34,494 nucleotides of DNA from positions 1-34,494 of the IMG/VR virus record IMGVR_UViG_3300036944_000036; one strand, written 5' to 3'. Origin of the DNA: a virus. Below the pieces are notes generated by a model. It ran no database searches. It was given only the letters and a program-made list of their open reading frames with translations, and had not been told where the DNA came from. The position numbers and the translations under genes were made by a program. Below are positions 1 through 34,494 of the stretch, one piece after another (position 1 is the first letter of the stretch; every line of letters begins with the position of its first letter).

Positions 1-127
1 TGTCCCAGCCAAAATTCTCGCCGTACTGTTGCGTTGCAGCACTAAACGCACCTTGGATTTTGTCTGACAATGCAATGCGTGGGTCAAGTCTGGACGATTG
101 CAGACTAGCTGCCAACGGATACAAACC
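1..127. repeat. terminal direct repeat, left copy
   Basis: These 127 bases are identical to 34368-34494. The repeat lies inside a coding gene, and that gene's frame continues perfectly across the join. The exact length of 127 equals a common assembler k-mer size. I infer an assembly overlap that marks a closed circular or circularly permuted genome of 34,367 unique bases. A true physical terminal repeat is less likely because such repeats usually lie between genes. Confidence 0.9.
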
Positions 128-943
128 GTTATACGTCAAGATTACAATATCCCCGCCGTATTTCATCATGCAACGTTTACCAACAGGCTTACCAATGTTC
201 CAAACGCCGATCAGCGCCCATTTTGTAGAGTCTGAGGGGTCAGTACCCGACCAAACAATGACTTCGCCATTAGACGTAATAAACACTAGGTTATCGTCTA
301 CGCCGTAACCCGCATCGATCGTCCATGTGCCACAAGCGACTAAGTAGCCGCCGAGTTGGGCTACCGAACTCATGTCAATTGCGTTAGCAGCACCCGCAAT
401 GCTCAAGGTGGGCAAATACCATGCTTTAAGTGTCGAGGCTTGGGTAAACCATACTTGATTTTTAAACGTGGTGATATTGCTTAACGTTGAGGCAGTCACG
501 CCCGTAATGGTTGGATTTGTCCACGTTGTACCGTTGTACAGTAACGGCGCATCCACGCCATTGACTAAATAGATGTAGCCGCCCGCGGGCGTGGTGACGT
601 TGGCATATTCCCACTTGGCGTTGCTTAAACCCGTCTTAACCGCCGCACCTACCGCACCACCAGCTGTGCAGTCAAAAATTGACGTACCCGCAATGGCAAA
701 TAACTTGTCAGTCGCGCCGCTTGAATACGACATAAGCGTCTGAATTTGACCCGTAATGCCGGTTGAATATTTGGTATAGCCGCCACGCAACACCACATTG
801 TTGACTGTGGGGAACAAATTGGTTAACTGGACAGCATCAAGCGTGTCCATGTTTGCAATTGAATCCCGCACGTTCCAACCGCCGATAGGGGCAGGCAACG
901 ATTGAACCCGTGCCGCTTGACCTTGAACAAATCGACTTGCCAT
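1..943 (-). CDS. gp10-like neck/DNA-stabilisation protein, N-terminal part (gene continues at the right end)
   Basis: The gene starts at ATG 943 (MASRFVQGQAARVQSLPAP) behind a GGGGAG ribosome site at 952-957 and reads leftwards off the window start. It continues at 34367 and stops at 33781. The joined frame is 1530 nt, 509 aa. The visible protein is rich in Gly, Thr and Asn with repeated beta-strand-like blocks ending in Trp/Tyr-containing turns, as in beta-propeller neck proteins. Length and position next to a gp4-like adaptor fit the P22 gp10 type of head-closure protein that plugs the portal after packaging. The family call is from pattern and context; no catalytic motif is expected. An HNH gene starts 38 bases away on the other strand. 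Confidence 0.6.
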   Translation of the reverse strand, partial: MASRFVQGQAARVQSLPAPIGGWNVRDSIANMDTLDAVQLTNLFPTVNNVVLRGGYTKYSTGITGQIQTLMSYSSGATDKLFAIAGTSIFDCTAGGAVGAAVKTGLSNAKWEYANVTTPAGGYIYLVNGVDAPLLYNGTTWTNPTITGVTASTLSNITTFKNQVWFTQASTLKAWYLPTLSIAGAANAIDMSSVAQLGGYLVACGTWTIDAGYGVDDNLVFITSNGEVIVWSGTDPSDSTKWALIGVWNIGKPVGKRCMMKYGGDIVILTYNGLYPLAASLQSSRLDPRIALSDKIQGAFSAATQQYGENFGWD

Positions 944-950
944 GCTACAA

Positions 951-975
951 TCTCCCCATACTTAACAGACGGGGA
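951..975. promoter_or_regulatory. inverted repeat joining two opposed ribosome binding sites
   Basis: TCCCC (953-957) and GGGGA (971-975) form an inverted repeat around a 13-base loop. Read on the minus strand, 957-952 is the GGGGAG ribosome site of the neck gene starting at 943. Read on the plus strand, 971-975 is the GGGGA ribosome site of the HNH gene starting at 981. In either transcript the ribosome site could pair with the complement of the other one. Confidence 0.5.
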
Positions 976-980
976 TTGTC

Positions 981-1466
981 ATGGAAGAATGGCGTGATGT
1001 TGTTGGATTTGAGGGTATTTACCAAGTGTCTAATTTTGGTCGTATTCGATCTATAAAAACTGGCAAAATTAAAGAGCATACGGTTCACGATAATGACAAC
1101 CGACCTTACCTTGGATTGTGGAAAAATAACAAACAAAAAATTTGTAGACCGCACAAATTGGTAATGGAGGCTTTTGTGGGTATTCGACCACAAGGCATGG
1201 AGTGCTGTCATAACGATGGAAACCCACAAAATAATTATTTGAGCAATCTTAGATGGGATACATCTAAAAACAATCATGCTGATAAAGTTAAACATGGCAC
1301 TACAAATCGTGGCGAACAATGCGGCACAGCCAAATTGACGCTTGAACAAGTTAGAGCCATTCGCCAAGACGATAGATTGCAACGAATTATTGCCGCTGAG
1401 TATGGAGTTAGGGACAACACAATCAGCAGAATTAAGTCGGGCAAACGATGGGCGCATTCTAGTTAA
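981..1466 (+). CDS. HNH homing-type endonuclease (NUMOD4 + HNH + helix-turn-helix)
   Basis: This 161-aa protein opens with a NUMOD4-like segment (residues 2-24, EEWRDVVGFEGIYQVSNFG). An HNH_3-type core follows (His58, His77 in CHNDGN, Asn85, and the RWDTSKNNHAD segment at 91-101). A C-terminal helix-turn-helix covers about residues 120-157 (AAEYGVRDNTISRIKSGKRW). Such proteins are free-standing homing endonucleases that cut a specific site and are copied into it. The ATG at 981 has GGGGA six bases upstream. It lies against the direction of the surrounding structural genes, between the adaptor and neck genes, and overlaps the adaptor's end by 8 bases. No intron or interrupted gene is visible around it. 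Confidence 0.88.
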   Translation: MEEWRDVVGFEGIYQVSNFGRIRSIKTGKIKEHTVHDNDNRPYLGLWKNNKQKICRPHKLVMEAFVGIRPQGMECCHNDGNPQNNYLSNLRWDTSKNNHADKVKHGTTNRGEQCGTAKLTLEQVRAIRQDDRLQRIIAAEYGVRDNTISRIKSGKRWAHSS

Positions 1467-2367
1467 CCCCAAAACCCGTATCAGGAATGTTGTCGTAGCC
1501 GATCAAGACTGTGCCTGGGCGTGGTGCAAAAGACAAGTTAGCCGCCGACATATCTTGCGCCCGAACAACCTCAAATTCTTCAATATAGTTGCGATACATC
1601 GCCGTGGTATCAAAGCCCTTGGCCTCAAAATACTTGAGCTTTGTAGCTAATACCATGAGCCGGTCAGGATAGATGCAAGTGTCGCTGTCGGCAGTAAATG
1701 AATTTTTGACTGTTCCAGTTGACGATTCTGCCCAACCTTTAGATCGATATTCGTAGCCCAAAAGCTCGTTAGTCGAAACGCCAGGCCAAATCTGAAAGTA
1801 TTTACCTAACAAGCGCCAACGGATGCGTGGGCCGGTAGCAATAAACCCTGAGAGCAACCATTCCCATTGTTGGGGACTCTCTGGCCCTAGCATCTCCCAA
1901 TGCTTGCTCAAGTCCCACATAGTCCTTGGCACAGCTGATTCGTAATCTGCGGGTAAGTCATATCTCACCTTTTCAAAGGTGATCGTAGCCCCTGTATACG
2001 TTCCTGTAGATGGCAAATTAACCGTGACTTGCGTGGCTGAATCAACCGACTCAATGTAACAAGCGTTTGAAATGCCGTTGCCCACAACCTGATACGTTGT
2101 GTCAAGCCCAGCAGTCGATGGAATGTTGGTAATGGTGTATGTGTTCAACGTCACATCACCCGTAGTTTGGGTGTATTCACTTACAAAAGTGTGACGTTTT
2201 GTTAATTGCCGCCAGTCATGCTTTCGCAAGAACTCATAACCGGCAGCGTTCATCAGCGCCAAGATTTGAATTATGTCTTGGTTGCTATTCGATGCCACAG
2301 TAGTTGGCGTTGATACACCCAATTCATTAGTTACTTGGGTGACTAGCTGTAGCATCGTTGATGACAT
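1459..2367 (-). CDS. head-to-tail adaptor, P22 gp4-like
   Basis: This 302-aa protein begins with a helical segment (LQLVTQVTNELGV, then NAAGYEFLRKHDWRQL) typical of gp4/T7 gp11-like connector proteins. A beta-rich insertion with Thr/Gly repeats follows at about residues 65-130. The C-terminal part carries Trp-rich stretches (RIRWRLLGKYFQIWPG) and an ends-on helix (YRNYIEEFEVVRAQDM). Adaptors of this type bind under the portal and close the head after packaging. Its ATG directly follows the TAA of the upstream gene, with GAGGAA as ribosome site. Assignment is from recalled family pattern and gene order. Confidence 0.65.
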   Translation of the reverse strand: MSSTMLQLVTQVTNELGVSTPTTVASNSNQDIIQILALMNAAGYEFLRKHDWRQLTKRHTFVSEYTQTTGDVTLNTYTITNIPSTAGLDTTYQVVGNGISNACYIESVDSATQVTVNLPSTGTYTGATITFEKVRYDLPADYESAVPRTMWDLSKHWEMLGPESPQQWEWLLSGFIATGPRIRWRLLGKYFQIWPGVSTNELLGYEYRSKGWAESSTGTVKNSFTADSDTCIYPDRLMVLATKLKYFEAKGFDTTAMYRNYIEEFEVVRAQDMSAANLSFAPRPGTVLIGYDNIPDTGFGVN

Positions 2368-2904
2368 TTATTCCTCTTTTTTCGGCCTCCCAACCTTCTT
2401 TTCCGACAACTGAGCCATCAAAGCCGCCAATTGCTCTTTTACTTCAGCAAGTTCCGACTTAGTATGTTCAATCTCAGTCTGACTAGAAGATTGGTTTTTA
2501 ACTGCTAAATAACGCCTAGCCTGCTCTCGCAAACCCACCGCACCCATGCCAATGCGCTGCAATTGGTTATCGGTAGCGGTGGCAACTTGCTCGACAGTCT
2601 GAAACTTAAAGATTTGCAATTCTGCCATCTGCATATCGTTAAAGTTTTCAGGATCGTCTTTTACCCATTGTGTCAGCGGAACACCAATAACTTCAGCATT
2701 GTTGTTCTGCATTTGGAAATACAACCATTGACGGGCAAAACGCTGTTTATGATCGTCCCGAACGGGCTGGTCAATAATCGTTGTTTTATCGCCTGGTACT
2801 ATGATTCTTACAAACGGCTTATCTTTGTACGGCTCTTTATCGTAGACGTAGAACTCAACGTGTAGGTGAGAGTCTGCGTTATGAATATCGCTGTCTAAAG
2901 CCAA
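2368..2904 (-). CDS. conserved phage head-region protein with C-terminal coiled coil
   Basis: This 178-aa protein has no enzyme motif. Its middle (RFARQWLYFQMQ, then a PENFNDMQMAELQIFKFQT segment) resembles conserved proteins found beside capsid genes in environmental podoviruses. The last third is a predicted coiled coil (about residues 140-168) ending in a basic tip VGRPKKEE, which resembles an AT-hook. The start is TTG at 2904, placed 7 bases after an AGGGG ribosome site; the upstream gene's TAA falls between them. The function is unknown. A minor virion or scaffold-associated role is an inference from position. Confidence 0.6.
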   Translation of the reverse strand: MALDSDIHNADSHLHVEFYVYDKEPYKDKPFVRIIVPGDKTTIIDQPVRDDHKQRFARQWLYFQMQNNNAEVIGVPLTQWVKDDPENFNDMQMAELQIFKFQTVEQVATATDNQLQRIGMGAVGLREQARRYLAVKNQSSSQTEIEHTKSELAEVKEQLAALMAQLSEKKVGRPKKEE

Positions 2905-2905
2905 T

Positions 2906-3268
2906 TTATGCCCCTGTTAATGTGACCCAAGTAGTTCCGGACGTTGCCTTCAACAGCATTGTTTTAGCTGTTGCAAGAGTAACGCTTGCTGCACCGTTGT
3001 TCATGGTGCTGCTTGTATTATAAGGATAGACAGTAATTGTCTGACCTGAATTATTAAAAATAATTACTTCAGCGCCCATTTCTGTAGGTGGCAATTTAAC
3101 GCCAGTCGAGGCAGCTGATGTTGTAATGGTATTGTTTGACACGTTTAACTGCAAAGCATCTGCCGCAGTTGTGCCAGTAGCGACTAGGCCGACAGCGCCA
3201 TCACCACAGATTGTTTGAGCCGATAATGGCGAGTTGCCTGCGCCCATGATTCTTGATGGAAATGCCAT
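2906..3268 (-). CDS. small beta-rich virion protein
   Basis: This 120-aa protein starts MAFPSRIMGAGNSPLSAQ and is rich in Thr, Ala and Val. Hydrophobic and polar residues alternate (AEVIIFNNSGQTITVYPYN, then TMLLKATSGTTWVTL), as expected for a small beta-sandwich. Proteins of this type are common in the structural operon of environmental phages and may decorate heads or tails. ATG at 3268 has an AAAGGA ribosome site. There is no enzymatic signature, and the exact role cannot be told from sequence. Confidence 0.6.
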   Translation of the reverse strand: MAFPSRIMGAGNSPLSAQTICGDGAVGLVATGTTAADALQLNVSNNTITTSAASTGVKLPPTEMGAEVIIFNNSGQTITVYPYNTSSTMNNGAASVTLATAKTMLLKATSGTTWVTLTGA

Positions 3269-3282
3269 GATAATCCTTTAGG

Positions 3283-4050
3283 TTAATTACTCATTGCCTT
3301 TGCCATTTGGTGCAAAAGCCCATCGCCACATACTTCAATCGTAACATCGTCAAACCCTGCTACGACATTCTGAAAATCTGTTACTTGCTGTGCCATCCAC
3401 GGCGCACACTTGTACGTCACATCGTTCACCATAGCGTCAATGATGCGTTCGCCATCGTTACTTGTTTGTTTGTACGCATGGTGTTCGCCATCACGATAGC
3501 TTGAATCCATACCAAACATAAAAATACGCTTAAAACCTTGTAATTTAGCCAATATCAACGCCAAGATGCCAACAGTCGTAAACCCGCCCATTAGGTGAAC
3601 TGGTCGAGCCTTTTCATGCTCAAGCAACTCATAAACGCCAGGCGTGTTTGCGTGTACTAGCACCACTTTGTAATGCTTTAACGCTTCAAATACCGAATCG
3701 TCGCATTGACTGCTAATGTAAAACGTAGTTTTTGCATAAGGCTTTTGCACAAACCTTACGTTTTCTGGTCGAGCGTCAAGCATCACCATTGCGTCAGGAA
3801 TAATGCCTTGCCCAACTAGATAATCGTAAGAGCCGTTCATCGCCCAAACTTTAGCGCCGTTTTGGTGGCGAACCCTCAACTGGTCAATCGTGTCAACCAG
3901 ACTTGGCCCACCACCAACAAGGCATACGCTGCCTTGGCGTGACTCGTCAAAATCAAACCAAGGCAGCGACCTTTCTACGGATCGCTGCACATTGCCCAAC
4001 AAAACGTTAGGCTCTGTGTTTCCTACAACATCAAGTACAGCTTCAATCAT
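3283..4050 (-). CDS. DUF115-like (MAF/glycosyltransferase-related) protein
   Basis: This 255-aa protein contains the nucleotide-fold signature VGGGPSL (residues 45-51) followed by VWAMNGSYDYL and the strand-loop AMVMLDARPENVRFV. A second block reads HLMGGFTTVGILALILAKLQG, then RIFMFGMDSSYRDG. This pattern fits the DUF115 family, which includes motility accessory factors and sialyltransferase-like enzymes that act on nucleotide sugars. It sits inside the structural gene run, directly after a minor head protein, so modification of a virion or host surface is possible. The substrate is unknown. Confidence 0.65.
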   Translation of the reverse strand: MIEAVLDVVGNTEPNVLLGNVQRSVERSLPWFDFDESRQGSVCLVGGGPSLVDTIDQLRVRHQNGAKVWAMNGSYDYLVGQGIIPDAMVMLDARPENVRFVQKPYAKTTFYISSQCDDSVFEALKHYKVVLVHANTPGVYELLEHEKARPVHLMGGFTTVGILALILAKLQGFKRIFMFGMDSSYRDGEHHAYKQTSNDGERIIDAMVNDVTYKCAPWMAQQVTDFQNVVAGFDDVTIEVCGDGLLHQMAKAMSN

Positions 4051-4584
4051 TTAGGTGATCTGTGACTGGAGATGTGGACGGTTGATGGTAACGGTAATCG
4101 TTGAAGTCGTAGAAGTGACGGTGGTCAAGTTTGCCGAACGTGCAGCAACAACTTGCAAACCGGCAGATGCCAAGACTTTAACGCGACCAGCGGTAGCCGA
4201 CAAGAACAGAGTAACGTTAGGTGCAACGGTGACAGCTGTTTTCTTGATGACTGCATTACCGGCAATTTGATACCAACCGTATTGACCCGCTGTGCAAGCC
4301 GACATAGCGACTGCGACAGGCACGTCTTGAACGGCGGTGTTGACAACCAAAGTTGTTTGGTAAGTTGTAGCGTTGTAGCGCACAACAGAACCAACAACAG
4401 TTGATGCCACGCCTAACAGCAGGATGAACTCACCCTCGCCAAAGACGGGATCAAATGCACGAACAATGCTGCCTAAAACTGCCGGTGGCGCAACGATAGT
4501 TGTACCGCCAGCTGTCACTACTGTGTCGTTGACTTGAGCAATTTGCTGAAGTCCCAAACGTGGTTCGTCAAATGTATAAGCCAT
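4051..4584 (-). CDS. putative head decoration protein
   Basis: This 177-aa protein is almost free of charged residues and rich in Val, Thr and Ala. It has many short beta-strand patterns (GSVVRYNATTYQTTLVV, AGQYGWYQIAGNAV) in its middle. It lies immediately downstream of the coat gene, only 11 bases after it, and begins MAYTFDEPRLGLQQI. Small beta-barrel decoration or head-stabilising proteins often occupy this place. That role is inferred from position and composition; I recognise no specific domain. Confidence 0.55.
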   Translation of the reverse strand: MAYTFDEPRLGLQQIAQVNDTVVTAGGTTIVAPPAVLGSIVRAFDPVFGEGEFILLLGVASTVVGSVVRYNATTYQTTLVVNTAVQDVPVAVAMSACTAGQYGWYQIAGNAVIKKTAVTVAPNVTLFLSATAGRVKVLASAGLQVVAARSANLTTVTSTTSTITVTINRPHLQSQIT

Positions 4585-4595
4585 GATGGTTTCCT

Positions 4596-5597
4596 TTAAG
4601 CGATCAGAACGCCGCAGAATTGCGGGCCTGAAGATGTGAGGTTGCCAGCAAAACCAATCAACTTAACAATAGCGTCTTGGTTAACGGCTTGGCGTTCGCC
4701 ACCAATCGGCACAAAGTTACGATCAGCGTGTGGACGGAACATCAAGTATTTGGTGTTCAGGAAGTACATATGGTTTGCAGTTGCTGCGTTACCAATACCA
4801 CCGTCAAGAACCACATCAGATGCCATACCAGCGCCGTAGTATTTCAACGATGCAAAACCGGCGCCAGCTGACGAATTACCACCGTCAGTAATACGCTGGA
4901 TTGACTGCAACGATTGCAAATACAGTTTGTAATAGTTGTTGTCGCAAACAATCAGATCGGGCTTGTCTGTACCGCGAATCAACTGAACAGCCAAAGCGTC
5001 CATATATGCTTGGATATTCGATGCTGATGTAGCTGCACCGCCGTTAGTCACGCCTGAGTAGGCAACAGATTGCCAAAACGTGAAAGTTGCACGGTTGATT
5101 CCACCGTACGTTCCTGACGAAGGTGCGTCGGGAATAGCTGCCCCGAGTCCGGTTATATTTTTTCCAGAGTTCCCTGTACCGTCAAGGTAAATGTCACCCG
5201 AAATACGGTTAGCCAATTGTGCTTCAGCAACAGACATACGACCATCTAGCAAGTCGATGATTGCTTCTTTGCCGCTGTTTTGGATCATTTCCAAGCCGCT
5301 GATCGATACTGCTGATGCGTACTGGGTGATCGAAAACTGAGCCGCCGAGATGGGGCTGTTTTGCGACACGTTTAACACTTCATAGCCTGAATAGCTGTTG
5401 GTGTTGTTGGTTGCGCTGTCGTTATACATGATCTCTTGCAAAATCACGTTACCGCCAGAGAATGTCTTTACGTTGCCACGTTCTTTTAAACGGCGCAGTA
5501 AAGCGTTGTTGTTTGTTACGTTGTCAGCCAGTTCACCAGTGCGAGATTGAATGTTAGTCGCAATGATGTCACTGATCGATGAGTTGGCAAATGCCAT
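4596..5597 (-). CDS. major capsid protein
   Basis: This 333-aa protein lies directly after the scaffold gene. It starts MAFANSSISDIIATNIQSR, followed by LRRLKERGNVKTFSGGNVI and a long segment with SAAQFSITQYASAVSISG and DLLDGRMSVAEAQLANRI. These are features I associate with HK97-fold coat proteins of environmental podoviruses. The C-terminal part has LMFRPHADRNFVPIGGERQ and ends in a small beta segment. The length suits a T=7-size capsid. Ribosome site GGAGAG precedes ATG 5597. The coat assignment rests on gene order plus this pattern. Confidence 0.8.
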   Translation of the reverse strand: MAFANSSISDIIATNIQSRTGELADNVTNNNALLRRLKERGNVKTFSGGNVILQEIMYNDSATNNTNSYSGYEVLNVSQNSPISAAQFSITQYASAVSISGLEMIQNSGKEAIIDLLDGRMSVAEAQLANRISGDIYLDGTGNSGKNITGLGAAIPDAPSSGTYGGINRATFTFWQSVAYSGVTNGGAATSASNIQAYMDALAVQLIRGTDKPDLIVCDNNYYKLYLQSLQSIQRITDGGNSSAGAGFASLKYYGAGMASDVVLDGGIGNAATANHMYFLNTKYLMFRPHADRNFVPIGGERQAVNQDAIVKLIGFAGNLTSSGPQFCGVLIA

Positions 5598-5618
5598 AGT
5601 TACTCTCCAATTAGGTTA

Positions 5619-6536
5619 TCAAAAACGCTCGTTCATGTTGTCAAACTGTTGCATGAGTAAAGAGCGCCTATCTTGCGCTTTGGTACTCGTCGCTGCCCCT
5701 GGTGTGGAACTTTTAACGCTGACCGCTGCCGCCCGAGCCGCTTTCGCTGCCCTGTTCGATGCTTCCCGTTTCGCTGCATCTGCTGCACCCTGTGAGGCTT
5801 GCTGATGTTTTGTAAACAAGTCGTTATCTAGGCGTATTGCTTTTTGGTACGCATCTTCCAAGTCTTGAGCCACGCCGCTGTTAAGCAGTTGAATCATTGT
5901 TGGTCGAGCTTCTTCAAAATACTCTGCTTTTGTTTGAAATTGGTTGATTTCTTGCAAAAGCGCTTGATTTTGTGCAGTTTCCTGCGCTTGCTTCCAATTT
6001 AACACCTCACCACGAACTTGTGCAAGTTCATTTTGAATGGCGTAAAAGTTGGGATCAACAGGCTGCATCTGCACATCGCCCATGTTAATACCGTACTGTT
6101 GGGCTAATTGGGCAAAATATGCTTGTTTTTGTTGCGCTGAACCATGACGTAAGACGTTATCAGCTTCCATCAAAGCCTTGACCGCTTGCGGTGCTTCGAT
6201 GCCAAGCCCGCGAATGTTCTGCATATAAGGCTCAATGGCCTGCTGCATTTGGTCGGCAAATTGGGCTTTTGACAGCAAAGGCTGAACCCCTGCTTTCATT
6301 TCTTCTTCACGTTGCCATGCGTATTCTTTCAGCTTGGGGTCGGCGGTTGTCCAGGCTTCGTGATAATCCTTTTTCCACGATGCCGGTGGGCGTTCCCAAA
6401 CTGGCGGTTCTGCCGGTGGCTCAAGATCGGGTTCGGGCTGAGTCCTAACTGCCTCGACGGGTGTTTCATTCTGAACTTCGTCGAACTGCTGTGACAGTAA
6501 CTCCCGACGGTCTAATTCAGGATTTTCCAATTGCAT
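5619..6536 (-). CDS. scaffolding protein
   Basis: This 305-aa, highly charged, Gln/Ala-rich helical protein precedes the coat gene by 21 bases. The N-terminal third has a Pro/Glu-rich linker (EPDLEPPAEPPVWERPPASW), then helices with DPKLKEYAWQREEEMKAG. The C-terminus is basic and Ala-rich. This matches scaffolding proteins that direct procapsid assembly and leave the head. ATG at 6536 has GGGG only one base upstream. A TTG two codons later (6530) has better spacing and could be the real start. Confidence 0.75.
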   Translation of the reverse strand: MQLENPELDRRELLSQQFDEVQNETPVEAVRTQPEPDLEPPAEPPVWERPPASWKKDYHEAWTTADPKLKEYAWQREEEMKAGVQPLLSKAQFADQMQQAIEPYMQNIRGLGIEAPQAVKALMEADNVLRHGSAQQKQAYFAQLAQQYGINMGDVQMQPVDPNFYAIQNELAQVRGEVLNWKQAQETAQNQALLQEINQFQTKAEYFEEARPTMIQLLNSGVAQDLEDAYQKAIRLDNDLFTKHQQASQGAADAAKREASNRAAKAARAAAVSVKSSTPGAATSTKAQDRRSLLMQQFDNMNERF

Positions 6537-6542
6537 ACCCCT

Positions 6543-6863
6543 TTAGGTAAATTTACGGCGTAGTTGTGAAAGAACTTGATTTGCTTGCTTATGCGTCATG
6601 TTTGCCAGTTGTTGGCGCATAACTTCCCTGCGTGTATCAATTGGCGGTGGCAGCTTGGTTTCCATCTTCTCGTTGCCGACTTCAATGCACCCATGTTGCC
6701 GCAAATGGTCACGATGGACAGACCGGCTCGTAATCATCGACCCGTCGATCATGGATTTGTAAGGTTGAATATCTGGCATGACCATTGGCCCAAGGCTGTC
6801 GTAATGCTCTTTTGAGCCTTTCTCGACTAACTCGCCATTGACGTAAATGTATGTTTTCTTCAT
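6543..6863 (-). CDS. conserved small protein of the portal-scaffold region
   Basis: This 106-aa protein starts MKKTYIYVNGELVEKG. Its middle carries ITSRSVHRDHLRQHGCIEVGN, a pattern I recall in small proteins that sit between portal and scaffold genes in many environmental phages. The C-terminus is basic and helical (RREVMRQQLANMTHKQ). Its ATG overlaps the preceding stop codon as ATGA, so translation is probably coupled. Its function is unknown. Confidence 0.65.
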   Translation of the reverse strand: MKKTYIYVNGELVEKGSKEHYDSLGPMVMPDIQPYKSMIDGSMITSRSVHRDHLRQHGCIEVGNEKMETKLPPPIDTRREVMRQQLANMTHKQANQVLSQLRRKFT

Positions 6864-9181
6864 AGCAGTAACAAAACGTCCTCATCGTCCATTTCAATAT
6901 AAGCGTTGTAAATCTGCTCAACACGGTCAAAACTAGCCAACATTGCATCGTAATCAATGACCGCTGGCGCTTGGATAGTGGCTTGCGTGACAACGAATGG
7001 TTGAGCAATCTCCTCTGCGACTTCGGGCTTGCCTTCAACGATGCGTTCAAATAGTTTTAATACTTCGTCACGCCGTGCTTTTGCTTTTGCTGCTTCAGTT
7101 TTACGTTTCTTTGCATCACGTTTGCGATCACCGCCATCGTGTGTGTCAAACAATGTGGGTTGTACAACAAAAAACCAACCATTGTTATTTGAAACGTTTA
7201 CAGATGTATCGCCTGCGTACCATGTAGCAATGTTAGGCGTTGCGTTTGAATCTTGAATACTTAAAAAGTTAACATCAACGGTACTTGATCCAACATAATT
7301 GATCGTGGATTGAGTTCCTGCAATGCTTGAATTTATTGTTAAAAGATTGTCTGCTGTGCCGTTTAAATTAAAATCAAAAAAAGTTGTTGTTGTGTTTGCG
7401 GGGAAAGTAACCGTAGCGGGCTGAACTGAATTTGTTATGTCTGCAAACGTGTTTGCGCCTGTGATTGTTAACGCACCCGCACCGCCTTGATTAAGAGTGG
7501 GATAGCTAAACTCGCCACCTGCAAACGTTTTACTTAATGCGGATGTCATATCAATTGTGCCTAAACCGCTAGTGGTCAGGTTAGTGCCTGATGCGGTAAA
7601 GGTTGCGCCCGATACGGTCATTGTGCCGCCATTAAAGGCAATTGATCTAAGTAATGCACCAGTAGACGAAAACAAATTGGTTGTTAATGATTGACCATTT
7701 AAATTCAATGTACCCAAAGATAAAGTTGTTGTTTTAGTTGCACCAATATTTAACGCATCAGCAAGCACAACAGTAGTTGACAAGTTATTAACTTGAATAC
7801 CAATGTCAATACTTGCACCAGAAGAAGTAATAGTTTGTGTTTTGTTGTAGCCGTAAAAATATAAAACGGCGGTTGTAGATGTAATGGTCGTTGCCGATGA
7901 CAACGCAAAATCACCATAAATTGGTTGTAGGGTATTTGTTCCAAACGCAATAGTTACTGGCAAAGTTCTAGTGGATGAGTCAAAATTCCCAATTGATGGA
8001 TTATTGCCAACTGTTATGGTTGCGCCAGAATCTAAATTAGCATCATCAATAATTGCTGTATCTTGCGGTAATGGATAATTAGCAGCGTTGCGTGAACCGC
8101 CAGACGTTGTTGCCCATCCATTATCCCGCCATTGACCACCACCTGCCAAACTCCAATAGACAGTTTTAGGTGCAGCTAAAGTAATGTTTGTGTTGTTGCC
8201 TGCGTCCCCGCCTAATGCTACAGTTAAAGGTGATGCTGCACCCTGTAAGTTAATATCACGAAAATCAATATTTCCGTTAGTAGTAACAAACGTCCCGACA
8301 GTTAAAACAACTTGTGTGCCAGCTTGTGCATTTTGTGTTTGAATTGATGCTCTACCATTTGGGGTAGTTCCACCGTTAACCGTTAATGTGCCAATTGTTT
8401 GATTTCCGGCAAACTGGCATAAAAAAGTACCGGTGCTAGAAACTGAATTATTTGTTAAAGCGTTAAAAGTGTTGTTTGCATCATTAATATTAAAACCGTT
8501 ATTTGCTTTAAAGACGTTGTAATACGTTAAACCACCGCCTGAAAAAGATCCTACGGCTTGAGTAAGCGTAATTGTTGATGTGCCAGCGTTTAAAGTTAAA
8601 TTTGTTGCGCCTAAAGCACTCCAATTTAAACAAGTAATAGATGATGATCCAAGCGTAATTGATCGGGTTGCTGCGCCTATAGCACTAAACTGACCGCTAG
8701 TAGTTAAATTAAAGTTTGAGGTATTAAATGCACCTTGAGTAACTGTAAACGCGCCTGTAGTTGTTAACGCAGAGCCTAAAGTCCAGCCGCCACCCGCGCC
8801 ATTTAATGTAATTGCACTCGCTAACGCAACTCCATTTGTCGTAATAGTAAAACCTGTTGTTGTGGCGCGAAAAACAATTGAAGAAGTAAACGTTCTTGTT
8901 ACGCCCGTTGCTGCAATCGTCATACTTCCATAGATAGACCATGCCGCACTACCCGCAAGTGTAACGTTGCCAGTTAACGGGCCACTAATCGTTACACTTC
9001 GACAAATTGGTGTTGTCGTTAAAGTACAGGTATACGCCGTAGCATTAGACAATGTATTAAAAAAAACATCATCATTTAAGGTTGGCACAGACGCACCACC
9101 CGAACCGCCTGACGTTGCCGACCAATTAGTTGTGGTTGCCGCCCAAGAGCCTGTGCCACCTACCCAGTAACGGTCAGCCAT
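6860..9181 (-). CDS. large beta-helix-like adhesin or head fibre protein
   Basis: This 773-aa protein starts with RYWVGGTGSW, a motif typical of phage surface proteins. About 650 residues of Thr/Ser/Asn/Gly-rich repeats follow, in the rhythm of short strands and turns expected for a parallel beta-helix or beta-solenoid. Residues from about 670 change sharply to a charged helical tail (GGDRKRDAKKRKTEAAKAKA) ending EMDDEDVLLLL. It lies between the portal-linked small gene and the scaffold, not in the tail block. A head fibre or capsid-borne adhesin is a reasonable inference; a displaced tail spike is the alternative. No hydrolase motif is obvious. Confidence 0.6.
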   Translation of the reverse strand: MADRYWVGGTGSWAATTTNWSATSGGSGGASVPTLNDDVFFNTLSNATAYTCTLTTTPICRSVTISGPLTGNVTLAGSAAWSIYGSMTIAATGVTRTFTSSIVFRATTTGFTITTNGVALASAITLNGAGGGWTLGSALTTTGAFTVTQGAFNTSNFNLTTSGQFSAIGAATRSITLGSSSITCLNWSALGATNLTLNAGTSTITLTQAVGSFSGGGLTYYNVFKANNGFNINDANNTFNALTNNSVSSTGTFLCQFAGNQTIGTLTVNGGTTPNGRASIQTQNAQAGTQVVLTVGTFVTTNGNIDFRDINLQGAASPLTVALGGDAGNNTNITLAAPKTVYWSLAGGGQWRDNGWATTSGGSRNAANYPLPQDTAIIDDANLDSGATITVGNNPSIGNFDSSTRTLPVTIAFGTNTLQPIYGDFALSSATTITSTTAVLYFYGYNKTQTITSSGASIDIGIQVNNLSTTVVLADALNIGATKTTTLSLGTLNLNGQSLTTNLFSSTGALLRSIAFNGGTMTVSGATFTASGTNLTTSGLGTIDMTSALSKTFAGGEFSYPTLNQGGAGALTITGANTFADITNSVQPATVTFPANTTTTFFDFNLNGTADNLLTINSSIAGTQSTINYVGSSTVDVNFLSIQDSNATPNIATWYAGDTSVNVSNNNGWFFVVQPTLFDTHDGGDRKRDAKKRKTEAAKAKARRDEVLKLFERIVEGKPEVAEEIAQPFVVTQATIQAPAVIDYDAMLASFDRVEQIYNAYIEMDDEDVLLLL

Positions 9182-9351
9182 TATTCTTCAACCGTTTCAA
9201 CTGGTGGTGTATTTATAACTTCAAGCCACGCAGCAAAGCGAGATTGCTTTATTTCTTCAATTTCTGCGTCGGTCATTGAAATGCCATCAGCAAGAACAAT
9301 TGCATCACGCAACGTGTTCAAACCATCAGTCATTTCAAAATTTATAATCAT
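9181..9351 (-). CDS. small acidic protein between portal and adhesin
   Basis: This 56-aa frame starts MIINFEMTDGLNTLRDA and continues with MTDAEIEEIKQSRFAAWLEV. Its ATG overlaps the portal stop as ATGA, and its TAA overlaps the next start as TAATG. Perfect coupling on both sides supports a real gene despite its size. It is acidic and helical. I do not recognise its function. Confidence 0.7.
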   Translation of the reverse strand: MIINFEMTDGLNTLRDAIVLADGISMTDAEIEEIKQSRFAAWLEVINTPPVETVEE

Positions 9352-11654
9352 TGGATTACCTCTACGCCAATAGCCTTACCGTCTTTGCCGCGAATGATTC
9401 GTTTAGGCGCAGCCATCACGCCAACAGCGCCATCAATCCGGTTCATCGTCTGACCAATCATGTCAGCCATGTTAGTTTGCATCTCGTTCATACGATTCAT
9501 TGCAACAGCTAGATTATCGCCCAATTCTCGCGTGACTTTCTGACTTGCAGCCTCTTGTGCCTCAAGTAAGGGAATATCAACGCCAGGGTTTGCGCCAATC
9601 CTTGCTACCGTAATTTTGGTGGCCTGCTCAAGCTCAACCTTCCAACGCTCTAACCGTTCAGCGTGATCTAACTCAGCCTGTTTCATCTGCGCTAAATGCT
9701 GTTGTTTTTGCGCCTCAAGTGCTGCGTCGGCTTGCATCTTCATTTGAGCAATCTGCATCTCAGTTTGTGCTTTAGCTTGAGCAATCTGCCCGTCAACTTG
9801 CGCCCGCATTTGGTCGGCCTGTGCTGTAGCTTGCATCTTCATCTGCTCAGACTGTGCCTGTGCTTGAAGTTTCATCATTTCAGGATCAGGTGGTGGCGGT
9901 GCGGGATTGGCTGCCGCTTGCTGTTGTTTCTGTTTCATCTGTTCCATCGCTTGGTCAATGACACCCTCAATTGGCTCGGCTTTCTTGTATGCACCAATAC
10001 CGAATTTTACCAATTCCACCAACATTGGGATCATTTCAGGTGCTTGCTGACCCATTGGCAACGCTTGGTTTAAGAACCCGCCCATCGCTTGCAGAAATTC
10101 AACGCGATCACGTTTGTTCTGTTGCTCGTCAATCTGCACCAGGCTGTCCGAATCAACCTGAATCCTAAACGAACGCAACGGCTTGTTTTTAAGCAACTCT
10201 AAAGCCTGCGGGATCATCGCCTTGTCTGCATCGCTCATTGCCTCGGCAGCTGCGTATTGAATGATCGTAGACGGTTGGAACTTGGTGCAAATCACCTGTG
10301 CTTTTAACTGGAATAGCGCACTCGCAAACAGGGCAACATCTTCTTGCATCGAGCGCAAGCGCAGTCCGGCATACTGTCCCTTGATCTGTTGGGCTGTGGC
10401 TGTTTCAGATGCTTGTCCTTGCCCCCGAACAATGTCACTAATACCTGTGATTTCATAGATTGTTTGCTTAATTTCATCTTGCGCCCGATAGCATTGCAAC
10501 AATGCCGTTGCTAATACGTCCAACGGTAGCAAGTCAATTGACCCTTTTAACCCGCCTTTCTCTGAGAACGCCATCCACTTATCAACAGGGATAAGTGTGT
10601 TGTTATCACCTTCAGTTAAAAGACGCTGCAAGGCTGGTTGTGACGCATCGTAGACTCCACGCACACGCAAGGCTTTAATCATGCCATCGATGCGGTCAGT
10701 CAAAATGTCTAAATCATTAGCTTGGTCTTGATATAGCGCAAAGTCGGCAACTGGTACAAGTGTGTCACTTGTCATCGTTGCGTACAAAGGTTTAGGGCAA
10801 GGGAAGAAGTTTTCCAACTCCAACGGATCGTCACGTTCGTCAAGAATGTCTGGGCAACTCTTGCTGATCCAGTACACTTTGCCGCTTTCTTTGTCCCAAA
10901 TCTCGCAAATCTTGGCGCGAGTAAAGTCTTTGGATTGCGTCGAATACTGCTTATTGGTTTCTGGCCCTGCATCTAGCGGGATAGATTTTGCCGCTTCTTC
11001 GCCAAATCGCTCTGCAAGGCTTTCTTTGGTCATGTACACCCAGCGCCAAACGCTCGTCACTTCTTCCCACGTTCTAGCGACTGAATGACCGAAATCTTTC
11101 CAGTAAACGTAGTCCGTAGGCGCACATTCGTACTCAATTTCCTCTTGTTGCTCGACTTCCTCACCAATAGCGCCATCAAGCGTCATTGTGTTTTTAACGT
11201 CAACCTCGTCAACATCTTCAGTTACTTGCAGGCCATCGTCGGGAATCTCTTGCGCCCGAACGTGCGGTTCGTACCTGACCCACGCCACGCCTCGACCACC
11301 CAAGAACCTGTCCTCTACTGCGTTTTTCATGGTCGATCTGAAATCGGAGTAATGCTCAATCTCAAAATCAAGCGCCCGTTCGATCAATTGGCTGGCAACT
11401 CTAGCAACAGGATCGTTATCCCCAAAGCGTCGAGATACGTCAGCCTTGGGTAGCCTGGCATATACAGCAGGGATTAACGTCTGTACGTTAGACCACAGAA
11501 TGTTAAATTTAGCCGTTTCGTTCGTGTTCTGATTGCGGTTATCGTCGCGGTAACGCTTCACAATCTTCTGTGCGCGAGCTTCCCACTTCTTAAACTCGTT
11601 GTCGTATTGGCTGATTACGTTTAGCCACTTCTGAACGCCGGTCAATGCTTCCAT
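9348..11654 (-). CDS. portal protein, P22-like
   Basis: From ATG 11654 the protein is 768 aa, similar in length to P22 portal. An N-terminal helical region (WLNVISQYDNEFKKWEARA) is followed by KFNILWSNVQTLIPAVYAR and PKADVSRRF, typical of this portal group. The C-terminal 200 residues form a long Gln/Met/Ala-rich coiled coil with a Pro-rich break (about residues 595-600), as expected for a barrel-like extension. The dodecameric portal is the DNA gate and the docking site for terminase and adaptor. A TTG five codons upstream is open but lies within the preceding gene. Confidence 0.88.
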   Translation of the reverse strand: MEALTGVQKWLNVISQYDNEFKKWEARAQKIVKRYRDDNRNQNTNETAKFNILWSNVQTLIPAVYARLPKADVSRRFGDNDPVARVASQLIERALDFEIEHYSDFRSTMKNAVEDRFLGGRGVAWVRYEPHVRAQEIPDDGLQVTEDVDEVDVKNTMTLDGAIGEEVEQQEEIEYECAPTDYVYWKDFGHSVARTWEEVTSVWRWVYMTKESLAERFGEEAAKSIPLDAGPETNKQYSTQSKDFTRAKICEIWDKESGKVYWISKSCPDILDERDDPLELENFFPCPKPLYATMTSDTLVPVADFALYQDQANDLDILTDRIDGMIKALRVRGVYDASQPALQRLLTEGDNNTLIPVDKWMAFSEKGGLKGSIDLLPLDVLATALLQCYRAQDEIKQTIYEITGISDIVRGQGQASETATAQQIKGQYAGLRLRSMQEDVALFASALFQLKAQVICTKFQPSTIIQYAAAEAMSDADKAMIPQALELLKNKPLRSFRIQVDSDSLVQIDEQQNKRDRVEFLQAMGGFLNQALPMGQQAPEMIPMLVELVKFGIGAYKKAEPIEGVIDQAMEQMKQKQQQAAANPAPPPPDPEMMKLQAQAQSEQMKMQATAQADQMRAQVDGQIAQAKAQTEMQIAQMKMQADAALEAQKQQHLAQMKQAELDHAERLERWKVELEQATKITVARIGANPGVDIPLLEAQEAASQKVTRELGDNLAVAMNRMNEMQTNMADMIGQTMNRIDGAVGVMAAPKRIIRGKDGKAIGVEVIQ

Positions 11655-11655
11655 C

Positions 11656-12267
11656 TTAGTATCTCGCAAAAATTACGTCACGGTTTACCCGCCCGACAAT
11701 CTCGTATCCCCAATCTTGGAGTAGGTTGATTGTGTCCTCGTCGGTGTATCCATAACGACTGCCCAAGCCTTTCAACTCAAGAGTGATAACCGGATACGTC
11801 TTTTTAATGGTTCTTTCAGCCCCAAGCAATGCTAAATGCTCATAACCTTCAATGTCTAACTGAATGAAATCGCAGTTATCTACGCAAAATGAGTCAATGG
11901 TTAGCACCCGAACGTCATTACCGGCCTTTAACTGGTGCGCCCCAATGTTCTCAGGGTATGGGTGATCGACTGATGCTGTGCCAATTTTGTCACCAAATGC
12001 AGCCCATTGGTGCTCAATGTTGGCGTGGCCTGCGATATTTAGTAGCAACGCCTGATAGTTAACCAGATCAGGCTCGACTGTGATGACACGCTCAAATTGC
12101 CCTGCCATCGTAGCGGGATAAACGCCAATATTGCCGCCTGCCTGAATGACAGTACGAAACTGGTTCAAATGGGTATAGCTCACATTTAAGTCTGGTAGCT
12201 CGACCAAGAGCGCATTGATGCAGCACTCGTCAATATCAGGAACTTGCCAGCCTTCAACCAATTTCAT
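11656..12267 (-). CDS. FkbM-family SAM-dependent methyltransferase
   Basis: This 203-aa protein has motif I VIQAGGNIGVYP, then VITVEPDLVNYQALLLN as the acidic SAM-binding strand, and DFIQLDIEGYEHLALLGAE as the FkbM hallmark. The end reads VITLELKGLGSRYGYT. FkbM enzymes O-methylate sugars and polyketides; in phages they usually occur beside glycosyltransferases. Its start overlaps the glycosyltransferase gene by 14 bases, so the two are probably translated together. Its acceptor is unknown. Confidence 0.85.
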   Translation of the reverse strand: MKLVEGWQVPDIDECCINALLVELPDLNVSYTHLNQFRTVIQAGGNIGVYPATMAGQFERVITVEPDLVNYQALLLNIAGHANIEHQWAAFGDKIGTASVDHPYPENIGAHQLKAGNDVRVLTIDSFCVDNCDFIQLDIEGYEHLALLGAERTIKKTYPVITLELKGLGSRYGYTDEDTINLLQDWGYEIVGRVNRDVIFARY

Positions 12268-12844
12268 AGCTCACCCTTGTTTGTTCCCACGGACGAGGCT
12301 TGCCGTGGAATATCACAACCTTGGCATCGTCTACCCCTTTGGGCAGCACATCAGCCTTAAAGCTCACAATCCCGTCTGCAATATCCTGCCAATACGTCAC
12401 TTTGTCGCGCATATGGTGTTCAATGTAAGACTGGTCACCACCCGCTGCGTACATCTGTAATGCTGCAAACTTGTCGTACAAATCAACAGGCTTAGACCAG
12501 TACATCATGCTCGATTGCATGGCTTTCGGGTTGTATTTGCCCCGATAAACGTCACGCATAATCACAAAATCGTGCTGCTTTGCCGCCTCAATCATTGCCG
12601 TACAGTCATTAGTTAGCACCGTGTCGAGATCAAAATACAACGCACTCGGTAGCCTAAATAACTCCATCTTTGCCCACCAACCAGGCCAATCGTGTCGCAA
12701 AGGGATGGTTTTGCACTCTAACTCAACATCCGAAAGACACACAAACTCATGCGGTGGCAGATACTTGGCGCACATCTTTTCAAGCGCATAAACGTGTTCA
12801 GGCTTGAAATCACCGCCAGAGCGCAATACGCTTGCTACGATCAT
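12254..12844 (-). CDS. GT-A fold glycosyltransferase
   Basis: This 196-aa protein starts MIVASVLRSGGDFKPEHVYA. It contains the metal- and nucleotide-sugar-binding DxD in ALYFDLDTVLTND (Asp72, Asp74). Trp-rich WPGWWAKMELFR lies just before it, and YAAGGDQSYIEHHM further on fits the acceptor-side motif of GT8-like enzymes. The C-terminal VVIFHGKPRPWE is also typical of phage GT8-like proteins. It probably moves a sugar to a virion protein, phage DNA or a host surface glycan. The neighbouring methyltransferase may act on the same product. Confidence 0.75.
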   Translation of the reverse strand: MIVASVLRSGGDFKPEHVYALEKMCAKYLPPHEFVCLSDVELECKTIPLRHDWPGWWAKMELFRLPSALYFDLDTVLTNDCTAMIEAAKQHDFVIMRDVYRGKYNPKAMQSSMMYWSKPVDLYDKFAALQMYAAGGDQSYIEHHMRDKVTYWQDIADGIVSFKADVLPKGVDDAKVVIFHGKPRPWEQTRVSYEIG

Positions 12845-13155
12845 GCGCTAAAAATGCCAATTGCCAACACTTCTACGCCTGCGCCTGTCGTGATCTTCCA
12901 CGGCCCGTTGCGAGAGATTGCGTTCACTTCAATGTTGTATGAGTTGATGCCCGTTCCCGCGCTTGCTGGCAAGATCGTGTGTGAAAACCCTGTGCCATCT
13001 AAGATAATTACGTTACCTGTGGCAGCTGTAGACACGGTGCAAATTAAACGGTGGATATAATCACCAACCGCGCCTGTGCCGCCTAACACTTGTGCCGTTT
13101 GGCTAACCGCAACGTGTTCGTATTGATATTCAAAAGGATTTGATACGCCACTCAT
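12841..13155 (-). CDS. small beta-rich protein next to terminase
   Basis: This 104-aa protein starts MSGVSNPFEYQYEHVAVSQ. It has a hydrophobic/Gly-rich beta pattern (GDYIHRLICTVSTAATGNVI, then SYNIEVNAISRNGPWKITTG). Its ATG overlaps the terminase stop as ATGA, and its own stop overlaps the next gene's ATG. Length and composition fit a small decoration or fibre-attachment protein, but no family is certain. Confidence 0.6.
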   Translation of the reverse strand: MSGVSNPFEYQYEHVAVSQTAQVLGGTGAVGDYIHRLICTVSTAATGNVIILDGTGFSHTILPASAGTGINSYNIEVNAISRNGPWKITTGAGVEVLAIGIFSA

Positions 13156-14489
13156 AGTCTGTTACTCCTGGTTGGTTTGTGGGTTGCCCACATATCTTCA
13201 AGCGTTACTGTGTTCTCTGGCCCAACCATTAACGGCTTGACCGTGTCAGGTTGTTTAACCTTTGGCTCTAATCTCCAAGCAATCGCCAACATTCTGAACG
13301 CATCTGCTGGGTGGCTTGTCCAATCATGCCTGGGCGTTTGCCTAAATGCCTTCTTGTCCTCGTCGTATTCCCGCTGATATTGCCGTAAAGCCTCTAGCCC
13401 GTCATGCGTTCGTTCGCTGTCAAACCAACATTGCGGCAACATCTGCCTGACCGCTTGAATCCCATCTTGCACCGACAAATCAGGCACAATCGCCATGTTG
13501 TTGATACCTAGATATTCACTCAACTGCTCAATAACTGACTTACCCGCTGCTGCTAAAGTTTTTGCCCTTGCATCGTGCGGTAGGTAATGTTTTGCGTATT
13601 TATACGGCTTTTCTACGACTATTTTAGCTATTTCTGCAATGTTTGCACCACTTATTGCAAAATAATCAATGATGTGGATTTCGTTACGCACGACTTGATA
13701 CCACCAAATAGCCGTGTCATCTCGATAGCCCAAATCCCAACTAGTGTAAGTCGGTAGGTGCGGATCGTAATCAACACGCCTAACTTGACCGGCATCTGTG
13801 ATCTTGCGTAAGTCCTCGCCATAGAAAGCACCAAGGATTGCCGCCTCAAACGAACACTCGTACTCTTGCAAGAACTGGTCATCGCTGATCTGTGCGGCAG
13901 CTGCCCGTAGCTCTGTGTCAGGCAGCAGCCCAGACTCACTAGCCTTTAGGACAAGGTGAAACCACTCGTCAGGCGTTTTCTTAGCTGTTTCAAATATCTG
14001 CCAAAACTGGTTTTTACCCTTTGGCGTACCAGCGAATACAGCCCAACCTTGCTTGTCTGACAATGTAGGTCGAATGACGTTACCCCACACGCTAGGTCTG
14101 AAGTCACCGTACTCATCCATGAATACGCCATCAAAGCCTAATCCCCGCATTGCGTCTGCGTTGTCAGCCCCAAACAAGCGTATCTTGCCGCCAGTTATTA
14201 GCTCAATGGTCAGTTCGGCCTCGTTGCTCGATGCAAGAACAGGCGCTGCAAAGTGTTTAAGGTAATCCCAAGCCACAGACTTAGCCTGGCTACGGTATGG
14301 CGCAATATACGCAAATAGGGGATTTGTGCTTTTACACATGAGTGCAGCCCGAACAATATCGTTAATGGCTGCGACTGTCTTGCCGGCTCGTCGGTGTGCA
14401 ACTAGGCAAGCCCAGCGTTCGGTGCGGTTGTGGAATGACTTAAACGCCCCCCGTGGAGAGTAGGGGAGGGTTACTTCCCTTCTTGCCAT
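13152..14489 (-). CDS. terL: large terminase subunit
   Basis: This 445-aa protein has a Walker A-like AHRRAGKT (31-38), Walker B VFMDE (122-126) and the coupling motif AGTPKGKN (153-160). Its RNase H-like nuclease acids include Asp252 in SWDLGYRDDTAIW, Asp306 in YLPHDA and Asp396 in SHPADAFRM. It packages DNA into the procapsid by ATP hydrolysis and cuts the concatemer. It overlaps the small subunit gene by 19 bases. The circular, permuted assembly would suit headful packaging, but the cutting mode cannot be read from this sequence alone. Confidence 0.93.
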   Translation of the reverse strand: MARREVTLPYSPRGAFKSFHNRTERWACLVAHRRAGKTVAAINDIVRAALMCKSTNPLFAYIAPYRSQAKSVAWDYLKHFAAPVLASSNEAELTIELITGGKIRLFGADNADAMRGLGFDGVFMDEYGDFRPSVWGNVIRPTLSDKQGWAVFAGTPKGKNQFWQIFETAKKTPDEWFHLVLKASESGLLPDTELRAAAAQISDDQFLQEYECSFEAAILGAFYGEDLRKITDAGQVRRVDYDPHLPTYTSWDLGYRDDTAIWWYQVVRNEIHIIDYFAISGANIAEIAKIVVEKPYKYAKHYLPHDARAKTLAAAGKSVIEQLSEYLGINNMAIVPDLSVQDGIQAVRQMLPQCWFDSERTHDGLEALRQYQREYDEDKKAFRQTPRHDWTSHPADAFRMLAIAWRLEPKVKQPDTVKPLMVGPENTVTLEDMWATHKPTRSNRL

Positions 14490-14800
14490 TTCACAATCAT
14501 TTCAATTGGGGTGTTGTCCACGCCACTATGTTCGGTTCGTGCAAGTTTAGGTGAAGCAAACTCAGCCAGTTGAGCAATCAGCGTCAAAGCACCCTTTGGG
14601 TCTGGTTTAACTTGATCGCCATCACCGTGGGCAACGGTTTCTAACCACTTGCCTACATTATCAGCGTTGTTCTCAAGCAATGCTGTAACGGTATCTCTAA
14701 AGGCTTTTGTAGCCTTGTTGACGCTACCCTTCTTTCTGCCGATCCCTGCTGCGGGTGGTTTAGGTCGCACACTAGACTTCACTACTTTGCTGATTTCCAT
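14471..14800 (-). CDS. probable small terminase subunit
   Basis: From ATG 14800 the protein is 109 aa. Near its N-terminus the basic segment GIGRKKGSVNKATKAFRDT is typical of small terminase proteins. A helical middle (VTALLENNADNVGKWLETVA) and an acidic C-terminal half follow. Small terminase subunits recognise the packaging site and feed DNA to the large subunit, whose gene follows immediately. A TTG four codons upstream would add MRKD but has no better ribosome site. The call rests on position and this motif. Confidence 0.7.
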   Translation of the reverse strand: MEISKVVKSSVRPKPPAAGIGRKKGSVNKATKAFRDTVTALLENNADNVGKWLETVAHGDGDQVKPDPKGALTLIAQLAEFASPKLARTEHSGVDNTPIEMIVKWQEGK

Positions 14801-14844
14801 ATCTTTTCTCAATGGTCTTAGATTTAAGATTGGTTGAGTTTAGC

Positions 14845-15129
14845 TTACTTATTGCGTTCGCTGATATTCTTAGCTTTTGACCTTGCATCTTCTTTGCTTG
14901 ATGCACCCCATGCTTTTAAGGCTAATGCTAGTCTGGTCGGTTTCCCATCTTTCTCCATTGGCCCTGGCATATTGCCCATTCGTGCGAGAAAACTGGCTCG
15001 TCTTGGGTTATCGCCTGACTTAACGGGTGGCTTGAGGTTCATGCCTTCTGCTTTGGCACTTGCTCTACCCTTGGCATTTAGACCGCCAGCAGGGTTCTTT
15101 CCCTCTTTGCGTTGCCAAGCCGCTGTCAT
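14845..15129 (-). CDS. DUF6321-like basic phage protein
   Basis: This 94-aa, strongly basic protein starts MTAAWQRKEGKNPAGGLNAK. It continues with NLKPPVKSGDNPRRASFLAR and GNMPGPMEKDGKPTRLALAL. I recognise this pattern as a widespread phage protein found with the next small gene just upstream of terminase. It may bind nucleic acid, judging by its charge. Its start overlaps the upstream stop as ATGA. Its function is not established. Confidence 0.75.
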   Translation of the reverse strand: MTAAWQRKEGKNPAGGLNAKGRASAKAEGMNLKPPVKSGDNPRRASFLARMGNMPGPMEKDGKPTRLALALKAWGASSKEDARSKAKNISERNK

Positions 15130-15278
15130 TTCTTCTCGTCTTTAGCTGTCTTAGCTGATTCTTTAAAGTCTTTAGCGGTTGGTGCGCCTGGATCGCCTGG
15201 CTTTCTCATGCGTTCGCCGCTGCCTGCTTTGATGCGTTCTTGTTTTGCAAGAATATTGGCATAGAGTCCCGCTTTCAT
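15126..15278 (-). CDS. small conserved basic protein (LYANI / GERMRKPG type)
   Basis: This 50-aa frame reads MKAGLYANILAKQERIKAGS followed by GERMRKPGDPGAPTAKDFKE and a Lys-rich end. This is a recurring tiny phage protein that accompanies the DUF6321-like gene near terminase. ATGA overlaps on both sides make it part of the operon. It is too short for automatic calling but well supported. Function unknown. Confidence 0.8.
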   Translation of the reverse strand: MKAGLYANILAKQERIKAGSGERMRKPGDPGAPTAKDFKESAKTAKDEKK

Positions 15279-15631
15279 TTGAACGCCTTTAGTTTGTAAA
15301 GGGTTGAGTCAATCAAAGCCGAAATCTCGTCAATCTGGTTCTGTAACTCTGTGTCTTTGGGCAATTCGTCACGAATGTCCTTTACAAAGGCTTTGACGCT
15401 TGTGATGTACTTAACTGGGTCTGTCGCTAAGTGAAAGTCTTTAGGATAGCTTTTGATCTGCTCGTAAGCCCCTTGGTACGTTTCTGCCCAAGTATCAACT
15501 AAGTCTACAATGCCTTCATAGTATTTTTGCAACGCTTTATGTTTGGCATAAGAGTCTGTTTGCAAGTGCATGAAGTGTGCGTTTGTCCCGCTATGGAACA
15601 AGGTTGCAACGAAAACGGCAGGATAGTCCAT
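15275..15631 (-). CDS. conserved helical phage protein (DUF5856-like)
   Basis: This 118-aa, fully helical protein starts MDYPAVFVATLFHSGTNAHF. It has a His-rich first helix pair (HFMHLQTDSYAKHKALQKYY) and repeats of acidic helices up to the end. The pattern matches small proteins of marine and freshwater podoviruses, which I recall as DUF5856 and possibly ferritin- or Dps-like in fold. The histidines and acidic residues would allow metal binding, but that is only an inference. It lies between RusA and the terminase block. Confidence 0.6.
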   Translation of the reverse strand: MDYPAVFVATLFHSGTNAHFMHLQTDSYAKHKALQKYYEGIVDLVDTWAETYQGAYEQIKSYPKDFHLATDPVKYITSVKAFVKDIRDELPKDTELQNQIDEISALIDSTLYKLKAFK

Positions 15632-15638
15632 AGTGACC

Positions 15639-15989
15639 TCACAAGATAGCTATCACAATTGTACAACCGCCGCCTGATTTAATCGACCCCCTTGCAATCT
15701 CTATTTTGTCAAACTGTCCGTCATCGTCAAACACGCCTGCATCTTGCAATGCGTCAAATAAGCCTTTTAGCCTATTGTCTAGGTCAATGCTGCGCCTATC
15801 CCGCGGGAAGATTGTAATGATCGCCATAAGCCTGTTTGAGCCAAAGCTAGGCACTTTGTTGACCGTGACGTACTCTTGCACCGCTAGTTTGTAATCCCTG
15901 CCGCCTTGACTAAGAATTGTCCTGCCCCTAAAGTTGCGCCAGTAGGTGTTCATTGATGGCGGTAACGGTAGTTGCAGGGTAGCAATCAC
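15639..15989 (-). CDS. rusA: RusA-like Holliday junction resolvase
   Basis: This 116-aa protein starts with the typical beta strand and PPS motif (LQLPLPPSMNTYWRN). It contains DLDNRLKGLFDALQDAGVFDDD. Asp69, Asp71, Lys75 and Asp90 correspond one residue earlier to the catalytic Asp70, Asp72, Lys76 and Asp91 of E. coli RusA. The enzyme cuts four-way junctions formed by recombination or replication and would clear concatemers before packaging. Its ATG overlaps the upstream stop as ATGA. Confidence 0.9.
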   Translation of the reverse strand: MIATLQLPLPPSMNTYWRNFRGRTILSQGGRDYKLAVQEYVTVNKVPSFGSNRLMAIITIFPRDRRSIDLDNRLKGLFDALQDAGVFDDDGQFDKIEIARGSIKSGGGCTIVIAIL

Positions 15990-16252
15990 AGCAGCGCCTC
16001 AATCTGGGCTAATAAATCTTCTTCCGTAACCCCATACTTTTGAGCAAACGCCTTTTTGCCCAGTCCATGTACCCCATCATTGCCCACATGATGAGTCGGA
16101 CATAACGGTATAACCAGCGCATTTTCACGTTTCATTCCTAATCGCCGTATGTGATGAATGTGGGCTGGCGTTTCCCCATATCCTAAGTGTCGGCACAACG
16201 AGCAACCTAGCCCTGCAAGTTTCTCGTAATGCTTACGTTGCGCTTTGGTCAA
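15986..16252 (-). CDS. Ref-like HNH nuclease
   Basis: From TTG 16252 (six bases after GAGG) this is 88 aa and starts like its family, MTKAQRKHYEKLAGLGC. Cys17-x2-Cys20, HIHHI (31-35), CPTHH (51-55) and His62 form a zinc-bound HNH site. The layout resembles P1 Ref, a nuclease that acts with host RecA on displaced strands, and similar phage proteins. A TTG start at 16291 is also open but overlaps the upstream gene by far more. The family call is from motif pattern; RecA dependence is not shown here. Confidence 0.75.
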   Translation of the reverse strand: MTKAQRKHYEKLAGLGCSLCRHLGYGETPAHIHHIRRLGMKRENALVIPLCPTHHVGNDGVHGLGKKAFAQKYGVTEEDLLAQIEALL

Positions 16253-16406
16253 CTTGAGCCTCTGTCCATTCTTGAAGATCAACCACCACAATTTGCATAT
16301 CTACAGCAATGTCAGCGGCTGCGTCATATTTGCCTTGCAATACAAATTTTTGGTATTGATGAATCATTGCTTTAAGTTTAATTAGGCTTTCAGAATAATC
16401 TTTCAT
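16233..16406 (-). CDS. small helical protein of unknown function
   Basis: This 57-aa frame starts MKDYSESLIKLKAMIHQYQK. It continues as an acidic amphipathic helix pair (YDAAADIAVDMQIVVVDLQE). Its ATG overlaps the upstream stop as ATGA, and the following nuclease gene starts within its last 20 bases. The position and coupling support it; no family is recognised. Confidence 0.65.
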   Translation of the reverse strand: MKDYSESLIKLKAMIHQYQKFVLQGKYDAAADIAVDMQIVVVDLQEWTEAQVDQSAT

Positions 16407-16732
16407 TTGGTTATTTTCTCAATTTGTCGGTTACTGGCTTGCTCGGTGCGCCAAGCATCAAATCGCATTTGTGCGCTAGTCATACGCCATTTGAGTAGTT
16501 CGGCCTGCTCGGTTGCTGCCCCAATAGCGTCACAATGGGTTTGATATTTAGGGTTAGCATAAGCCTCACGCTCTTGGCCTCCAATGCTAGTTTCGCCTGA
16601 TTCTTTCATTAGGATTGCTTTTAGGCTTGACTTGAACGCCTCCAGTTGCGCCAGTTCTCCCTTTGCTTTGGCATATGCTGGCGCATTGTCCCAAATGTAC
16701 TCAATTGCTGGATGTGGGCTGTATTCACTCAT
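16403..16732 (-). CDS. conserved helical phage protein of the recombination region
   Basis: This 109-aa protein is entirely helical. It carries YIWDNAPAYAKAKGELAQLE, then ILMKESGETS, GGQEREAYANPKYQ and a C-terminal RMTSAQMRFDAWRTEQASNR. I recall this pattern as a very common small phage protein next to resolvase and nuclease genes. Its role is unknown. It begins as ATGA over the methyltransferase stop. Confidence 0.7.
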   Translation of the reverse strand: MSEYSPHPAIEYIWDNAPAYAKAKGELAQLEAFKSSLKAILMKESGETSIGGQEREAYANPKYQTHCDAIGAATEQAELLKWRMTSAQMRFDAWRTEQASNRQIEKITK

Positions 16733-17438
16733 TTAAGTAACTCCCATGCAGTTGCTGCACATAAAGGGACTTGTCCATTTCCAATGGCTTTAAGTCTGTC
16801 CACCCTATCGGCCATCCCATCAGCCACTCTGTCCACAGGGGGTTCAGTTTTCCACCATTGTGCAGACCCGATACTTGCTCCCCAAGGTTTCCCTTGCCTC
16901 TGTCCCTCAAAGCATGACGAGAATCCTGCGCTTTTGGTGTTCCCCACATTGTTGGTTTTTTCATGTCTTTGCAAGGAATACCCCCTGAGTACATCACTTG
17001 TTCCGCTAAATTTCCACACGGGACTGTAGTCCTCCCGCTTTTCTCTCTCCAACTTATCCTGTACTCCATTGCTTCTTCGCTGCGACCTGATATTGCTGTA
17101 GCTGTTGGTGTTAGCCAAAATCCAGATTCGTTCTCGTTTATGTTTTGCACCAATGTCTGCCGCAGATATAACTCCCCACCGACTGTCATACCCCATTGAG
17201 GTAAGGTCTGCAAGGACTCGTTCAAGTCCTCTAGTAACGAGCATTGGACTGTTCTCCACAAATGCGAATCTTGGTCGAACCTCGCCAATAATCCGTGCCA
17301 TTTCTCGCCACATTCCTGACCTTTCTCCGTCAAGTCCGTCTCCTTTTCCTGCAACTGAGATGTCTTGGCATGGAAACCCGCCAGATACAACGTCAACAAT
17401 TCCTCGCCACGGCTTTCCGTCAAAGGTTTGTACGTCAT
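16725..17438 (-). CDS. second coding-like frame inside the methyltransferase gene
   Basis: A different minus-strand frame is open across the whole methyltransferase gene (16725-17621). From ATG 17438 it gives 237 aa, starting MTYKPLTESRGEELLTLYLA. It continues with GLLARFDQDSHLWRTVQCSL, LQTLPQWGMTVGGELYLRQT and ESGFWLTPTATA, and ends near EWLMGWPIGWTDLKPL. From memory, this pattern recurs in phage proteins labelled DNA methylase or hypothetical, in the same register relative to C5 methyltransferases. It may be a second protein or a by-product of methyltransferase codon constraints. The ribosome site before 17438 is weak (GGG directly adjacent), which lowers confidence. Confidence 0.45.
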   Translation of the reverse strand: MTYKPLTESRGEELLTLYLAGFHAKTSQLQEKETDLTEKGQECGEKWHGLLARFDQDSHLWRTVQCSLLEDLNESLQTLPQWGMTVGGELYLRQTLVQNINENESGFWLTPTATAISGRSEEAMEYRISWREKSGRTTVPCGNLAEQVMYSGGIPCKDMKKPTMWGTPKAQDSRHALRDRGKGNLGEQVSGLHNGGKLNPLWTEWLMGWPIGWTDLKPLEMDKSLYVQQLHGSYLNE

Positions 17439-17616
17439 CCCAAATCGGGAAAGGCGGGAGAATTTTGTCATTTTGTCTGGCGCACAATACGCTTGCTGGG
17501 TATTGTTCCCACTCAACGGCGCAGACGGTTCGCCATCCAAGCAAGTGTCCCCCAAGTATTCCTCCCCCAGCTCCTGCGAACAAAGCGAGTTCATTAAGGC
17601 TTGACTGATTAACCAT
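16729..17616 (-). CDS. DNA C5-cytosine methyltransferase
   Basis: This 295-aa protein has motif I LFAGAGGGILGG (12-23) and motif IV GGFPCQDIS with catalytic Cys83. Motif VI is ENSPML (121-126), motif VIII RERIWIL (161-167), and motif X AIGNGQVPL (277-285). The target-recognition region lies between about 170 and 260 and is short. The enzyme transfers a methyl group from SAM to C5 of cytosine; its site cannot be read from the sequence. No restriction enzyme is beside it, so a solitary, anti-restriction role is likely. The start overlaps the endonuclease VII gene's end by 8 bases. A second open frame covers the whole gene. Confidence 0.92.
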   Translation of the reverse strand: MVNQSSLNELALFAGAGGGILGGHLLGWRTVCAVEWEQYPASVLCARQNDKILPPFPIWDDVQTFDGKPWRGIVDVVSGGFPCQDISVAGKGDGLDGERSGMWREMARIIGEVRPRFAFVENSPMLVTRGLERVLADLTSMGYDSRWGVISAADIGAKHKRERIWILANTNSYSNIRSQRRSNGVQDKLEREKREDYSPVWKFSGTSDVLRGYSLQRHEKTNNVGNTKSAGFSSCFEGQRQGKPWGASIGSAQWWKTEPPVDRVADGMADRVDRLKAIGNGQVPLCAATAWELLK

Positions 17617-17983
17617 GACATTCTAAATATCCTGATAAATTTTTAAGCAACAAAGGATCATCTTTACAAAGGCCTAAAACCGTATTGCATCGATTACATA
17701 AAATTTCTCTAATTTTCAATGTTTTGTGGCAATGATCTACATGGGGTTTGTTTTGTTTATCAGTTCCAATTAATTGTTTTTTACAAATAGCACAACATCC
17801 GTTTTGTTTTAAATACTGTTTATCAAACCATTCAAAAGCAACGCCGTATTTTCTGACAAGTTCTTGTCTGTAATTTTTATCTCTATTATTAATTCTATTT
17901 TCTTTAACTTTTTCGGGGTTTGCAATTCTCCATGCTTTTGCTTTTTCTCTTGCATATTCAGAACTTTTCCAACTTGTTTTCAT
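17609..17983 (-). CDS. recombination endonuclease VII
   Basis: From ATG 17983 (ATGA overlap with the upstream stop) this is 124 aa. Zinc cysteines lie at Cys64, Cys67, Cys96 and Cys99. HVDHCH (81-86) holds the catalytic His-Asp-His set, and REILCNRCNTVLGLCKDD is the family hallmark. The basic N-terminus (REKAKAWRIANPEKVKENR) is usual. Relatives of T4 gp49 cut branched DNA. It is one of three junction or flap nucleases within 2.4 kb here. A longer start at 18016 is open but less well placed. Confidence 0.9.
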   Translation of the reverse strand: MKTSWKSSEYAREKAKAWRIANPEKVKENRINNRDKNYRQELVRKYGVAFEWFDKQYLKQNGCCAICKKQLIGTDKQNKPHVDHCHKTLKIREILCNRCNTVLGLCKDDPLLLKNLSGYLECHG

Positions 17984-18276
17984 ATCAAATCCATCTGTTT
18001 CGGCATAACTTTCCATTCCCGTTCTGCCCGACCTGATTTGCTTTGCACGTTGCGCCCAGTTAGCAAGATTTCATGGTTGCGTTCTAATTCACTTAAACGC
18101 CTGGCTACTTGGTTGCCATCGAGTCCTGTAATCTGCGCTATACCGTCTTTTCCCATTGCCCCATACTTGCATAAGGCTTGAATAATAATCGTGGCGTGTT
18201 GAGCCGCTAAAGACTTTGCAAAGTCAGCAGCAGCCCAACTAGTGACGGGATCGGTGTTTCGAGCAACTTGGTTCAT
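17980..18276 (-). CDS. winged helix-turn-helix protein
   Basis: This 98-aa protein starts MNQVARNTDPVTSWAAADFA. Its middle holds GKDGIAQITGLDGNQVARRL, a helix-turn-helix, followed by a wing-like strand pair (EILLTGRNVQSKSGRAEREW). Small winged-helix phage proteins of this type may bind origins or regulate genes. Its position before the junction nucleases does not settle which. It is coupled to the gene upstream by an ATGA overlap. Confidence 0.65.
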   Translation of the reverse strand: MNQVARNTDPVTSWAAADFAKSLAAQHATIIIQALCKYGAMGKDGIAQITGLDGNQVARRLSELERNHEILLTGRNVQSKSGRAEREWKVMPKQMDLI

Positions 18277-18605
18277 GTGTTTTTCCCTTTAAACAGATTC
18301 TTTGCTGCTTCAAAACCTTCTTCCCAACCGTTGTGATAATCAGATGTTGGCGGCTCTACGTAGTCAGGCGGTTCATTAGATGCTTGTTCAGGCTTGGCTA
18401 ACTGCGCCTCAAGTTCTGCAATGCGTTCGTGGAACGGCTTGAGCATATCCCAATCCGGATAAAACTCTTGCTTGGCTAACTTTTGCTCAAGTGCTGCGAT
18501 AGCTTGGTTATTGCGATCCAAAACATATTGTGGCGCAGCATAGTCAAGCCAAGCATTGTTAGTCTGTAAAGCATCCAACGCTTGCTGTAATAGTTCACGG
18601 CTCAT
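18273..18605 (-). CDS. small accessory phage protein, coiled-coil
   Basis: This 110-aa protein begins MSRELLQQALDALQTNNAWL. Two heptad-like segments follow (NNQAIAALEQKLAKQEFY, RIAELEAQLAKPEQAS), then a Pro-rich tail with YHNGWEEGFEAAKNL. Proteins of this form are common in early accessory regions of phages and have no known role. Its start overlaps the upstream stop as ATGA. Confidence 0.6.
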   Translation of the reverse strand: MSRELLQQALDALQTNNAWLDYAAPQYVLDRNNQAIAALEQKLAKQEFYPDWDMLKPFHERIAELEAQLAKPEQASNEPPDYVEPPTSDYHNGWEEGFEAAKNLFKGKNT

Positions 18606-18847
18606 TTGTTTTTCTCCCGCAATAAATCTGACACGGCCTGTGCAAATTCAAGGCTAGACCATTCTTCACCATCATTAAGGATTTGCTTAATTTCGTCTTT
18701 GTGAAGTTCTTGCCATTCAGGTTTTTCTTCAGCACGAATTAACTCGGCAAATTTTTCAAGATGCGGAGGATTTGCCAACCAACACCAACTCTGCGTTTCC
18801 CATTCCATTCCGGCCTGTTCAGCCAGTTTTTTAATGTAATCGCTCAT
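18602..18847 (-). CDS. small accessory phage protein
   Basis: From ATG 18847 (TAATG overlap, GGAGG ribosome site) this is 81 aa. It starts MSDYIKKLAEQAGMEWETQS, followed by PPHLEKFAELIRAEEKPEWQ. The N-terminal part resembles a common phage early-region module of unknown function. A longer frame from 18913 would run deep into the preceding gene and lacks a ribosome site. Confidence 0.6.
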   Translation of the reverse strand: MSDYIKKLAEQAGMEWETQSWCWLANPPHLEKFAELIRAEEKPEWQELHKDEIKQILNDGEEWSSLEFAQAVSDLLREKNK

Positions 18848-19095
18848 TACACCTCCTGACGGTACAGGGCAACAGCACCAGGCTCTGCGGTAAACACAAT
18901 CCGACCATCGCAATGCATCCAGTACGCAGGCTTGCGTTCCAACTCCTTAGTGATCCGTTTGATTTCTCGTTGCAGATCATCAATAACTTTTTGGTGATCT
19001 GGGTCAACGCTGCAATAATCTTCAGACCAAATGGTCAGCACAAGATAAGCACGTTCAATTAAGGCAAGTTGACTAGCCAATTGTTGGTCAGTCAT
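18847..19095 (-). CDS. small accessory phage protein
   Basis: From ATG 19095 (ATGA overlap) this is 82 aa: MTDQQLASQLALIERAYLVL, then a charged helix DLQREIKRITKELER, and a C-terminal short beta segment AYWMHCDGRIVFTAEPG. No family is recognised. The upstream extension to 19137 overlaps the previous gene and is unlikely. Confidence 0.6.
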   Translation of the reverse strand: MTDQQLASQLALIERAYLVLTIWSEDYCSVDPDHQKVIDDLQREIKRITKELERKPAYWMHCDGRIVFTAEPGAVALYRQEV

Positions 19096-19382
19096 GTTAA
19101 ATCCCTTTGCTTGATTAGTTCGGCAGCACGTTTGCACAGGCCAAAGTGGTGATAAGTGTCCTCATGGTTGTACACAAGCTCAAAACACGCTTGGCGCTCT
19201 TTTGCAACAGCATCCCGCATGATTTTTAAGTAATCTTCAGCGCAACCTTTACGCTCTACTGCCGCGGCCTCGTCACACATTTCAAGCAAAGCCATTTCAA
19301 CTTCGTTTTGCCAGTATTCAATGCTGCCAACAGCCAAGTCAACGCCATGATTTTCTAATAATTTGCGGAATTTTTCGTTCAT
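19092..19382 (-). CDS. small accessory phage protein
   Basis: From ATG 19382 (ATGA overlap) this is 96 aa: MNEKFRKLLENHGVDLAVGS, then EMALLEMCDEAAAVERKGCA and a His-containing stretch YNHEDTYHHFGLCKRAAELI. It is helical with several Cys and His residues, but these do not form a recognisable zinc motif. The function is unknown. Confidence 0.6.
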   Translation of the reverse strand: MNEKFRKLLENHGVDLAVGSIEYWQNEVEMALLEMCDEAAAVERKGCAEDYLKIMRDAVAKERQACFELVYNHEDTYHHFGLCKRAAELIKQRDLT

Positions 19383-19576
19383 AGCATCACCAATGATAAA
19401 AGTGGGAAGAAACCAAACACAAGCGCCAACATTAACAAGCCAACTACCCAAGCAATAGGCGGTATGCGTTCGTCAGCTGCCGAATAGCGTGTCTGATTAC
19501 GCATTGTGCGAGTGGTGCGACCTGTCCAGTTAGGATCGCCAAGGTCAGTCAAAAAAGGCCAGTTACGCTTATTCAT
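19379..19576 (-). CDS. small membrane protein
   Basis: From ATG 19576, nine bases after GAGGAGG, this is 65 aa. It starts with a soluble basic part MNKRNWPFLTDLGDPNWTGR. The C-terminus is a strongly hydrophobic segment WVVGLLMLALVFGFFPLLSL that should span the inner membrane. Its place in the early accessory block suggests a host-takeover or exclusion role, but nothing specific supports this. Confidence 0.6.
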   Translation of the reverse strand: MNKRNWPFLTDLGDPNWTGRTTRTMRNQTRYSAADERIPPIAWVVGLLMLALVFGFFPLLSLVML

Positions 19577-19832
19577 CGCTGCCATCCTCCTCGTTAGCTG
19601 TCACGGTTTCAATGTGATTAATGTCAATGAAATGCGTGTACATTGGCACAGCACACATCAACACCTCGTCACGATCAATCTTGATGTACGGTTCGCCATT
19701 GCTGTCTGTTTTTACGCCATCGGCAAATTGATCCATAAGCTCTGCAATCTTTTTGTCGGTCAGCTCACGACTGAGTTCACGCATCAATTGGCGCTTGCCT
19801 TCGTCTGTTAATTGAATGTATGAGTATTTCAT
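19569..19832 (-). CDS. small acidic accessory protein
   Basis: This 87-aa protein starts MKYSYIQLTDEGKRQLMREL, with a helix rich in Arg/Glu (SRELTDKKIAELMDQFADGV) and a beta segment (GEPYIKIDRDEVLMCAVPMY). It ends in an acidic tail. It is 3 bases from the upstream small gene. No family recognised. Confidence 0.6.
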   Translation of the reverse strand: MKYSYIQLTDEGKRQLMRELSRELTDKKIAELMDQFADGVKTDSNGEPYIKIDRDEVLMCAVPMYTHFIDINHIETVTANEEDGSDE

Positions 19833-19835
19833 GGC

Positions 19836-19985
19836 TTATCCCTTGAACCCGTTGGCTTTCAGGAATTGCTGCTCGTCTGGGCTTGCCATGCAAATTGCCA
19901 TCATGTGTTTTTGCAAATATGCCGCTAACTTTGCGCGGTTCTTGTCTGATGGGTCTGTCTTAAACGCTTGAATCAATTTACTCAT
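19836..19985 (-). CDS. tiny first gene of the second leftward unit
   Basis: This 49-aa frame reads MSKLIQAFKTDPSDKNRAKL, then AAYLQKHMMAICMASPDEQQ and FLKANGFKG. ATG 19985 has AAAGG eight bases upstream. It is the first gene after the operator-bearing gap and therefore the first product of that promoter region. It is basic, helical and unrecognised. It is too short for routine calling, but ribosome site and position support it. Confidence 0.7.
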   Translation of the reverse strand: MSKLIQAFKTDPSDKNRAKLAAYLQKHMMAICMASPDEQQFLKANGFKG

Positions 19986-20170
19986 TTAATGTACCTTTAT
20001 TTGTCGTATGGCGTTGTTGCCATGTACAGATATTAAGCTATCTAAACAATAATTGCATAAGTGTTTACCCTAGTTTTGCAATTATTTTTAATTTATTGGG
20101 GTTTTTACAACAAGGTGCGGGTACTCGCTGAACAAGGAGTGTGGAGGGACACGGCTTTCCCCGCAATTTA
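19986..20170. other. 185-bp intergenic control region
   Basis: The gap separates the exonuclease gene from the small accessory genes. It carries an operator copy at 20028-20048 and AT-rich promoter-like sequence. On its right side is a GC-richer part (20116-20165) in which GCGGG and CCCGC can pair around an inner GTGT/ACAC hairpin. No classic terminator with a T-run is seen. No gene is seen here. Confidence 0.6.
20028..20048. promoter_or_regulatory. operator copy 2 with leftward -10 element
   Basis: AGATA (20028-20032), spacer TTAAGC and TATCT (20039-20043), followed by AAACA, match the operator at 22292-22312 in 20 of 21 positions. On the minus strand the sequence TAATAT within it lies where a -10 element would sit, as in the other copy. 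The -35 region (ATGCAA, 17 bases away) is a poor match. I infer a second repressor-controlled leftward promoter for the genes from 19985 onward. Confidence 0.7.
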
Positions 20171-20905
20171 TTATAGGTTGTTTTTACGCTTGTAGAACGC
20201 TAGTAAATACTGAAAGCAATCCCATGCAGAGGCTAAATCTTCCTCTGAATGTTCAATCAGTTTTACATCGCCTTCGGCAGTAAAAAACACATTGGCGCAT
20301 CTGGCTGTAGGCTTGCCAAGGCCGACACGGTAAGCCGCCAATTGCATCAGTTGCTCATGATACGGCGCAACCTTCTCGAGCTTATCTTTGCTTTTAAAGT
20401 CGATCACGATGTTTTCAGCAATCAAATCAACTTTTCCGCCAAATCCCTCGTATGCAAATGAGCGTTCTGCTTCCCAAGTTTGGTCATGCCCAAAGTGGAT
20501 TCTGATCGACGCATCAACCTGGTCAACGTAAACAGGGTAATCGTCTTGTTCGCCACTATAAAACCGTTCCAACACGCCGTGCATCATCGTCCCGCGATCC
20601 ATAGCGTCACGGCCTGTGGACTTGGAATCGGAAATAACCCTTTCTAACCAGTTTTCCTCCGTTTCGCCAGCAATGCGTGGCAACGTTAGCGCCGCCAATA
20701 ACACTTGTTGTTGCAACCAAGTGTTAAGACCAGGCTTGGCAATAATTCCAAGAATTGTTGTCACCGACGGTACTAACCCACGTTCTCTTGCGTCACGGAC
20801 TGTGGTGTTGCGCTCTTTCCCGTTTTTACCAATAACCCGATACGCTGGTGAACCGTCAGCTGCGTACCAATGGCCTGATTCTGAGTCTGCTGATTTAATT
20901 ATCAC
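20171..20905 (-). CDS. PD-(D/E)XK exonuclease-type protein
   Basis: From GTG 20905, after an ideal GAGGAG ribosome site, this is 244 aa. The active-site pattern reads GGKVDLIAENIVIDFKSKD, giving Asp160 and Asp169-x-Lys171. An upstream helix carries His109 and Glu113 (GTMMHGVLERF), and the later QLMQLAAYR is the usual Q-x3-Y-like motif. This is the RecB/Cas4-type nuclease fold. Beside an Erf-type annealing protein and SSB it probably resects double-strand ends for phage recombination. A TTG start at 20920 would add five residues. Confidence 0.82.
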   Translation of the reverse strand: MIIKSADSESGHWYAADGSPAYRVIGKNGKERNTTVRDARERGLVPSVTTILGIIAKPGLNTWLQQQVLLAALTLPRIAGETEENWLERVISDSKSTGRDAMDRGTMMHGVLERFYSGEQDDYPVYVDQVDASIRIHFGHDQTWEAERSFAYEGFGGKVDLIAENIVIDFKSKDKLEKVAPYHEQLMQLAAYRVGLGKPTARCANVFFTAEGDVKLIEHSEEDLASAWDCFQYLLAFYKRKNNL

Positions 20906-21098
20906 GTTTTCTCTCCTCAATCATTGCGTCAGCAATTTCGTAAGCCCAAATTGCAAGAAGTTTTACATCATCTACTAAATCAGTATTGCCAGATAACAAA
21001 CCCTGCAATGCACCCTGAGCAAAATAATCCCGTAAAACAATATGTGAATCCGACATAACATTTATTTGTTTTTGTAATGCTAAAAAATCGTCTTTCAT
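20895..21098 (-). CDS. conserved small helical phage protein
   Basis: This 67-aa protein starts MKDDFLALQKQINVMSDSHI and continues with YFAQGALQGLLSGNTDLVDD and a helix ending in ADAMIEERKRDN. The form is common among small proteins of phage recombination regions. Its function is unknown. It is joined to both neighbours by overlaps (ATGA upstream, 11 bases downstream). Confidence 0.7.
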   Translation of the reverse strand: MKDDFLALQKQINVMSDSHIVLRDYFAQGALQGLLSGNTDLVDDVKLLAIWAYEIADAMIEERKRDN

Positions 21099-21238
21099 TT
21101 TTGTACCTTTTTGGCTAATTGTTTAAGCATTTCGATTGCATCTTGCAAATCTTGCATGGCTCTAGCGTCTAAAACCATGCCTTCGTACCATTGTTGGATG
21201 CGCCAAGAAATAAGTATTGCTTCTTCTGATTGGCTCAT
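21095..21238 (-). CDS. tiny helical protein after ssb
   Basis: This 47-aa frame starts MSQSEEAILISWRIQQWYEG and ends in an amphipathic helix LQDAIEMLKQLAKKVQK. Its ATG lies one base after the ssb stop, and its TGA overlaps the next ATG. The coupling supports a real gene. No function is recognised. Confidence 0.68.
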   Translation of the reverse strand: MSQSEEAILISWRIQQWYEGMVLDARAMQDLQDAIEMLKQLAKKVQK

Positions 21239-21239
21239 T

Positions 21240-21674
21240 CTAAAAAGGGACGTCATCGATCATGTCATCAAGCGGGACAACGATGCCTTCTTTGATCTGA
21301 CGATACGCATCAGACTTTGGTTTGGCAGGTGCAGCTGGCGGTGCATCCTCTACAGGTTTGCCGCCAAGCATCTGCATCTGGTCAGCAACAACCTCAGTTG
21401 TGTATTGATCCACGCCATCTTTGTTTTGCCACTTTCGAGTGGTCATACGACCCGCTACAAAGACCTGTGAGCCTTTTTTTAGGTAATCGGCACATATTCC
21501 TGCCAACTTGCCAAACGCCGTGATCCTGACCCATTCTGTCGTTTCCTTGGTTGCGGTCTTATAACCTACCGCAATTGAGAAATTACAGATTGCATTAGAG
21601 TCAGCGGTGTAACGTACTTCAGGGTCTTTGCCCAAGCGCCCAATAAACTCGCAGCGGTTAAGATCGTTTGCCAT
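21240..21674 (-). CDS. ssb: single-stranded DNA-binding protein
   Basis: This 144-aa protein has the SSB OB-fold start NDLNRCEFIGRLGKDPEVRY, then VRITAFGKLAGICADYLKKG and SQVFVAGRMTTRKW. A Pro/Ala linker precedes the acidic tip DDMIDDVPF that binds partner proteins. It protects single strands and would load or work with the annealing protein encoded just upstream. Start and stop abut neighbours closely. Confidence 0.95.
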   Translation of the reverse strand: MANDLNRCEFIGRLGKDPEVRYTADSNAICNFSIAVGYKTATKETTEWVRITAFGKLAGICADYLKKGSQVFVAGRMTTRKWQNKDGVDQYTTEVVADQMQMLGGKPVEDAPPAAPAKPKSDAYRQIKEGIVVPLDDMIDDVPF

Positions 21675-22249
21675 TATTGTTGTTCCCAGTTTGCTTTAAA
21701 TTGATCGTATGCAGCCTTCAGCGGAATCTGTTGCTCTTTAAAGCAAAGTGTCCATGCTGCCCTAAATATGTCCTTCAAACTTTCGTAACTTACCGCTGAT
21801 GCCATTTGAGCAATTGTGTTGTCTAGCTCAATGCCTTTGGGTTTCTCAATTAGCTTTTCAATTGGTTTAGGCGGTGCTTTAACGGCAGCTGTGCCATCGT
21901 CATCTTCTGACGCAATACCAAGTGCTGCTTGCAGGCCGTAGCGTTTGCCGTAAGTAATTGCCGAACCAAAGCCTTGTGCGTCTTGTTTGGTTGCGGGAAT
22001 AAACAACGTGCCGCAACTAAGTTGTTCGCCTGACTCATGGATAAGGACCGTTTCAACTGCTACGCCACTTTCAGCGGTATGCAACATCTGCACAAAGGCT
22101 AAACCGTTAGCCGACAGAGCAGGCCGCACAGCGTCGATCACACTAGCTAGGCTAGAGTATGCAGATTTAAAGTGGGGATTTTTACTATCTTTGGCTGCGT
22201 GGGACATTGCCGCTTGAGCCTTGACTAATGCTTTTGCTAATTCATTCAT
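21674..22249 (-). CDS. erf: ERF-family single-strand annealing protein
   Basis: This 191-aa protein has the ERF signature: KNPHFKSAYSSLASVIDAVR in the N-terminal part and GFGSAITYGKRYGLQAALGI near the centre. EDDDG and a flexible Pro/Lys linker follow. ERF proteins anneal complementary single strands, as in P22. It is the first gene of the leftward unit and sits behind the promoter at 22294-22322. With SSB and the PD-(D/E)XK nuclease it makes a complete annealing pathway. Confidence 0.92.
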   Translation of the reverse strand: MNELAKALVKAQAAMSHAAKDSKNPHFKSAYSSLASVIDAVRPALSANGLAFVQMLHTAESGVAVETVLIHESGEQLSCGTLFIPATKQDAQGFGSAITYGKRYGLQAALGIASEDDDGTAAVKAPPKPIEKLIEKPKGIELDNTIAQMASAVSYESLKDIFRAAWTLCFKEQQIPLKAAYDQFKANWEQQ

Positions 22250-22291
22250 TTATGCACCTGTATAAAATCCTGACGGGTATGTCAGTAAGAT

Positions 22292-22312
22292 AGATATTAA
22301 GGTATCTAAACA
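22292..22312. promoter_or_regulatory. operator copy 1 at the main leftward promoter
   Basis: AGATA (22292-22296), six bases, then TATCT (22303-22307) and AAACA. With one more base on each side it is a perfect TAGATA/TATCTA inverted repeat. The site covers the -10 and spacer of the leftward promoter, so a bound repressor would block it. It differs from the copy at 20028-20048 at one base only. Confidence 0.75.
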
Positions 22313-22322
22313 GATAAGTCAA
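22294..22322 (-). promoter_or_regulatory. leftward sigma70-type promoter
   Basis: On the minus strand the -35 element is TTGACT (22322-22317) and the -10 is TAATAT (22299-22294), separated by exactly 17 bases. This is the best promoter match seen in the control regions. It would start RNA shortly before 22285 and drive erf, ssb and the genes beyond. The operator overlaps it. Confidence 0.75.
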
Positions 22323-22342
22323 CACATACAAAACCTCATCTG

Positions 22343-22355
22343 TTAAGCTATCTAA
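22343..22355. promoter_or_regulatory. partial operator next to the repressor start codon
   Basis: TTAAGCTATCTAA is identical to the right part of the copy at 20034-20046. It ends one base before the ATG of the repressor gene. The left half-site is changed (ATCTG in place of AGATA). Binding here would block the repressor's own expression. Another AGATA half-site lies at 22312-22316, so the gap holds an array of half-sites. Confidence 0.6.
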
Positions 22356-22356
22356 C

Positions 22357-22572
22357 ATGAATACAACAGAAATTATCCAAACATTAGGTGGCACATTCGC
22401 TGTAGCCAAGCTCTGCCGTGTCAGTCCACCAGCTGTATCGCAATGGCGCAACAATGGTTTGCCTGGTGATAAATTAGTGTTGTTGGCTGCCGAGCTTGAA
22501 AAGAAATCAAACGGTAAGTGGTCAAGAAAAGAAATCCCCAACTGGCAACAAATATGGCCTGAGTTGCATTAG
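22357..22572 (+). CDS. Cro/YdaS-like repressor
   Basis: This 71-aa protein has a helix-turn-helix at about residues 12-34 (GTFAVAKLCRVSPPAVSQWR) with the Ser-Pro-x-Ala-Val-Ser-x-Trp recognition helix typical of Cro/YdaS-type proteins. It is encoded divergently from the recombination genes, the usual place for a phage switch. It is the only clear candidate to bind the repeated operators. There is no ribosome site before ATG 22357, and the operator abuts it. No CI-like partner or integrase is present. Confidence 0.82.
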   Translation: MNTTEIIQTLGGTFAVAKLCRVSPPAVSQWRNNGLPGDKLVLLAAELEKKSNGKWSRKEIPNWQQIWPELH

Positions 22573-22698
22573 ACTGATTAAGCCTTTAGCAAGCATGAAA
22601 CAAACAATGATAAGGGTCGTGTTTCACTAGGTTAGCTTTAGACCTTGACACATCGGAAAGACGGTGGCAGAATTGAATTGTTGTCGTGGAAAACAACT

Positions 22699-22771
22699 AA
22701 GCCGTTTAAGTCTATGCCTTGCCCCAAAATTTAGGGGTTTCCACCAAGGTATAGATTTAAGCGGCTTTTTT
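22699..22771 (+). terminator. 23-bp-stem intrinsic terminator or RNA hairpin
   Basis: The arms 22699-22721 and 22745-22767 pair over all 23 positions in plus-strand RNA, three of them as G-U pairs. The loop contains a second small stem (CCCC 22722-22725 with GGGG 22734-22737). Six T residues follow (22766-22771). In minus-strand RNA the three wobble positions would be A-C mismatches and no U-run follows, so the element works on the plus strand. It would end repressor transcription; its length is unusual for a simple terminator. A short GTTGT/ACAAC hairpin lies just before it (22680-22697). Confidence 0.8.
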
Positions 22772-23068
22772 ATTGTTCAAGATAACTGTCAGGGCGCATT
22801 AGCTAACATGGTAGCCACCAGTACCCAGAACAGGCTGAGTAAAAGAATAAAGTTGTATCCCGTGTGACCCGCACGCCCTAGTAGAGAAATCGAACAGGAT
22901 ATAGACAGAGTTTGGAAACAAACTAAAACCATTTACTCTAGGTATTGATCTTCTACAGCTGCAAGGACTGCTACTGTTTTAGGGAATCTAGGGGTGGGGT
23001 GAGATGCCTGCCATAAACCTAACAAGGTACAGGTCTGTCGTAAAGGATTTATCCTCAACTACTACGGT

Positions 23069-23089
23069 GGGTGGGTATAAGGGTAGGGG
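23069..23089 (+). other. G-quadruplex motif
   Basis: Four G-runs of three or more lie in 21 bases: 23069-23071, 23073-23075, 23081-23083 and 23086-23089, with loops of 1, 5 and 2 bases. This meets the usual pattern for a stable intramolecular quadruplex in the plus-strand DNA or RNA. A second G-rich patch with three runs is at 22982-22999. Both lie upstream of the small plus-strand genes. Confidence 0.65.
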
Positions 23090-23189
23090 AACTATATTTA
23101 AAATAAACAGAGTAAGGGTTATCACTAAGATAAATACCTCTTGTGCATTGTGTTTAGTTAGCTTAATGTGATGCTTTTATGGAGAACAT

Positions 23190-23462
23190 ATGTCAACAGA
23201 ACAAAAGATATTGCGGTATTGCATTGAGCCTAAAACAACAGTTGATATTGCTGATTACTGTGGCCTTGAAAAGATCAGCATCTACACTCAGCTTGCCAAA
23301 CTTCAGCGCAACAACAAGATCGAGAAACGTGGGGATGGTAGGCGTGGCTCACCTTGTGTTTATGTCACTATTCGACAAGCACCGACTGCTACAGAATCTT
23401 CAGATAACTATGAAAACCTTGTTGTTAAACACGCTCACAACCCGTTTGGATTGCGTTTATGA
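23190..23462 (+). CDS. small winged helix-turn-helix protein
   Basis: This 90-aa protein starts MSTEQKILRYCIEPKTTVDI. It has a helix-turn-helix (IADYCGLEKISIYTQLAKLQ) and a wing with basic turn EKRGDGRRGSPCVYVT. This is the MarR/replication-terminator-like winged fold used by small regulators. ATG 23190 has GGAG at good spacing. It is the first of four linked genes on the plus strand and may regulate them or bind the adjacent gene-poor region. Confidence 0.72.
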   Translation: MSTEQKILRYCIEPKTTVDIADYCGLEKISIYTQLAKLQRNNKIEKRGDGRRGSPCVYVTIRQAPTATESSDNYENLVVKHAHNPFGLRL

Positions 23463-23674
23463 ACAAGGCCGACTATATCCATCTGTTTAAAGAGGCTTGC
23501 GGTGGCAAATGCAACGCTGAATACAACCCTTGTGCCTTTCGCCAGGCTGCTGACAATTTAGCTAAACTTAAACCCGTTGGGTACATTGGGGACAAAGGCG
23601 TGTTAATTCACGACACAACTTTGCCGCATCTGTACAGACCACTTTACGCATTGGACAACCATGAATCTATCTAA
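23459..23674 (+). CDS. small unknown protein with Cys cluster
   Basis: This 71-aa protein starts MNKADYIHLFKEACGGKCNA, followed by EYNPCAFRQAADNLAKLKPV. The Cys-x3-Cys-x6-Cys cluster near residue 14-25 could bind metal, but only three cysteines are present. The second half is beta-like (YIGDKGVLIHDTTLPHLYRP). Its ATG overlaps the upstream stop as ATGA. Not recognised. Confidence 0.65.
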   Translation: MNKADYIHLFKEACGGKCNAEYNPCAFRQAADNLAKLKPVGYIGDKGVLIHDTTLPHLYRPLYALDNHESI

Positions 23675-23939
23675 CTTATACCTAGCCGCTGCCGACAAAC
23701 TTAGACACAAAGGTTTGTTGCCAGATTCCCGTGGCGCTACGCTTGCAATGTGTGCGTCAGAATTAGGTGGGTTAGCCCCAACTGGCGAACGTGCGCTCTT
23801 AGAGAAATTCCTTACTCACATTGAGAAAAGGATCGACAAGTTTGCACAACCTGATTACAAGATGCCTCCAGCCATGCGTATAGCCGCTGCAAGAGCCGCA
23901 AAAGAGCAGACGGTACTAATTGGTGTGGGAGGCTGGTAA
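23661..23939 (+). CDS. small helical protein of unknown function
   Basis: This 92-aa, Ala/Leu-rich helical protein starts MNLSNLYLAAADKLRHKGLL and ends with RIAAARAAKEQTVLIGVGGW. It overlaps the preceding gene by 14 bases, and its stop forms TAATG with the next start. No domain is recognised. Confidence 0.65.
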   Translation: MNLSNLYLAAADKLRHKGLLPDSRGATLAMCASELGGLAPTGERALLEKFLTHIEKRIDKFAQPDYKMPPAMRIAAARAAKEQTVLIGVGGW

Positions 23940-24145
23940 TGACGCTCTGGGACTGGATGTTTGTGTTTTATCTTGCCGCTGCTGTTACCGTCGGCACACT
24001 CGTTTGGTATCGTTGGTCACGCCCGACTAACTTTCTCAAAGAATTTGTTTGTGATGGTTGTGGGCAAGTCTGTACAACGTTAAAAGATGGGCTTTGTGTG
24101 TACTGTGACCATCACTTTAAACCATCTTCAAAGCCTCTGCCTTGA
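23939..24145 (+). CDS. small membrane protein with zinc ribbon
   Basis: This 68-aa protein has one membrane segment near its start (WMFVFYLAAAVTVGTLVWYR). A cytoplasmic part with Cys-x2-Cys (CDGC) and, 15 residues on, Cys-x2-Cys (CVYC) would form a zinc ribbon. The last 29 bases overlap the end of the endolysin gene on the opposite strand. Such membrane-anchored zinc ribbons have no assigned phage role. It closes the plus-strand island. Confidence 0.65.
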   Translation: MTLWDWMFVFYLAAAVTVGTLVWYRWSRPTNFLKEFVCDGCGQVCTTLKDGLCVYCDHHFKPSSKPLP

Positions 24146-24626
24146 CCTTTGCAACCCGATTTAGCCAGCCTTTGCCGAATACATCAAACGTATTCAGGGA
24201 TCGGTAGAAATCCTCTTTGGCTTGGCTAAATCGTTCGATGAGTTTGACGGGTTCAAATGACTTTACAGCGTTCATTGTCACCGGCCCGAAAGCACCGTCA
24301 GCTGCCACACCAATTGAAGTCTGCAACGTTTTGATTGCTCGACCCGCGCCTGCGTTTACAGCAAAATCAAACATCAGGTAATCAATGCCTAACTTTAACT
24401 CGTCACCACGCACGGCATCCCAATACTTCTTTTTATACATTGGCTCAACTTTGTCCGCAGTAAGACTACGCATTTCGGACTCGTCAGACTGTCGGCCTAT
24501 CCAGTTTTCCCACGTTGCTTGAGTAACTCCCAAGTTTGTACGCCCCCCTGGATCGGATGGGTGGTTAACGTAGCCACCTTCTGACTTCAGCATCAACTCA
24601 AACGATTGTTTCCAATTACTTTGCAT
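24117..24626 (-). CDS. GH108-family endolysin
   Basis: This 169-aa protein opens with the GH108 signature: Glu16 in LKSEGGYVNHPSDPGGRT, then NLGVTQATWENWIG. A second conserved block (YLMFDFAVNAGAGRAIKTLQ) follows. The C-terminal part resembles the family's peptidoglycan-binding domain (VAADGAFGPVTMNAV). The enzyme cuts the glycan chain between N-acetylmuramic acid and N-acetylglucosamine. It has no signal peptide, so a holin should release it. It is the last gene of the leftward unit. Confidence 0.9.
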   Translation of the reverse strand: MQSNWKQSFELMLKSEGGYVNHPSDPGGRTNLGVTQATWENWIGRQSDESEMRSLTADKVEPMYKKKYWDAVRGDELKLGIDYLMFDFAVNAGAGRAIKTLQTSIGVAADGAFGPVTMNAVKSFEPVKLIERFSQAKEDFYRSLNTFDVFGKGWLNRVAKVKAEALKMV

Positions 24627-25035
24627 CAGTTACACTCCGCACCCACTTTTGCAATTCAGTCAGCATTAAGGTCGTTTCAGCGCATTGTCGAGCAGAAACT
24701 GTGTCGGTGGTGGCTGTAACAGAACATTTGGCGGGCTTGGAAACGGTGGACATTGGACTGCTACTGGCAACTGGCTGCACCCTGTCAGAGTAATAATTGT
24801 GAACAGCAGACAGATTAGCTTCATATTCATCCTTAATTGACGTAGAAATTAACTCATGCTTTTCTGTTAACGCAGCGTTTAATTGCTCTTGCGCCTTGCC
24901 TAATGCGGCAACGTCGGCTTTGTATTGCACAAACTTTTTGTGTTCATGATTCCAACCTATAAAATACATTACCGCGCACAACGCCAAGACCGCGCCGATC
25001 TTCATCCACAATGCGCTAGGAAATATAGGAATCAT
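24616..25035 (-). CDS. Rz: Rz-like inner-membrane spanin
   Basis: This 139-aa protein has one N-terminal membrane segment (about residues 11-28, MKIGAVLALCAVMYFIGW). A long helical periplasmic part with coiled-coil character follows (ADVAALGKAQEQLNAALTEK). This is the i-spanin architecture. The gene carries a lipoprotein gene nested in another frame (24666-24824), which confirms the call. It overlaps the holin-like gene upstream as ATGA and the endolysin start by 11 bases. Confidence 0.88.
   Translation of the reverse strand: MIPIFPSALWMKIGAVLALCAVMYFIGWNHEHKKFVQYKADVAALGKAQEQLNAALTEKHELISTSIKDEYEANLSAVHNYYSDRVQPVASSSPMSTVSKPAKCSVTATTDTVSARQCAETTLMLTELQKWVRSVTDAK
24666..24824 (-). CDS. Rz1: Rz1-like outer-membrane spanin lipoprotein, nested inside Rz
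   Basis: In the +1 frame relative to Rz, ATG 24824 opens a 52-aa frame. It starts with a lipoprotein signal MKLICLLFTIITLTGC, whose lipobox is LTGC with Cys16. The mature part of 37 residues has ten prolines (QCPPFPSPPN, LLQPPP), as in lambda Rz1. AAGG lies six bases before the start. The o-spanin pairs with Rz to fuse inner and outer membranes at lysis, which implies a Gram-negative host. An ATG at 24830 would add two residues. Confidence 0.92.
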   Translation of the reverse strand: MKLICLLFTIITLTGCSQLPVAVQCPPFPSPPNVLLQPPPTQFLLDNALKRP

Positions 25036-25247
25036 GTCGGTTCTGCGTCCTTTTTTGCCCAGACTGAAGCACCACCAGCGCCAGATACGATGCCAAGGCT
25101 TTCAGCAAGCTCTCTAAGGCTTACCGCGCCGTGGACTAACACTTGATAACCCGCAATCGCAAGTACCGCCAAAAGGCTTACAAACCACGCTACGCGAGCA
25201 ATGTCGTAAGTTGTGTTGTCTTTGCCGGTTAGCAGTTGCTTAATCAT
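25032..25247 (-). CDS. holin-like small membrane protein
   Basis: This 71-aa protein has a hydrophobic segment VAWFVSLLAVLAIAGYQVLV at about residues 19-38 and a second, weaker Gly/Ala-rich one (LGIVSGAGGASVWA). A short charged C-terminus follows. Size, topology and place directly before the spanins suit a holin. The class cannot be fixed from sequence. It overlaps both neighbours as ATGA. Confidence 0.65.
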   Translation of the reverse strand: MIKQLLTGKDNTTYDIARVAWFVSLLAVLAIAGYQVLVHGAVSLRELAESLGIVSGAGGASVWAKKDAEPT

Positions 25248-25498
25248 TTGTCAGCCTTGGAGTCAATCTTGTCGTACAACCGAGCAATCATCTGCTCGAG
25301 CCTGTCAAACCGCTTGTCCATTTCTAACCGCAAATTATCCACTTCTGATTTTTTGACATAATGTTCTGAAACTTGTAGTTTGAAACCGTCTATATCTTTT
25401 TTAAGATTATTGACCGTTTCAAAAATGGTACGAACAACCCACGCTACCGTACCAAATACCGCCACAACTCCATAATTAATTATGTCTTGAAACGTCAT
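25244..25498 (-). CDS. membrane-anchored coiled-coil protein of the lysis block
   Basis: From ATG 25498 (ATGA overlap with the upstream stop) this is 84 aa. It has an N-terminal membrane segment (NYGVVAVFGTVAWVVRTIF). A long coiled coil (LRLEMDKRFDRLEQMIARLY) ends in DKIDSKADK. Similar proteins accompany holins in other phages, so a holin partner or antiholin is possible. A TTG at 25510 would add four residues. Confidence 0.62.
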   Translation of the reverse strand: MTFQDIINYGVVAVFGTVAWVVRTIFETVNNLKKDIDGFKLQVSEHYVKKSEVDNLRLEMDKRFDRLEQMIARLYDKIDSKADK

Positions 25499-25881
25499 GG
25501 CAACACCCAAGATTGTGTGGCTTCATCCCATACATACGGGCCACCGGTTGATGGATACGGTACTGGCGCTTCCCAAATCCATGTGGGTGCGCTAATCACC
25601 CAAGACGGGTATGGCTGCGGTGCGTAAAACACATCGTTAATTGCATCATAAGTGTAACCAATACCGGCGTAATTGGCTCGCAGCGCCTTTGATTGGTCGG
25701 GGCTTGGTGTATTTGAGTTGGGCAAATAATAAACGCCGCCACGGGTGTTATATGACGTTTGAACGTAGCTAAATGGATCACCAAACTCACCAGAATTTAT
25801 TACATCTTGTTCAATGACATTTACAAATTCAACAATGCCTTTGCCGTTTTCAATAGTTGGAACATATGCAAAATTGCTCAT
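25495..25881 (-). CDS. small Tyr/Trp/Pro-rich tail-associated protein
   Basis: This 128-aa protein starts MSNFAYVPTIENGKGIVEFV. Its middle has GIGYTYDAINDVFYAPQPYP, followed by Trp/Pro repeats (SWVISAPTWIWEAPVPYP) and DEATQSWVLP. I recall the pattern YTYDxxNDVFYAPQPYPSW in small cyanophage and freshwater phage virion proteins next to tail fibres. The role is unknown. It overlaps the upstream gene as ATGA. Confidence 0.65.
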   Translation of the reverse strand: MSNFAYVPTIENGKGIVEFVNVIEQDVINSGEFGDPFSYVQTSYNTRGGVYYLPNSNTPSPDQSKALRANYAGIGYTYDAINDVFYAPQPYPSWVISAPTWIWEAPVPYPSTGGPYVWDEATQSWVLP

Positions 25882-26672
25882 GTTTTGTACGTCCCTGAAG
25901 ATGTAAATTTAATAATTGTATATGCGCCGCTAGTTGTAACGGTAGGTGAGCCAGTTGTATTACCCGAATAATTAATGGTTGGCACAGAGATAATTACAAC
26001 ACCCGAACCGCCTGATGCCGAGTTGCCGCCTCCCCCGCCTGTGTTTGCAGTACCCGCCGAACCAGTAGCGTCCTTTGCGCCACTACCACCTCCACCTACA
26101 CCACCTCCTCCACCGCCGCCAGCGCCGTTGAAGTTACAAAACCCTCCCCCGCCTCCTCCATAATACACACGCGCGCCGGTAATGATATTAATTACACCCC
26201 CACCACCCGAACCACCATTGATAGTACTAGCTGCACCGCCATCAAAATTTGCACCGCCACCGCCGCCTCCCATAGTGCCGCCATCATTAGTGGCATTTGC
26301 CCCACCATTCCCACCTTGAACCCCAATAGCAGCGCCACTTCCTCCACCGCCTGAACCCCCTGATGAACCATTACCCGCACCTCCACCTGATGCCGTAGAG
26401 AATTCTGCAAACACAGAATTGCTACCGTTTGACCCAGCGCCTCCACCAGCCCCAACAGTAATTGCATATGTAGTGCCATAATTTAATAAAGCCGAACCAT
26501 ACAAAAGGCCTCCTGCACCTCCACCGGCTGTGCTACCTCCACCTCCGCCAGCAACAACAAGAAAAGATGCAACATAAGGAAATGTTTTTGCCTGTTGAAG
26601 TAATGGCAAATTTAAAATTCCGGATGTAGGGCTTCTATATGGCCCAATCTGACCTGAGTTGCCGCGAGCCAT
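25878..26672 (-). CDS. polyglycine-rich adhesin-like protein
   Basis: This 264-aa protein has a short N-terminal block (YVASFLVVAGGGGGSTAGGG). About 170 residues dominated by glycine follow in runs of three to eight, with interspersed Asn, Ser and Ala. The C-terminal cap reads SGVVIISVPTINYSG and ends FTSSGTYKT. Such composition resembles the polyglycine-II sheets seen in tail-fibre tip adhesins. It sits in the tail block among other small virion genes. Receptor binding is an inference. Confidence 0.7.
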   Translation of the reverse strand: MARGNSGQIGPYRSPTSGILNLPLLQQAKTFPYVASFLVVAGGGGGSTAGGGAGGLLYGSALLNYGTTYAITVGAGGGAGSNGSNSVFAEFSTASGGGAGNGSSGGSGGGGSGAAIGVQGGNGGANATNDGGTMGGGGGGANFDGGAASTINGGSGGGGVINIITGARVYYGGGGGGFCNFNGAGGGGGGGVGGGGSGAKDATGSAGTANTGGGGGNSASGGSGVVIISVPTINYSGNTTGSPTVTTSGAYTIIKFTSSGTYKT

Positions 26673-27046
26673 TAGGAAATATCCTCATAAGAACAAACAA
26701 CTTTTAATTTGCTTGATGTACCAGCCGTTGCGCCAATTGACATATTTTCTTCAAGATAAATCATCGTGGTTTTATCAATTACCACCAAAGTTGAATTGGC
26801 AGGAATTGAAACAGTTGAGGCAATTGCCGTAGCTGTTCCGCCAAGTGCAGCAGCAGAATAATGGTTAATCGTAATGTTTACAGCATTAGCAGTATCAGTA
26901 TTGGCAACAACAAGCGAATCAAGTTTAAACACTTTGCCGCTTGATGCAGCGTTGCTTAAAACAGACGTTGCAGCAGTTGTTGTTAAATCGGCAGTTACAA
27001 CTTTGCCATAAATTGCGCTGACGTTAACGATATTGGGAGCAGCCAT
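26672..27046 (-). CDS. small beta-rich tail protein
   Basis: This 124-aa protein starts MAAPNIVNVSAIYGKVVTAD. Thr/Ala-rich strands alternate (VFKLDSLVVANTDTANAV, NITINHYSAAALGG) and the C-terminus reads SSKLKVVCSYEDIS. Proteins like it are found with tail fibres of environmental phages. Its stop overlaps the next start as TAATG. The role is unknown. Confidence 0.62.
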   Translation of the reverse strand: MAAPNIVNVSAIYGKVVTADLTTTAATSVLSNAASSGKVFKLDSLVVANTDTANAVNITINHYSAAALGGTATAIASTVSIPANSTLVVIDKTTMIYLEENMSIGATAGTSSKLKVVCSYEDIS

Positions 27047-27049
27047 GAT

Positions 27050-27637
27050 TTATAGTCCAAAAATGATTGAGAAAGCAATTGATTTACCAGCGGACAGACC
27101 GCCACGGATTAACTGAAAATTAGTGCCATCGTACATAATTTGATACGTTGAGCCGCTTACAAGATCACCACCGACCAATGCAGTTGCCCCGCTTTGTTTA
27201 ATGGCTTTTGCACCTAGCGAACTAATGTTAATCGTTACCGCACCAGTATTTGTACCGGCAGCAACAAAGTTAAACAGTTGACCAACGGCATAAGCAGTTA
27301 ACGCAGGGCTTACCGTAGCTGTAATTGTGTCAGTACCAGATGCAGTTAAGAACGTCCCAAAAGAGTTTTGCACTTGCGACAAATTAGCCGAATCAGTTCC
27401 CGCCGTGCCATCACCTAGACCGGTATGCTTAAACCCGCCCATTGGCAAATTAGCCGTAGGTGTTGTTTGACCGTTTTTGGTAATCGTGGTGGACAGGCCG
27501 GTAGCTAAGTCAGCGGTCAACGCATTAAACGCTGTTGATGAAATGACCGTGCCGGTGACAACTGGCTGACCAGTTGAGTTAATTACAAACGTCCCTGAAC
27601 CATTGAAGCTCATTTGCATACCCCATGAATAAGACAT
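27050..27637 (-). CDS. tail fibre-like protein
   Basis: The frame from 27637 gives 195 aa, but MSFNGSGTFVINSTGQPVVT from ATG 27613 has a GGGG ribosome site at good spacing and matches the usual start of this protein type. NLPMGGFKHTGLGDGTAG is a common tail-fibre N-terminal motif. Thr/Gly-rich beta repeats follow. It is the first gene of the tail block after the HNH gene, which lies divergent. Fibre or fibre-attachment role is inferred. Confidence 0.7.
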   Translation of the reverse strand: MSYSWGMQMSFNGSGTFVINSTGQPVVTGTVISSTAFNALTADLATGLSTTITKNGQTTPTANLPMGGFKHTGLGDGTAGTDSANLSQVQNSFGTFLTASGTDTITATVSPALTAYAVGQLFNFVAAGTNTGAVTINISSLGAKAIKQSGATALVGGDLVSGSTYQIMYDGTNFQLIRGGLSAGKSIAFSIIFGL

Positions 27638-27663
27638 ATACTGTTATTTAACAGGAGATGCCA

Positions 27664-28224
27664 ATGACTTACCAAGTTAAAACAACGATTCCGTGCAGCA
27701 TTTGCAGCGAAAAATCTGTTGCTCGACATTTGTGCCGCACTCATTACAACCGAGCGAGAGCAAAAAACGAATTGCATTTGTACTCGCCTGTAACCATGCA
27801 AGAATCGTTTGAAGCAAAAATCAATAAAACTGATACTTGTTGGATTTGGAACGGAACTAAAAATAGTTACGGGTATGGGATTGTTCGTTGTGGCGAACAT
27901 CAAATGAGAGCGCATAGATTTTCTTATGAGCATTTTATTGGAAAAATACCTGATGGCAAAATAATTATGCACTTGTGCGATAACCCGCCATGCGTAAACC
28001 CAGAGCATCTTAAAATAGCAACTAAAGCCGAAAACAATGCTGATACATCTAATAAACGTAGACACAATTACGGATTGGATCATTGGAACGGCAGACTTTC
28101 TGAACAAGATATTGCAGACATTCGGCAAAGCACCGAACGTCAAAGCACAATTGCCAAAAAGTATGGGGTTCATCAATCGCATATTAGTCGGTTAAAAAAT
28201 CTTGTAACAGGATATAAACGGTAA
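27664..28224 (+). CDS. HNH homing-type endonuclease with zinc ribbon and helix-turn-helix
   Basis: From ATG 27664, with AGGAG at ideal spacing, this is 186 aa (an ATG at 27658 is too close to that site). Cys11, Cys14, Cys24 and His27 form a zinc ribbon. The HNH core is at His84, His103 and HLCDNPPCVNPEHL (103-116). The C-terminal helix-turn-helix (IAKKYGVHQSHISRLK) resembles that of the HNH protein at 981-1466. It lies antisense to the structural unit, between an ejection-type gene and a fibre-like gene. It probably spreads by homing. Confidence 0.88.
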   Translation: MTYQVKTTIPCSICSEKSVARHLCRTHYNRARAKNELHLYSPVTMQESFEAKINKTDTCWIWNGTKNSYGYGIVRCGEHQMRAHRFSYEHFIGKIPDGKIIMHLCDNPPCVNPEHLKIATKAENNADTSNKRRHNYGLDHWNGRLSEQDIADIRQSTERQSTIAKKYGVHQSHISRLKNLVTGYKR

Positions 28225-28239
28225 CTCATAAATTTCCTT

Positions 28240-30084
28240 TTATGGTAATAATGCCGCAGCCGATGCGCCGCCAAACATTGCCGGTGTTAATTGACCCCGT
28301 AAAGCAGCTGCCATCAATCGGCTTCTGTCTTTGGGCGCTGCGTCAGCAATCAACTTGGCTGCTGCTTTCGGGTCGGTCAATGCCTCTGCCAATTGCCTTT
28401 GCATGGTTTCTGATGGATTTTTGTAAATCCACCGTGATAATGCATTAATGCCAGGCGCTTCTAATGCCATCAATGGCAATCCAGATTTAGCCGACGCATT
28501 TGCCATTGCAAGGTTTTGATAGGTATTTGAACCTACGCCAAGACCTAATGATTTTGCGTTGTCCCCTCGTGCAATGTCTTTTGCAATATTTTGCAATGTT
28601 TGCAATTGGGCAGGATTGTCAGCAAATACATTTTCTAATGTTGCGCCTTTAAATCCTGTGGCTGCTCTAGCTGTTTCAGCAGATTTTCGCAATGCTTCAG
28701 CATAGGCATTGCCTCGTTCATTTAATAAACCACCTTCTTCACCAATTGCGGGAATAAGTTTATTCTTTAAATATTCACCAACAGCCATTTGATTGATCGG
28801 CTTGCTGCCTTCTGCATATGTTGCAACGGCTTCTGCGTATTTTGGACTTTGCTTCTGCAAAAACGTCATTAAACGTTCTTTAACGCCCATCAAAATGCGT
28901 TTTTCGTTATCGCTTTCTGCTGTTGCAATTTGCTTATCTAATGCACGTTTAGTGTAATCAAGACCTAAAATTGAACCTTTGGGGTCTTTTACGTTAACTC
29001 GTTCATTTTTTGCCAATACAACAGCATCTTTCATGGCTTGTTGAATGGCAGGCGTATCTAACAAATCTGCCATTTCAGCAGCAGCTACATCACGCTCTGC
29101 TTTGGGCAGCATTTTGCCTGTAAGTGGATCGCGGTTAATGTTTAGCGTTTGCTTGTAGGCGTCTTTGTAAAGCAAGTTTGCTGCATCTTCCCTTGCCGTT
29201 TCAAACAATTCTTTTTTGCCTGCATCGCCCGCAACGTCATATGCTGCCTCACGCCTTGCTTGTACTTGCGACATTTTGCGTGGCGTAAATATGTCAGGAT
29301 TAGCCGATTGTGCTTGGCGTTGCATTGCTGCCAACCCACCGCTTTCAGCCACTTCAGCAACTGTTGGCTGAGAGCCTGGCACTAATTCGGTGGCGTTCGC
29401 CATGCGGTTTAACGTATCTCCTAAATCACTTGGGCGAACTTGACCACGCAATGTACTGCCAACAATGGCTTTACGACCAGATTCTGTAAATGGCTGAACC
29501 AAGGCTTTAGCAAGCTCATAACCACGGCCTGCAAGCGCAGGAATAGGCGCTAATATCCCGCCTAGCGTACCGCCACCAACAGTTTGCAATACTTTTTGTG
29601 TATTGAAATCTTGATTGCCAGAAGTAACTGGACTGATTAAACCACCAAGCGCCCCCATCGTTGTGCCTGCTTCCATTAAAGCAGGGATTGTTTTTACTGC
29701 ACCTAATGCTTTCATAGCCAAAATATTAGGTGGTTGTGCCACGTTGCCTAAAAACCCTGCAATGTCTGCACCTTGAAAGTTTGTTGCCGCTTTTGCAGCA
29801 TCCATTTCGGCTTTCTTTTTGGCAATCCCTTCGTCAACACTTGCCGCTTGTTCATCAAGAAATTTGCTAATTGGATTAGGATTAAATCCGCCTAATGATG
29901 AAACGGTAGATAAAGCTCTTGGCAATAACTGAGCGCCAGCGTCAATAAATCCAGTTGCGCCAGTTAAAAATCTGCCAGGCTGTGATGCAAGAATTTCTTG
30001 CCCAAGCGTAGCCGGTGCTTTTTCTTTTGCCCAATCAGGTATACCTGTTGGTTCTTTTGCCCAATCTGGAATGTTTTCAGCCAT
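28240..30084 (-). CDS. internal virion / DNA ejection protein candidate
   Basis: This 614-aa protein is large, Ala/Lys/Glu-rich and mostly helical, with Gly-rich hydrophobic stretches (PALMEAGTTMGALGGLISPV). Near its start the motif IPDWAKE occurs twice within 12 residues (residues 5-11 and 15-21). Size, composition and position after the neck gene fit proteins packed in podovirus heads and ejected with DNA. No peptidase or lysozyme motif is visible. Its TAATG overlap links it to the upstream 512-aa gene. Confidence 0.6.
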   Translation of the reverse strand: MAENIPDWAKEPTGIPDWAKEKAPATLGQEILASQPGRFLTGATGFIDAGAQLLPRALSTVSSLGGFNPNPISKFLDEQAASVDEGIAKKKAEMDAAKAATNFQGADIAGFLGNVAQPPNILAMKALGAVKTIPALMEAGTTMGALGGLISPVTSGNQDFNTQKVLQTVGGGTLGGILAPIPALAGRGYELAKALVQPFTESGRKAIVGSTLRGQVRPSDLGDTLNRMANATELVPGSQPTVAEVAESGGLAAMQRQAQSANPDIFTPRKMSQVQARREAAYDVAGDAGKKELFETAREDAANLLYKDAYKQTLNINRDPLTGKMLPKAERDVAAAEMADLLDTPAIQQAMKDAVVLAKNERVNVKDPKGSILGLDYTKRALDKQIATAESDNEKRILMGVKERLMTFLQKQSPKYAEAVATYAEGSKPINQMAVGEYLKNKLIPAIGEEGGLLNERGNAYAEALRKSAETARAATGFKGATLENVFADNPAQLQTLQNIAKDIARGDNAKSLGLGVGSNTYQNLAMANASAKSGLPLMALEAPGINALSRWIYKNPSETMQRQLAEALTDPKAAAKLIADAAPKDRSRLMAAALRGQLTPAMFGGASAAALLP

Positions 30085-31622
30085 TACGGTTCTACTCCAA
30101 ACGTATCCCTAAACTTTTGCCGTGCGGCAGGATTGTTTTTTGCATAATTAATGTCAGATTGCGTAGGAGTCGGTTTAGGATTTGCCACCTTTGCGTTAGG
30201 CTGCAAACCTGTTGGCATTGTGTAACCGGCGGATTCATGTACAGCCCTAAATTCATTGCCAATGTTTGTTAACTCTGCTTTCATGCGAGTTAATTTTGCT
30301 TTGGCGGCTTCTGGCGTATCTGTAATTTGTGGAATAAACGGAATCAATCTAGGCATTTCCGCAATAGTTACTGCTGCGCCTGACCGGTCATGAATAATCA
30401 TGCTGCCAATGTCTGCAATAGCGGCTCTTGTAACAACGCCATTAGGGTTTGATTTTTGCAAAATGGTGTCAGGAATTCGCCCTTGAATTGGCCCGATAGC
30501 ACCAGCATCACCTTGTAGTCCATCAACCGTTTTGCCACCTAAAAGTTGCAATGCGGTATCAACTTGACGCTCACTTGTTGAGTTGGTCAGCATTGCTTTT
30601 AATACATTTTCAGGAACTGGTTTAGGTACTTTACCAATTGGAACGCCGTCAATTTTAAGAGGTGTTGCAGTTGCATCTGGATTAACAGCAACAGGGCCAG
30701 TATCCGTTTGCACAACATTAGCTGCCGGTGGTGCTGTCCTTCTGTCAATCAAAGCCATCATTTTTTCTTTAAATTGTGGCATATCCGGAGTAATACCCGC
30801 CGCCCTCAATTCTTGTTCAAGTGATGTTTGCGTTTGAACAGGAGTAATTCCTTTCACTTCAACATAATTACCATCTTTACCCATCTGCACATAAATAACT
30901 TTGCCATCACGTTCAACAGCAATTGGCGCACCCGCTGGCATATTGACGTTAGTTACTGATGGCAATGGACGCATTGATTGCTTGAACTCTTGCAGCGTTC
31001 CTTTGTAACCTTGGAAATCTTTTGCGTATTTGTATTCTGCTAATGGGCCTTGGCTTTCTTTGCCCAATTGCTCGTATTCCAATTTAGCAACTGGCGCAAT
31101 GTACGGGTTTTGGCTCATCATCATCTGCACAAGACGTTGACGTTTTTGCTCTGGGTCTAATGGCATACCGCTAGTTGGCGCAATAGCTGCCTGTGGTGCT
31201 ACAGCAGGCTGATACGCCACAGCAGGCGTTTCTACGTTGCCCGACGGTGCAACTTGCAGATTCGGATTGTCCTCAAAATCAGAACCCATTGGCGTAAATG
31301 ACGTTGCAGGCCGTGCTTGCACTTCAGGGCTGCCCATCGTTGCCGCGCGACCAGGTGAGGCTGTCGGATTGAGGCTTGACAACATCTGTTGCGCTTCAGT
31401 TTTGGCTTCTTGATTTAACTTAATGCGTTCTTCATCGCCCGTGCCTTTTGCGCCCATGTAGGCTTGCAACACTTTGGCAAGTCCAGATAAAGGAGAAATT
31501 GGCGCTTGAATACCTTGATAGCTCTGAATATCAATTGGCTGAAATGCTTGTTGTTGCATAATCTGCGCTAACTTTTCGTTGCGCTGAATTGCCGCTAATC
31601 TGGTGTTGTAATCTAAATCCAT
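30084..31622 (-). CDS. internal virion protein candidate
   Basis: This 512-aa protein starts MDLDYNTRLAAIQRNEKLAQ. A helical Gln-rich N-terminus is followed by a low-complexity Pro/Ala middle (about residues 85-160). The C-terminal half is of mixed character (GDAGAIGPIQGRIPDTIL, SMIIHDRSGAAVTIAEM) and ends RQKFRDTFGVEP. It stands between two other ejection-type genes. The call is from position and composition. Confidence 0.5.
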   Translation of the reverse strand: MDLDYNTRLAAIQRNEKLAQIMQQQAFQPIDIQSYQGIQAPISPLSGLAKVLQAYMGAKGTGDEERIKLNQEAKTEAQQMLSSLNPTASPGRAATMGSPEVQARPATSFTPMGSDFEDNPNLQVAPSGNVETPAVAYQPAVAPQAAIAPTSGMPLDPEQKRQRLVQMMMSQNPYIAPVAKLEYEQLGKESQGPLAEYKYAKDFQGYKGTLQEFKQSMRPLPSVTNVNMPAGAPIAVERDGKVIYVQMGKDGNYVEVKGITPVQTQTSLEQELRAAGITPDMPQFKEKMMALIDRRTAPPAANVVQTDTGPVAVNPDATATPLKIDGVPIGKVPKPVPENVLKAMLTNSTSERQVDTALQLLGGKTVDGLQGDAGAIGPIQGRIPDTILQKSNPNGVVTRAAIADIGSMIIHDRSGAAVTIAEMPRLIPFIPQITDTPEAAKAKLTRMKAELTNIGNEFRAVHESAGYTMPTGLQPNAKVANPKPTPTQSDINYAKNNPAARQKFRDTFGVEP

Positions 31623-31624
31623 GA

Positions 31625-31921
31625 TTAAGTCCCCATGTCACCGGTGTAATTGCCGCCTTGGGCATTACCACGGTCAAACATACCGCCAGTTTGCGCTTGA
31701 CCAAGTTTCAACCGAGCCATGTAGTCCTGATAGTCTTGCATCTGATTACCTTGGCTGGCTTGTTGGTACATCTTCATTGCGTCTTGAACGCCGCCAAACG
31801 GGTTTTGAGCTTGTGGCATTTGCTGTTGCATATCGCCCTGCAACTGAGTCGGTTGGGCTTGTTGTTGCAACATCTGAGCCATTTTCTGCTGTGGCGTGAG
31901 ATTAACGTATTGGTTTAGCAT
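31625..31921 (-). CDS. small Gln/Met-rich virion-associated protein
   Basis: This 98-aa protein is dominated by Gln, Met and Gly (LQQQAQPTQLQGDMQQQMPQ) and has no domain signature. Its ATG overlaps the upstream stop (TAATG), and it ends a few bases before the next gene. Low-complexity proteins of this kind often flank ejection proteins in environmental podoviruses. Role unknown. Confidence 0.6.
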   Translation of the reverse strand: MLNQYVNLTPQQKMAQMLQQQAQPTQLQGDMQQQMPQAQNPFGGVQDAMKMYQQASQGNQMQDYQDYMARLKLGQAQTGGMFDRGNAQGGNYTGDMGT

Positions 31922-33390
31922 TATAGTTTCCCGTAATTAACCATCATATAACCGCTTTCATGCGGCACAATTGCATCTGGCATTACTTTGGCAACTTCAT
32001 CTGCCATCACGCCAAGCTCACGTTTACCAAAAATGTCATACTCATAAATGCCAATGCCAAGTGAATGAGTGCCAACTTGAACGATATTTGATTTTAAACG
32101 CCTATCAGAGAATTTTGGTGCAAACATTGCAGCCGTACCCAATGCGCTAAATAAGCCCTGAGTCGTTGCGTTATTACCCGCTTGCTGAATACCGTAATTT
32201 TGCATTGCCGCTTGATTTTGAGCTTGCGTAGCTGCAAACGTAGGCGCTGGTGCAACTGACGTACCTTGGTAACCTTGGAATTGAGGCAATTGAATCTGCG
32301 ACCCGCCCATAAGCCCGATGACTTCGTTGATCGGTTGCGCCCGTAATGCCAAGTCCTGCGCCAACTGTTGTTGCTGTGCAGTATTTTGAAACTGAGCCTT
32401 GTTAAGCCCTTGGCTGAATTGAGTGCCTTGGGTTTGCATACCCTGACCGTAATTCTGACCAACAGCCGAGTTATATAGCCCTGCACCAGATAGTTGGGCT
32501 TGATTCGCAAAGTTGCCTAGCGTTTGCTGCTCATTTAAACCTTGCTGACGCGCCGCCATATCCAAGTTGATACCTTGAAGTGCCGCTTGGTTGTATAAGT
32601 CATTAACACCCATTTGACGGTTTCTATACGCAGCATCGTAGGCCGCTGTGCCAGGCGCTAAACCTTGGTTTGCCAATGATTGTTTAAACGATGTATCGCC
32701 CGCTTGAATCGTTGGGTTAAGACGCTGAAGAATCAAGTCTTGTGCGCTTGTGCCCGCATTGATTGGCATCGCTGCAAGGTTGCTTGTATCAAGCGAATAT
32801 TGCAAAGGTACGGTTGTTTTAGCGTTGAAATTTTCAGCCAATGGCACAGCGCTGTAACCACCAAAATCGTGTTTAATTTCTGTGGTTGTAGGTGTAAATG
32901 GTTGCGACAACGTAGCTCGAGCGTTTGCAATTCCTGTTTCACCAAGGTTTGCCAATGCAGTTTGAACACGCTGCTGCGAATCTAAAGTTTGCTGCGCTTG
33001 TGGTGTGAGGGTTTGAGTAACTGTAGGAATCCCGCCGCCGGTCATGTACCCTTCACGGGTTGGCGCTGCACCACGCCTTGCATTGGCAGCGTCATAACCG
33101 GCTTGATCAAAATAGGTTGCGCCTGTTGTCGTATCGCCTTCAGGATTGCCTTGCCGCATAAATGCATTGCGGTCTAAATTGCCAGCGTTGTATTTTGCCA
33201 ACGCCGCATCGTATGAACCTTGGTCAAATGTCGGGGCAGAATACGAAACCGTCTGATTACCAAACGGTGTGTACATATTTGGATTACTCATGACATTGGA
33301 CTGTTTAGCCGCTGCAAGGTTATCAATACCTTGTTGCTTGGCTGCGCCAATATAATCCGGTGCTGGTGGTGCTGATGCTGACTTACCCAT
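31921..33390 (-). CDS. virion protein with C-terminal S74-like chaperone domain
   Basis: This 489-aa protein has about 420 residues of Gln/Asn/Ala-rich sequence (AALAKYNAGNLDRNAF, NQAALQGINLDMAARQQG). A compact C-terminal module begins FSDRRLKSNIVQVG. Ser428 and Lys433 have the same spacing as the catalytic Ser-Lys pair of S74 intramolecular chaperones, so self-cleavage just before Ser428 is expected. The module ends GVMADEVAKVMPDA and MMVNYGKL. S74 domains normally trimerise fibres; here the host protein looks more like an ejection or neck component. Confidence 0.7.
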   Translation of the reverse strand: MGKSASAPPAPDYIGAAKQQGIDNLAAAKQSNVMSNPNMYTPFGNQTVSYSAPTFDQGSYDAALAKYNAGNLDRNAFMRQGNPEGDTTTGATYFDQAGYDAANARRGAAPTREGYMTGGGIPTVTQTLTPQAQQTLDSQQRVQTALANLGETGIANARATLSQPFTPTTTEIKHDFGGYSAVPLAENFNAKTTVPLQYSLDTSNLAAMPINAGTSAQDLILQRLNPTIQAGDTSFKQSLANQGLAPGTAAYDAAYRNRQMGVNDLYNQAALQGINLDMAARQQGLNEQQTLGNFANQAQLSGAGLYNSAVGQNYGQGMQTQGTQFSQGLNKAQFQNTAQQQQLAQDLALRAQPINEVIGLMGGSQIQLPQFQGYQGTSVAPAPTFAATQAQNQAAMQNYGIQQAGNNATTQGLFSALGTAAMFAPKFSDRRLKSNIVQVGTHSLGIGIYEYDIFGKRELGVMADEVAKVMPDAIVPHESGYMMVNYGKL

Positions 33391-33829
33391 TTTCTACCCC
33401 TAGAAATCGGCAATTTTCTTTTGCCAACGTCAAAAATATAATATCGCCATCCGGTGTTGCATCTTTTACCCTTGCTTCTTCAATAAAGCCCATCTTGGTA
33501 ACTAATTTTAGGCTTTTTACATGGGTACTGCTCACCGGAACAATAATCTTTTTTACCTTACAAACCTCAAAAGGGTAGTTAAATATCGCTCTTAAATACC
33601 CTTTTGTCATACGTCCTTCAATTGCTATGTGGCACACAATTGAGGCTTTATTCCAATTCTCGTAAATCACGCCTGCAATAATCTGCCCGTCACGCTCTAG
33701 ACCTATTGCCTGCGACCCTTCTGCAAAATACTTGCCATGCACTCGCGCAGCGACCCAATTACCAACAGCATCGCCCTGGACTATATGCCAGCCCAACCTT
33801 GCTGATACACAATGTCCGTCGATGCCCAT
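33383..33829 (-). CDS. GNAT-fold acetyltransferase
   Basis: This 148-aa protein shows the GNAT pattern: a central strand with AIGLERDGQIIAGVIYENW, then IVCHIAIEGRMTKGYLRAIF. The last block reads KIIVPVSSTHVKSLKLVTKM with GFIEEARVKDA, which matches the conserved C-terminal GNAT motif. Its substrate is unknown. From ATG 33829 it overlaps the neck gene by 49 bases; a TTG at 33796 would overlap by 16. Small GNAT proteins of this form are often found near the ends of phage structural operons. Confidence 0.78.
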   Translation of the reverse strand: MGIDGHCVSARLGWHIVQGDAVGNWVAARVHGKYFAEGSQAIGLERDGQIIAGVIYENWNKASIVCHIAIEGRMTKGYLRAIFNYPFEVCKVKKIIVPVSSTHVKSLKLVTKMGFIEEARVKDATPDGDIIFLTLAKENCRFLGVENG

Positions 33830-34494
33830 AAAATCGTAATCCCCTGGCTTGCAGTTTTAAACTGTGTTCCCGCGCAGTAACCGATTCCAGTTACCCCTTG
33901 CCAGTTATTAGTGATGACGTTATCGGTTGCCCAATAGTCAACATCCCATTGTGCCGTGTCCCATTTAGCATTGATCTGCGGGCTAAAACTAAGCGCCGCA
34001 GTCGTGTCTGCTAAGTCAAAGTCCATGTTCAAACCGAGAAATATTGACGGTGAGCCATTGGTAAATATCGACGGTCTGGCGCGAGTAAAATACTTTTTAA
34101 CGCCGCGAGCATCGAAATAGTTAAACGCTTGCAATGCGTATCCATTAATGTCGCTCACATCGTCAGCGTAATTGTCATCCCAAGCGTGGGCAACGTAACC
34201 ATCCCCGCCCCAGTACGGCTCGTTGTTAAATATCGTCCAACAGTTTGCCGCTTGGCCTGTAAAGTTGCACCAAGCCTTTGTGATGTTATTCATCACATAC
34301 TGTTGTTGCTGACCTTCTTGCACCGGCACATTGATCGTCAAAGCGTTGTGCTTTGGATCAAAAGTAATGTCCCAGCCAAAATTCTCGCCGTACTGTTGCG
34401 TTGCAGCACTAAACGCACCTTGGATTTTGTCTGACAATGCAATGCGTGGGTCAAGTCTGGACGATTGCAGACTAGCTGCCAACGGATACAAACC
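33781..34494 (-). CDS. gp10-like neck/DNA-stabilisation protein, C-terminal part (gene starts at 943 across the join)
   Basis: This is the continuation of the gene that starts at 943; bases 34368-34494 repeat 1-127. The part encoded from 34367 downward has further beta-rich repeats (YGENFGWDITFDPKHNALTI, NVPVQEGQQQQYVMNN) and Trp/Asp-rich segments (DTAQWDVDYWATDNV). It ends in GITILWASTDIVYQQGWAGI. The last blocks resemble repeated propeller blades. It overlaps the downstream GNAT gene. Confidence 0.62.
   Translation of the reverse strand, partial: GLYPLAASLQSSRLDPRIALSDKIQGAFSAATQQYGENFGWDITFDPKHNALTINVPVQEGQQQQYVMNNITKAWCNFTGQAANCWTIFNNEPYWGGDGYVAHAWDDNYADDVSDINGYALQAFNYFDARGVKKYFTRARPSIFTNGSPSIFLGLNMDFDLADTTAALSFSPQINAKWDTAQWDVDYWATDNVITNNWQGVTGIGYCAGTQFKTASQGITILWASTDIVYQQGWAGI
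34368..34494. repeat. terminal direct repeat, right copy
   Basis: Exact duplicate of 1-127. It should be removed once when closing the circle. Confidence 0.9.

Follow-up and report, generated by a model that had tools for sequence, protein, structure and literature searches.

A phage leader RNA that ends in a long terminator hairpin and carries covarying loop-to-apex complementarity

A hairpin with a stem of 23 bp followed by a U-run, at positions 22699-22771 of a phage genome, raises the question of whether it only ends a transcript or belongs to a larger regulatory RNA. The hairpin lies in the window, that is, the whole 34,494-nt stretch of DNA analysed here (IMG/VR virus record IMGVR_UViG_3300036944_000036), which comes from a freshwater phage. 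The features to which the text refers are the following, all on the plus strand.

22357-22572, plus strand: gene for a Cro/YdaS-like regulator upstream of the element (PF14549, E 2.6e-7)
22645-22673, plus strand: sigma-70-type promoter with TTGACA at 22645-22650, a 17-nt spacer and a TG-extended CAGAAT at 22668-22673; predicted +1 at about 22680
22680-22697, plus strand: P1, the 5′ hairpin, with stem GUUGU/ACAAC and loop CGUGGAAA (predicted folds, covariation)
22686-22692, plus strand: first kissing strand, GUGGAAA in the P1 loop, complement of 22738-22744
22699-22721, plus strand: 5′ arm of P2, the 23-bp terminator stem (predicted fold, covariation, constant length)
22722-22737, plus strand: apical hairpin CCCC/GGGG (from the fold; variable, with one or two larger hairpins instead in relatives)
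22738-22744, plus strand: J, the second kissing strand, UUUCCAC, left single at the top of P2 when the terminator is folded (fold, covariation)
22745-22767, plus strand: 3′ arm of P2 (predicted fold, covariation)
22766-22771, plus strand: U-run of the intrinsic terminator (read from the sequence)
22787-23098, approximate ends, plus strand: Y, a conserved structured RNA directly downstream (plus-strand fold favoured)

The terminator hairpin and its place in a leader

P2 consists of 23 consecutive pairs, from A22699-U22767 through G22721-C22745, with zero mismatches. Three of these are G-U pairs in plus-strand RNA (22705-22761, 22710-22756 and 22716-22750), and at the apex the CCCC of 22722-22725 pairs with the GGGG of 22734-22737. 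The plus-strand fold of 22680-22790 (111 nt) reaches -50.2 kcal/mol (z = -9.2), a value equalled by 0 of 200 shuffles, compared with -33.4 kcal/mol (z = -4.2) for the minus strand, and the covariance-model score is 96.4 bits on the plus strand versus 43.9 on the minus strand. A minus-strand element is ruled out by this weaker fold and lower score. The hairpin described in the earlier note is thus real, with a stability far beyond chance, and its inner CCCC/GGGG stem and the short hairpin preceding it (22680-22697) are both present. The claim that the plus-strand transcript is the folded form also holds, as the plus strand scores far higher and relatives have G-U pairs in the same alignment columns; column pair 36-139 of alignment A1, for example, contains UG 22 times, UA 16 times and CG once.

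A stem with G+C followed immediately by a U-run, as expected of an intrinsic terminator, is found in the window and in the aligned relatives, every one of which has a run of at least five T after or overlapping the stem end. A terminator scan has no entry for the 22699-22771 hairpin, whose apex is presumably larger than the 8-nt loop that the scan allows. No second copy of the element was found elsewhere in the same genome, nor was a tRNA or tmRNA, and a comparison with all 4227 Rfam families, at the gathering threshold and also at E values up to 5, returned no usable match to the element. An int-alpA RNA (RF02996) scores just above gathering at L002:1228-1294 (minus strand; MW202520).

Relatives were collected with the upstream Cro/YdaS-like gene as query, which gave 80 IMG/VR loci and one GenBank phage, MW202520, and with sequence patterns: the stem pattern matched 80 stretches and two further patterns matched 40, the sets overlapping. 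From these, 58 distinct RNAs were parsed first and 72 later, one of the 72 (L076, minus strand) appearing spurious. They fall into two subgroups that share a common layout and little common sequence, namely Z1, to which the window belongs (alignment A1, 39 sequences), and Z2, to which MW202520 belongs (alignments A2 and A4). Nearly all are metagenome contigs; MW202520, the sole GenBank record, was obtained from spring water. Some loci contain the element but lack a Cro gene immediately upstream, and the whole arrangement of promoter, P1, P2 and loop-to-apex pairing recurs in dozens of phage contigs. One scan for host genomes by the Cro protein produced only L163, a contig that carries the label of a Lentisphaerae MAG and has no match to the element, and plasmid sequences gave no match either. 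The element represents an unnamed family, without an Rfam match, that is widespread in phages. P2 is 23 bp long in 54 of the 72 parsed RNAs and 22-24 bp in 69 of them, which agrees with the view of the earlier note that the hairpin goes beyond an ordinary terminator; it is part of a conserved structured RNA.

The CAGAAT -10 hexamer ends 6 nt ahead of the 5′ hairpin. Of 67 distinct sequences upstream of the element, 52 place their best -10 at a constant spacing from the 5′ loop and 31 contain a perfect TTGACA, so that P1 is predicted to begin at the +1 of the element's own promoter. Downstream of the U-run lies either Y or an ATG. All 23 Z2 members have an ATG no more than about 25 nt away, often that of a DUF1376 gene; here, the terminator lies between the promoter and a co-directional gene with no intervening promoter, as in a leader attenuator. 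In the window, Y takes the place of the ATG. Y is non-coding, follows the U-run in 49 of 72 cases by motif and is highly conserved in 29 relatives. Its equivalent in L177 is Rfam RF02932 (Betaproteobacteria-1), and the Y of the window may be either a divergent form of it or an unrelated RNA that occupies the same position. No promoter was seen between the element and Y, which is apparently reached only by read-through of the terminator. The space behind the hairpin is too short for a further promoter, so that anything expressed downstream depends on read-through, and by position the element looks like a leader attenuator with predicted termination.

This arrangement bears on a further suggestion of the earlier note, that the hairpin forms the stable 3′ end of a small RNA. 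The hairpin does end a short RNA predicted to start at its own promoter, while the genes or RNAs directly behind it point to an attenuator. In its fuller form, this alternative holds that the element is a free-standing small RNA whose functional product is a homodimer or oligomer, for instance a scaffold or decoy, or whose stem of exactly two turns serves as a length gauge for a dsRNA-binding protein such as RNase III, and that the genes behind it are incidental. It draws on the element's own promoter and terminator, on the prevalence of a stem of 23 bp (22 steps, two A-form turns), on a central mismatch that recurs at positions 11 or 13, and on the existence of RNA-only phage oligomers (PMC12286853). 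An ATG so close behind the U-run in every Z2 case, and Y behind most others, would be unexpected for a free-standing gene; the simplest version, an sRNA with incidental neighbours, is weakened by the Z2 ATG position in particular, and the alternative as a whole is considered improbable.

Several other features surround the element. Between the Cro stop codon and the promoter (22573-22665), the window contains a pseudoknot-like arrangement in which CCUU/AAGG crosses GAAAC/GUUUC, as well as an AGGU/ACCU hairpin that is represented in relatives by AGCC/GGCU and AGUU/AACU. The promoter spacer itself encodes a hairpin, CAUCG-GAAAGA-CGGUG, whose arms covary around a constant GAAAGA loop. In L035 and L071-L079, the region from Cro to the promoter holds an inserted block with long inverted repeats, GUUGGUAUGU...ACAUACCAAC, which is likely another structured RNA, and in L060 a homing-endonuclease-like open reading frame (5214 onward) directly follows the Cro gene and replaces the RNA region. 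A different structured RNA with a U-run, termed W, replaces the element behind the same promoter slot in L037 (5214-5390), L041, L072 and L074, and carries its own long-range complementarity, GCCCUAAUAAGG/CCUUAUUAGGGC. Palindromes resembling TTAAGnTAnCTwA lie at 22290-22360, before the Cro gene, and at 23150-23170, before the downstream operon, and are possible Cro operators.

Pairing between the 5′ loop and the terminator apex

The most informative feature of the element was overlooked in the first reading. The P1 loop CGUGGAAA ends in seven bases that can pair without mismatch with UUUCCAC (22738-22744), the sequence of J, which is left single between the long stem and the apical CCCC/GGGG hairpin. 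In A1, every cell (100%) of this loop-J helix is paired; of the six pairs, five have changed on both sides, and zero G-U intermediates are seen. Both-side changes also occur in three of six pairs of P1, which is paired in 96.6% of cells, and in 14 of 23 pairs of P2. Over the whole of A1, 97.1% of cells pair, versus 83.9% after shuffling and 38-47% when the columns are slid by one to three. Compensating changes, which the earlier note had proposed looking for in homologues, are thus abundant, and the structure and covariation of the element are firm.

Among the 58 distinct RNAs first parsed, the loop occurs in about 20 versions, and every one is matched perfectly by a complementary J strand of 7-9 nt; L128 also keeps such a pair, GTGGAAGA/TCTTCCAC, although automatic parsing returned a chance match there. 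The match between a loop and its own J strand averages 7.9 nt, compared with a mean of 5.5 and a maximum of 6.3 when loops and apical strands are re-dealt among the RNAs, which never reach the observed fit; the counts are drawn from related sequences, and the shuffle results are not to be read as probabilities. An accidental match between loop and bulge is excluded by the re-dealing test together with the covariation in A1. In the Z2 RNA L237, a G-U replaces one Watson-Crick pair of the kissing helix. Z2 also possesses a second pairing, between the P1-P2 linker and the loop of the apical hairpin, which is present in 12 of 12 distinct combinations (own match 6.4, permuted maximum 6.0).

These results bear on the plainest reading of the locus, an ordinary strong terminator with a chance loop-bulge match. 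Its stem and U-run do form a textbook intrinsic terminator, but the pairing is kept in every relative across about 20 different sequences, a second pairing exists in Z2 and the stem length is constant. Among the alternatives, this is the only one contradicted by the data, and it is regarded as extremely improbable. The earlier note had also entertained a target for dsRNA binding; such a role, or one for RNase III, is possible, but the key feature is the loop-to-apex pairing and not dsRNA as such.

Changing specificity and the geometry of the contact

The letters of the pairing change quickly and in step. In pairs of RNAs whose P2 stems differ by less than 3%, the kissing strands diverge by 15.4% versus 1.0% for P2 (0.154 and 0.010), and the changes are always compensated; on near-identical scaffolds the kissing positions thus change at about 15 times the rate of the stem without losing their match. 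Specificity differs in 18 of 41 such pairs, as between L024 and L026, which have identical P2 stems and three compensated kissing-pair changes. The scaffold tree needs at least 12 changes of specificity, and the sole contig with two elements carries two different types. Apical hairpins diverge by 11.7% in the same near-identical pairs, and part of the speed of the kissing strands may therefore reflect a generally variable apex; the P1 loop side sits in the 5′ hairpin, away from the apex, yet changes in step. A similar pattern could arise if the choice of pairing letters were weakly constrained. Nevertheless, matching letters that change fast but together suggest an RNA switch that recognises its own copies, and the diversified specificity is taken here as the best evidence for such self-recognition.

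Whether the two strands meet within one molecule or between two depends on P2. In the window, the P1-P2 linker leaves P1 1 nt from the base of P2, and J lies at its top, so that a zipped P2 of 23 bp would separate the partners by approximately 60 angstroms, as estimated from A-form geometry, a distance too great for them to pair in the same molecule. Twenty-two steps make two full turns of A-form RNA, and thus both ends of P2 face the same side. Both the loop and J stay exposed in the terminator fold, and a nested fold containing the loop-J pairing costs 12-28 kcal/mol relative to it, the nested model being an approximation. The distance, the constant P2 length, the same-side ends and the exposure of both partners together favour, on modelled geometry, a loop-J contact between two molecules rather than within one.

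The opposing view is a co-transcriptional antiterminator acting in cis, in which the P1 loop of a single molecule takes J before the 3′ arm of P2 exists, zipping of the P2 base is delayed and the polymerase passes. Folding of nascent-RNA prefixes indeed predicts the loop-J pairing in the minimum-energy structure of 52 of 54 RNAs as soon as J has been transcribed (in the window, at prefixes of 66-69 nt), and pairing within one molecule could thus occur during transcription. Moreover, the full P2 and the loop-J pairing are mutually exclusive in one molecule, as in a switch, and the downstream ATGs lie right behind the U-run. Against this, the energetic advantage of 12-28 kcal/mol belongs to the full-length terminator fold, antiterminators normally overlap the strands of their terminator whereas here both partners are exposed in the terminator fold, and neither a constant P2 length nor a rapid change of specificity would be expected of a purely cis device. 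The cis reading is accordingly considered unlikely, though it merits weight.

A possible self-recognising attenuator

It is proposed, with about an even chance of being correct, that the element is a self-recognising attenuator, in which released RNA would bind transcripts of its own type while they are still being made and change the level of read-through. The element would form the 5′ leader of a phage transcription unit. RNA polymerase would start at approximately 22680 and transcribe the P1 hairpin and then the 23-bp P2, which would terminate most transcripts at 22771, while the remainder would run on into Y in the window or, in relatives, into a protein-coding gene. Once complete, at about 92 nt, the RNA would expose two mutually complementary strands, the P1 loop and J, held roughly two helical turns apart by the zipped P2, such that pairing would take place between two copies. 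The partners could be two released RNAs, forming a reciprocal dimer, or a released RNA and a nascent one. In the latter case, the released copy would shift how frequently the terminator is passed, resulting in concentration-dependent feedback restricted to RNAs of the same type, much as if an antisense RNA of the immunity or copy-control kind were directed against itself. Dimerisation alone, with no regulatory role, is also possible.

The closest functional relative of this proposed attenuator would be the CI RNA of the satellite phage P4, an immunity RNA which terminates transcription ahead of P4's own replication genes (PMC4825925). In P4 (with seqA and seqC), as proposed for the element, a leader-derived RNA pairs with the same leader and causes premature termination before replication genes (PMC4825925), and the element is likewise complementary to its own leader. 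The two differ in that the complementary strands of the element are a 5′ loop and an apical strand in one intrinsic-terminator hairpin, its specificity is strongly diversified and no processed CI-like RNA is known for it. In the plasmid antisense systems (RNAI/SLI of I-complex plasmids, pT181 and pIP501), loop kissing sets specificity, as proposed for the element, and in plasmid copy-control RNAs a few loop changes on a constant scaffold give new compatibility groups (PMC10724649). Those systems use a separate antisense RNA from the opposite strand, whereas the element carries both partners on one RNA, and no minus-strand promoter-like site, as in the convergent arrangement of pT181 and pIP501, was found near 22700-23000.

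GOLLD and ROOL are phage non-coding RNAs whose covarying loop-to-junction pairs proved to be intermolecular (PMC12286853), and the element shares such pairs, though here the trans contact is predicted. With approximately 92-145 nt, the element is far shorter than GOLLD and ROOL (about 660 to more than 800 nt) and, unlike them, has an intrinsic terminator at its 3′ end, immediately followed by a further gene or RNA; the GOLLD and ROOL covariance models of Rfam gave no match to it. HK022 putL is likewise a structured RNA, and it lies immediately behind an early phage promoter (PMC9378689). The HK022 put sites form two stem-loops that make the polymerase ignore terminators, whereas the element is the terminator itself, and only the position relative to the promoter is comparable. 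The pRNA of phi29 is a small phage RNA that multimerises via complementary loops. The element differs from it in its terminator and leader position and gives no sign of a packaging role, and the phi29 pRNA model, among all 4227 Rfam families, did not match it.

The strong covariation makes the structure of the element nearly certain ahead of any experiment, and it offers a small, tractable case of covarying loop-to-junction contacts, which may be intermolecular as in GOLLD and ROOL. It is possible, though still rather doubtful, that the element defines a new class of regulatory RNAs in phages, with terminator, antisense RNA and target united in a single short leader whose copies would kiss at both ends of a two-turn helix, and with the roughly 20 specificity types acting like immunity or compatibility groups among related phages. 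If the pairing occurs in trans, phage transcription would be under the control of a compact natural set of mutually orthogonal RNA-RNA recognition pairs; the element would supply ready-made orthogonal attenuator pairs, and RNA-mediated competition between related phages would become directly testable.
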